From Rhizophagus irregularis (taxonomy: Eukaryota > Glomeromycota > Glomeromycetes > Glomerales > Glomeraceae): DNA of 64,000 bases. Of the stretch, positions 1-64,000 are shown one piece after another; positions within the stretch are counted from its first letter, which is position 1; each line of letters opens with the position of its first letter. The stretch lies in contig NC_089435.1 of the NCBI RefSeq assembly GCF_026210795.1, positions 3,100,001-3,164,000 of the forward strand, in the 5' to 3' direction. Made by a program: the position numbers and the translations under genes. The notes beneath the pieces were generated by a model. The model did not search any database. It was not told the DNA's origin and saw only the letters and a program-made list of their open reading frames with translations.

Positions 1-541
1 TTTTTACTTTCAATTGCCCCCCTTCAATAATTGGTCTGAAAGGAATAAGGTTTCTATCAATATAAAAGAGACCATAATTCAATTTTAGGAGCCGCAGACA
101 TTCTATTTCATCTTTGTGCAATGAAAAATCCATTTGAGCTATTTGATCTTTAATATCATTAATGAAATGTGTTGGTAGAGAAGTAGCAGTATTAAAAGCA
201 TCATCAGGATCACAATACTTAATTGTATTTTCTATTATAATTTTTAATATTGCAATAATTTTACTAATTTTTTCATCATGGTATCCTGATAAACGTGATA
301 AACGCAAAAGTAACGTATGAATAGAAAATAATAAATTTAGCCCACATCTATTTTCATTAATAATTTTACGAAGTTGATTAAAAATAATGGGGTGATTAGC
401 GAAAATTTCATTACAATCAAAAAGTAAAAAATAAATCTCTTTCTCCAATCTGAAAATATCTATTAATGCACCATATTCTTTGTGTTTGTTTCTAATAATG
501 ATGGATGATGGATTATAAGTTTGAAGTTGAATTAAACTCAT
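1..541 (-). CDS. Hypothetical protein, 5' part; continues beyond the left edge
   Basis: An open frame of 180 codons starts at an ATG at 541-539 and runs to the window edge without a stop. The ATG is two codons downstream of an in-frame TGA (547-545), so it is the first possible start in this exon. The visible protein is hydrophobic and helical, with several Leu/Ile-rich stretches (for example around residues 30-40, 60-75 and 85-100), and has no signal peptide. I do not recognise the family. The helical N-terminal character resembles the helical-bundle adaptor domains found in front of some fungal kinases, but that is a weak guess. No intron is needed in the visible part. The C-terminal half is missing, so function cannot be assigned. 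Confidence 0.6.
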   Translation of the reverse strand, partial: MSLIQLQTYNPSSIIIRNKHKEYGALIDIFRLEKEIYFLLFDCNEIFANHPIIFNQLRKIINENRCGLNLLFSIHTLLLRLSRLSGYHDEKISKIIAILKIIIENTIKYCDPDDAFNTATSLPTHFINDIKDQIAQMDFSLHKDEIECLRLLKLNYGLFYIDRNLIPFRPIIEGGQLKVK

Positions 542-2290
542 TCTTCATTGAGCAATAAACTCGTGAGTAAATTACAAGAAAAAAAATTAATTATAATATA
601 TATTTTTATTTATTTTTATATACTCCTTAAATCAATAAATCAGCTCAATATTTATTAAACAAGAATCTAATGATATCACAATATTAAATCCAGGTAATTA
701 TAACTATTGATTACTTGATGTGATTAATAACGAAAAACTCCTACGCAACACGAAAAAAACGAAACGACATAAATAGATGATTTCACGTGCGATTGCACAA
801 TATTTGTTCATTAATTTCTAAGTAGGACAATAAGTTTTGGTACGACGTGAGGCAAGAGGTTGTCTAAAAAAAACCATTTATATAAATACTAAACTGAACC
901 AAATTAAAATTTATATTTCATTATTTTGTATTGAAATTCAAGCATGATTTAAATTGATTATCAATGTTAATTTTTATTATTATCAGTTAAATATGTAATA
1001 CAGTATCTACTGTACATCTCGCCCTTTTTGAACTATTATTACTAATATTGATAGGTTATTTATAGGCTTTTATATCTATCTCATTAATAAATACTAATTA
1101 TTATTAGGAACCGTGGGATAAAAATACAAACATACTTAAGCTCCTTTAATATCATTACTTTATATCATTAATTCATTATATAAAGTTATGGCAAATAAGA
1201 GCGACTTAAAGAGTTTGCCTTGATTGAAATTGTTTGGGTACGATGTGAAATTTCAGGAACGTAAAATAGATCCAAACTTTAAAATCGAACACTGGTAATT
1301 AATGTTTATTTTGTAAATGAATTTATTATATGTCAAATTCTTAAATTTACTAACTTAAAAGTTCTTGTTAATTAATTATTATAGCTTAATTCAACTTACA
1401 TCGGACCCATAGCTGGATTAAAAGTTAAAAAAGATTCCCTTTTTAATTTTAAAAAATTCGCAAGTTCCAGGCATATTATCAAATATGAAAACCCTCTATA
1501 GGTAATAAAAACATAAAATTTTATAGTCTATTTATAGATGAAAGGCAGTTGGGGTTTGCAACCCATAATTCAAAATCTATGGTTTTTAGGTGTATATATG
1601 GAAATAGAAATGTTGGGGAAAAAGTACAAATTTCATATTTTCATATAAGCCCTAAATCAAGCAAATCATATAAATTTTTTGACAAAGCTTGAAGATTTCG
1701 AAGATTGAAAAATATAAACACATTTCGCTTCTTTCCTCCTACTAATTAGTAAGCCTTATTTCAGTTATTTGACATATAGCACTAAACTTATTTCATTTCT
1801 GGTTTATATATATATTTAATTTTCATTTTTAGTTGTATATTAACTGTTGGATTCCTTTTGGTCAGGATTATATTTTATTAGTTTTATTATTTTCGAGTTT
1901 CTTCATACTGCATATTCATCGTTTCGATCGTATTTTTTCGGTTATATTTTATTTTCATTTTCGTTCGTTATATTATCGGCTTCGATTATTTTTTTTCGGG
2001 TTATATTTCAAGGGTTGATTTCGTCATACGGTATAATCATTTTCGGTTATTATTGTTTATAATTTTATTTTCAAGTTTTAATGTTTTCAAGTTTCTTTTT
2101 TTTAATTATATTTTCGGCTCCTTTTTCTTAGTTCATTTTAATACTTGATTTTATAAATAAACTAGAAAAGTGAGCAAAATGTTTGCTGTTAATGATAATC
2201 GAATCATATTTGGGTTTCTAGGAGGTTGTATTTTAATATTTAATTCCTTATTTGAATTCGTATGAAATGTGAGTAAATATTAATTATATC
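542..2290. other. AT-rich intergenic DNA
   Basis: I see no gene here. Two overlapping open frames at 1833-2062 encode almost only Phe, Ile, Tyr, Leu and Ser, because the DNA is a T-rich tract (about 1800-2160). They look like low-complexity artefacts. Confidence 0.5.
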
Positions 2291-3131
2291 TTAAGGTAGT
2301 AACGCATTAAAAAGATATACCTTTAAAAGAAAACCCTCTGAAGACATATGATAAAATCTAATTAAAGGAATAAAATTATGAAGTGTTCTTTCCATAATTG
2401 TGATTTCTTCTTTATTCCATTTCTTAGCATCTTTCTGAATAGAAGGATGCTGATCGAAACTCCATTTAATTAAGTTATCCCATATCATCCCGTTTTAATA
2501 TTTAATTCTAATAAAAGGTTCTTTTAAATTGATAAATTTATCAGATCTTAATAATATAGCTGGTTTTCACAAATTTTATCAAAACAATAATTCCATAAAC
2601 TTGTGAAAGTTTCAAATTTCAAAGAATTTCCATAGAATTTTGTTGTAAAAAGTCGTAGTGGTAGTTAACTAAATAATCCTGAATACATTGAATTAATACT
2701 TGAACATTAAAAGTTAATCTACTGCTATCAAAAGTTTTAAAATTTCTGGACCTTGTAATTCTGTTAAATTGATCCTTCCACAATAAATAAACCTATATAT
2801 TAAATATTAAATATTATAATAATGATTATTAAAATTATTGTTACATTAAATTTTGTATAAATATTTATTTTTTTTATATTGCCTTAAAATAATTGTTAAT
2901 ATTTGAGGAGAAATGTTAGGTTTATTAAGTATAAATTTTCCATCTTTTTTATTTGCCCATTCATCAGAGAATGCCGCTCGAAAGTATTGAGACCTAAATA
3001 CATAAAATAAGTGAATGTGCATATATTTCAACTTCATCTTCACCAGCGTAAATAATAACGTCATATCCTTTATCAATTTCAAGTAATTTTTCATAATCAT
3101 TCATAAGTTCTTGAGAATAATCGAAAGCCAT
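2291..3131 (-). pseudogene. Decayed BTB-BACK gene, TLDc part lost
   Basis: The N-terminus starts at 3131 (Met-Ala-Phe-Asp-Tyr-Ser-Gln-Glu-Leu) and matches the start of the intact paralogue at 19952-21454. The BTB segment is split by a frameshift near 3000. The exon 1 donor, GT in the paralogues, is GC here (near 2882). Exon 2 begins with the same 'YCG' BTB motif near 2780 but soon carries stops. A BACK-like stretch is readable at 2488-2291 (RTLHNFIPLIRFYH). The frame stops exactly where the paralogue continues into its linker and TLDc domain, and no TLDc sequence follows. It is one of three same-strand copies in the first 21 kb, which suggests tandem duplication followed by decay. Confidence 0.75.
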
Positions 3132-3957
3132 TTTTTCTTTATTTAAATGACGATGAAACACAAAAAAAAAAATAATAATAAACACAAAAAAAAAATATTA
3201 TATTTTTTTTGCGTAAAATGGGTAACATAAATAAACCATATGGTTACATCATATTTGTTGTACTAACACGTTTGTTAATTACCAAATTAATTCGACATCC
3301 AGATTAGTAATTAGGCGGACTAACATATTCTAATATAGTACTTGACGCTTTTTAATGTCAAAGTATTAAAAAATAATTTTTATCTTAAATATCTTAAGCG
3401 CACTAAGAATTTAAATTTACAAAAAAAAATAATTTTAATTTAATATAGTTGTACAAATTATTCACCAGTTTCTGAATTAAATAATTTATAACGAAACTTG
3501 ACTTAGAATTTTCCGATATATTATTAATTTTAGTATAAGAAAAACTAATAATTTTGATGATAATAATTAGAAATTTCGTTGTTAATATAACTATTATTTT
3601 TGCAGTTTGAGGATATAATAATATGCTTATTTCGAATTTATAACTTTTGCTATATTATATTAATCCTTTTATTATTACAATTTTCTATGTTATTTCCCTC
3701 GGCTGTATAGTAAATAAATAAGATAAAATCAAAAAAATTTTGATTTATCATATTTTAATTTGCTATTCATATTATTGTTAAGGTATAATGTGTGAGAAAT
3801 AAAATTTTAAAAGAATATCTTATTATATCTGATATTATTTTTAAAATGATCTGATAATGAAATATCATAAAATAAAATTTTTATTATTGATGTAATTCCC
3901 TCTTTATTCCACAACTTAAATCTTAATGGATAGAAGAACGTCCAATGTTGATGATAT
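3132..3957. other. AT-rich intergenic DNA
   Basis: I see no gene. This is the flank in front of the LTR retrotransposon. The last four bases (ATAT, 3954-3957) are repeated directly after the right LTR. Confidence 0.5.
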
Positions 3958-4885
3958 TGTTACGCGATAAAATGCACATCCGATGTTCGACGTTATTCGA
4001 TGTTTATATGACGATCCGATATAATTTGTGTCCATGTCGATTTCTATCATTACATAACGATTTATGACCGCAGGTTGTGTACATTAAATTAGCCATATAG
4101 ATAATATTCTTTATTTTATCAATTTTATTATTATTTTTATTATTAGTTTTACATATGTAGCGATAGAATAATCATATATTACAATATTGTTTGTATTATT
4201 ATTATATTATATTATTTATTGTCTATAATTGTAATTTAAAAGATTATTGATGTATGTTGATGTATAAGATCTATAATAAGAGTTAATGAAGGATAATTTG
4301 ATTAATAATAATCAACTGATAGAATTTGTCATTCGTAACTTATCAAAAGGAGGGCTTATAATGGTTATTTTTATCACTATTATAGTAATTAGCCATATTA
4401 CCATGAAACATATTCCGTTATGTGTTTAGAACCTATCGGTAGATTAGATTTTGATATGATAATAGATGGTGTTGGAAAAAGAGATGGAGAATAGATATAA
4501 ATACCTTTCACCAACTCGTTGATAAAAGTAGAGAGGACCAAAGATTGTATTTTACCAGCTATAGTAGAAATCCTTTTCCCTATCACTTTTTATCATTTAT
4601 TATCACTTTGTTGTAAACCCTTAATCCTATCCCTTCATAACATTATTAATAAAAACCGTTATACATCGTATCGTTAATTATTGTTTCTGTGTGTTTTGAT
4701 ATATTATTCATTTATTACTCGACGTGTGTTATCATTATCGTATTTTGTAGGTGTTTATCTTGATGATTCTTAACGAACAATACCGGATAAGTAGTATTGA
4801 GTAAGAATCCCGTTGATAACCTGGTGTTTATATGACTTATTTTAACCAACCGTCGACCTTTACTTGCCGATATATTTCGGTAACA
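3958..4885 (+). repeat. 5' LTR
   Basis: This 928-bp direct repeat is the exact-length partner of 11176-12103 and is bounded by TGTTAC...GTAACA. By eye there are 14 differences to the 3' copy, all transitions, 12 of them at a CpG in one copy. A short open frame on the minus strand (4398-4586, repeated in the 3' copy) is only an LTR shadow. Confidence 0.95.
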
Positions 4886-4887
4886 AT

Positions 4888-4905
4888 TGGTGCCTTCTGC
4901 CAGAA
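4888..4905 (+). other. Primer-binding site
   Basis: Two bases after the 5' LTR the sequence reads TGGTGCCTTCTGCCAGAA. TGG is the complement of a tRNA 3' CCA end, which is the expected place and form of a tRNA primer site. I cannot name the tRNA without a search. Confidence 0.7.
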
Positions 4906-4977
4906 ACTAACAAAGAAAACCGACCGTACGATTACCCCTAAATTGATTTGATAACAAAGGATAATATTTCCTATTGT

Positions 4978-6615
4978 ATGAACAATAGAAATCTCCTGAA
5001 ACGCCACGATCAGTTACACCGGACATATCCTAATATTCCCTTATTTGAATTAGCTGACGATTCTTGTCGTATTTGTCATCCTGTTCTCACAATACCAGAC
5101 CGATATTTCTTACGATTTTGGAACTGGTATTCATTAGAGATTCCCACGTTATCTTACTCCGCAAAAACAGTTCAATATTTTTACGAATATAGTCAATGAA
5201 CGATATTAAGACAACAATATCTTATTCGGAAATTGATATCAAGTATTCGATATCAAAACGCCTCGTTTTCTTACGATAAATTAGCTATCAAGATATATAC
5301 TGCTCGTGAAAGGTTTCAGAACTTTAATCTTGACCCTTTTGTCCACTATCAGCATGAAGATAAACCATTAGGATACGAACTGTCCTTTATAACACCACCA
5401 ACCTCTCCGATATTACGATATCCCAGAAATCTTCTTTTTGTTAACGAACCGTTATACCTAGAACTTCTGTTTGAAGACGAAAATATGTTGAATCTTCAGA
5501 ATAACCAAGGACAAGGACAACCTCCTAACCGGTTCAACCAAGCTCCTCAAGTCAACCAAGCAGATATACAGGCCTTGACAGCAGCCGTACAGGCTTTGAC
5601 AGGACAAATGTTAGCGCCTAATAATCTCGGAAACGCAATGAACACGTTAAATGCAACGGTAGCCGTGAATAACAATGCTTTACAAAATCGAAACCATAAC
5701 GTTGTGCAAGTACCGACGTTTAACGGAGGAAACCAAGATCCAATCACCTGGTTAAACGAGTTTAATGCAACTGCGACGGCTAATGGATGGAACGACGCAC
5801 GAAAACTACAAGTTGTCCCCGCTTATTTAAAAGGACCAGCTGCTGTTTGGTATCAAGCAGCGGTATTGGCGCCTATTAACGCTTGGGCAGCAGCAGCCAA
5901 CGCTAATAATTTTCAACATGCTTTCCTTACTCAGTTTCGGACTGCAGCAATGGTAAAAATGTGGGCAACAGAGTTAGACCAGAGGCAGCAACAACCGAAT
6001 GAAAGCGTAGATGAATATGCCTCGTCCATTCAAGAACTTTATCAGCGGGTTAATGATGCAGCGTTCGCCTACCCCGACAACTTACAAGCTCGAAAGTTTG
6101 TCTCTGGATTAATTCCTGAACTTTACATAGCGGTAAAACCTTTTGGGGATCAGACATTAGCCGATGCGATAGGAAGAGCCAAAGGTTGTGAACTTACTTT
6201 ACGATCAGGAAAAATGAAGTTATTAAACTACGCTGGTCAAACCACGTCGGAAATCACGGAGTTAACAAAACTAGTTGCAGCTTTAACTGAACAAGTCACA
6301 GAGATAGGAAAGAAGGTCACAGGAAATCGACCACCACCACGAAGCGATGGTAGAAGTTCGAATGTCCCTATGGGACCCAACCGAACGATTGTTTGTTATA
6401 CCTGTGGAGAGCCTGGGCACGTGAGTCGCAGGTGTCCGAATAACCCAACGACTACTACTAGTGGAACTAATCCTGTAATTGCATCTGCTGTAACCACTGC
6501 TCCGCTTATTTCGACTACTAATGATACGCAGAGTTTAGTCCAAGAGATATTGAAACAGCTGAATACGGCAAGTAATATGACCGCTAATAATGGACAACAA
6601 TCGTCTTTAAACTAA
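4978..6615 (+). pseudogene. gag: gag of the Ty3/gypsy element, one in-frame TGA
   Basis: The frame opens after a stop at 4939. The first ATG is at 4978, 92 bases behind the LTR. An in-frame TGA lies at 5197-5199; the same frame then runs open to the TAA at 6613-6615. The middle holds a retrotransposon capsid-type region, recognisable by the FNGG...WLNEF...W.D.RK...YL.G.A..WY pattern and a later F..QF segment. Near the C-terminus is a zinc knuckle CX2CX4HX4C (CYTCGEPGHVSRRC, 6394-6435) for RNA binding. A Gln/Asn-rich linker precedes the capsid part. Gag would package the RNA into virus-like particles. The TGA sits where a CGA codon would fit, in line with the other stops in this element. The last codons before the stop form a -1 slippery site. 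Confidence 0.85.
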
Positions 6616-6643
6616 GTGGTGTATCTACGGGAGGTGTAGATGC
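6606..6643 (+). promoter_or_regulatory. -1 ribosomal frameshift signal between gag and pol
   Basis: The heptamer TTTAAAC (6606-6612) is placed in the gag frame as T TTA AAC, directly before the gag TAA. After an 8-nt spacer comes a hairpin: GTATCTAC (6621-6628), a 7-nt loop, and GTAGATGC (6636-6643), giving eight pairs with one G-U wobble. Slippage by -1 enters exactly the frame of pol. Slippery type, spacing and stem agree with known -1 signals. That it works in this fungus is an inference. Confidence 0.8.
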
Positions 6644-9600
6644 GAAACCTGATAAATCCTCTGTATCGTTGAATACCCTGTTCGAAGCTTACCCTGCTCA
6701 GCGAAAGAGTCAAACGTGAAGAGCCGAACCATATCCTAGACCAGTTGATTCGGAAGAAAAATCGGAAGAAAAAGAGCCATCAAAACCTATCAATATTCCA
6801 CCCGTTCCACATGAAATACCTAGATCTGCTGAACCAACTGTAGCTGCTGATGTAGCGGAACCATCATCCCGATTTGCTGAAAGAACTAATGTTAATAACA
6901 TCAGTACCACGACCAAGAAAAAGAAAGCTCCTATGATTAAAAAGAAAAAGAAGACGAATCTTCAACCCTTGATATCACTACACGTACCTCCTTACTCGAT
7001 GGTAGATGACATTAAAAATCAACAAGCTCGTATAACCTTTGGACAATTATTGGAAGTAGTGCCGAAGTGTCGTTCAGAGTTAATACAAGGGATACGGAAA
7101 CCAACAGTTCGAAAAATGAATCTTGGAGAACAAGAGATAGGAGAAACGGCGACTGCGTTATATTGTGATGCAACGATAAAAGGAACTGAAATTCCCCTAA
7201 TTATCGACAGTGGTGCTGCTGGAAGTATTGTGTCGTGTCAGTTACTAAAAGACCTCAAGATACCTATTGATAGACCCTCTACTACCATGATGATAAATGT
7301 GAACGGTGAAAGGAAATGACCATTAGGCAAAGTGTTAAATTTTCCCATCACTATTCGAGATGTTACCATCCCGATTAATGTTGTAGTCACTGAAGCGGAA
7401 TCTTATGCTGCCATTGTTGGAAACGATTGGTTGAGTAAAGTAAAAGCTAACATTGATTACGAAACATCCACAATGAACTTCATTTGGGATAAACAGACTG
7501 TTGAAGTACCGGTTGAATATCGTCTGATGCCTCAAGAGAAACGGAAGTTACAAGAACTTGTCGATTCTAACGCTCAGTCAAAAGAAGAATCAGATACAGA
7601 CGATACCGACGAAGAAGAAACTGACGATGATTCCATTAAAGAAGAAGAGGAGGAGTTTGAAGACGATGAACCTGAAGAACGAGTGTTTTTCACTATGCAG
7701 TTTGAAAAACCTAAACGACTGATGCATAATCGGTATCGCAATAGTAAAAGGAAAGCTGAAGTTCAGAAGCGTAATTCACTTCCGGAATCTTCAGTTATAT
7801 TAGACTGCAAGTTCGCTAACGTTGTTATAGACGCCATATATCCATGTGAAGATTTCGTATTAACTAACGAAGGGATTTACCTTGGTCAATGTTTCCATAC
7901 GTGGGGACATTTTCAACATTTGGATCAGAAGTTCAAGATGATGCCTCCTAAGAAAGCAACTTGGGTATATGATTGGAAGGGGCCGAAAGCTAAATGTTGG
8001 TGTCAAAATTCATTATACTCCCCGGAAGACGCCTGTTATTTCTGCCAAGATGATTTAATAACCTATCAATCAGTATGCCGACTCTCACCAATCATCTTAA
8101 AAGAATTGAGTAGAGGACGATGTGATGATGGAGTTGTACCTTCCGAGGAACAACGAGAATTTGCATTAACCAATCAACATTATAATCAACTAACCATGGA
8201 GAAGGTTGCCGCTGAAAATGACTGACAGTTATGCTATCACTGTGGGCAGAAGACACATCTGGAGTATGAGCAGATTACCAAAGAAGTCGAATATTATCAT
8301 ACGGAAATAGGATCTGAAGTGGAAACTACTCCTATTACCGTTAAGATGAAAGTCGGAGTCCTTCCTATTGATTTGGAGTTACCGTTACTTCGCTTTTTAG
8401 TTCAACGCCACGGTAGCTTTGCGTGGGATTCCTCCGAGTTGGGACGAACCAATTTGATCCAACATTCGATCGATACTGGTAATAATAAGGCAGTGCGAAA
8501 ACACTGGTATCGGACGTCAAGAAATGAGCGGAATTTTATTGAGGAAGAAATCCAACGGATGTTATTAGAAGGGTTAATTGAAAGATCCACTGGTCCGTGG
8601 GCTGCTCCGGTAGTCCTAGTTTGGAAGAAAAATGGAAAGTTACGTTTTTGTGTTGATTATCGAGAGTTGAATAGTATTACGATAAAAGATGCTTATCCTC
8701 TTCCTAGGATAGATGACATGCTCGACTCATTTGGAAAAGCCCAGTGGTTTACATCCCTTGATTTAGCCAGTGGTTATTGGCAGGTGGAGATGAAACCTGA
8801 AGATAGACCTAAAACCACTTTTATCACTCAGTTCGGCACTTACCAGTTCAAAGTAATGCCATTTGGTTTATGTAACGCGCCGGCTACCTTTCAACGTCTG
8901 ATGGACGAAGTTTTACGAGGATATCTCTGGAAGTTTGTAATGGTATATTTAGACGATGTTATTATTTATTCCGACACCTTCGATCAACATTTGGAACATC
9001 TCAAAATGATATTTGACCGATTAGAGGACGCTGGGTTAAAACTGAATCCCGATAAATGCTCGTTCGTAAAAGAAGAGCTGGAGTTTTTAGGACATATCGT
9101 TAGCAACAAGGGGATAAGGACCGACCCTGCTAAGATACAGAAAGTAAAAGATTTTCCTGTGCCAACAAATATTACTCAGTTACGAGGTTTTCTCGGACTG
9201 GCTTCTTACTATCGACGATTTGTACCTAAATTTTCTCGTGCTGCAACGCCTCTAAATAAGTTATTGAAGAAAGGAACTGCTTATAAGTGGACTAAGGATC
9301 AACAGTTCGCTTTCGAATGGTTAAAACAAGCATTGATAACTGCTCCTATATTAGTCTTTCCGGATTTTGACAAACAGTTCATATTATTAACGGATGCTTC
9401 GACCTTTGGGTTGGGCGCGATATTATCTCAATTGGATGAAGATGGAAATGATCGTGTAATCGCGTACGCTAGTCATACCTGTAATAAGGCAGAAAGTAAT
9501 TATTCCGCGACTGAATTGGAGTGTCTTGCGGTGGTCTGGGCCGTAAAACATTTCCATGCGTATATCTATGGGCAACGATTCAAACTGGTTACTGACCACG

Positions 9601-11135
9601 CAGCGTTATGTCATTTGTTTAATACGGCTACTCCTATCGGAAGATTGGCCCGTTGGGTCATGAAGCTCCAAATGTATGATTTTGAAACCACACATCGCTC
9701 TGGCAAGAAACATCTTAACGTCAATAGTCTATCTCGGATTAGAATCTAGATATAAATCTCTTATTTTTATTACCACTCTTTAACATATTTTTTTTTTGAC
9801 GCCGATTTTTGGATAACCCACTGATTTTTAACCCAACCAATGGATTTCAATTTATATTTGAATATTTTACGTTATTTGGAAACTTTAGAATTACCCGATA
9901 ATATTGACTCTGCCCAACGACGCGCATTTAAATGAAAGGCCCATTATTATGTTTCGATAGATGGCCTATTGTATAAGAAGAATAAGGAAAGCCCTACTCG
10001 ACCTCTACGTGTACTAAAGAAAAGTGAATTAGCTTCTGTGTTATATAGCTTTCACGAAGATCCACTTGCAGGACATTTTGGATTTTCTGAAACCTATCGT
10101 GCTATTAGTTTATAATATTTTTGGCTACAGATGGGAAACGATATTAGAAGATATGTCCAATCATGTGATATATGCCAACGACGAAAAAGACCATTAAGAA
10201 ATGAGCCTCTTCACCCTATAAAGATCGGACAACCCTTCGACCGTGTTGGGATGGACATTGTTGGCCCATTACCTATTACCACTCGTGGAAATAAGTATAT
10301 TGTTGTATTAACCGAATACTTAACGAAGTGGCCCGAAGCTCGAGCATTACCAGATGCTAAAGCCACATCTGTTGTGTCCTTCTTTTATGAAGACGTTATC
10401 TGTAGGCATGGATGTCCGAAAGTTCTTTTGACCGACCAAGGGACACATTTCGTAAATGAACTTTTAGATTCGTTATGTACTCGACTAGGTGTTAAACATC
10501 ACTTGTCAACCGCATATCGACCACAAACTAACGGGTTGACTGAACGATTCAATCGAACATTATGTGAGACTTTGGCAAAATATTCTATGGAGGATCAATC
10601 AAACTGGGACCTATATCTGCCTTCTGCGTTGTTTGCATATAGAACCATCCGACAACAAACCACCCGATTTGAACCTTTCTACCTTACTTACAGAAGGGAA
10701 GCAACTTTACCGATTGAATTGAAGTTGTCTAGTGATCCTACTGTTAACAGATCGGATGTTCAACAAGATCAACAAGTTGAAGATTTTCAGGAACAATTTT
10801 ACCAAAGGATTCGGATGTTGATAGGATCCTTAGAAGACAATCGTCAGTTAGCTAGAAGTAATGTGCATACTAGTCAAGAAAAACAAAAACAACGATATGA
10901 TGCTCAAATTCGTCCTAGACAATATGCTATTGGAGAACAAGTATTGTTGAAGAATTTCTGACTGAAGAAGCTGGACACGAAATGGAATGGACCATATTAC
11001 ATACATGACTATCGTAATAACGGAACTTATCAGTTACGAACAATAGATGGAAAGATTCGTAAGAAATGGGTGCATGCTGACCAAATACGGCCTTACGTTA
11101 GTAGACCATCCGAAATGATAGATAATATTCAGTAA
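6606..11135 (+). pseudogene. pol: pol polyprotein: protease, RT, RNase H, integrase; several stops
   Basis: One frame carries all domains, from the frameshift site to TAA at 11133-11135. Protease: active-site DSGAAG near 7206. Reverse transcriptase: about 8520-9120, with YLDD at about 8947. RNase H follows, with the DAS...G.GA.L motif near 9390. Integrase: the zinc-binding HX..H...CX2C region at about 10060-10170, then a catalytic core with MDIVGP, DQGTHF and a conserved Glu in TNGLTERFN. A GPY-type C-terminus follows near 10990. In-frame stops lie at 6717, 7317, 8223, 9933 and 10959 (all TGA), 10113 (TAA) and 9747/9753 (TAG/TAA). The 9747 stop may be a true end of the RT-RH part, because 9750-9839 is not open and an ATG reopens the same frame at 9840. 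The other stops argue that this copy is dead. Confidence 0.9.
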
Positions 11136-11164
11136 TGTTCTCGTTTGCGGGAGCTCACGTTTCG

Positions 11165-11175
11165 ATGGAGGATGA
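11165..11175 (+). other. Candidate polypurine tract
   Basis: The purine-rich string GATGGAGGATGA ends at the first base of the 3' LTR, where plus-strand DNA synthesis is normally primed. It is short and interrupted by two T residues, so the call rests mainly on position. Confidence 0.5.
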
Positions 11176-12103
11176 TGTTACGCAATAAAATGCACATCCG
11201 ATGTTTGACGTTATTCGATGTTTATATGACGATCTGATATAATTTGTGTCCATGTCGATTTCTATCATTACATAACAATTTATGACCGCAGGTTGTGTAC
11301 ATTAAATTAGCCATATAGATAATATTCTTTATTTTATCAATTTTATTATTATTTTTATTATTAGTTTTACATATGTAGCGATAGAATAATCATATATTAC
11401 AATATTGTTTGTATTATTATTATATTATATTATTTATTGTCTATAATTGTAATTTAAAAGATTATTGATGTATGTTGATGTATAAGATCTATAATAAGAG
11501 TTAATGAAGGATAATTTGATTAATAATAATCAACTGATAGAATTTGTCATTCGTAACTTATCAAAAGGAGGGCTTATAATGGTTATTTTTATCACTATTA
11601 TAGTAATTAGCCATATTACCATGAAACATATTCCGTTATGTGTTTAGAACCTATCGGTAGATTAGATTTTGATATGATAATAGATGGTGTTGGAAAAAGA
11701 GATGGAGAATAGATATAAATACCTTTCACCAACTCGTTGATAAAAGTAGAGAGGACCAAAGATTGTATTTTACCAGCTATAGTAGAAATCCTTTTCCCTA
11801 TCACTTTTTATCATTTATTATCGCTTTGTTGTAAACCCTTAATCCTATCCCTTCATAACGTTATTAATAAAAACTGTTATACATCGTATTGTTAATTATT
11901 GTTTCTGTATGTTTTGATATATTATTCATTTATTACTCGACATGTGTTATCATTATCGTATTTTGTAGGTGTTTATCTTGACGATTCTTAATGAACAATA
12001 CCGGATAAGTAGTGTTGAGTAAGAATCCCGTTGATAACCTGGTGTTTATACGACTTATTTTAACCAACCGTCGACCTTTACTTGCCGATATATTTCGGTA
12101 ACA
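11176..12103 (+). repeat. 3' LTR
   Basis: Same length and ends as the 5' LTR, offset by 7218 bases, followed directly by the ATAT target duplication. Confidence 0.95.
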
Positions 12104-12916
12104 ATATCATTATATAAGATAAGTAAATCAATTGGCAATTATTTAAAGTAACAAGATTTCGCAAATTGTTTCAAGAACGGTAAATTTGCAATGTATCATG
12201 TTAATAAATTTAACATAAATTGCTTCTAGTAACTTATATTATTGACTAATTATATATCACGAATATATTAAGTGATTAGTACTTGGACACTAAATTCCAT
12301 TGCTATAATCAAAAGTTCGAGTAGTTTTAGGCCTTATAATTTAAATTTTTTTGCAATAGACGAATCTAAAAATGGAAAATAATGAATATGGCAGATATAA
12401 TTCATCTTTAAAAATATAATGTTTTTTAATTTTATCTTTGAATTTTAAAAGAAATGTAGAATGAAACTTTGCAAATTTTGGAATACATTTAATGCGTAGT
12501 TTAAACGAGTGATTTGTACTACAATCTCCAAATATTATAACATTATTTTATCATAGACGAAATCAAAAAAATCTTTTCACAATAAAAAATATTATCATAG
12601 ATACTGCATTTAATTTTACAAAATCAATGCAAAAGTATTTTCTACTACCTGTCGAAAATGTAATTTCTGTATTTCCTGCTACATCAATTTCGAATTAAAA
12701 AAATAAATGGTCATATTGTTTAGTCGTTTTACAATAATAAATATATTATAACGTGTCATGAATATACAAAGAAAGTGGAAAGAGTTCAACAATTATTAAT
12801 AATGAATAAATAAAAATTTCGTAATAAATATTCCATTCGTAATAACAAATTAAACATTTCTTCTGACAATAAAAATTCCGCCACTTAATACCTAGTGTAC
12901 AAACAATATAGATACG
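12104..12916. other. AT-rich intergenic DNA
   Basis: I see no gene or clear repeat between the right LTR and the end of the second BTB-TLDc copy. Confidence 0.45.
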
Positions 12917-14404
12917 CTAATTTGAACATTTCTTAACAACAACTTGAAAAACTTCATAATCAATCATCGTTTCAAATTTGCCTACCGGTATATCTACATC
13001 AGGATAAGAACTGCTACGATCCCTACAACATCTGTTGTTTTTAAAAATTAAATCACCTCCCAAACCAAATATTGGACCAAAGTCACAACGACAAAGTACA
13101 GAATACACATCATTACTATATCCTACTTTTGCACTTTAAAGGATATCTTTATTTGCAAATGAGAATATAAAGCAATCTTTTGTAGACTTCCACTTATCAG
13201 TTAAATCCCACTGAAGTGAAATATATCCTCCAACTATTTGATTCGAATTTGTAATTTTTGCTATAACTATAGTAGCACCTTTATTATCACATTTAGTATA
13301 AAAGTCTGAAGTTGTATTACCATCCCTACTAGCACGATAAAGTAAATTGAAATTATAAGGAATATTCTTTAAATTATAATAAAACTGAATTTTCTTTTCA
13401 ATCCAGCCAGAAAAAATATCAAAATGTTTGTTATAGATGATGACAGAATCATAAACACATTGTTGTTTCCTAGGAAATTGAATATCAACATTTAATCGTA
13501 TGGAGCCATATGAAATACAAGTATATTATTAATTAATTCTTTTGGTAATATTTCTTTATAAGGATATACTTTAGGTGACAAAATTTGCTGAAGGTATATG
13601 ATAAAATCTTATCAACGGAATAAATCTATAAATAGTTCTCTCCATGATTGTAATTTCTTCTTTATTCCATTTATTAACATCTTGTTGAATAGTAGGATGT
13701 TGAGAAAAACACCACTTAATCAAGTTATTCCATATATCAATTTCATCCAATGACAAAATCATTTCGTTTTAAAAGTAATTCTAATAAAGTTGCATTTAAA
13801 TTGATAAATTTATCAGATTTAATAACACATCTGGTTTGTCACAAATTTTTTCAACATAATAATTCCATAAATCTGTGAAAGTTTCACGTTGGTAAACTGT
13901 TTCAAGAATTTCCACAGGGTTATTTTGCAAACATTCATGTTGATGTTTGGTCAAATATTCTTGAATACAAATTATTAATCTTTGGATTTTAAATTCATCC
14001 ACTGCTGATAAAAGCTTTAGAATATCTAGTCCTTGTAATTTCAATAAATAAACCTATTATATTAAAAGAACTTTGTGTCGTTAATTTCGATATATATAGA
14101 GTTATAGACAGTATATACGTTTACTTTTATTATTACTTTTTTTTCATTACCTTAAAATAATTTCAAAAAATTGAGGAGTAATATTAGGAAAATTAAAAAT
14201 AAAATTTCCATCCTTTTTATTGGTCAATTCATTAGAAAGTACCGTACGAAAATATTGAGACCTAATACGTAAAATATTTGAAAACGCATGTATTTCTTTT
14301 ACATTTTCATTGTCACCGGCGTAAATAATAACATCATATCCTTCATCAGTTTCAAATAATTTTTCATAATCATTAGCAAGTTCCTGAGAATATTCAAAAG
14401 ACAT
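12917..14404 (-). pseudogene. BTB-BACK-TLDc pseudogene
   Basis: Exon 1 (14404-14151) is open, encodes the BTB N-terminus and has the same 254-nt length and AAG|GTAAT donor as the intact paralogue. Exon 2 starts near 14054 but lacks about 19 bases that encode the CGKIDLE part of the intact protein, which shifts the frame. Further breaks follow: a one-base loss near 13822, a stop after the BACK segment near 13571, and stops in the TLDc part around 13490 and 13135. The TLDc C-terminus is readable at 13108-12917 (YPDVDIPVGKFE, YEVFQVVVKK). All domains of the family remain recognisable in order, so decay is recent compared with the copy at 2291. Confidence 0.85.
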
Positions 14405-16119
14405 TTGTTTTTTTAAGAGAGAATTTTTTTTTTTAAAAAAAAACCTTGTATACCATGATCGACGTTTTATTTTGTAATGACGAATCACATGACGAAATTT
14501 ATCAGCTGGAACATTGAATTTTGTTACACAATTATTAATTAAACGATATTTTAATTTATATTTTGGGTTATTTTATTAAAAAATTAATAAATTTGAAGAC
14601 TTTGACGGATGATACTAGGTTCATTACTATCGTCAAAGGATTGAATAGTAGTTGCAAAAAAGAATGAATTACAATATTTATAACTTTATCTTGAATAATT
14701 TTAAATACTTGAGGAGAAAAATTAATTTTATCACCATCATTAAACATTGTTATATTTCATAATTGTTAATGTAGTTTTAATATGTAAATTGATTTTACAA
14801 GAAAAACGTGAATAGAGTAAAACCTTTTATGATGACGTTAGTGCTTAAAAGGTTGCATTATAAATCATCCGAACTTTGACATCATTGGGAAAAAATATTC
14901 TGGTGTCCAGAATATATCTGGAAATTGTCATGAAAATTTGCGTCTAGAAAATGACTCGTTTTTGAGAACATCTTCCGCCTACAATTTGCTTAATTTTTAA
15001 CAGGATATTTTTCTAGGCATTTAGACATTTACTGGACAATTTCCGGACATTCTTTTTTATAGGGAATACCTTGAAATAAACGCTGTGTTATCACTAATTT
15101 GGTTTGGAATGATAACTAACGTCGGAGATGTCAAGCCGATTAGTTATGGCAAAAAGTCAAACAATCAAGATTTATACTGTAGGTGTTTCAATAATATTGT
15201 AACAAAATATATATGTATCACTAATAATTCCCAATAGAAAATTAGTAATAAAAATGTAATTCTGGTAAAATAATGTAAGAGTTTCTTAAGGATAAAAATC
15301 TATCAAACAAATAACGACAAAATACAAAGGTAAAACAAGTAAAACACGCGAAAAGTTTAATACTGAAAAAAAGAAACTAACAATCAAATCAAATAATACT
15401 TCGGATAACACAATCTAAACTCTCTGTTAGATCTACTCAGGTGTTGACAACCTTTATTCAAAAGAAAATATTGCCCTATATATGTTTACATTTTCATACA
15501 TGACAGTTTGAACTTATCAATATTATCCTATTATACTAATATGATTATCAATCAATTGTTCTTTTCTCATTGCAATTATCTGTAAAAACCTTTCTATTAC
15601 CATTTTGTATAAGTTCCATAAGTCTATATGATTCATCAACTATGTAAATCTCAAGAAACTTCTCTAGCTAACTAATAAAGCAATTTTACTAATGTTATAA
15701 TAATTAAACTGATACTTATAATTGAATATTTATGAGTCAAAAGTAATAATAATACTAAAAGTGGTTAATTAATGTAAGTAACTAATAAAACTAAAATATA
15801 TATAAGAAATGTTTCATATTGTAATAAACTCAGTCATGATGGGATTTCTGCGCACTGCATCATGTGACTTGTTCGATCTTCATGGGTAACCCTAACAATA
15901 ATTTTAAATAATCCTATCTAATACCGCTATCAGCGTATTCCATTTTTCCCATTTGAAAGGTTAGCGTAGTCCTAGCTTTTTGAATAGACAGTCCGAAGTG
16001 TGAGGTCCCGTAGGGGATTAACTTCCAAAATTCTATACACGTATATTAGTTGTCAAACATGAAAATGTCTTCTCACTTCTATTTGTAATAGTTTTGGATG
16101 TACTTCTCTTCTAGTAATA

Positions 16120-16122
<3 letters not shown>
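14405..16122. other. Intergenic DNA with a small inverted-repeat segment
   Basis: No gene is visible. At 14895-14915 there is a perfect palindrome with 9-bp arms (ATATTCTGG, 3-nt gap, CCAGAATAT). Around 14912-14935 and 15030-15060 related sequences (GAATATATCTGGAAATTGTC and, inverted, GAATGTCCGGAAATTGTCC) suggest a degraded MITE. The segment 15840-16120 is less AT-rich and ends in the tail listed next, so it may be a retroposon remnant. Confidence 0.4.

Positions 16123-16149
<27 letters not shown>
16122..16149 (+). repeat. (AAAT)n microsatellite, possible retroposon tail
   Basis: Seven tandem AAAT units end a less AT-rich segment. A similar tail stands at about 19345-19369. Such tails are common at 3' ends of LINE or SINE copies; no coding part of a LINE is visible here. 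Confidence 0.5.
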
Positions 16150-16150
<1 letters not shown>

Positions 16151-17826
16151 CCTATTTAAGCAAAAATTTTGGTAACATTCGCTGCATGTAAATCAACAAG
16201 CTGCAAATAATCGTTAGTTTTACACAATGCGACTTTTTGTTCTTTATTTGTCAAAAACAGCATGGCGTCTTTTAGTAATCCATCAAGAACAAATATAGAA
16301 AAATGGAAAAAGCAAATTAGGAGATTGATAGAGTTATGATATTAAAAAAAAGGTTATTTATATCTACATATGGATAATCAATCCATTTAAATAAATCATT
16401 TGGAAAAATGGAATGATTAAGCGTTAAATCATTGAAGAATCAAATGGAGAAAATGAAAGGAACAAATTAGGAACTGATTTAAACGACATTAAAAGGTTAT
16501 CTTATTTGTTTCTATAAATGAGATGTCTATAAAATCGGGTTTGATCACGTAATCTTTGACAAGTAGTATTACAGCATTAGAAAACAAACGTCAGTTGTGA
16601 AAATATTAGGTAGCAAATAGAACTCTCAAATCGAAAAAAATTCCGTTCCCAGAATGCAATAGTGAAAAACGGAAGGACATGATAGGTGAAAATTACATAT
16701 TATATCGCGGTCGTATCTATATTTAAATGACATTTCATTCCATTTAAAAATTATATATGAAAAAAGAAATAATCAAAATCATATTACAAGGAGTTTTCTA
16801 TAATTCATATTCCGTCATAAAGTCACTTGGATTTTCAGATCCAATTGTTGCCTCTGATGATGAGACTAGGAAAAAATGGTTCTATCGTGAGCTGTTTTAT
16901 TTGTTATTCGTAAGATTTATGCCCTTTTCATTATTCCTGTTATAACTCCAATAATTTCATTTTGTTAAACAATTTTGGAATTTTGGTTTTAATCGTTCAG
17001 CATTGGGCGCTATACAAGCTCGCGATAAGAAATAATTGGAAAGCTGTACCTTGGTATCTTAGATCTCCGATCTATGAATTATATCACGTCTGTTTTTACT
17101 CATTGTAACAAGGCTAACACAGAAAAGGTTAATTGATAGACTCAACAAATTTTCTTGAAAAAATTAATAAGCAATACATATCAAATCCCGAATGGTTTGA
17201 ACTTCAGGTTCACTTACCAGATTACGTCTTGAAAAAAAACAATATTTCTGCGTGCTATTAAATGGAATTTCAACTTTTTCGATCTTGAAATTAGTCCGAC
17301 TTGTTTATGAAATACAAAATGTTAAGTCAAAATCAGAAATTTAATGATTATGAAAATAATGCGATGCAAGATTATACTAAAAAGTTTACTTGGTAGGTTA
17401 AATTAAATGATTTAAATCAGTTATTATTATTATGGCGTTTCATAGACTAGTCAAATTAGTATTTTGTAGTGCTTTGATCCTAATAAAGAAATTAAAACTT
17501 GCTCGTGATTATCGAATAAAATTTTTATTCGTTACAAACTTATAATATCCATTTTGAATTATTCAATAAATATTTTATTTATATTTCAAGAAACAGGATT
17601 ATATAATCCATTAATTATAGTTTTTTTCTCGTTCAATATGATTATACATGAATTTAAAAGCTTGCATATGAAATTAAACATTTGTTACCAGAAGTCAGTA
17701 TTTTTTTATTTTCAGTGAGACTTTAACCTCTGCTGTTTATACCTTACAGTAAAAATTAGATAGTGAATTTAAAAAAAATTCCGGTGTAACATTTAAGCAA
17801 TTTGTGTATAATTTATGACATTATAG
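16150..17826. other. Intergenic DNA
   Basis: I see no supportable gene. A 62-codon open frame at 16757-16945 has no recognisable motif or neighbours and is probably chance. Confidence 0.4.
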
Positions 17827-19599
17827 CCCTATAAAAAAATTGGATACGTTTTTTATAAAGTTTTTATACGATTTTTTTCCTTAGAAATAACGTATCATAA
17901 TAGGATACGGAAAAATGCACAATTCCGTATCACTAAAAATATGGTTTGGATACGGAATTTGCACGGAATTCATATGGAATTTACATGATTTGATCACTGA
18001 TTTTATCACGAAATTTATACGATTTGGTCACTGAATTTACTATTTGTATTACAGTTTACTATAATTATATTTACATAAATCTAATTTTACTTTATTAAAT
18101 TAAATAAAAAATAAAAAATAAACAAAATACAAATACATTATGAAAATTCCCTCCTTATTAAAACAACTATTGCTCTATAAGTTCAGGTTCATTTGGAGTC
18201 AAACAACCTAAAAAAAAGCAAAAAAAAGAAACATAAGAACGTCTAACTTAATTGGAAACAAAACCCCCCCTTCATATAGTATCTGCAATCGTCCAAGTCA
18301 CCAAAGGTCAGCATTCCTACAAAAAAAGAAAGAGAACTCCAGAATGTCTGACCTACATAAAAGAAAAGAATTATGAAGCATCTGATGAAAAAGAAACCAA
18401 AACAACAAAATAAATCAAAACTGACCTACAAAAAAAGAAGACTCTAAAGCAACAAAACTGAAACAACCTACAAAAAGAAAAGAATCCGAACCCAACTTAC
18501 AAAAAAAAAAAAAGAAAAAAGAAACTGAATCTTCTCACAAAAAAAAATCTGCTGGCCTATGAAATAAAAAAAGGGATAAATATAAATAAAAAAGAAAGGG
18601 GAATAAAGAATAAATCAAAAAAAAATATATTTTTTAAAAGAGAGTAACGAAGTTAGGAAAGTTAAAAAAAATTTTTTTTTAAAGGGAGGACGTCAAAGTT
18701 AGAAAAATAAAAATTTTTATAAAGAGGAAATAGAAATAGAAAGAAGAAAATTTTTTTTAGAAAAAAAGAAGAGTGGGAATAAAAGAATAAAAATCAAAAA
18801 AAAATTTTTTTTTAAGGGAGTGACGAAAAAAAATTTTTTTTTAAAGAGTGATGAAAAAAAAAAATTTTAAAGTGAGGTACGAAAAAAAAAATTTTTTTTT
18901 AAAAGGGGGGGTGACGAAAAAAGAAAAAAAAATTTAGAAAAAATAACAAAAATAAGACAAGAGAAAAGGGAAGGAAGAAAGGAAGATCGGAAGATCAAAC
19001 TCATCAAAGTAAGGGTTTATAACGTACCATAACAAACAATAAACAATCACGTGATCTCGTGTTATGATACGAGATTTGTAACTAAACAACTCAAAATAGT
19101 GTAAATCATTCCACCTCTTACAGTATTCACAGGTGGCAACCTGCTAGGTTGAAAGGAAAATACGGATTGGTGCGTGACATCTAATTGTTTATGGACACTA
19201 TTCCCATGTTGGTAGTAGCATAGGATTAGACTAGATACCTTTTATATAGAAGTTCGGGTCTGTTCTGTAATGGATGATAGCAAGAAGTAGGATAAAATCC
19301 CTTTCGAGGGTATATATCCTGTTTAATTGTCTATCCAAACTTCACAATAAATAAATAAATAAATAAAGTTTAAAAATCCCGTATACATTCCGTATGATTA
19401 ATTTTTTCCGTATACATTTCGTATACATTAGTTTTTTTAAAAATGAATTGCTTATTAAATATACGAAATTTGTATACGGAATCTATAGAAACGTACATAA
19501 AATGTATACAAAACGTATCCTTTCCGTATACATATTGTAAAGAAGTTAAAATGTCATCTTAAACCTCACGAATTATTACGTATTCAGGCCAATATAGGG
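17827..19599. mobile_element. Candidate non-autonomous TIR element with subterminal ATACGGAA repeats
   Basis: The left end reads CCCTATAAAAAAATTGG...ATACG and the right end, inverted, CCCTATATTGG...ATACG. Both subterminal regions (17845-17970 and 19375-19540) are packed with GGATACGGAA-type motifs in both orientations, as seen at transposase binding sites of some DNA transposons. The inside holds no transposase. It contains a purine-rich, low-complexity block (18180-18985) and, at 19000-19369, a less AT-rich segment ending in an AAAT tail. No clear target duplication is visible, so the exact ends are uncertain. Confidence 0.4.
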
Positions 19600-19951
19600 A
19601 TAAAATATTTTTTTTTTTAGAATAATAAAGAATACTAGTCTCTACGAGACACAGGTTCGATTTGGTATTTATAACCTTTATTATCATAGACAAATTCTAA
19701 AAAAAAAAATTCACATCATATTAAATTATCATGAATATACAAAGAAACGAGTTCAATAATAAATAAATAAAAATTCAAAATTTGTTCTTATTATCAGAAG
19801 AATGATTAATTTATAATTAAATTATAATTTCAATATGAAGTCACTTAACGCTTAGCGTTTTTAGTGTGTAAACAACCCATTTAGTTATTCATAAATCAAA
19901 ATCTTTATTATTAAAGTTTCCTATAAGTATACCGTGAATACACAAATTTGA

Positions 19952-21454
19952 TTATTTCTTAACAACTAGAAAAACTTCATAATCATCCGTTTTAAATTTA
20001 TTTAACGGTATACCTACATCAGGATAAGAACTGCTATAACTCCTATACCATCCATTGTTAACAGACAAACCTAAATCATTTCCACTACCAAACAACGGAC
20101 CATAGTTAATATTCCCACCATAGATAGAAAACTCATCACCATTACTATATCCTACTTTTGCGCTTTGTAGGTTATCTTTATTTGCAAATGAGAAAATAAA
20201 GCTATCTCTTGTAGACTTCCATGCACTATTTGAATCCCCATAAAGAAGATTGTATCCTCCAACTATTTGCTCCGAATTTGCAATCTTTACTATAACTATA
20301 GTAGCTCCTTTATTATCACATTTAGCATGAAATGTCGCAATTGTATTACCATCCCTACTAGCACGATAAAGTAAATTGAAATTATAAGGAACATTCTTTA
20401 CATCATAGTATGACTCATTTTTCTTTTCAATCCAGCTAGAAAAAATAGCAAAATGTTTGTTACCAACGATAACAGAATCATAAACACATTTTGGTTTCCT
20501 GGGAGATTGTAAATCCACATTCAATTTCTCATCTGGTGCCATGTGAAATACAAGTATACTATTAACTATATCCTTTGGCAATATTTCTTTAAAAGGATAT
20601 ACTTTAGTAACAAAATCTGCTGAGGGGATTTGATAAAATCTTATTAACGGAATAAATCTATGAATGGTTCTTTCCATAATTACAATTTCTTCTTTATTCC
20701 ATTTATTAACATCTTGTTGAATAGTAGGATGCTGAGAAAAACACCACTTAATCAAGCTATTCCATATAATAATTTCATCCAATGACAAATCATCTCTTTT
20801 TAAAAGTAATTCTAATAAAGGTGCTTTTAAATTGATGAATTTATCAGATTTAAATAATAAATCTGGTTTAGTACAAATTACTTCAAGACAATAATTCCAT
20901 AAATCTGTAAAAGTTTCATGTAAATAGATTGTTTCAAGAATTTCGGTAGGATTTTGTTGTAAAAATTCATGTTGATGTTTAATAAAATATTCCTGAATAC
21001 AAATCACTAGTCTTTGGATTTTAAGTTCATCCGCTGTCGCCAAAAGCTTTAGAATATCTGGTCCCGGCAATTTCTCCAAATCTATCTTTCCACAATAAAT
21101 AAACCTAAATATTAAATGAATATTGCGTCATTAATTTTGACATAGACTGTATATAATATTATGTTTACTTTTAACTTTATTATTACTTGTTTTTTATTAC
21201 CTTAAAATAATTTTAAAAAATTGAGGAGAAATGTTAGGAAAATTAAAAATATATTTTCCATCCTTTTTCTTGGTCAATTCTTTAGAAAAAGCCGTACGAA
21301 AATATTGAGACCTGATACATAAAATAATTGAATGTGAATGTATTTCTTCTACATTTTTATTTTCACCGGCGTAGATAATAACGTTATATTCTTCATCAGT
21401 TTTAAGTAAATTTTCATAATCATCAGCAAGTTCCTGAAAATATTCAAAGGACAT
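19952..21454 (-). CDS. BTB-BACK-TLDc domain protein, intact, two exons
   Basis: Exon 1 is 21454-21201 and exon 2 is 21104-19952. The intron (96 nt) has the donor AAG|GTAATA and acceptor TTTAG|GTTT and is phase 2. The joined frame gives 468 residues. Residues about 20-125 form a BTB fold (VEEIHSHSIILCIRSQYFR is the dimer-face helix region), followed by a BACK helical segment to about 230. A TLDc domain covers about 285-468, recognisable from the motifs LLYRASRDG, the VGGY strand, SFIFSFANK and YEVF near the end. BTB-BACK proteins usually act as adaptors, often for cullin-3 ligases; TLDc domains are linked to oxidative stress and V-ATPase binding in other eukaryotes. The substrate is unknown. 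It is the only intact one of three same-strand paralogues in this window. There is no signal peptide or membrane segment. Confidence 0.92.
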
Positions 21455-23267
21455 TTTTTTTTAAAAAGAAAAAAAAAATTTTTTTAAAAAAAAGAAAAGG
21501 AAAAAAAAGGACTTGTATTACTTGTATTACATGATCGACGTTTTATTTTACCTTTGTTCATATGATTATTTTAAAAAAAATTGTAATTTCAAAAACTATA
21601 AATAGTTTTAAAATAAAATAATAGCAAATATAAAATGAATAATTAAAAATTATAAACTACTGGTTAGATTTTTTATAAAAAAATTTGCCAAAATCTGGTT
21701 AAAAACTGATTATTAAAATCGGAAAAAGTTGCTATTAGTCAGTAATTAATATTGTTTATTTGAACTATCATACTATTCCAATTCAAGATGAATTGTTTTT
21801 AGTTAGTAAACTAAATTGCCAATGTGATCTATTAGTATTGTTCTATTTCAGTCATTTCAAAGCCACAAAAATAAACATAATATGGTAGAAAAAGAAGTGG
21901 CTTGATTGATAATATTCAAACAAAAAAATAATAATATTGTTAAATGGAAGATTGTTAGTTAATTAGAAAAAAATTGTTTAAAATAAAATTGGTTAATTAA
22001 AAAAATTGGCAAAAAACAAATGTCATCGGTAAATATGCTGATCTACAAATTTTTCCAAATCAGCCACAATTCCCGGGTGATCTGCCATTCTTTTTTTTTT
22101 ATTTAAATAACTTTAATTCGTAGAAAAAATTACAGGCCTCTTCGGTATCAGTATCAGAATCAGAATCAGATACTGAATCAGATACTAAATATATATATAA
22201 TAATAATGAACAGTCATTTAGGTCGCACAAATTTCTAACAAAGGTGATTTTTTTGGAAAAAGGAAATTGTTTATTACACTAAAGATGATAAATATATATA
22301 AAATTTCATTTTTAAGGTAACACAAATCTCTTGGCAGACCACCCTTAATTATATTATCAGTTATGTTAATTAATAAATATATATCTATATAATTAAAAAA
22401 AATTGTGTTTGATGTGATTAACGTTTAGATTAGCCTATAGGATTATCCAATGTGTTGTTCATCTGCGCCTCTGCACCTGACCTATTACGTTCTGATCGAT
22501 ATATACAATGTTTAATTACTAATGTTGTGTAACATTTAATATGATCTATCGCGCCTGATCTACGCTTAATAGTTAAGACCACTTGATCGGCAAATTCATT
22601 CTAATTTACTAATGTACGTAAGAATTAATTTTTATTCTCGGTAATCACCCTTTCACTAATACTTATAAATGATAGGTAATTAACTTTTATAGGAATAACA
22701 ATAGATCAGTATAATCTATATTCTATATAATAAATAAATTTTAATATAGAAAAATAAATTTTTTGATCGGTAACTGACATTTTTCTAACTATCTTTAGCA
22801 ATAATGATAGATCCCTATAACAGGTGTTTTTTTTTGAGATGTATTTTTCAATTATATAGATTAATATAGATTTTTTTAACAATAGAACATTATGATGGTA
22901 TTTTTGTTTTTATATCAATAAATAATGTATTTGTAAACACATAAATAAATAATAAATTCTACAATACTGCAACATCTCCTTCGTGTAATAATAAGATTTG
23001 CATCAAATTTCCATCTATATAACACATCTACTTATCTATATAACAAAAAAAATTTGTCTGACGTTTGGATTTGTCTCCGTATAAATAATTTGAATTGTGT
23101 AACTTGAAATTCCATGCCATATAATTATTTATGGTCAAAAACTATTCGATTATTAATTTTTTTTGTTCGATTTTTTTTTTCAAATATTTTTAACTTTTTT
23201 TGGTTCCTTTTTTTTTAAACTTTTCAAACCGAAAAAAATTTTTTCTCCCTTTTATTTCAGTTTTTTA
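21455..23267. other. AT-rich intergenic DNA
   Basis: No gene is visible. A short imperfect repeat of ATCAGTATCAGAATCAG type lies at about 22147-22185. Confidence 0.45.
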
Positions 23268-24160
23268 TTAAATAATCCTCATTGTTTTGGTCTTTTAAGA
23301 CCAATTTATTTTATTTTATTTTATTTTGATCTTTTTTTTTAGACCGTATTGTTATTTTTTTAAAAAAAAAATTTTTTTTTTTCACTCTTTTGGATCGAAT
23401 TATTGTCCTTTTTTTTCAGAATTTTTTCGTACTTTATTTTTTTTTCGGATTCCTTTTTTTTCGGAAATTTCCCTTTTTTTTAAACTGATTTCTTTCTTTA
23501 TCCTTTTTCTTCCCCCAAATTTTTTTTAAATTTTTTTTCTTTTTCTTTCAATTTTTTATTATTATTAAATAAAAAATAAAATACTATATTAAATATATAT
23601 TTACAAAATTATTATTTTTTTAAAAAAAATCAACATAACATATTAGATATAGGAAAATTGACCAACGTAGTAAGATTTTTTCAATTAAATTGAACGCTGG
23701 ACAAATAGTTTGCATAAAACTAAAAGAAAAAATAAAGTTAGTAGGGAACGGAAATTACATGTAATAAATAAACAAAAACAAAAAAATAAAAAACATACCT
23801 TAGTAGTTACAAAGAAGAACCGAAAGACCAAAAAAAATGAATTCACAAATATAAAATGATCAGCTCATTAATTAGCCAATAAAATTTAATGTACAAATTT
23901 AATAATGAGGTCATATCACCGGGTAAATTATATAGGTTCAATCACCCTAGGTGAAAAATTATTAAATCGCAAACGTCAAATCATTAATATAAGCTATATT
24001 ATAGTAAATATAATTTATATCATTCTAATATTATAAATATAATTTAAAAACAAAAAACTACTATAAACATCTTTAATTAACTTAGTATTACATTATAATA
24101 CTAATTTTTCTATTTAAACAAACTCATTGGTCCCGGTGCGAAGCAACGGGCGACTGCTAG
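23268..24160 (+). mobile_element. Helitron-like non-autonomous element, copy 1
   Basis: The right end has Helitron-type features: a hairpin (CCCGGTGC, loop GAA, GCAACGGG; 24132-24150, one mismatch), then six bases, then CTAG at 24157-24160 followed by T. Near the left side is a palindrome GGTCTTTTAAGACC (about 23289). A second, inverted copy at 52044-54612 shares the palindrome, a T-rich segment, the motif TTTTTTCAATTAAATTGAAC and the segment AAACGTCAAATCATTAATAT. The 5' end is set where the similarity begins, so the true start may lie further left. There is no Rep/helicase gene, and the open frame at 23326-23529 is low-complexity. Confidence 0.5.
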
Positions 24161-24852
24161 TATATTTATTAAGAAAAAAGGAAATTTCGTTAAGAAATTG
24201 CGTTAATAAATATAATTTACCCTCTTCAGAAATTCAAATAAGTATAAATATATGAAATATTAATATTTAAAAATATTAATACATCATTTCTTACTTTTAT
24301 TTTAAAAAATTAAATGTAATAAGAATATGCAATTTATTAAAATTATGCGTAAAACACTATATATATTGATATATGATTAGACAAGTTCCTCTAACTACTA
24401 TTAGTCGAACTCGAGTAGATTACTTAATAAATACAAAAAAAAAATTATAAGTAATAAAATACTATAAACTAGAGATTAAATCAATTACAAAAAGGATAGA
24501 GGATTTTAAATGTGAAATTATTTATTCCAAAAAATATCACGTTATTTTAAAAGTGTAGCGTGATTCATTATGTTAATAATAGAACTATTTAATATTATTA
24601 GGAAATTTTGACACTACTTTTACATAATTATTGAATAAGCAGCTTTGAAATAATTTTGCCCAAATTATATATATATAGTTATACAGTACATATCATAACT
24701 AGTGTTTATAGTTGCGATATATTATATAAAACCATTTGTTTAACAAATTATATAAAGAATGATAAAATGAACAATAAAATGCTATAGAACAAGAAAATGA
24801 ATTTAATCACTTTCATTTAAAATGCTTTGTCGTTCATATATTACCATATTGT
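24161..24852. other. AT-rich intergenic DNA
   Basis: I see nothing supportable here. Confidence 0.4.
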
Positions 24853-25384
24853 CTATTTTACATTGACTAATATTATTCCTTTAATTAAAAGACCATACGT
24901 CAGCTTTGCATTGCGATAATGTATTTGCTGCATACTTATTATCTCACAACAAGAAAAATTGATTGTCTTGACCCCATAGGTGTATTTATGGGCGAATTCG
25001 GCAATTTCCTTAAGAGAGTCATCTTTATATGAGTGCCGAAAAGCCCAGGTGTGCCACATATTGCCGTTAATTGACAACGTTAATATTTTTTCGTTTTCGA
25101 ATCCTATATATTTAGTTATTTTTATCATTTCCTTTCTTAATACTGATAAAAAATAAATTTCAAGAATATCACTTACCCATCCGTCTGAAACTTCAAAAAG
25201 TTCATTATGCCGGAGAAGCAGGTTACCTAGTGTAGTTACCTAATGTACTTTCCCTGTCCCTATAAGGAATAGCTCTTATAATTAACGAGAAGCAAGAAAG
25301 TAAAAAAGACTTGCCTGTTTTTCCCATTAAGAGGATACTAACTGGATGTCGAACATCTATTTCAGGATCCATTTCAGAACTCAT
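24853..25384 (-). pseudogene. Relic of an AIG1-type GTPase gene
   Basis: From an ATG at 25384 the protein runs to LLMGKTG, the beginning of a P-loop. A GC-AG intron (GCAAGT...CTTATAG, about 25315-25255) would then join to ...GKS-TLGN, but one base is missing just at the Ser codon. A direct repeat of GGTAAC about 13 bases apart follows. Downstream the frame reads NLLLRHNELFEVSD, typical of the region after the P-loop in AIG1/IAN-like GTPases, and at 25128-24853 an open part with EIAEFAHKYTYGVKTINF resembles the switch-adjacent region. The protein ends early at 24853. I infer a pseudogene; an unusual splice form that skips the broken P-loop cannot be excluded. Confidence 0.5.
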
Positions 25385-27207
25385 TCAGAGTTATATTTCA
25401 GAATAAAAAACAAAATGATACCTTTTTTATATGTTATTCAATCATGCGATTACTACGTTACGTTGCATTGCTCGACACTGTAAAAGTAATGTCCAAAAGT
25501 ATTGTATTGACATCTTATATTAACTAAATTTAGCTAAACTAATTGTCGATGATACATATAGTTCTATATTTATAAAGAGTTGGAGCTCGTATCGGTCCGG
25601 AGACCGAGAAAAATCCGGTGACCAGTTTCTAACATAAACCCGGTTTGAATATTTAAATCGGTTTGTATAGAGACCGGTTTAATTAGACATTTCATAACTT
25701 ATATAAATAGCCTTTTATTATTTGTTACAAAAAACTCGTGTATTAATTTTGTGATTAAATACAGTTATTTCAACTACTTTTTTTAAAAAAAATTCAAATC
25801 ATACAACAAATCATAATATGCACGTGACTTATAGTATCACATGACTAATCACGTTTATAATATAACTAACATAAATCATAATACATTTATTTTATAGGTG
25901 CTTAGTTTAGTTTTGTTTTTGTAATTCGTTCTTCTAACAGTTGCTTGTAATCCCGGTTTCCGTCTTCATGATAAAAATAAAAATAAATTATTTTATAGGT
26001 AGATAGATCATAGATAAACTGTACTGAAACCGATTGAATTAAGAAAAAGCTCATGCAGTACAGTACAGTGCATATAATATATAAGTGTTGTACTGTACAA
26101 AAAAAATTAGTACAGCTTAAAATTGGATCACGTGATTCAAATATTATAATTTTTTTAACAAAAATTTTTTCGCAAGATAATCTTATTTATTGAAATTTAT
26201 TATATTAAATACACTGTTAAACTAAAAGCAAAAGTATACTTTATAGTGATGTGAGTTTATTTTATGTTTATTAAAGAGATTGATTAATAAATTCAAAATC
26301 AAAAATTTTATTTTAACGTGACTAGCAGTAAACAACACAATGAAGGTAATCTAATAATAAAAATAAAAAAGAATTACAATGGTGAAAATGTACTGATAAA
26401 TAAAGGATAAAGAGAATAAATGAGAGTAAAAAAAAAATAAAGGAGATATAGAAGAATGGAAATAAAGAAAGAGGATATGATGAATAAGAATAGATGATGA
26501 TGAATGGTAAGGGTAAGAAATGGATAAAGAAGGGACAAAAATAAAGAGGGTGAAGATCAAGGACAAAACCCATAAAAATAAGGAAAGATCAATGAAAGAT
26601 CGAGCACGAATCCATAAGATTAATGACAAGACCATAAAGTTTAAAGAACAAAAAGGTAAAATAAAATGAAAAATGACAAACCCCACAAAAAAAAGGATGA
26701 ATAAAAGTTAGTAAGAAATGAAATATAAGAAACAAAAACAAAAAAGAAAAAGAAAAAAGTACCTTTGACTGCAACTTAAAAATCTAAGAAAATAAAAGTT
26801 GACGACCTATAAAAAAAGAAGGAAAATAGAGACGAAATATAAGAAACAAAGCAAAAACAAAAACAGAAAAAATTAAAGATCTAAGAAATAAAATGGTAGG
26901 ATTAGTAATAATACGAAGGTAAAACAAAATTAAAGAAAAAAATATCACTTCATTTACCAGTCTCCTTCAGACTCCTTGTTTGGAAGAGCACACTACCTGA
27001 AGAAAAAAATAAAGGTTAGTAAAAAATGAAAGTTACCACAAAAGACAAAAAAAAATCATTTTTTTTAAAAGCTAACCCTTAGTATACCTTTCTGAAATGT
27101 GGACGAAAGACCTAAAGAAAAAAAGAATATTGCTAAAGAAGCCGACACGTCTGAAAAAAAAATTATCTGATCATAATAGGTTGTACGAACACAACTAGCT
27201 GATTGTA
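25385..27207. other. Intergenic DNA with hairpin and purine-rich block
   Basis: No gene is visible. A hairpin with perfect 10-bp arms (GTACAGTACA at 26058-26067, TGTACTGTAC at 26089-26098) lies in a GTAC-rich patch. From about 26330 to 26930 the plus strand is strongly purine-rich; the minus-strand open frames in it are Phe/Leu/Ile/Ser artefacts. Confidence 0.4.
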
Positions 27208-28495
27208 CAGTCGCCTCGGAAAGTATCGCCCAATTTTTCGTTGTGTAATGATACACCCAATTTAAATTATTTATACCCCTATTTTTATTATTTTAAATGT
27301 TTTCCTCATAATTTTATGACCTGATGAACACGTTGCACAGTTAAAAAAATTATGTCACATTATACCGAATTATCTCCTCTGGAGAAAGGAAAAATACTAG
27401 CATATATGGAAAATTTTAACCCTGCACAAATAGCAAGAAAAATGGGGCGTGACCCTACCACAATACGTAGATTTATTGACAAATACAAGAAGACAGGGGT
27501 GACTGAAAATTTACCACGATCAGGATGGCCACCTGCTCTCAATAATAATGAGAAAAATGCACTTATAAATGAAGTTAAGAAGAATAGACGCGAACCTTTA
27601 CATGAAATTATTAATACATTGGGCTTAAGTTGCAGTCTAACAACTGCTAGACAGACACTATATGATGCTGGAATCCATTCCCATGTTGCAGCAAAAAAAC
27701 CTTTTGTATCAAAAAAGCATGCATTAGCTCGTGTTAGTTGGTGTGAGAAATATAAAGAAAAAACAATCCAGGATTGGAACCAAGTTATTTTCTCTGATGA
27801 ATCAAGTGTTGAGATTGGCAAGCAGTCAAGACAGATAAGAGTTTGGAGACATACAGGGGAAAGGTTTAACATTGAATGTTTGACACCTACTTTTAAAAGT
27901 GGTCAAAAATCAGTTATGGTTTGGGGATGTTTCCTGGAGGAATAAAAGGACCATTAATTTTTTGTGATGAAAATAAAGAAGGAGATGAAAAAATCAATTC
28001 AAACACTTACATTAGAATCTTAAATTCACATTTATATCCATTTCAACATACAGTTTGCGAATTAACAGGAAGAGCTGCAATTTTCCAACAGGATAATGCA
28101 CCTATTCATACCGCGAAAATAACCAAAAATTGGTTGAAAAAGAATAAAATTGCAATTATTGATTGGCCAGCAAATTCTCCTGATTTAAACCCAATAGAGA
28201 ACATCTGGAAACAATTAAAAGACAATATCCAGGCCCGTAAGACCTTTCCAAGAACTGTGAGTAAACTTAAAGTTGCACTAAGTGAAGAATGGGAAAATTT
28301 GGATTGTTCCATTTTTGAAGAGGTTGTTGCTTCGATGCCACAAATAATCAATGCAGTGTTAGAAGCAAGAGAAGGGCCAACACATTATTAGTTATTTTAG
28401 AAATTATTTTTTTACGTAAAGTTTAATAAAAATCAATAAAATTTGGCTATTTTTGGTATAAATTTTAAATCGGGCAATACTTTCCGAGGCGACTG
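27208..28495 (+). mobile_element. Tc1/mariner transposon, 1288 bp
   Basis: Inverted repeats of 29 bp with two mismatches bound it (left starts CAGTCGCCTCGGAAAGTAT, 27208-27236; right 28467-28495). TA dinucleotides flank both sides (27206-27207 and 28496-28497), the normal target of this family. It holds a single transposase gene on the plus strand with one frameshift. The good match of the two ends suggests recent activity. Confidence 0.93.
27352..28391 (+). pseudogene. Tc1-like transposase (DD34E), one frameshift
   Basis: The first frame (27352-27945) has an N-terminal helix-turn-helix pair (PAQIARKMGRDPTTIRRFI at about residues 24-42) and the first catalytic Asp in VIFSDESS. The frame is lost near 27934, where one base is missing after VWGCF. 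The second frame (to the TAA at 28391) has the second Asp in IFQQDNAPIHTA and the Glu in PDLNPIENIW, 34 residues apart, so the triad is DD34E. Total length would be about 345 residues, normal for Tc1. The enzyme cuts at the inverted repeats and pastes at TA. With one frameshift this copy is inactive, though a close active relative may exist elsewhere in the genome. Confidence 0.92.
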
Positions 28496-29032
28496 TACAT
28501 CTGCTCATGTTAATAAAGTACAAAAAAAAATAAATAATACTGGTTTTTTTGAAAAATTCAAATTAAATACAGTTTTAAATTACACTCTGGTCTGGTACTT
28601 ATAACTTACCTTAAACAAAACACTGGTTCACCAGTTTGAAGCCAGTTTCAGTTTTTGTAACCGGTCTTGGATCACTACAGCTATCTTACACAAGGCATAA
28701 TTTGTGTAAAAAAAAATTTCTCGTGTATTAGTAGACATTGGATTTTTTTTTCCTCTTGTCTCATATACAGCCAGCTAATAACATTTCGTAAAAAAAAGTA
28801 TATAAGTCGTCATTTTGCAAATGGAGATAAATTCGCAAACATATTTCCTGTTGGTATTGAGAAGGACTTGCTTGTTAGCAATTTCAAGGGCCCTATTAAC
28901 TATTAAGGCATCATAATTTGAATAATATTATAAAAAGGAAGAACCTGTCATGTGTAAAATCTTCTGTTTTCTGAAATGCAATGTTACTTTTAATCAACTA
29001 ACCATATATGTTAAATGATGCAAAACATCCAA
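28496..29032. other. Intergenic DNA
   Basis: No gene is visible. The open frame at 28667-28906 has no recognisable features. Confidence 0.4.
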
Positions 29033-29050
29033 CCAGCAAAATGATCAACA

Positions 29051-29098
29051 TAGTTTATAAGCTGGAGTTTTGCGCACCAAATCCTAGCTTATAAACTA
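29051..29098. repeat. Hairpin at the left end of the TIR element
   Basis: TAGTTTATAAGCT (29051-29063) and AGCTTATAAACTA (29086-29098) are perfect 13-bp inverted arms around 22 bases. The right end of the element has only one of these arms. Confidence 0.8.
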
Positions 29099-29144
29099 TC
29101 CATGGGCATATACAGCCCACGGGTTCTGATTTGTCTAAAAGTAA

Positions 29145-29530
29145 GGATATTATTGTCCATAATGAAGGACATTATTGTCCTCACTTTGTAAGACCATGGT
29201 GGTCCTGGAGGACATTATTGTCCGCGCATTATTGGAGGACCATGATGGTCCTCACCATGGAGGACATTATTGTCCTCACATTACATTATTGGAGGACCAT
29301 GATGGTCCTCACCATGGAGGACATTATTGTCCTCACATTACATTATTGGAGGATCATGATGGTCCTCACCATGGAGGACATTATTGTCCTCACATTACAT
29401 TATTGGAGGACCATGATGGTCCTCATCATGGAAGACATTATTGTCCTTGCATTATTGGAGGACCATGATGGTCCTCACCATGTAGGACATCATTGTCCTC
29501 ACATTATTGGAGGATCATGATAGTTCTTAT
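29145..29530. repeat. Left subterminal palindromic minisatellite
   Basis: A tandem array of about 57 bp per unit. Each unit carries the palindromes GGACCATGATGGTCC and GGACATTATTGTCC and a CCATGG. Open frames in it (repeats of EDHDGPHHGGHYCPH type) are artefacts of the repeat. The same motif returns inverted at 34985-35335. Confidence 0.9.
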
Positions 29531-30507
29531 TCTATGAATAATTGAAGGACTAATAAATAGTAAAAAATGATAAATATGTAATTTGTAAATTTAAAAAAAT
29601 TACATATTCAGTTGGCATAAAGTTCTAATCATACAAAATATAATAGAATACCTGTATTTACCACTTATTTTATAATAATAATAAAAAATAAAAAATGCCA
29701 ATAAATTTTATTACACATGATTTTATAAAAAACCAAATTGTAAAATTTTAAATTGCTTCTAAATTAATATTTAAGTAGCTTTCCATATAAATAACAAAAG
29801 ATGATTTATTTGACCAAAATGATGAAATTACATTTTGAAATTAATTTGAAATAGAAAAAAAAAATTAGAAATTAGTATTATTACAAAAAACATATTTTTT
29901 CCTCCAATATTATACCTGCCTTATAAAAACTGAAATTTAAGTAGTTTTAACCTTGCTTAATAACTTTGCTTAAATATAAAATGACCATTTCATTTGACTA
30001 AAATAATGAAATTATACTCTAAATTAGTAAGCAAAAAAATAAATCATAATTTTTTCTATAAATATACTTGTAAAAATTAAGTAATAGCATAATAAAAATA
30101 TATTAATAGTAGAGAATTACTAAACTTAACCTGGGGGAATTTCCCTTTATTTCAATTTTTAATTAAAATATTGACTTGTATAGTAATTTAAGAATAAGAT
30201 TATATGTAAATTTATGAAAAGAAAAGGTTTTATTAAGTTAAAAAGGGTAGTTGTTCAGATGGTTTTTGAGAAAATTACATAATTTTGATTTTATAGTTAA
30301 ATTGTATTTTTCATGATAAAAATTTTTTTTAAAACCAAAAATTGCCAAATTTTTATGCGATTAATATCCACTTATATTTATTTTATATATTTCATAAAAA
30401 AAGTTTATTTTTTTTAAATTTTTAAGGGGGGAGGAATTATCCCCCCGGTTAAGATTAGCAATACTCTTAATAGTAAATATAAATATATATTATGTGACCA
30501 TAAAAAA

Positions 30508-31068
30508 AATAAATAAAAACAAAAAAAAATAACAATAACAAAAAAAAATAACAATAAAAAAAAATAACAATAACAAAAAAAAATAACAATAATAACAAAA
30601 AAAACAACAATAACAAAAAAAAAAACAATAACAAAAAAAAAACAATAACAAAAAAAAAAATAACAATAACAAAAAAAAAAAACAACAATAACAAAAAAAA
30701 AACAACAATAACAAAAAAAAAAAAACAACAATAAAAAAAAAAATAACAATAACAAAAAAAATAATAAAAAAAAAAACAACAATAACAAAAAAAAATAACA
30801 ATAATAAAAAAAAAATAACAATAACAAAAAAAAAAAAATAACAAAAAAAAAACAATAACAAAAAAAAATAAAAATAACAATAACAAAAAAAAAACAACAA
30901 TAACAAAAAAAAAAAAATAACAATAACAAAAAAAATTAACAATAACAAAAAAAAATAACAATAAAAAAAATAACAATAAAAAAAAAATAACAATAACAAA
31001 AAAAAAAAATAACAATAAAAAATAACAATAACAAAAAAAAAAAAATAACAATAACAAAAAAATAAAAA
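30508..31068. repeat. A/C-rich simple repeat without G
   Basis: About 560 bases made of CAATAAC followed by runs of A, with irregular unit length of about 14-20. I see no G on the plus strand in this stretch. The long minus-strand open frames here are only Phe, Leu, Cys, Tyr, Val and Ile and are not genes. Confidence 0.9.
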
Positions 31069-31597
31069 AAAAAGGAAAAGAAAAAAGAAAAATAAAAAAC
31101 CAATCATTACATACAGTAAATGATTTGCATGATCATGACAATTGATCACTTATAAACTTAAAATTTACATTATTTTAAATTAAAATGATCATTTTTTTTC
31201 ACCTCTATCATATTTAAATTTATTTTTCTCTCTTTTCCAACTTTTTTATTTTAAAAACTTTATTATTTTCCTTTATTTTAATTTTATTATTTATTTTATT
31301 TATTTTCTTATTTTTTTATTTTTATTTTTATTTTTATTTTTATTTTTTGTTATTATTTTTTTGTTTTTATTTTTTTTTAGTTTTTTTTTACTAAAAATAA
31401 CCATATAATACATATGGCCTGATTTGTCTACCTTTAATTAAAATATTAATTTTATTACATTTTTATTATACAAAATACTATATAATATACAGTAAATTGG
31501 AAATGAGTATTAAAAATTTTTATTTAATGTTATTATACTATAATTTGGTAAATATTTCTTTTAAATTAATATAATTCTTAGTACTTACTATATATGT

Positions 31598-31925
31598 TAA
31601 AAATTTGTATCTCAACTTAAAACGTAAATATCTCCAGATACAGTGATCCAATCGGCAAGCTCTTTTTTCGTTCATATAGACCAGATCAAAGGCTTTCCAA
31701 AGAGCCTAAATTTATAAAAAAATGGATCAGTGGATCCCAAGATATTTGCATTTAAGCATGTTAAAAAGTTCATACCTCAACTTTAAACGTAAATATCTCC
31801 GGATCTAATGATTCAATCGGCGAGCTCTTTTTTCGCCTATAAAGTCCAGAACAAGGGCTTTCCAACGAGCCTAAAATTATAGAAAACGGATAAGTAAATC
31901 TTGATATATTTGCATTTAAAGATGG
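31598..31925. repeat. Two-copy tandem repeat, about 160 bp each
   Basis: Copy 1 (about 31608-31765) and copy 2 (about 31766-31925) share CGTAAATATCTCC, AATCGGC[AG]AGCTCTTTTTTCG, GGCTTTCCAA[AC]GAGCC and GATATTTGCATTTAA in the same order. Divergence is clear, so the duplication is old. Function unknown. Confidence 0.75.
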
Positions 31926-32428
31926 TAATACAAACTCTGACATAAAATAATTATTTTTATTGTTTGAAAATATCTATTATGATACCATCTTTTATATGAT
32001 ATTTTTATTATACTTTTATAAACATTTATAGCTACTAAGGCTATATAAATTTTTATTTTACTTTATATTTTATTAAAATATACTTACTTTTTAATAATAT
32101 ATGTTAAAAATTCCATATATATGAGAAATGGGTTTTTTATTAGTGAAATGGGTTTTTTTACAGCTCTTTTACATTTAATAATTTAAGTTTCACAAATATA
32201 AATTTTGTTCAACTTATTATTTAGTCAAGTGATCATCAATCAGATGATTTTTTGGTATTACAAAACAATTTTGAGTAACAAAAATTGCGAAAATCAATCA
32301 ATAACTCTTTTTAATGCAGAGTAAACAAATCAGCCCATATAGCCCATATAGATAGCTTTCTTCCCCAAAATTTTAAAAAAACATAACAATTCTGCAGTAA
32401 AATTTTATTTTGCTTAGTTTTTAAAAAA

Positions 32429-34041
32429 ATGGAAGATAAACGAAATATACAAATAGCTGAAAATAAGTTTCCACTTATTGAAGGCACAGAACAACAAATT
32501 TTTTTACGAACCACATATATAAATTATTTAAATTTTAGTGAAGGTCTTGCCGCTCAGTTTTTTACTGGAAGAGATATAGAAGTTCAACATAATATATTAC
32601 AGAATAATTTCAGTTTAACAGACGAAGACATAAATAGTTGGGGACCAAGGGCCTCTCGTTATCAAATGACTCCAGAAAGTTTGCTTTTTTTTTACACACT
32701 GCTATATATTCTGCTGTAGAGGGTTTTGCCACAGCAGAGCATTCAACGGCTGATAAAAGAAATATGTTGGCAACATCAATAGCAGAACATGTGACTTCTA
32801 TGGATTTGAAACAGCAAAAAATAGAAGAGATCCAAAAAGCAAAAAAGCGTTATTTGGAGTGTACTCCTGAAAAGGAAAAATCTAAGACGGGAATAAAGCA
32901 CAGGTTCAAAAAAGATAAGAAAAAAAAGAAAAAAACCCAACACCATGATTCTGATTCAGATTTCACTTACCAATATGGGAGTGATTCTGATGATCTATTA
33001 GATCAAACAATTAATGAACTGATGGAGAAAGCTGCTGATGAGATTATCTCAATTGACCAACCAATTGTAGATCCAATGAAGATGATCAAATCTGGAATTA
33101 ATCTTGATAACAGCCCAAATGTTGATCAATCATCAAAAATGGAAATCGTCACGGATACACCAATTATGAAACAGATTGAAAAAACGCCCATGCTGCAGGC
33201 AATTTCTCAATCACAGAACATCATAATGGATTTGACAAAATCTTCAAATAAAAAGAAAAAGTCAAATAAAAATTTAGTTCAACAAGCTATTACAGGTCAT
33301 ATACCAACTGATGAGGGTACATTGCGAGTCAGAGACATTTTGGTATATGATATTCTGGTATCCTGGACGCCAGAGGAAATTCTAAAACAATTAACTCTAT
33401 GGGGAAAAACTATTAGTATGCAAATGAAATAACAAAGAAAATACCAGACAGTTCGTTTGTCAATAGAATTGAGTACCTTCCATTTAGCCCAATTCGAAGT
33501 TAATGAAATCCTGTGTAAACTACAGATTTAGGGAGGATATCTGTATGGTAGTTTCCAGCTAAGTGGACTCTCAAAGAAAGAAAACAACGCAAGAAGTTCC
33601 AAGCTACGATTAGAAACATTCCAGATTTTATGACGTTAGCAACTTTATGGAAAGATAGCTGCCCACATTCATTCCTTTCTGCCGTAAAAGGTTTGAAAAG
33701 TTTTAAAATTATACAAACAGTTAAGGGATTGTAAGTTTATTGTTTATTTTGAAAAGTGGGTTGATATGCGCACAACATTAGATAATCAATATACTTGGGA
33801 ACAAGTGAACCTGTCTTGAAATCAACACGTACCTCCAAAGCAACCAACAAGGTCACAAGGTAATAATACTAACAAGAACCAAAGAACTTCAGGAAGTCAA
33901 CAGACCCAGAAAAAACAGCAGAATTCTTCAAAGAATTCTAAAAAGAAACCACAAGAGACGAAGTCTGATAAAAAATCCAAGAAGGATAAAAAAGACAAAT
34001 TTCGTAAAGTATCGAGATCAAAGGTCTTACGGAAATTATAG
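32429..34041 (+). pseudogene. ORF1-like protein gene with frameshifts and stops
   Basis: The first frame starts with ATG at 32429; after a T run near 32685 the frame shifts and continues to 33432. The protein is charged, with a Lys-rich stretch (KKDKKKKKK) and an Asp/Ser acidic patch. Behind a gap, more coding sequence is readable from about 33556 (KWTLKERKQRKKFQ, then ATLWKD and KFIVYFEKW) with further breaks, ending in a Lys/Gln/Ser-rich tail at 34041. From family memory this resembles an ORF1-type protein found beside LINE reverse transcriptases in Rhizophagus, but no RT is present here. The segment behind it ends in an A-rich tail (34331-34360), so it may be a LINE remnant nested in the TIR element. 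Confidence 0.6.
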
Positions 34042-34440
34042 ATGTTTTGCGTAAATTAATTTAGTTTAGATTAATTTAGGTTTCACAAATTTATTATTAT
34101 ATTTTACTTGGTGCGATAAATAAAAAACTAATTTTATTCTAGTCAGGTTTATAGGGCGGAGGATATAGGTCATTTTCCCAAATTGAGGATTATGACACTA
34201 TAGTGTAGGTATTAGATAGAACTTATATAGAAACTAGTTGAATAGTTTTCGTTTTAGTTCACCATATTGCCTGCCTTCCTATGTATAAGTCATTAGACTT
34301 CCCATATGTATTGATCTTTACATTTATCACTAATAAAAAAACAAAAAACAAAAAACAAATCAGTTCATGTATATTTACTATAAGATTTTTTGTTTGTTTT
34401 TAATATTTTTTATGTTTTTCATTACTTTTATTAATACTTA

Positions 34441-34729
34441 GTCCTAATTTTTTTTGTTTAAATCAACTTCAGAGTATAATTTTACCATTTTATCAAATTG
34501 TATAAAAACTACATTTAGAAGATGTTTAAAAATTTTATTATTTTGTTTTTTATAAAATCATATGTAATAATTGGTATTTTTATGTCCTAATTTTTTTTGT
34601 TTAAATCAATTTCAGAGTATAATTTTACCATTTTATCAAATTGTATAAAAACTACATTTAGAAGATGTTTAAAAATTTTATTATTTAGTTTTTTATAAAA
34701 TCATACTATGTAATAATTGGTATTTTTAT
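34441..34729. repeat. Tandem duplication, 143-bp period
   Basis: The segment starting GTCCTAATTTTTTTTG at 34441 repeats at 34584 with few changes and ends in TAATAATTGGTATTTTTAT. It belongs to the right arm of the large TIR element; inverted similarity to it is found near 29690-29760. Confidence 0.85.
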
Positions 34730-34984
34730 TTTTTTATCATTATAAAGTAGCATATAATATAAAATAAAAAATTTTTTAATCATTATTATACATCAATAAG
34801 AAAATTAATTTAAATGGATTTTTTTAAAATTAATGGTACTAATAATTACTAGTGATAAATTCAGGTATTTTATTATATTTTGTATGATTATAACTTTATG
34901 CCAATATGTAATTTTTTTAAATTTAAATGTTTATTATTTTTTATTATTAAATAATTTTTTAATATGAAAACAAATGTTCTTTAT

Positions 34985-35335
34985 AGAACCATCATAGTCC
35001 TTTAATAATGTGAGAACAATCAATAATGTAATGTGAGGACAATAATGTCCTATCATGGTCCCCCAATAATGTAATGTGAGGACAATAATAGTGTCCTCTA
35101 TAGTGAGGACCATCATGGTCCTCCAATAATGCGTGGACAATAATGTCCTCCATGGTGAGGACCATCATGGTCCTCCAATAATGTGCGGACAATAATGTTC
35201 TCCTACATAGTAAGGACAATAATGTCCTTCATAATGAGGACTAACATGGTCTATTGTCCTCAATATGAGAATGATAATGTCCTTGATGGTGAGGTCCAGT
35301 ATAGTCCATTATTATGGACAATAATATCCTTACTT
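34985..35335. repeat. Right subterminal palindromic minisatellite
   Basis: Inverted counterpart of 29145-29530, with the same GGACCATCATGGTCC and GGACAATAATGTCC palindromes. It is more diverged and less regular than the left array. Confidence 0.85.
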
Positions 35336-35576
35336 TTAGACCAATCAGAGCCTGTGGGCTGTATATGCCCATGGGTAGTTTCAAAACTCCAGCTTATAAA
35401 CTATGTTGATTATTTGGCTGGGGTGAAAATATCAATTGATAATCAAAATCTTATGTCTGGAATTTTGGCAGTGTCCTCGATGTGTATGTCGCACATTTCA
35501 TGGGTTATGTACAAATTAAACTTTCTGCTAACATTCTTTTTTTTTCATGTAAGCTTTTTACCTGTTATCCTTTATC

Positions 35577-37580
35577 ATGCTATTAACTCAAAAATCTTTT
35601 GAAGAAATTTATGATTTTAATGCGTACAATGTTGTTTCATATTTACAAAAAGAACACTGTATAAGTGGAGAAGATTCTCAAATTTTCTACCGGAAAAACA
35701 TCGATGGCCATACGCTTCTTCACTTGAAATATGAAGAACTTAGGAATTCGTTCAAACTTATGCATGAACAAGCTAAAAAAATAGAAGAGTTGATTGAGAA
35801 GATTAATGAAGAGAGAAATTGGGAAAAAATTTGTCGAGTGAAATCACCAATAGATATTAAGGACAGATTAGAACACTGTGGCATCCACATTGATTCCAAC
35901 CAAGCTGCCAAATTGGAGGAGGCCAATATTACCGGAGAAGAATTAATGTTCGAGGAACCTGAACATTTTTCAAAGTTAGGACTCGGCAATGTCTTGACAC
36001 AAATTAAATTTATTAAAAAAAGAATAGGTGAAAATCAAGTCCGAAAAATTTTCTTATTATTAAAAAAGTTTGATGAAATACTCATCTAAGTCTCTAGCAG
36101 GAAAATTGATGCTACAACGTGCGTTCTGCAATAGTCTTGTTCGTGAAAACGATGAGATTACATTCTGGAAATCAACAAATGAGAAAGAATCTCTTGCCAA
36201 ATTATGTGCGCGCAATGGAATAGCATATATAAAATATAATAAAAAAATATTTCTTAGTTTCAATAAGTTTATGAAGGCATATCTTAAGGTATTTGCTAAT
36301 TTTAATAAATGGGGTGTTCAATGACTTCAATTGTACTAATTGCATGCTCGCCACAGATAAATCATTCTTCATTTCAAAAACAACGTTTCAAATTTTTTAT
36401 CGGAGATAGATCTTACGAAATGCTGAAGCAAGAACTAAACCTGAATGAATATTTGCCTGAAAAAATGAACGAATTAAATGTAACAGGTTCGGAAACTTTA
36501 TCACGTTTAAATATTAAAATGAGAATTATCTATCTATTATTAACCCACTATATGGTACATCTAGAAAAATCTGGATCATCGCATGAAAGTGTGTCTACAA
36601 CGTCAGAGAATATGGAAGAAAAAGAATATATTACGAATCAAGCTGTTCTGCTTGGTTTTATTCGAGATAAATTCGTTCAATGGCTTTCATTTATTTCGGA
36701 TGATATATTAGAAACCCAGACGCTCGAATATTGGCTTCTTTCCTATGTTTCCGAAATGGAGACCAATATCTGGAATGAAAACATCTCACCAAGTGCTTGG
36801 TTATCATCTTGTTTTGCAATCACCCCAGAAACAGCTGATACCATTGTCAATAGTGTTTCAGAAGGTTTTTTGCAAAATCAAACACCCCAATACTGGATTA
36901 ATGAATGGATTTCACAACAAACTAACCCTCTTTCATGCGAATTTAATTCTTTCATTGAAAGTGCACCTGAAAATACCTTGGTTTCATATGGAGGATTACC
37001 AAATCTTTTTGTTGTAAATAAAATACCAGCAAATGGTGATGATGAGGAGCTTAATTTACTTTTGTCTGAGAAATCATACCAGTCCTCTGATAATCATACC
37101 TATTACTTTCACACCACTGACCGGAGGTCTTCTGAATCTATTATCAAAGATGGCATTGATGTGAGCAAGTGTCATGGAAATCAGGACTTTGGTAGATCTG
37201 CATCATTTCACCTTAATGACGAATTTAGATGGGCAGCCGAGTGGGGGCGAAAACGTTTTCTGAACCCAAATTCATGTGTAATATTGGTGTATGACATTCC
37301 TGCTGAATTACTGCTAAAACACGATCACCTTGATCTAAGTCAAGATCTTGAGAAATGGAAGCGTGTGGTGCGAAACTCTCGTGACGGGAAATTTAACGAA
37401 GCTGATGATCACTTCTCAGTATATGGTCCCCAAGCAGAAAATGTTAACATTTTGATAAAGAATAAACGAGCAACACCTCGACCATCTTCTAGCAAAAATC
37501 AGTTGGCACTTAAAGGTAGAAAATTGACAAAGCATGTTGATAAACAACTTATAGGAGCTATCATTTATAGGACAAAATAA
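35577..37580 (+). CDS. SAM-SAM-DUF3990-like protein, three exons
   Basis: Exons are 35577-36027, 36098-36288 and 36357-37580. Intron 1 (70 nt, GTGAAA...CTCTAG) is phase 1; intron 2 (68 nt, GTATTT...TACTAAT...CCACAG) is phase 0 and has a perfect branch-point motif. The joined frame gives 621 residues. Residues about 8-75 and 90-140 resemble two SAM-type helical domains (IDGHTLLHLKYEELR in the first). A helical middle part follows. Around residues 470-560 the sequence YYFHTTDRRSSESIIKDGID, then DFGRSASFHL and WAAEWGRKRF, resembles DUF3990, a family with an ADP-ribosyltransferase-like fold; activity is not shown. The start is the first ATG of the open exon; an upstream exon is possible. Right behind a transposon end, so its promoter may be transposon-derived. 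A protein-interaction or signalling role is inferred. Confidence 0.75.
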
Positions 37581-38606
37581 CATTAGGGTTAACTCAAGAG
37601 TTTATGTAATATATAAAATTCAATGATACAAAGAGTACACCCGTAGTATCCTCGTAAATAGTTATGAAGAAAGACAAGGAGAATATATGAAGTTGCAAAA
37701 AAAATATTTGTCATTTTGCACATTGCACTGTAATGGCGGTATATTCGCAATTTTTTATGTATTAGTTGTTGCTTTTGGCAACGATTTATTTTATTGAATA
37801 AATTATATAGTCGTGTAATATACACAATAATTATACTGCTATTTTTGTTACATATGAATACATGCATTAATCGGATGGATTTTGTTATCAATAACAAACA
37901 TACTATCACTAACAGTGTCTATTATTTCATGCATGCAAATGCACGGCTCCATCAAGCAACGCCCGAAGTAAGATACTCGATATCTCTGTCCATGTTTGTA
38001 TTGCAATTCTGACGCTAGATAACTTTTTTCACAATAATATTTTGTACATTCCACAGCAACTGCAGGGTTTATTTCTCAAGCTTTAGCCTGAGATCCGGTA
38101 TTTTCTGGATTCGATTTTTCTACACTTCGTCACTTCGTAGTATGTGAGTGAATTTATTAAGTATTATAGAGATGGTGGCAGTGGTTACCCAAATTATGAT
38201 AAGTATTTTTATTGACAATGTAGAAGATTAAACAACTGATCCTGCCAGAAATTAACTGATCTTGAACAACCGTCACTGAAATTTTATCATGTGATTATAT
38301 TCGAAAAGAAATCAAATTATACTCGGATTGGTTATTGGTGAAAAATCTATACAACCGAAGTGCATACTGTGACCATTTTTAAGAAGCATAATATAAAGCA
38401 AGATGGATTGAGAGCAATAAAGAATATCTTGAATGAAAAGTTTGGCATCAAGATTTACTTTGTCTTACTAGTAAGAGAAATAGAAAAATTTAAGTTTTGG
38501 ATTCCCAAGGTAAGAGTAATTAAATATTATTATCAACTATGACAAAATCTGGTTCTCCAACGACAGAAGCTGACATGTTCTCAGATTTCACAAATAACAA
38601 AGCGTT
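37581..38606. other. Intergenic DNA
   Basis: No clear gene. A 60-codon frame at 38360-38542 has mixed composition (FKKHNIKQDGLRAIKNI) and could be an exon fragment, but I cannot connect it to splice partners or a family. Confidence 0.35.
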
Positions 38607-38690
38607 ACGAAAATAACCACACCAAAAGTATTTGTAGAAGCGTTGGTATAATGACTACACGTGATTCCTAACACGTGCCTTTATAAGCTA
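38607..38690 (+). repeat. tRNA-like dispersed repeat, copy 1
   Basis: Contains a box A-like TTGGTATAATGACTA followed by an ACGTG/CACGT stem around an 8-nt loop. The 25 bases in front (AACCACACCAAAAGTATTTG) match those in front of the copy at 50300. The T-arm half of a tRNA is missing, so it is not a functional tRNA gene. Confidence 0.5.
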
Positions 38691-38699
38691 TCTTTGCAT

Positions 38700-41260
38700 G
38701 ATGATCTCCTGTAGTTGCTCTTCTTTTTATGATTAGTAATTTTTTTAATTTATTTTTTTTAATAACCATAATAGTAATTTTTTAATTTTTTTTTTTTTAC
38801 AATCAGAATTGTTTTCATTTAGTAATTTTTTTTATTAAACAATTTATCTTTTTTTAACGATAGATCATTTGGTAAATTTTTTTAATTTTTTTAATTTTTA
38901 TTATTATTTTTTTTTAATAGATCGTTTAGTAACTTTTTTTTTATTTTCTTAATAGATCGTTTAGTTAATTTTTTTATTTTTTTTAACAACAGAATCATTT
39001 AGTAATTTTCATTTATTTATTTTAATAATAGATCGTTTTTATTTATTTTTTTTTTCTAGAATCAAATTTTTTTTCCAACAATAGATCGGACTTTGCCCTT
39101 TGGTAACTGACATTTACTAATATTAATTAATAGTTAATTCCCTATTGTTATGCCAGTTCTTGTATGCTTATAAAAATAAGCGTATGGGTGTATGTTAAGC
39201 AGAAGGATTATGAATAAAATAAATATTAAATAATGTTAATGAACGCAAAGTGAAATAAACTATATGAAATTATTAGTAAATGTATCACTGTCGATCGATT
39301 TACGAAGGTTACACAATAAAATAAAATGAAATTTCAGTCAAATGCGAATACGGTATTGCACACACGGGCATATACACTCAGACGCAAATACTGACTCACA
39401 AATATAACAAACTATAAAATAAACAATGAGATAATTTATTTAATAAATGCTTTATTAAAATATAACAGAATTATCTATTATTACATTGATTTAGAACGCA
39501 TGTATTTATAACAATAAATTCTATGCTAATCATGTTAAGAATATTAAATAAATGCTATATATTTAACAAATGTAATATGTTAAATATGTGTTATATATTT
39601 AATATGTTGCATATGTTTAACATGTTAAACATATTAAACATTCGTAACATTTGCAACATTCGTAACATTCGTAACATTCGTAACATGATCGCCGGTCATG
39701 TGATTATTCGATTAACACTATTATAAAAAAAATTTACTTTTTTTTTTGCTTCCCGGTAACTGGCGTCATTTTAATATTATTAAGTAATAGTTCTATCAAT
39801 TTTTTTTAGTAATAACAATAAGTTTTGGTGATAAGAATATTTTTTTTTTGTAACAATAGATTTGATAATGGGAATTTTTTTTTGATATAAATTTTTTTTA
39901 AATATATTACTATGATATAATCTTCTGTAATAATACATTCGTATGATAATATTCTTGATGAGAAATTTATATTTTTTTTTGGAACAATTAATTATTCGAG
40001 TCTGAATAAACCATAAATTCTATAATACTTAATATAATAATCATATTGTAAATATAACTACTGTATGTTCAGTATTATATTAAATACAAATCTACATGAT
40101 TGTAAAAGTTAAATAAAATAATAATGCTCTAACCATTATATATTAATAATTAGTAAATACATTAGCTCATTAAACTAGATAAATTCATTACTGTAGAAAG
40201 TTATTTATGTTTTATTATAAAGAAAATTTTAAATTTTAATGAAAGCCTAATTAATAGACTCTAAATATAGGTAATTAGGTGCCATATTACTTTATTACTG
40301 TAACATTGTTTTTTTTAATCCGGTAAATGGTTTATTTTAAGATATCTATCAAGACTTTGCTTGTCCAATTTAATTGAATATTTCACCCTTTGTCATTAAT
40401 AATTTTCGCAGTTGGTTTATCATTCTCATAGTTCTCTGCAAAATCCAAGATTTAAATCTAAAATATTATATTCCTTTATCAATGAATTAATAAAAAAATT
40501 AGTTACGTTCTAATTATAATTCTTAAATTAAATGTAAATTTACGAAAGTGACTTAAAATTTGTAGAAGCTTACCATAAAAATTAGAAATCCTATCTTATT
40601 GAACGAAATGTTTTTTTTTTTAGAATTGTGTGCACATTAAATTTATAATTAATTATGTTTGATATTTGCACAACGGAAATCTCTGCGTAGTAATCATTGT
40701 TTTTTTATTGTTCCTCTACATTCTCGGACAACAAAGGCTTTTTAAAAAGGTTTTATGGGTCATATAATTTATATATTAATTGATTAAGAAAGTCAAAAAA
40801 AAAATTTTATTATTTTCACGCTAAGTTAATGCAACTGCGCCATATTATTGTCCCCACGTGAATTTTCTGCAAGAAGGAGCCGAGCAATACATAGAAAGGT
40901 AACCCAAATAAAGTGTAGATCCTTCCTTTTTGTTAATGACAGGCGGCATTATGTCATTCCCTGAAGAGATACATAGAGCTAATAGTGAATGAGTGCCAAT
41001 CTCTTGTTACCTATTTATATATTGCAAAGTTCCGTTACTTCGATACCTATAGAATTTATTTATTCTTTGATGGAATTCTTGTTAAATTTCATTCCAAAAT
41101 AAGCTTCTAGATTATTTACTCGCAAGGAATGAATGCATAGAATTTTTCATGGAAATTTGGAAAAAAATTCCGTGTTAAATTTTACTACATATATATATAC
41201 TAGAAAGTTTACTTGAACGTTACAAATAAATGAAATTTTTATTTTAGATAATTTGAAGTA
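38700..41260. other. AT-rich intergenic DNA with T-rich and TTCGTAACA-type repeats
   Basis: T-rich low complexity at about 38730-39070, with several ATAGATCGTTTAGTAA-type motifs. At 39640-39690 the 10-mer CATTCGTAAC repeats four to five times after a run of TTAAACATATT-like motifs. No gene is visible. Confidence 0.45.
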
Positions 41261-43289
41261 ATGGAGCAACCAGTATATTATAAACATAAAATTGACTTTT
41301 TAATATCGGACAACACGCCTTCAATTCAGCCGACACAAAACTCACAAAACATATATAAGAAATGTAATGAATGTAATAGAAAAAGAAAAATTTTTGATAA
41401 AAGTCACGAGATTTGTCACGTGTGTTACAATATAAAGACTATACTTAAGCCTAAACAAAGTGGAAACAAAGTTGTTGACGATTTTATCAGATATACTCAA
41501 AGTAATTATGCTTTTATAGAAGATGGTAAAATGGAGCTTATTCCTTATGATCAATTCACCAATATAGAATTTATTGCTGAAGGAGGATTTAGTAAAATTT
41601 ATAAAGCTACTTGGGTTGATGGTCCTATCAATAATTGGAATAGGATTAAAGATGATTATTGGAATATTACTCGTAGAAAAAATTATACCGTTGTTCTCAA
41701 AAAGCTTAACAATTCTAAAAACATTACACCCAAGGAACTGAATGAGGTATGGCAAATTCTATATGTTTTAAATCTTCAATATGATGATGATAAATTAATT
41801 AGTTCAAGATATTTTATCAGATTTATTCAGATAAGAATGCACATAAAAGTTATATTAGTAATTATTTTGGAATTACTCAAGATCCTATTACCAAAGATAT
41901 TATAATTATTATGCCATATTATAATTCAGGTGATTTGATACATTATATAAGTAACGAATTTTATAATATTAATTGGGGAACAAAGTTGAATAAATTATGT
42001 TATATAGCAATTGGACTTAATAATATACACAAAGCAAAAATTGTTCACAGGGATTTACATAGTGGAAATATCTTCTTCGATGGACATACTGCGCATATAG
42101 GTGATCTTGGAATAAGTAAATCTGCAATTGAATGTACAGAAGATAGCAATGAGAATTATGGTATTATTCCTTATATGGCACCAGTTATTTTTCAAGGGCA
42201 AAAATATACAGAAGCTTCGGATATATATAGTTATGGGATGATTATGTGGGAATTTATGACAGGTAGAAGGCCTTTTTGGAATGAAAATCATGATATTGAA
42301 CTTATAATCAAAATATGTGATGGTTTACGACCATCAATTGTTACAAATGCACCTAAAGAATATATTGAATTAATGAAAGAATGCTGGCATTCTGATCCAG
42401 AACAAAGACCAAATGTTAATAATATATCTGGCAAAATTTGGGCAATGTTTATAAATGAAAATGATAGTACAAGTTTAACTAAAATTATAAAATCATCAGA
42501 TATTGGACCTGTAACAATAAATAATCTAGGCGCCGTTTATAAGAGTAGACCTTTAAGTCACATGATTCAATCTGCAATGTCATTAAGGAGTTCAAGAAGT
42601 CAATCTATCGGTAAATAATTTTATTATACTGAATACTGCAGAAAAATTCTGACTTTTTTTTTAATAATTATTTAGATCCATTAGATCCATTTTATTATTA
42701 TCAGAAAAATAGCAAGGCATCTTCTGCTGGTAATTACTCGGGTTTCGTTTAATGTGACGTTTGTATTAATATTAATAATATTATAATTTTAAAGATAAAA
42801 GAAAGGTTGATAAAGGTTCGGTTGAAGACAGTAATATCAACGGTATGATAAAGTTAGATTCCATGCATAATTATCTAATAAAAATTGATAACCCTATATA
42901 TTTTATTGTGTCTTCAATTATTTTAATTTTCATTTACGAATTTTTTTTAAAAATACAATTTAGATCAAAGTATTAAAAGGAGAAAATTATTTGAGAATGA
43001 AAATTATGGTAAGCAAATTCTATTTTTAGATAAATAACATTTTTATTATTATGTAAATTCTTAACTTTAAATAGATTTAAATTCTTCTTTAGATTATCTT
43101 ACGAAAGAAATCGAATTAGATATTAACGCAAATATGAGTCAACAACAACATAACGGTGAGTAAATACTCTGTTTTTCTTTTAAAAATATATAAATAATAG
43201 TTTTAATTTTTTTTTAATTTATAAAAATAGAATATGTTACCAAGGAATTTGATATAGATATTAATAATATTGATGAGTCAAATTTATAG
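41261..43289 (+). CDS. TKL-like protein kinase, seven exons
   Basis: Exons: 41261-41746, 41809-42610, 42676-42729, 42795-42842, 42964-43008, 43075-43155, 43231-43289; 524 residues. The first intron is phase 0; the other five are all phase 1 with clean GT and AG ends, and the frame stays open to TAG at 43287. An N-terminal CX2C...CX2C zinc-ribbon-like part (residues 35-55) precedes the kinase domain: glycine loop AEGGFSKIYKA (106-116), Lys in VVLKK (about 147), HRDLHSGN (242-249), DLG (261-263). The usual APE motif reads APV (286-288). The four small tail exons are acidic/Lys-rich and low in conservation. It probably phosphorylates Ser/Thr in the cytoplasm; target unknown. The APV change could weaken activity. 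Confidence 0.85.
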
Positions 43290-44043
43290 TATTAATTTTT
43301 ATATTAACTTGTGGTTGTAGTGTAGTCTAACCTTACATTATAAAAGTTTGGGTTAGTTTTTCTTTTCTCCATTTTTTTTTAATTTAATAGTTGAATATTA
43401 GTTATATGTATATGTATTTAATATAGCAAATAGAACGAATTTTCTTTTTATGTATTCGTAAACAAAACCTTATTTTTTTTTTCACAAATGACATAAATTT
43501 TACGTTAGATACTCACGCCACTTTAAAGGTTTTGTATAAATATATTTTTTATTGGCTCAATGTGAGCACAAAATAATTTGTCTTTATTTAATGTATAATA
43601 ATTTTCGCGAATTTATTTTGAATTGCAAAACGTATACTTTTATAATTATTTATTTATAATATGATTTTTGTGCAAATAAAGAGTTTGATAATTCACTAAT
43701 AAGAAAATATTTTATTTGATGGTCAAACGTAATATATTTTTTTAATGTTAAAAATTAGCCCAACTATATTATATGATTACAAGGTTGGTAGCGTATGTGT
43801 CTATTATGTATTGCAGTGAAAAAAAAAACAAGTAGTTGACTCCTAACTTTCTAACATAAAAATATGAAGTATTAAATTGACATTCATATTATTATTTTGA
43901 TAATCGTACCTAGTTGTTCTGACCAACTACCCCAAGAGCACCCCAAAAAATTCTGCGTAAATCATGTGATCATCACATATCACATGATTGAGATTAAAGT
44001 TTACATAAATAATAATTAATTAAATAACTTTATTACTTTCAAT
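43290..44043. other. AT-rich intergenic DNA
   Basis: I see no gene here. Confidence 0.45.
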
Positions 44044-44343
44044 ATGGATATTGTAACTACTGGTAATTTACAAAAATGTAAAAAATGTCAAAAAAATTTA
44101 CCTCTAGAAGCTTTCATTAATGAAAATACTCAGCAAATTAAAACTTGTAATATATGTCGTCATAAAGCTACTTTGCAATATAAACAATCTAATCAATCTA
44201 ACACAGAGGTAGGACTTTTAACTCTAGAAGAAATGTCAAAACAACTATTTGAAAGAATTTTAGAAATCAACACTAATGAATATTTAACTAGTAGAGTAGA
44301 TTTTAATTGCAATGTTTCAAAAATTTATTCGACCATGTCTTGA
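44044..44343 (+). CDS. Small zinc-ribbon-like protein, probably truncated
   Basis: An ATG frame of 99 codons. The N-terminus has CKKC (residues 12-15) and, 20 residues on, CNIC (about 36-39), a CX2C...CX2C zinc-ribbon arrangement; a similar pair stands at the N-terminus of the kinase at 41261. The rest is hydrophilic with a helix (TLEEMSKQLFERILEI). The stop at 44341 looks premature, because the following sequence still encodes plausible residues in another frame. I think it is the start of a larger family member that has decayed. Function unknown. Confidence 0.5.
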   Translation: MDIVTTGNLQKCKKCQKNLPLEAFINENTQQIKTCNICRHKATLQYKQSNQSNTEVGLLTLEEMSKQLFERILEINTNEYLTSRVDFNCNVSKIYSTMS

Positions 44344-46836
44344 TTTGGTAATTTATATTCTTCTTACTCGTTTAATTCCACATCATCAACAACAATATAA
44401 TAAATATTTATGTGGTTGGGAAAAACTTTCATGGTGAAAAGATTTAAAAGGGAGTGGAATAATTTGCAAAAAAAGAAATTAATAATAAGTATGAAAGACA
44501 GATTACAAATCCATGCACTTGGAAAGATCATAATAAACAGAAGTGATTTATAGGCAGTAAATTAATAAATTTATGAAATATTTTCTTAATTTAATTGAAA
44601 TTTGTAGTAGCTTTACGTAAAGATATTTCTCTCAAATGAATATATTACAAATTTTCGTTCACCTTAAGTCCGAAAAATTTTATCAATAGTGATAGAGCTT
44701 TAGCACATATTAAACTACCAAATATTTTTCCAGAAATTTTTCAGAGATAAAATTTTAATATTACAATAAATATTTTAAGTTATAACGATTTTCTAAATTT
44801 TTACAATAAAAAATAAACTATTTTTTAGATATGTTTATGTTTTTTGGAGGGTATGATTTCTAGTTATAAAAATAAAAAATACGGTTTTCAAAAACTGTAA
44901 AAAAGGAAAGAAAAAAATAATATTTATTGCAGATTTTCATGTTACGTTTGTTTTAATATGTGTTCAACAATACTCGTGGTTACCCGCATGAATTATTTTT
45001 ACATTTTGGTTTTTTTTAAAAAAAATTTCTATAGCTTAATGAGTTTAATGTTGAATTAAATTTTCACATTAACGTTTTTATCGGTAACTTTTTTCATTTA
45101 AATCACGCATTCATTAATACATATATTTTTTACTTGAATATTTGATAGCCCACAAACATATTCTAGTAGTCAGCAATGATGTAATTAGAATCAATGGACT
45201 AATCTTTATATATATATATATATTGTTTTTATAAAGTAAATAAGCAATTTATTTAGTAAAAAATAACTATGTACTTTGATATTATTATCAAATCAAAGTA
45301 CACATTAAGTTTGGGATCTCCCTCCTTCTCCTGTAACTGTATATAAATATACCTTTTTGTCCCTCGAGAGTATCCTAAACATATTGTCCTGTTTGTGAAC
45401 GCAACAGTTGGTGAAAAAAATCACGTTAAACAACGTGAATATGGAAAGCTTGTTAGGTGTATAGAACTTCATGATTTGGATGATGATAACATTAACTGTT
45501 AATCAATAAATTATTATCATAGTAGAATAGTAGATGCGTGTCCCGAAATTTCTCACATAAGAATTTATAATTGTCCCAGAATCCACTTTCGTTTATGATT
45601 TCCAGCTATCGCAATGTAATCCACGGTATCATATTACAATAGAGAAGTTCTCGCATTGATACTGCAGATTTCTTTAGATGTGTGAGAATTTGGTAGTGGG
45701 TTTTTCTTTGAGCCATTTATTTTAACAAAACGTTCATTAACGCTTCAATCTTTAGTTTCAAAAAAAATTTTCGGACCTTTAAAAAAACGGGGTTTAACTT
45801 TTTTTTTTGCTTTTTTCGTAAGAACTTTGACTCCAACTCGAATATGGAAGAATCGGATAAGTTTTTGAATATTTTAAAAACGTTTTACATTTTTATTAAT
45901 TTAAAATTCGCATTAATTTAGTGGGATTACTATTTTTATTTTAAATTATTCCTTGATTGCTTCTCTCTTTTTAAGACAGATTGTTCTTCAGGTATTTGTT
46001 GCATGGGAATTCAGTAACTTTTCTTTTCTTTGAACTATTTTTTAACGAAATGCTTACTAACGTTTCGTTTTGCTTTTTCTAGTTGGGTATAGACACGTGG
46101 AATTTAGTTGGATTATTTCTTTTTTAGGAAGCCAGCTTTTTGGGTCTCTCTGGATCACTTTGGATGTATTGTATTTCAATAAGTTTTTTTTCTTTGATTT
46201 ATTTGTATTAACGAACAGTTACTCACACTTTGTTCTTTTTTTCTCAGTGGTTTCTTCACGCAGAGTTTTTCTGTTTTTCCTTGATAGTACTGGTGTCTAA
46301 ATCAAAAAGAGATAAATGATGTAAGAAAAATGAATGCAAAGTGACTGCACAAAGAAAGGAAGTGGAGAGAAGAAACTTGATCACAAGGAGGGAAGAGAGT
46401 ATGCAGAGAAATTTAAATGAAGACAAATAAATCTTCTGTAAAATTGGAAGTGTATTTCGTTAAGTAATTACTAAAAAATAGGAAGAACTAGCGGAATAAC
46501 TGGAAGAGAGAGAAAATAGGTAATATAATAACTACAATTCTTTTATCTGTTGGATGCAGGTTTTTGATATTGTATGATCAAAAATTCAGTTAGGAGAATA
46601 AATGTTAACAATTTTACATTTGACAATTAAATTTACAATGTATTTTACAATTAAATAGTATTTTACAATAATTTGCTACAATTAATATTCTTTTTTATTA
46701 AATTAGTGTTAGCTAAAAAATTTACTTTGAGAAAATATTCTATGAATGATTGTGATAAGTTGTCTCACAAAAAAAATAAAATAACATGTAATATAAATTA
46801 AATGCAATAGACTATTTTTATTAATGCTTCTTCAGC
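44344..46836. other. Intergenic DNA with one dispersed repeat
   Basis: No gene is supported. A 35-codon frame at 45397-45502 (HVKQREYGKLVRCIELHDL) may be a coding relic. T-rich sequence at 45720-46300 gives a Phe/Ser-rich open frame (46070-46300) that I regard as chance. Confidence 0.4.
44873..45212. repeat. Dispersed repeat, copy A
   Basis: Matches 51228-51665 in the same orientation: ATACGGTTTTC[AT][AT]AAACTG, TTAACGTTTTTATCGG, TTTGATAGCCCACAAACATA, CTAGTAGTCAGCAATGATRT and GGACTAATCTTT occur in the same order. Probably a transposon fragment; class unknown. Confidence 0.7.
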
Positions 46837-47296
46837 CAACCAAATACACCTATATGTTATATTGATTTGATGAAACAGTGTTGGGATTCGAATCCAAATA
46901 ATAGACCAGAAGCAGATAAAATTTTTGAATTAATTACATTATTTTGGATCTCATATATGTATGATGTGACCATCCTTTAAAGGATTCATGGAGTTTGAAA
47001 AGGAATATGAAATTGAAAAACAATTTAAAGAAGCAGAAGAATACAGAAGATCAAAACCTATTGCTTTTGGTGAAAGTACTCATCCACAAGCTGTTTATAA
47101 ATCTCGGTTACTTAATCCTTTTACAAAAAATATCCCAAAATTTGATAATAATACAGTGATTTTACAAAGTAAGTCTTATAATTTTTATTTTTAATAAATA
47201 TTATAATTGAATTTATCTAATCTAAAATCAATTCTTTATACAGATTATCATTCATGGATGATACAAATGAATAAAATGAATCAAATTTATTTTTAG
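46837..47296 (+). pseudogene. Fragment of a protein kinase gene, C-terminal part
   Basis: Opens with the end of a kinase C-lobe, CYIDLMKQCWDSNPNNRP (about 46853-46906), and then an early TAA at 46978. A second readable part (46988-47170) encodes FKEAEEYRRSKPI and YKSRLLNPFTKNIPKF, the usual tail of this kinase family, followed by an intron (GTAAGT...ATACAG, 47171-47251) and a short last exon ending at TAG 47294-47296. The N-lobe and catalytic loop are missing. It is therefore a 5'-truncated relic lying between two intact kinase genes. Confidence 0.8.
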
Positions 47297-48741
47297 TATA
47301 GGTTATATTATCTTATAGCATTATATTATTTATCATATATATTTATTTATTTATGTACAACACTGATTATAGAGTACATGTAAATTTTATTTTTTATATT
47401 TTTTATATAAATAAAATCAGTTTGTAATTGAACAGATAACTTCAGATTTACTTACATTCCTAATTTTCGGTTGTTGATCAAATTATTCTATACTAACAAT
47501 ATACAATATAATGAAAAATGTGAATCTAATACATAAAATACTAAAAATGATTAATGCATTTCAGATATGATTATCAGTTCGTTATAATAAATTTCAGATT
47601 ATTAGTTACGTGTTTTATGGTAAATTATTGGATTTTAAAATTAAGTTGCCAATCCGTAAAACATTAGTTGTAACATTAATATATTACATATTACAGTTTT
47701 ACATTTAAACAATCAACAAAATTACCCAATAAACAAAAAATAAAAATATTCTTATAATAAATTGATTTGTATATGAAGACTGTTCAACGTGCTCTTTTAA
47801 ATTACCTAAATCACTGACTTCAACTTTGCAAATTTTATTCAATATTATTTAAGTCATTACAATGTAATATCAAATTCACTTTTTTTACTGTAAACATGAA
47901 TAATCATAATTATATTAGTTATTAGTGACAGGATCAAAAAATTTTTCACGTAAAATGACTGACTAAATAAAGTTTTTTACGATAATCTAACTTCACATAT
48001 TACGATTGTTACGTGGAAATGTGGAATCAATGTAATGATACTGACTGACTGACTGTAGACACTAGACAGTCTAGACACGCTTAATTGATGATCACATGAT
48101 ACAAACATCTACAATCTACATGGAAACAAAATTATACTATACGTTAATTAAGTAAAAATGATGCACGTATCTGTCGTATCATCATATGATACCCTGTCGA
48201 TCCGTTTTTTATACGCAATCTTTTTTCTGTAAAAGGCTTATATTCCGGAATTAATAACCTTATATCACGGAATTTATCGAATTATTTACATTTTCCGTGA
48301 ATGGATCCGTGAAAAGCTCATTTTTACGGAGTATTTACAGAAATAACGGATAAAATTTTTTTTATAGGGTATAAAATAATTAAAAATTACATGAATGAGG
48401 TTGCATTACGAATTCCAGAAAAAATCAAAATCCTGATAATTTTTTAATTTTATCCCATAGTTTTGTTAATTGGAAATTACATGAGACAAAAACACTTATT
48501 TTCACGGTTAGTCTGATGATCAGAATAGTCAACCTACAGCAGATAGTAAACGATTTCTGAAATTAAGTGCACCAAAACTCTTTATGAATCTGAGACAAAA
48601 TGTAAATAATACGATTTATTTCCGATCTCAGAATCATAGAAAGAATTTCAAATTTCGAAATGATATTTAAAAAAGCTTAATAAAGAATAAGATTTGCGCA
48701 AATAACTAGCCTATACCATATTGATATACGTAATAAGAGTG
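47297..48741. other. Intergenic DNA
   Basis: No gene is visible; one MITE candidate lies inside and is listed separately. Confidence 0.45.
48192..48369. mobile_element. Candidate MITE, 178 bp
   Basis: Ends CCCT...AGGG with TA on both sides (48190-48191 and 48370-48371). The inside has several CCGT/ACGG motifs in both orientations, like the larger candidate at 17827-19599, which also starts CCCTATA. The terminal match is short, so support is limited. Confidence 0.35.
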
Positions 48742-48749
48742 TATAAATA
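48742..48749 (+). promoter_or_regulatory. TATA box of the secreted-protein gene
   Basis: TATAAATA stands 57 bases before the start codon at 48807, a fitting distance for a short 5' leader. It is the best TATA match directly before a gene in this window. Confidence 0.55.
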
Positions 48750-48806
48750 GTGTGATCTCCTACATTTACATCCTTCTACAAAAACAACTTAAAGCACAAG
48801 TAGAGT

Positions 48807-49526
48807 ATGTTTGCTAAATTGTGTATATACGCTTTCTCTTTAATTGCGATCACAACTATAACCATAGGAGTACCTCTAGAGGTATCATCAAAATTGACTA
48901 GTCGCCGTGCTCAATTGGAAAAGTATGGAACACTGAATCAGCAGTCTCTGAGTCGTCGTGGACATTTGAATAAGCGATTTCAACTTGTCGAGTGTTTAGA
49001 TGGGAACGATGTACTCATTGATTCATATTGTGACAAATTAAGAAAAATAATTGTTCATTGTCAACATCCTGATGGTAAACTCATCACTTTTAATAAATCA
49101 TGTAAAAAGGACGAAGTTTGTATTGATTATAATGATGCTAATGAAAATCATCAGTCAGTTTGTATGGAAAAGCTATATATCAGAACATGGACTAGTATTG
49201 AATATAATAAACTTTCCTGTTCATCTGATACAGCATACATTCAAGGAGGAGATTTGCATACCGGAGTGAATACGTATGATGGAGATGGGAATCCAGCGGA
49301 AGTGTATGAACTGCAGACGTTTTTGTCAGAACAAGTAGTTGAATCTAACTTTTATAAACACAATATCACTAAAGATTTCCATGATTATAGAAATACTGAA
49401 AGGATCAAATACTGTTTCATTCCAGGCAGCAATCTTAAAATAACAGCTTATGCTGTAGCTATAAATTTTGATCCTAGAGCGGGAAATGATAAAGGAACGC
49501 CTGTACTGGTTGCACCATCGGAATAA
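48807..49526 (+). CDS. Secreted Cys-rich protein, 239 residues
   Basis: Single exon from ATG 48807 to TAA 49524-49526. Residues 1-21 are a typical signal peptide (Lys4, then a hydrophobic core of Leu, Ile, Ala, Thr), with cleavage likely near residue 21. The next part has dibasic sites at 33-34 (RR), 50-51 (RR) and 56-57 (KR), which suggests Kex2-type processing. The mature part holds eight Cys (near 63, 75, 85, 99, 105, 119, 138 and 203), an even number fitting disulfides. No enzymatic motif is seen. It could be a small secreted protein acting at the plant interface, but I recognise no family, so the role is open. A good TATA box and a low-repeat setting support that it is expressed. Confidence 0.85.
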   Translation: MFAKLCIYAFSLIAITTITIGVPLEVSSKLTSRRAQLEKYGTLNQQSLSRRGHLNKRFQLVECLDGNDVLIDSYCDKLRKIIVHCQHPDGKLITFNKSCKKDEVCIDYNDANENHQSVCMEKLYIRTWTSIEYNKLSCSSDTAYIQGGDLHTGVNTYDGDGNPAEVYELQTFLSEQVVESNFYKHNITKDFHDYRNTERIKYCFIPGSNLKITAYAVAINFDPRAGNDKGTPVLVAPSE

Positions 49527-49892
49527 AGTTTTGGATATTTTTATTGATGGAATATTTGTTTGTGTATTTATGAAAGCATGTTTTATTTTATTTTTTAATA
49601 ATTTTATTATTATTTTATCTCTACCAAATTTGTTTAAATACTCTTTCTCCCTTTAAACGAGATCTACTCCAATCATTTTTTAACCGGCACTTTCTCACGT
49701 ATTACTTTACAAAGTTATAATAAAGAATTTTATTTTGAATTTTTTAAACGTGTGCATTTACAAGTGATATTAATGAATAATACGGGAGATATATTTTAGC
49801 ATTTTACAGATATGAAAAAAAATAATAGCTAGGTTTGTATTAGCATCAGCGCTTTCATAATATATTAATGGAAAAAAAAAATCCTAATCCTC

Positions 49893-50215
49893 TTACTCAT
49901 CTGATCCATCGTAATTATTATTGATAGTCATATTAATGGCATTAGCACTTTGCGAAAAAGAAGGGAGGGTAGGCGTGACTGACCTAGAGATAGTAGGAGG
50001 TTCGACGTTGCCGGTCTCGGCATTTCCTTGGAATTTATGGCGACTTTTGAAGATAATTCTCCAGAGGGATGCTTAGGTTGCTTTGAAGAAGAAGTTGAAG
50101 ACGCTTCTTGTGATGTTGATGTTGATGGTGAGCTCGGTTTACCTAATCTTCTAACACTCTCATTGTGTATCTGTTCAAACGGCAACTCTAGCAATATTAA
50201 ATTATTTCTAACCAA
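49893..50215 (-). pseudogene. C-terminal relic of an unknown, Ser-rich protein
   Basis: A minus-strand frame from 50215 encodes a Ser/Pro/Thr-rich segment (PSSPSTSTSQEASSTSSS) and then PRPATSNLLLSLGQSRLPS. A frameshift in a T run near 49955 leads to a frame that ends in a short acidic tail and TAA at 49893. The upstream part is absent: a tRNA-like repeat begins less than 100 bases away. It looks like the last part of a repeated gene, possibly transposon-linked. Confidence 0.5.
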
Positions 50216-50299
50216 ATATGCTTAATTGTTTTATTTAGTTATACTAATTTTATTTTTTATAGCTTATCGTAGTTTATGATTTAACTATTGGTAAAAATA

Positions 50300-50382
50300 G
50301 GTTAAAGCATAACCACACTAAAAGTAATTGTAGCGTTAGTGTAATGGCTACACGTGATCTTAACACGTGCCCTTATGGGGCT
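50300..50382 (+). repeat. tRNA-Lys-like dispersed repeat, copy 2
   Basis: Has a box A match (TTAGTGTAATGGCTA) and a 5-bp anticodon-type stem ACGTG/CACGT around the 7-nt loop ATCTTAA, which puts CTT in the anticodon place (Lys-like). No box B or T-arm follows. It and the copy at 38607 share upstream sequence, so they are members of one repeat, possibly tRNA-derived SINE heads. Confidence 0.5.
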
Positions 50383-50496
50383 CGCAACGTCAAATTATTT
50401 GGATGGATCGTAATTTATATTAACTATAAAACAATTTAATAACATTTATTTTACTTTAGATTTTACTCTTATTTTTTTTTTAATTTAAATAGTCTA

Positions 50497-51158
50497 CTAG
50501 CTGTAGTCTGTTGCGTTGCAACAGATTAATTCATATTAATATGCTGCTCTATAAATGAGCTTTTTCCTTTTTCTGTTACTGTTCATTTTTTTATTGTAAT
50601 TTTTTTGTTATCTCCATTCTCCATCCTCTAACATAAGCTAATATAAGCTGTATAAGCTGTAGTAAATTTTTAATTATATAAAATAAAATATTTAAAAGTA
50701 AGACGAACCCTGTAAAAAAAAAAATAGTAGCAAAAAAAGTCATTTCTATTATTAGTGCTATTCAATAAATGTATAATAATAATAATAAAAATAGTCAAAA
50801 ATAAAAAAAAAGCTAATTTTGTTTTTGGGTTGAGCTGAAAAAAAATAAAAAAAAAAGATTATAAGAATAGATATTAAAACCACAGATAAAACATTCTCAA
50901 AAGGAAAACGCCATATAAAGTATTTTTTACATCCGATGACGTTGAGCTAAAAAACCAAAAATAAAAAAAAATTTAGTTTTATTATTCATTTCAAAATGTA
51001 TTTATTTTGATTCACTGATTCAAACCTAAAAGGTAAAGCAAAAAAAAGAAATTTCGGTAAAAGAAAAAAAAAAGAGAAAAAAAGGCACTCACCATAGCAT
51101 TGCAGCATCAAACTAAAATATTATTAAAAAAATCCTCCGGTCTTAAAAAAACCGGAGG
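50497..51158 (-). mobile_element. Helitron-like non-autonomous element, copy 3
   Basis: Read on the minus strand, the 3' end has a perfect hairpin CTGTTGC-AAC-GCAACAG (50508-50524), seven bases, then CTAG (50497-50500) followed by T. A palindrome CCTCCGGT...ACCGGAGG (51134-51158) lies where copies 1 and 2 have their GGTCTTTTAAGACC palindromes. The extent on the left side of the element (high coordinates) is a guess from that palindrome. Coding capacity: none. Confidence 0.45.
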
Positions 51159-51227
51159 GAAGAGAAAAAATTTTTTAAAAAATCCGGGTTAAAACAAAAC
51201 TGAGGAGAACAAAAAAAAAACTTTTAA

Positions 51228-51665
51228 TAAAATACGGTTTTCATAAACTGTGAAAAAGGAAATCAAAAAAAAAATTTTTTATTGCAGCGCATCGTTAACT
51301 TTTCCGTTAGCGTTACAAAATTCCTACTACAACTGGATTGGATTAGTCATAAAATTTTCGCGGATTGGCAATTGATCACATGTCTGAGTTTTTCAGGCTA
51401 GTTTTTTATATTCTAGCATTTACAGTATATGTTTACACCTCTTTATAATAAAAATAAAAAATATTGGTAAACTTTTGGGAATTAGCAGAAGGATAATCAT
51501 GTGGTGTGCATGAATTAATTTTCAAATTAACGTTTTTATCGGCAACTTTTTTAAATCACGTATTCATTAATATACAGTTTTTTTACTTGAACATTTGATA
51601 GCCCACAAACATACTCTAGTAGTCAGCAATGATATGGTTCAAATAAAATCATTGGACTAATCTTT
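51228..51665. repeat. Dispersed repeat, copy B
   Basis: Second copy of the repeat at 44873-45212, same orientation, with an extra segment in the middle. Confidence 0.7.
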
Positions 51666-52178
51666 TAATATTCTCCTTTTTTTATTTTTATTTTTATTTT
51701 TAACATTTAACAAAATTTAGAGCTTCTGACTAATAATAAATAATATATTTATAGACTAAATTTGACTATTGTTAATATTAAATTTGACTAGCGTCAAGCA
51801 TGTAAGTTTAATCAATTAGATAAATAATCAACTCTTCACTATAACTTTTTTATAAACTCATATTTAAAAGAAGAGTCATGTAATAAGCCAAAAAAGACAT
51901 TTATAGTTAAAAATGTTCGTTCAAATTTTAAGTCATTAGTTAGAGAAAACGAATAACGATATTATAGTAAGGATACGATACCAATTACCACGCATGTTAC
52001 TCTAAATTGTGGCACAGCTTTATCATTAAATATAGAGTACATACTAGCAGTTACCCGTTGCTTCCAATGAGTTTGTTTTGTTTATAATTAGGAATTTATA
52101 TAGGTAATAATTAGTTAACAAAAATTAATAAAATAATATGTATTAAATTATAATTATAATATTAGAATGATATTAATT

Positions 52179-53772
52179 GGGAATTGGTAAACTTCGCCTG
52201 GGTCGATCACGTGGCAGATTTAATACTTTTGATTGGCCAGATTTGCCACATGATCACTTTAATTGTAGGCTCGAGGTTCGTTTCCTTGGTTCTTTCGGTC
52301 TCAAGGTATTTTTCTTTTTTCTTTTATTTTTATTACTAACTTACATTCTTACACTTTGTTTCTTACTAACTCTATTTCATTATTTAGTCCTTCCGGTTCT
52401 GCAATTAAGGTACAGTTGTTTTTCACTTTACATTTCGTTTCTTATTTTTTATTTTTTTTTTTGTTTCTGGTTCATATTTCATTTTTAACTAATTTTATTT
52501 CATTTTTTTTTAGATCTTTTAGTTCTTTCGGTTCTACAATTAATAAAGGTATTTTTTTTTTATTTATTTTTTTTTTGTTTCTATCTTATATTTCGTTTCT
52601 TACTAACTTCACTTTATGGTTTATTTTTTACCTGGTTTCCTATCATTATCTTTTGCTACCCAACCTTCTATGAGATTTTGATCGGATACCCTAACCGATA
52701 TGGGAAATTTACCATTGTTTGAACTATTTTTACTACGTGAAAAAAACACTCGAATGCACGTGATCCGGTGATCTGTAGTAATTGACGTATTTTTTGTTGC
52801 CACCTTGCCACCTTATAAAATTTTATCATGATCTTTTTTTATTTTTTGTCTCTCATCATTTTTCACCTCCTATTACTTCTCATTATTCCATCCTTTTCGT
52901 CTCCCATTATTTCTATTACATCTTTTCATTTTCCATTATTTCTTTTTCTCTCCTGTTTACTTCCCATCATTTCTTTTTGTCTCTCATAACTCCTTTTCGT
53001 CTCCCATCACTCCTCTTCATTTTCCCATAACTTTTTTTGTCTCTCGTCACTTCTTTTCGTCTCCCATCACTCCTCTTCATCTTCCCATCACTCCTTTTCG
53101 TCTCCCATCACTCCTCTTCATCTTCTCATTATTCCTCTTCATCTTCCCATTGCTCCCTTTCATCTCCCATCACTCCTTTTCGTCTCCCATCATTCCTCTT
53201 CATCTACCCATCACTCCTTTTCGTCTCCCATCACTCTTCTTCATCTTCTCATTATTCCTCTTCATCTTCCCATCGCTCCTTTTCATCTCCCATCACTCCT
53301 TTTCGTCTCCCATCACTTTTCTTCATCTTCCTATAACTCCTTTTCATCTCCCATCATGTCCTATTTCTCCTTTTGTTTCCTATCAATTCACATTACTCTT
53401 TTTTACTCCCTTTCATCTTCTATTACTTTCCATTACTTCATTGTTATTTCATTTTTTTATTAGCATCTTTCTTCTTGATCATTGAAATTTACTTAATATC
53501 TTTCTTTTATTGTATCACTTCATTAAAAATAAATGGTGATTTTTTGCTTTAAAATCGAAAACGTGTGATTTAAATTTTAATATTTGCAAATAAATTTCAT
53601 TAGATAAGATTATTTTAAATAAATATGTTTGCAAAAATTTTTTTTTTAAAATATCTTTTGCGATAAAATTTTAAGTTTAGCCGATCAAAAATTAGCTAAG
53701 TTGATTCTTTATATATTGTACATCATGTGACATATTTGGAAAAAAAACCCCCGGCGATGTTTAACAATTCCC
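52179..53772. mobile_element. Nested TIR element, 1594 bp
   Basis: Ends are GGGAATTGGTAAACTTCGCC and, inverted on the right, GGGAATTGTTAAACATCGCC, so the inverted repeats are about 20 bp with two mismatches. AATT flanks both sides (52175-52178 and 53773-53776). The empty site is seen in the related copy at 23268-24160, which supports insertion as a unit. It carries no transposase; the inside is pyrimidine-rich with a minisatellite. Near the left end, GATCACGTGGCAGATTT and AGATTTGCCACATGATC form a second inverted pair. Confidence 0.75.
52900..53365. repeat. CTCCCATCACTCCTTTTCGT-type minisatellite
   Basis: Units of about 20-24 bases alternate between CTTTTCGTCTCCCATCACTC and CTCTTCATCTTCCCATCACTC forms over about 460 bases. 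It produces Ser/His/Phe/Leu-rich open frames in several frames, which are not genes. Confidence 0.85.
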
Positions 53773-53776
53773 AATT

Positions 53777-54826
53777 ATATTTACAATAATGTAACTATTT
53801 ATATTAATGATTTGACGTTTGAGTGTAGAATGAAATTCGAATTAATTAAGAAATTGTGAAAAATAATTATCAAAAGTATTTTCGATATTATGAAAATACT
53901 ACAAATATTATTGTTAATTAATTATAAATTTTATAATTATTTCTTATTATTATTTTATATTACGTCAATCTTAAACTTATAACCAACTTAGGAAAAATAT
54001 TCGAAGTTTCGAACAATTAAATGTATTAGAATCTGTTATTTCATTTCATTTATTATTATTCTTTTGATATTCATTTTAAACCATTTGAATTAAAATTTTT
54101 ATTCAAAAATCTGGTGATTATTTAAAAAATTTCGGATATGGATTTGATTATAATAATCTATTATTAAATCAACAATTTCTTCAATTAACTAATTATAAAA
54201 TATTTTTTTTGATATTTATGAATTTAAAAATCAAACTATTTATCCAGCGTTCAATTTAATTGAAAAAACCTTAATTATCTTTCTATCAATGTTGGTTAAT
54301 TTCCTATATGTTACTTGATTTTTTTTTAAAAAATAATAATTTTTGTAAATATATTTATATTTCTTTATTTAATAATAAAACAAAATAAAAAAAAATTGGG
54401 GAAATGAAAAAGAATAAAAAAAGAAATCGGTTTAAAAAAGGGAGAAAAAAAGGAACCTGAAAAAAAATAAGTACCGAAAAAATTCTGAAAAAAAGGGACA
54501 ATAATTCGGTCCAAAAAGAGTGAAAAAAAAAAACTAAAAAAAATAACAATACGGTAATATAAAAAAAATCGGTCTTTAAAAGACCGAAACAATAGGATTA
54601 GATAATAATAAAATAATTTTCTGTTTGTAGCTACGGCGGGCCATATAAGTATTACATATACATTCTGGTTATGCAAAATTTGTTTGTCATATATACAATG
54701 ATGCAATGCTTGTACTTGTGATCAACGCCTTTGCACATAATGTATTTTGCATAAATATTATTAAAAAAAAAAGAAAAAAAAATATTTACTTTGTCTTTTT
54801 CAATTAGGGAGAATTTTGATATAGCA
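53777..54826. other. Remainder of Helitron-like copy 2 and short spacer
   Basis: 53777-54612 is the older half of the split element; its T-rich minus-strand reading gives chance open frames near 54355-54706. From 54613 to the next ATG at 54827 nothing is seen. Confidence 0.45.
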
Positions 54827-57800
54827 ATGGACCAATGTATTGGTAAAGGTAAAGCATATAACATGAATAATAATATAAATTAGAATTATTCAAAATTATT
54901 AAAACAAACTTGCAATATAATAAAACTAGTTTTGTGTGATACCAAAGAACCCAAAGGTAAATATAATATACAAAACAAAATTGAAATATTAAGATTTTTA
55001 TTTATTAAAAAAACTTAATTATAAATAATCAAATATATTAAACCAAATTTGCAATATAATAAAACTAGTTTCCAGTAATATTGAAGAATTTGAAGAAAGT
55101 GGCACTGAAGAATTTGAAAGAAGTAGCATTGAGAAATTTGAAGAAAGTGGCACTGGAGAATCTAAAGGTATATCAAACAAGCTAAAATATTAAATTTTTA
55201 TTTATAAACAATTCAAATACTATCTAGGCTAACTATTTTATATAAAAATTATATTAAATATTTAGCTTGTAAGTTAATATAATGAATTACTCATTATTTT
55301 TATTGTATTCCATATAACTAAATAATTTATTTAATGATTAATAATACTGTAGTTGGTAAGTAATTGTTATCGGTCATGTTGTAGATGATAACTGATTTAC
55401 CACTAGGATTGCTATGTATATCATATGACCGAAGGCCGCATGATAGAGTAGCATCCTAGTGTAAATCAGTTATCATAAACATGACTGATAATAAAGTTAT
55501 TGGATATGTATGACGTAAAGCAACTGAGACCTTTTTCGCGTATCTTATTTATTATTTTATAATAATGTGATCAAAATTTTGTATATCACTAATTATAAAG
55601 TGACCAAAATTTGTGTATCACTATTATAAAGTGATCAATAACATACGTGAAAAATGTCCAGTGCTTACATAGAACATATACAATAAGTTATCAGTTATTT
55701 AAACCTTTAGTCCTTTACTACTTTATTTATTCTAACATAACATTCAAATAACTAAATTCTTTGTTTAAATAACTATTTAATTATTAATTATATTACAGAT
55801 AGTAAGTTACAATATATATATTATATTTATTTGTTTAATATTTTATATAATTCAACTAATTATATTCTTAATTTAAATAACTAGATTGTAAGTAATATAT
55901 ATAATATACAGTAAATACTTTTATATTATCTTTATATTTAACTAATTAATAATTAATAATACTACAGGGTGTAAGTTATATGATGTCTATATTGATATTA
56001 TTTATATAATTTAACAAATTTCTTTATTTAAAAATTATTAAATAATATAGGGTGTAAGTTATTTATTTAATTCTATTATTACTTATTGTTATAATATTTA
56101 CATATAATTTAGACTAACTAATTTCTTTATTTAAAAAATTATTAAATAATATAGTTCGTAAGTTTTTTATTATTACTTATTGTTATAATATTTACATATA
56201 ATTTAAACTAACTAATTTCTTTATTAGTTCGTAAGTTAATTTATTTAATTCTATTATTACTTATTGTTATAATATTTACATATAATTTATACTAACTAAT
56301 TTCTTTATTTAAAAAATTATTAAATAATATAGTTCGTAAGTTATTTATTTAATTCTATCATTACTTATTGTTATAATATTTACATATAATTTAGACTAAC
56401 TAATTTCTTAAAAAATTATTAAATAATATAGCTCGTAAGTTATTTATTTAATTTTATTATTACATATTGTTATAATATTTACATATGATTTAAAGTTTTC
56501 AACTAACTAATTTCTTTATTTAAAAAATTATTAAATAATATAGCTCGTAAGTTATTTATTTAATTCTATTATTACTTATTGATATAATATTTACATATAA
56601 TTTAAACTAACTAATTTCTTTATTTAAAAATTATTAAATAATATAGAGAGTAAGTTATTTATTTAATTCTATTATTCTTATTGTTATAATATTTACATAT
56701 AATTTAAACTATCTAATTTCTTTATTAGTTCGTAAGTTATTTATTTAATTCTATTATTACTTATTGTTATAATATTTACATAATTTAAACTAACTAATTT
56801 CTTTATTTAAAAAATTATTAAATAATGTAGGGCGTAAGTTATTTATTTAATTTTATTATTACTTATTGTTATAGTATTTACATATAATTTAAACTAACTA
56901 ATTTCTTTATTTAAAAAATTATTAAATAATATAGTTCGTAAGTTATTTATTTAATTCTATTATTACTTATTGTTATAATATTTACATATAATTTAAACTA
57001 ACTAATTTCTTTATTTAAAAAATTATTAAATAATATAGAGAGTAAGTTATTTATTTAATTCTATATTCTATTATTACTTATTGTTATAATATTTACATAT
57101 AATTTAAACTATCTAATTTCTTTATTTAAAAAATTATTAAATAATATAGTTCGTAAGTTAATTTATTTAATTCTATTATTACTTATTGTTATAATATTTA
57201 CATATAATTTAAACTAACTAATTTCTTTATTTAAAAAATTATTAAATAATATAGCTCGTAAGTTATTTATTTAATTTTATTATTACTTATTGATATAATA
57301 TTTACATATAATTTAAACTAACTAATTTCTTTATTTAAAAAATTATTAAATAATATAGTTCGTAAGTTATTTATTTAATTCTATTATTACTTATTGTTAT
57401 AATATTTACATATAATTTAAACTAACTAATTTCTTTATTTAAAAAATTATTAAATAATATAGAGAGTAAGTTATTTATTTAATTCTATATTCTATTATTA
57501 CTTATTGTTATAATATTTACATATAATTTAAACTATCTAATTTCTTTATTTAAAAAATTATTAAATAATATAGTTCGTAAGTTAATTTATTTAATTCTAT
57601 TATTACTTATTGTTATAATATTTACATATAATTTAAACTAACTAATTTCTTTATTTAAAAAATTATTAAATAATATAGCTCGTAAGTTATTTATTTAATT
57701 TTATTATTACTTATTGATATAATATTTACATATAATTTAAACTAACTAATTTCTTTATTTAAAAAATTATTAAATAATATAGTTCGTAAGTTATTTATTT

Positions 57801-60800
57801 AATTCTATTATTACATATTGTTATAATATTTACATATAATTTAAACTAACTAATCTCTTTATATTTAAAAACATTATTTAATAATATAGCTCGTAAGTTA
57901 TTTATTTAATACTATTATTACTTATTGTTATAATATTTACATATGATTTAAACTAACTAATTTCTTTATTTAAAAAATTATTAAATAATATAGTTCGTAA
58001 GTTATTTATTTAATTCTATTATTACTTATTGTTATAATATTTACATATAATTTAAACTAACTAATTTCTTTATCTAAAAAATTATTAAATGATATAGTTC
58101 GTAAGTTATTTATTTAATTCTATTATCACTTATTGTTATAATATTTACATATAATTTAAACTAACTAATTTCTTTATTTAAAAAATTATTTTGTAATTAT
58201 TTTAGTTGGTAAGTCATAAGTTATTTATTTAATTCTATTATTACTTATTGTTATAATATTTACGTATAGTTTAAACTAACTAATTTCTTTATTTAATAAA
58301 TTATTTAATAATATAGAGAGTAAGTTATTTATTTAATTTTATTATTACTTATTGTTATAATATTTACATATAATTTAAACTAACTAATTTCTTTATTTAA
58401 AAAATTATTTTGTAATTATTTTAGTTGGTAAGTCATAAGTTATTTATTTAATTCTATTATTACTTATTGTTATAATATTTACATATAATTTAAACTAACT
58501 AATTTCTTTATTTAAAAAATTATTAAATAATATAGAGAGTAAGTTATTTATTTAATTCTATTATTACTTATTGATATAATATTTACATATAATTTAAACT
58601 ATCTAATTTCTTTATTTAAAAAATTATTAAATAATATAGAGAGTAAGTTATTTATTTAATTCTATTATTCTTATTGTTATAATATTTACATATAATTTAA
58701 ACTAATTAATTTCTTTATTTAAAAATTATCAAATAATATAGAGAGTAAGTTATTTATTTAATTCTATTATTACTTATTGTTATAATAATTACATATAATT
58801 TAAACTAACTAATTTCTTTATTTAAAAAATTATTAAATAATATAGAGAGTAAGTTATTTATTTAATTCTATTATTACTTATTATTATATTATTTACATAT
58901 AATGTAACTAACTAATTTCTTTATTTAAAAATTATCAAATAATATAGAGTGTAAGTTATTTATTTAATTCTATTATTACTTATTGTTATAAACTAACTAA
59001 TTTCTTTATTTAAAAAATTATTAAATAATATAGGGCGTAAGTTATTTATTTAATTTTATTATTACTTATTGTTATAATATTTACATATAATTTAAACTAA
59101 CTAATTTTTTTATTTAAAAAATTATTAAATAATATAGGGCGTAAGTTATTTATTTAATTTTATTATTACTTATTGTTATAGTATTTACATATAATTTAAA
59201 TTAACTAATTTCTTTATTTAAAAAATTATCAAATAATAGAGTGTAAGTTATTTATTTAATTCTATTATTACTTATTGTTATAAACTAACTAATTTCTTTA
59301 TTTAAAAAATTATTAAATAATATAGGGCGTAAGTTATTTATTTAATTTTATTATTACTTATTGTTATAGTATTTACATATGATTTAAATTAACTAATTTC
59401 TTTATTTAAAAAATTATTAAATAATATAGAGAGTAAGTTATTTATTTAATTCTATTATTACTTATTGTTATAATATTTACATATAATTTAAACTAACTAA
59501 TTTCTTTATTTAAAAAATTATTTTGTAATTATTTTAGTTGGTAAGTCATAAGTTATTTATTTAATTCTATTATTACTTATTATTATATTATTTACATATA
59601 ATGTAACTAACTAATTTCTTTATTTAAAAAATTATTTATGATCTAGCTTGTAAGTGTCTCTATTGTTATATATTTTATATAATATTTATTGGTTAACTGA
59701 ATTCTTTTATTTGAAAAATATCTGTTACTTTAGTCGGTAAGTTGTAAGTCATAGGTTATTATATGTATTTATCTAAAAATTAAGACTTATATTTCATTAA
59801 ATCCCTATTTAAATTTTAGAGTAAGTAATAATTTATTTTGTATAAATTATAATATAATCTACAATATAATTTTAACTATTTAAATTTATAGATTTGGGAA
59901 AAGTGGAAATACAATTATAGATGATTTTGTTCTTAAAAAACGATTAAAATGGATTCCTTATAACAAATTTAAAAATGTTGAATATCTTAATGAAGGAGGA
60001 TTTGGTACTATATACAAAGCTAATTGGTCAAATGGAGTTGGAGAAGTAATACTTAAATGTCACAAGAATTTAAATGAAAATTTAAATGAATTTTTGAAAG
60101 AAGTATGATAGTATATTATTTTCTATTTTTAATTTAAATTAAAATTTATTTATAATAATAAATTATTATTATTATTTTATAGTGGGAATATCATACAAGT
60201 GTTTTAAGTTCAATCAATATTATAGATATTTATGGATTCACAAAAGATCCAAATACATCGAAATATATGGTAGTAATGGATTATGCAAATAAAGGTAATT
60301 TAAGAGAAAATTTAACAAGTATAGTCAAAAATAATTGGAATCAAAAATTATATATGTTGTACGAAATTATTTCTGGACTTAGTAAGATACATGAAAAAAA
60401 TCTTATTCATTGTGATTTTCATGATGGTAATATTTTAAATCATAGTAATAAGGATAAGGATAAAATTTATATTAGTGATTTAGGATTATGCCAACCTATA
60501 AAATCATTTTTGGAAAAATATGATATTTATGGTGTTATATCATTTATGGCTCCTGAAGTTTTAAGAGGCAAATCTTATACTCCAGCTAGTGATATATATA
60601 GTTTTTCTATGATTATGTGGGAACTTACATCTGGGGTACCACCATTTAATAATAGAGCACATGATATTCAACTTAGTTTGAGTATTTGTAAAGGTGAACG
60701 TCCTGAAATTATTGAAAATACTCCACAATGTTATGTAGATTTAATGAAAGAATGTTGGAATGAAGATTCATCAAAAAGACCATCTTCTAAAGAAGTATTA

Positions 60801-61378
60801 GAAATTATTGAAAAATGGATTTTCCGTCCTGATGATGATGAAATTAATGAAGAATTAGAAAGCAACATTATGGAATTTATAAATGCACCAATTGGGCATA
60901 ACAATCTTGCTACTAAATCTCATCCTAAAGCATGTTTTACAAGTCGCTTACTTGATTTTACTAGTAAAAAATTGAATGAAATTCTTGAAAATGAAAATAC
61001 ACAAGCATCTCATGCAAGTCATTCAGATTTGAATGATTGTGTAATTAGAGGAGATTTGATGTCATTAGGTATATACTATAATATATAAAAAATTAATCTT
61101 GCAAATTATTTATATGAAATTAATTAATTTATTTAATTATTCAGATGAGAATACTAGTAAAAAGTTGAATGAAATTCCTGAAAGTGAAAATTCACAAGCT
61201 AGTGTAAAAGCAAATGAAATGCTAGTAAGTGAAGATTTGAATGATTATATAATTAAGGGTCTGGGGTCATTAGGTATGTACTATGATATATAAAAGAATT
61301 AATCTTGTAAATTATTTATGTGAAATTAATTTTATTTAATATTTAATTTATTTAGATATTAAAGCAAATGAAAATTAA
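54827..61378 (+). CDS. TKL-like protein kinase with a putative microexon array
   Basis: Proposed exons: 54827-54848, 54930-54956, 55069-55167, about 42 three-base exons between 55266 and 59736, one base at 59820, then 59892-60102, 60183-61068, 61145-61273 and 61356-61378. All joined, the frame is open for 507 residues. The first three exons are phase 1 and exon 3 encodes three Glu-rich repeats (EEFEESGT type). The kinase domain is clear: NEGGFGTIYKANW glycine loop, VILK lysine, IHCDFHDGN catalytic loop (Cys in place of Arg), SDLG and MAPEVL. The two last tail exons are phase 1; exon 61145-61273 repeats the end of the exon before it (TSKKLNEI, DLND). Kinase exons are firm; the microexon reading and the start are inferences. 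Confidence 0.65.
55256..59830 (+). repeat. Tandem array of intron-like units separated by three bases
   Basis: About 43 units, mostly 104 bp: GTAAGT donor, TTATTTATTTAATTCTATTA body, CTAACTAAT branch-like motif and ATATAG acceptor, then three bases before the next GTAAG. The three bases are TTC, CTC, AGA, GGC, GGT, AGT, TTG, CTT, ATA, ATT or TCG. The first units (55266, 55353, 55799, 55885, 55968) and the last (59647, 59734) have quite different bodies but keep AG-NNN-GTAAG. The final unit has one base (59820). It lies wholly between exon 3 and the kinase exon of the gene at 54827. Two 424-bp blocks of four units (56935-57358 and 57359-57782) look identical. Confidence 0.9.
55368..55490. mobile_element. 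Hairpin MITE inside the intron array
   Basis: TATCGGTCATGTT... at the left is inverted at the right (AACATGACTGATA), and the inner arms GATAACTGATTTAC...ACTAGGAT and ATCCTAGT...GTAAATCAGTTATC also pair, giving about 55-bp arms with small gaps. It lies between the second and third intron-like units, so that intron is longer than its neighbours. Confidence 0.7.
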
Positions 61379-61472
61379 CTAATCATTGTTTGTTTTAAAA
61401 AAATTTATAGTTTTTTTAAATGATATTTGATATTACACATTCAAAAGAAATTGTTTTTTATTTTATTCTTTT

Positions 61473-61668
61473 TAAATTTATTTAACACTAAGGCTAGAGT
61501 AGCAAAATATTTTACAAGTTTCTTAGTTTGTAATTTAAATAATTCTTTTTTTTTAGCTTATGTATTTTTTTTATTATACTTAAATTTATTTAAACACTAA
61601 GACTAGAGTAGTAAATATTTTACAAGTTTCTTAGTTTGTAATTTAAATAAAATCTTTTTTTTTATAAC
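61473..61668. repeat. Tandem duplication behind the kinase gene
   Basis: Two copies (about 61473-61560 and 61583-61668) share AAATTTATTTAA, CACTAAG[GA]CTAGAGTAG and TTTTACAAGTTTCTTAGTTT. No coding content. Confidence 0.8.
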
Positions 61669-61871
61669 TTTTCCAATTATGAAATATAAATTATCAAAAT
61701 AATAATATAAAACCATTTCTAATGATAATGTAAAATTTTTTATACTTATTCTAATAGCTTGATTGTACTTATTTATATTTGTTGACTTTTATTTTTAATA
61801 TTATTTAAATATTCATTTGAATTAGCACTCATACATTTATAAGCTAATTTCTTATAAAATTCGGGAGTTCC

Positions 61872-62275
61872 TTACCCAAATTCTGGCTTAATCCCATTAC
61901 ATATGGCTAATGCTAAACTTAAAGGTGATTTTCCAGATGATAATTCAGCCACAGCAGATAATTTATATGGTTCACCGTTTAAGACTTCTGGTGCAATATA
62001 TAGCAATACTCCATACACTTTATCATCTAAGTTTTGTTCATTTGCTGGTCCATATAATCCAAAGTCTTCTGAAATGAGAGATAAAGCAGTAGTATGAATT
62101 TGTAGGATATTCCACTATGAAATCCCTACGGAAATATCCTGATAATATAACATATTCAAGAAATTATTTGAAGAATACTTCTCAAACCCTCAGTAAATTG
62201 TTTAGTCATCATAAATTCTTTAGCTTCTTAGTTACCATAAAGCTTTAATCCTCCAAACTTAGATACTTCCCAATG
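61872..62275 (-). pseudogene. Antisense protein-kinase relic
   Basis: On the minus strand kinase pieces appear in order: WEVSKFGGLKLYG (from about 62275), FHSG-like sequence near 62120, then an open stretch 62100-61872 with EDFGLYGPANEQ, IAPEVLNGEPY, AELSSGKSPLSLALAICNG and IKPEF before TAA. Stops interrupt the first half, and the segment between APE and AELSSGK is shorter than normal. It is a decayed kinase copy lying tail to tail with the gene at 54827-61378; it is not from that gene itself, because the motifs differ (IAPEVLNGEPY against MAPEVLRGKSY). Confidence 0.75.
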
Positions 62276-63741
62276 TATTTTAAGTTATATCTACAATGAA
62301 TATTTTTAAATAAAAATAATTTTGATGGTTCTTAATATTAATAAAAATGTAATAAAAATGTAATAAATTAAGTTGTAAATACCAATAAAGTAAGGTAATT
62401 TACTTCATTTAAATATATTTCGGCTTCCATTGAATTATTTTTAAGAGATATTTTACTGGGAAAAATTTATTTTAGACGAAAAAATATAGACGAAATTTTT
62501 TTTTCGATCATTCAAGTGAGAGTCACTAAAAGGAATATTATCATTGATTTTTTTTTTTTGACCATATTTTTGATCTGTAATTCTGACATCATGACCATGA
62601 CTTAAGCATTCGCGAGAAATACAATTAAAATTAAATACTAAATCATAAAAAAAATTGTTGTGAATTAATATTTGATTATTATGATATTAATATTTATATT
62701 TAGTTAATACAATTATATGTATTAGCATTACACAACCGAAAATAGGTGGCAGTATATGAAATTATATAGACATAAAATAAATTGATTTTTATCAACCGCA
62801 GTATCAAAAAGATCACATGTTCCATTCACCAAATAGTAGAGTTGAAAAATTGTCAACGGATTTAAAAAAAATTTTTTTGTCTTTTAAATTTTATTAGAAA
62901 ATGTTCGTGGAGAATTTTTTCTTTTTTTTTTATTAGATTTTTTATAAAATAAAATTTTGGTGTTTTTTTTAATATAGGTAAAGCTCTTCTTTGATGGCAA
63001 TTTCTTTGAGTAATTTTCTTTAATAGAAAAGAATTTTTTTTTTGATAAAATATTTCGTTCGAGAATTTTTTTTATTGATGAGGGAAATTTCCTTTAATAG
63101 AGGAGTTTTTTTTTATGGATAATTTTGTTAAAGAATTTTTAATAAGGAGATTTTTTTTGACAGATAATTTCTTTGGAATTTTTTTTTTAACAGGAGAGAT
63201 TTATTTTTTATAGAGAATTTCATTGAGAATTTTTTAATAGGGAAGAATTTTTTTTCTTGATAGATAATTTTTTTAGAAAATTATTTTAGCAGGGATATTT
63301 TTTTTTTGATAAAGACTTTCATTAAGAATTTTTTTAACAGGAGAGATTTATTTTTGATAGAGAATTTCATTGAGAATTTTTTAATAGGGAAGAATTTTTT
63401 TTCTTGATAGATAATTTTTTTAGAAAATTATTTTAGCAGGGATATTTTTTTTTTGATAAAGACTTTCATTAAGAATTTTTTTAACAGGAGAGATTTATTT
63501 TTGATAGAGAATTTCATTAAAGAATTTTTCTTTAATAGGGAGATAAATAATATTGCTGAGAATCTTTTTATAGAAATTACATTGTGGAATTTTTTTTTTA
63601 ATAGAAAAGAAATTATTTTTTTTGATAGTTCGTTAGTAAATTTTTTAACAGAGGGGATTTTTTTTTTGATAGAATTTCGGTAAAGAATCCTTTCTTAATA
63701 ATAGGGAAGGTTTTTGATGTAGTTGATGAAAATCTACACAG
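62276..63741. other. T-rich intergenic DNA
   Basis: No gene. From about 62860 to 63720 motifs such as GAATTTTTTTTAATAG and GATAGAGAATTTCATT recur irregularly; a regular part is listed next. Confidence 0.5.
63189..63520. repeat. 147-bp tandem repeat, two full and one partial copy
   Basis: AACAGGAGAGATTTATTTTT starts at 63189, 63336 and 63483. The first two copies are nearly identical; the third breaks off after about 38 bases. Confidence 0.85.
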
Positions 63742-63934
63742 TATATATGTTGTGCCTCAGATTGATTCTTGCCTCAGATTAAAACTCACGCTGCGTGAGA
63801 TCAACACCAGATCACGTGCATTACATATATGGTAATTTTACTATGTAGATCATCACGTGTATATACATAATTCGTCACATCCTATTGGTAGTTTTAATCT
63901 GAGGCAAGAATCAATCTGAGGCACAACATATATA
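63742..63934. mobile_element. MITE, 193 bp, 45-bp inverted repeats
   Basis: The left arm (63742-63786) and right arm (63890-63934) are inverted copies that look perfect by eye, starting TATATATGTTGTGCCTCAG. Each arm holds TGCCTCAGATT twice. The inside has ATCACGTG motifs. Since the ends run into TA repeats, the exact border and target duplication cannot be set; a Tc1/mariner-type TA target would fit. Confidence 0.75.
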
Positions 63935-64000
63935 TATATATTTTTAATTAGTAACGATTTCTTTATTAATTAAAAATTTATATATAATATAGATTATATA

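Follow-up and report, generated by a model that had tools for sequence, protein, structure and literature searches.

The window, meaning the whole 64,000-nucleotide stretch of DNA that was analysed, carries on its forward strand a protein kinase gene with a row of very probable three-nucleotide exons in front of the kinase domain. By conceptual translation, exon 1 (54827..54848; ATG GAC CAA TGT ATT GGT AAA G) encodes MDQCIGK and ends in phase 1; a look-alike (MDQ/MDK) lies immediately 5' of the array in several paralogs. It is followed by a predicted exon 2 of 27 nt (54930..54956, phase 1-1) and a predicted exon 3 (55069..55167), which encodes EEFEESGT repeats, ends in phase 1 at AAAG/GTATAT and resembles a stretch of the public proteins P0012, P0018 and P0002. 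On the far side of the array, conceptual translation and a Pfam search place the first kinase exon at 59892..60102; it begins A TTT GGG AAA AGT GGA AAT and would read FGKSGNTIIDDF. The main kinase exon (60183..61068) matches PF07714 and contains HCDFH, DLG and DIYSF in translation. A conceptual 3' exon (61145..61273), which partly duplicates the end of the preceding exon, and a last exon with the stop codon (61356..61378) complete the gene model, all on the forward strand. In the conceptual window protein PF07714 covers residues 121-369 (E 7.7e-42) and PF00069 matches with E 3e-38, so that the domain and the catalytic motifs HCDFH and DLG both mark a protein kinase. Pfam returned four kinase-type families only for this protein, and NACHT and ankyrin were absent from it.

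The array itself (55264..59741, forward strand) consists of 42 putative exons of three nucleotides, each flanked by an acceptor and a donor. A motif scan confirmed the original prediction of about 42 units with exactly three bases from acceptor to donor: all 42 obey AG-NNN-GTAAG, the first AG being at 55264 and the last at 59732, and the donor is GTAAGT in every one. The claim that the rule extends to the diverged edge units was borne out, their bodies having little sequence in common with the core. Outside 55000-60000, AGNNNGTAAG occurs twice more on the array strand of the window and four times on the entire opposite strand. GTAAG is present 44 times in the array region; the extra copies lie at 59744, where the last donor region includes it, and at 59821, within AG-A-GTAAG. 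The units are tandem, near-identical and amplified locally (TRF gives a period of 104 and its multiples), with a spacing of 73-112 bp. The sole exception, of 446 bp, contains an insertion in the intron 3' of microexon 2 (55366..55700, no strand assigned, ends approximate and set by eye), which opens with a MITE-like inverted repeat and leaves the splice sites intact; no other gap among the window array spacings hints at the loss of a unit. The CTAAC-like branch motif expected some 35-40 bases before each AG was also found, as CTAAC in 30 of the 42 units, CTAAT in 9 and TTAAC in 2, with none assigned in 1, and the commonest distance from the branch A to the AG is 37 nt (20/41 units). Read in phase 1, the array would encode AFDNWWFLLPPQIRLQIPLQIPLPLLLEIEKKKKWRQWQIAF, and the microexons contribute 42 of the 508 codons of the gene (stop included).

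The three-base spacing had been proposed for every unit up to the kinase exon. It holds for the 42 units, but a single nucleotide separates the AG and GTAAG that follow them, and a frame test and paralog comparison point there to a one-nucleotide exon, A, at 59820..59820 on the forward strand (TTTTAG/A/GTAAGT), which would set the kinase frame. Leaving it out shifts the kinase from its frame. A spacing-1 unit is present in 19 of the 20 kinase loci, and all 20 arrays carry TTTAGAGTAAG. In the window, using 59744 as an alternative donor would yield a 10-nt exon, TCGGTAAGTT, that also closes the frame, and L010 has a spacing-10 unit too. On sequence grounds we prefer the one-nucleotide exon because its GTAAG occurs in 20/20 arrays; among the same 20, the second GTAAG at the position equivalent to 59744 is found in the window only, 17 having GTAAA and 2 neither.

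Of the 20 best kinase loci, the window's own counted, 19 have the same arrays upstream of the kinase exon, and the size of the 20 arrays ranges from 9 to 49 three-nucleotide units. Spacing was surveyed in the window and 28 further arrays or pieces, 26 loci altogether. An AG stands exactly 3 nt before GTAAG in 749 of 759 cases, 6 nt before it in 3, 4 nt in 3 (one ambiguous) and at neither distance in 4; the spacing is therefore sometimes lost in paralogs, but rarely. GC donors occur in 10 of 770 units, all with the 3-nt spacing, which was built into how they were sought. Some paralogs contain degenerate units that have lost donors or acceptors, and L052 has two clear 4-nt spacings; degenerate units were omitted from conceptual joins, and L052 is open only without them. 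The final two microexons are conserved: the penultimate one is CTT in 18 of the 20 arrays, and the last is TTG in 14, TCG in 3, TCA in 2 and TTA in 1. Joined to the one-nucleotide exon, they would make the kinase begin with F-E/K-F in 19 of the 20. A codon order that paralogs share by descent was looked for and not detected: of 229 between-gene pairs none reached z>4 (highest 2.6; 30 shuffles per pair).

Neighbouring triplets avoid stop codons in one phase and one direction. Codons formed across the intron in phase 1 include 2 stops in 724 neighbouring pairs, where shuffling within arrays predicts 22.3 ± 3.6; none of 20,000 shuffles had 2 or fewer (minimum 8), and the pairs read in reverse contain 22. 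Stops in phase 2 show no such shortage (90 versus 78.9 expected), and these statistics led us to reject translation in phase 2. T precedes AG, AA or GA in 2 of 212 pairs and the other bases do so in 90 of 498 (Fisher p 7e-13, the pairs not being independent). Duplication makes pairs non-independent both within and between arrays; when each 4-unit context is counted once, 2 stops forward and 18 in reverse remain, of 537. A simple avoidance of AG was rejected as the source of the missing T/AG, with A/AG found 32 times, C/AG 15 and G/AG 29 versus 2 for T/AG. The two phase-1 stop junctions are ATT>AGA in L053 and ATT>AGA in L068. The frame is open from the upstream exon into the kinase in 17 of 20 arrays, the others being L053, L068 and L062, the last with a stop inside the kinase exon, and the upstream exon ends in phase 1 wherever it is recognised by its protein (18/20 arrays). 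A direct splice from exon 3 into the kinase was rejected, as it produces a frameshift and a stop.

Public protein models that include the array, P0002 among them, chain the microexons in phase 0. P0002 agrees with the phase-0 reading of the L061 array save for two short differences, and P0007, P0016, P0075, P0113 and P0066 end in LSKFGKS, LSKSGKS or SSKFGKS, letters that we read as pointing to a 5-nt exon, AGTAA, placed ahead of the kinase exon (…LSKFGKS). Splicing in order followed by phase-0 translation would match these models, but it would not lead one to expect an order-dependent stop depletion in phase 1 and not in phase 2, nor the phase-1 end of the upstream exon in 18/20 arrays. The phase-0 reading of the triplets also contains three in-phase TGA, and its 5-nt exon requires a GTAATA donor, while the one-nucleotide exon has GTAAGT. 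We regard phase-0 translation as very unlikely. In a database search no annotated protein with the phase-1 N-terminus was found, a single candidate sharing words; P0070 was rejected as a public phase-1 model when the first 15 microexons of L069, compared by hand, did not spell its residues. The public models of these kinases disagree on the phase or start within the kinase, and therefore their N-termini are probably wrong.

On average, variability in the triplet columns exceeds that in the remaining columns of the unit more than 10-fold, and 63 units from 13 genes contain 14 different triplets despite 38+38 nt of identical flank. An ordinary intronic minisatellite, carrying splice-like motifs by chance and spread by kinase duplications, would account for the near-identical tandem units and their local amplification at the TRF period of 104 and its multiples. 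It would be expected to leave the order and content of its units free of coding constraint, but stop avoidance here depends on order, neighbouring triplets follow the codon rule across introns, the frames open into the kinase, the triplets are the variable part and diverged edge units keep the spacing; we find this explanation scarcely credible.

One of the two options raised in the original prediction was recursive splicing, in which one large intron is removed stepwise; here we take it with the three bases being of no importance. The regular AG-NNN-GTAAG spacing, with a donor regenerated at each step, resembles recursive splicing, as does the succession of AG and GT sites within one long interval. 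Classical recursive sites leave zero bases, AG being followed directly by GT, but three bases stand between them in 42/42 units, would stay in the mRNA at each step and are predicted to be translated. Avoidance of T/AG, T/AA and T/GA across introns needs translation of joined neighbours, and bypassing the array, from exon 3 straight to the kinase exon, loses the frame and meets a stop. The classical form is disfavoured by stop avoidance, open frames and hypervariable triplets, and we give recursive splicing almost no weight. The other option, consecutive 3-nt microexons, is strongly supported by stop avoidance in one phase and one direction, by open frames and by hypervariable triplets in near-constant flanks. 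We consider it very probable, from comparative sequence, that the array is made of genuine spliceosomal single-codon exons that are joined in order and translated in phase 1 and that would diversify the kinase N-terminus; ordered inclusion, phase, frame, hypervariability and family-wide recurrence are all shown by that comparison.

This ordered reading could be supplemented, not replaced, by regulated or random skipping of microexons, with numerous isoforms from each gene, as has been reported for nank of Tuber melanosporum. Any subset of microexons keeps the frame, reviews describe the codon-sized microexons of truffle as alternatively spliced, and a weak hint comes from pairs at lag 2, which have 12 stops forward and 22 in reverse (shuffle 20.6 ± 3.6, P 0.0065 uncorrected), the pattern that single skips would produce. 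Lags 3 to 5 are undepleted (26, 14 and 14 stops versus 19.0, 17.3 and 15.9), and therefore this constraint does not extend to long skips. We think such skipping a real possibility, at somewhat less than an even chance; its degree, like the order of splicing, is something we infer.

A description of single-codon exon arrays in kinases was not found in the literature. The expectation that no array of this kind had been described at all was not quite right, as a receptor family of Tuber melanosporum is reported in reviews to have tens of codon-sized microexons. The source cited for these nank microexons is reportedly Iotti et al. 2012, Fungal Biol 116:261. Excerpts of later papers describe tens of codon-sized microexons in this nank (NACHT-ANK) family that are said to make the protein more diverse, reportedly through alternative splicing, and citing authors tie the family to nonself recognition (PMC4986451, PMC3689799, PMC10197012). 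Both are expanded fungal gene families with tens of codon-sized microexons, but those genes, as described there, are ascomycete NLR-type receptors, whereas ours are glomeromycete kinases in which the segment precedes the kinase domain, and the window protein lacks the NACHT-ANK architecture. This likeness is one of published description, not of sequence, intron cassette, phase or one-nucleotide exon. Rows of single-codon exons for a variable protein segment have so far been reported only for the truffle receptor family, and the kinase arrays are a new variant that probably arose independently in a distant fungus.

The exons of Schistosoma micro-exon genes (MEGs) are several codons long. According to the excerpted source, the MEG coding region is largely made of very small symmetrical exons, so that skipping is frame-safe (PMC4350168). 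Our arrays share the tiny symmetrical exons and a frame that survives skipping, but here the exons are exactly 3 nt, stand tens in a row between near-identical introns and, in the window gene, make up 42 of 508 codons, not most of the coding region. Frame-setting one-nucleotide exons are described in excerpts on Arabidopsis APC11 and Fusarium CYP621A, fungi thus included (PMC12940212, PMC4674806); each of those appears there as a lone exon in one gene, whereas ours would close a microexon array family-wide. In Drosophila homothorax a 3-bp exon is alternatively spliced (PMC7392893), a single exon as far as that excerpt goes, in contrast to the array found here.

In the mechanism that we propose, each intron of about 100 nt would be removed as a unit by the spliceosome (intron definition), after which the three-base exons would be joined in order. 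In phase 1 each codon would then combine the third base of one exon with the first two of the next, and the one-base exon would restore the frame into the kinase domain. The predicted product is a kinase with an N-terminal segment of roughly 9 to 49 residues, gene-specific within a large paralogous family. Unequal recombination or gene conversion could add, delete or swap single residues without a frameshift, because a unit made of one codon between two half introns leaves the frame unchanged and the introns are near-identical. The arrangement may persist because this exchange of single residues diversifies a binding or regulatory segment; we infer diversification as the selected function, and binding by the segment, whose composition would fit a binding surface, for example in self/nonself or partner recognition. 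It is about an even chance, in our judgement, that fungi have reached such codon-cassette diversification more than once, in the kinases of R. irregularis and, as reported, in the NLR-type receptors of truffle, with intron recombination adding, removing and shuffling single amino acids within and between genes while the frame stays unbroken.

One-codon exons are an extreme test of intron and exon recognition. If the proposed reading is true, with up to 49 codon exons per row in at least 19 genes of a genome, the spliceosome would routinely assemble protein codon by codon, and the arrays would provide a large natural data set on single-codon splicing. Kinases of a glomeromycete and receptors of a truffle together look like a general fungal route to hypervariable proteins, in which introns would hold the repeat frame and single-codon exons would supply the variation. 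Testing for stop avoidance requires no RNA and is applicable to other genomes. Annotated N-termini are probably wrong across a large kinase family of a major plant symbiont.

The encoded segment has many Y, F, W, R, D and N residues, with Y+F+W at 26% versus 12% in three public kinase pieces. The triplet vocabulary contributes to this Y+F+W excess.

The array in the window comprises 42 AG-NNN-GTAAG units whose AGs lie from 55264 to 59732, 5' of the kinase exon. Unit spacings range from 73 to 112 bp with a sole exception of 446 bp, which has an insertion inside. This insertion (55366-55700) begins with a MITE-like element that has inverted arms and enlarges the intron after microexon 2 to about 440 bp, with the splice sites kept. 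Every one of the 42 donors reads GTAAGT, the branch A most often lies 37 nt from the AG (20 of 41 units), and TRF reports a higher-order period of 424 bp. In an alignment of 35 core units, minor-letter frequencies at the three bases were 0.59, 0.42 and 0.42, and those of the remaining columns 0 to 0.18, with one at 0.26; the uniform GTAAGT donors show that some of the scatter in their columns comes from misalignment. In these core units the three bases are therefore the most variable positions, flanked by constant ones.

In the conceptual gene model, exons 1 to 3 all end in phase 1, the 42 three-base exons preserve the phase, and a one-base exon, the A at 59820, shifts it before the kinase exon. 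The kinase exon then follows in frame from 59892, giving a conceptual product of 507 residues that includes a protein kinase domain (PF07714, E 7.7e-42 in Pfam). Over 279 residues, the main kinase exon shares 98.9% identity with P0001, a public protein labelled Rhizophagus irregularis DAOM 181602=DAOM 197198. Conceptual joining of exon 3 straight to the kinase exon causes a frameshift and meets a stop, as does omission of the one-base exon alone. Omitting the 42 microexons with the single base retained leaves the model in frame, because these exons are symmetrical.

If neighbouring microexons are joined in phase 1, T followed by AG, AA or GA in the next unit should be rare, even though an intron of about 100 bp lies between. 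The test covered 786 microexons in 29 arrays or pieces, drawn from 26 loci, with 724 neighbour pairs no more than 125 bp apart; one piece with a single unit was left out. Only 2 phase-1 stops were found in the 724 pairs, against 22.3 ± 3.6 expected from within-array shuffles (minimum 8 in 20,000), and the same pairs in reverse order gave 22. A first run without L069, an array on contig C15, yielded 2 stops in 710 pairs against 21.8 expected. When distinct four-unit contexts from all arrays were counted once (n=537), 2 stops were found forward and 18 in reverse; for distinct pairs (n=254) the counts were 1 and 14. Phase 2 showed no depletion (90 stops against 78.9 expected). Units two apart gave 12 stops forward against 22 in reverse (P 0.0065, uncorrected), and stops were not depleted between units three to five apart. 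One of the two violations is an ATT>AGA in the array L068 on contig C23, in which AGA is preceded at four places by ATC (three) or ATT (one). At the sequence level, this stop avoidance is evidence from selection, and no other cause is apparent to us that could affect ordered neighbours in a single phase alone.

With the unit as query, a search of the genome (146,748,485 bases, 32 contigs) returned at least 429 matches; among the matches listed, we read 23 clusters, each just 5' of a kinase match on the same strand. In 19 of the 20 best kinase loci, a set that includes that of the window, the roughly 1.5 kb preceding the main kinase exon holds 8-12 units as well as one in which AG and GTAAG are only a single base apart. 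The only one of the 20 with no array in this 1.5 kb is L027 (C23:1210576-1214424), whose kinase match holds a TGA and a TAA and is without a first-exon match, and which may therefore be a broken copy. A set of 20 arrays was assembled from the window, longer stretches for 18 further arrays and the array on contig C17, completed from overlapping pieces. They contain 9 to 49 regular units each; the L068 array may be truncated, as its 5' end was not located.

The array ends are conserved: ten of the 20 start with ATT GGT and nine with one to three other triplets followed by ATT GGT, while the penultimate microexon is CTT in 18 and the last is TTG, TCG, TCA or TTA. The stretch between these ends differs among the 20 arrays. 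Conserved ends aside, different genes have no codon order in common (231 pairs, 229 of them between genes; highest between-gene z 2.6), and the only z above 4 came from two pieces assigned to one gene. The kinases themselves are nevertheless up to 89% identical to that of the window gene. In 63 units from 13 genes, the 38 bases upstream of the AG and the 38 from GTAAG on are identical, with 14 different triplets between them. The 284 units of the commonest tail type have diversities of 0.68, 0.42 and 0.64 at the three bases and of 0-0.29 at the 20 positions on each side, the eight nearest upstream positions being fixed by the choice of type. Some triplets (TTG, ATG, ATT/ATC) have their own tail type; units thus behave like cassettes, in which the codon is carried with its flanks.

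In 17 of the 20 arrays the reading frame stays open all the way from the upstream exon, across the regular microexons and the one-base exon, into the kinase (FGKSGN or a closely similar sequence). L053 and L068 have one TAG each (ATT>AGA), and L062 has a stop in the kinase exon. The kinase start of L068 was not found with the pattern used, and in L060 and L068 the assignment of the upstream exon is uncertain. Degenerate units, with donor or acceptor lost, were excluded from the joins, as were two clear 4-nt spacings in L052. This last array also holds seven copies of a TTG microexon with a GC donor (TTG|GCAAG) and one TTA copy; its GC-AG introns were amplified along with the unit. By eye, L051 (gaps at ~3074 and ~5605 in the reverse complement), L061 and L062 have intronic insertions with the adjoining splice units intact. 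L069 has somewhat different intron bodies and triplets like TGC and AGC, and keeps the 3-nt rule.

The public protein P0002 corresponds to the L061 array read in phase 0 (GILELVIE..GIGLLLELGILGIEL); at least one public model therefore has these exons chained already, with an end that differs. Similar to P0002 are P0007, P0075, P0113 and two proteins of R. diaphanus, P0016 and P0066; the device is thus probably present in R. diaphanus too. Many of the 120 listed proteins begin at or within the kinase exon, and the public protein search found no annotated protein with the phase-1 N-terminus.

Codon-sized exons in an expanded fungal family, the nank (NACHT-ANK) family of the truffle Tuber melanosporum, were reportedly described by Iotti et al. 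in 2012, so the principle of rows of such exons is already known. Among the papers listed on microexons in Rhizophagus or arbuscular mycorrhiza and on microexon or single-codon exon arrays, covered mostly as titles and abstract openings, no description of this kinase family was found. As far as we can tell, what is new is a glomeromycete kinase family carrying such arrays, the use of stop avoidance, which needs no RNA, to show order and phase, a 1-nt exon that closes the array, hypervariable triplets set in near-identical intron cassettes, and paralogs that share no codon order.

Intron definition is an established mode of splice-site recognition. Since a 3-base exon is too small for cross-exon recognition, each intron of about 100 nt, having a strong donor and branch motif, probably serves as the unit that is recognised. 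Being phase 1-1 and three bases long, a unit can be gained, lost or exchanged always in frame. The near-identical introns could promote unequal crossing-over and conversion, and selection for diversity would in turn work on individual residues. R, Y, F, D, W and N are abundant in the encoded segment; we speculate, helped by analogy with the truffle case, that it may have a binding role.

Other repeats and kinase-like matches were observed in the window. At the 3' end of the array gene (60880-61378), another duplicated stretch lies in small phase-1 exons (TSKKLNEI.. repeated), and a tandem repeat of ~41 bp lies 5' of the gene (52960-53356). Further kinase-like matches occur at 41456-42555, 46843-47116 and, antisense right behind the array gene, 61821-62066 (- strand), which looks like a fragment. 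Two 930-bp stretches (3958-4887 and 11176-12105), 7.2 kb apart, are 98.5% identical.
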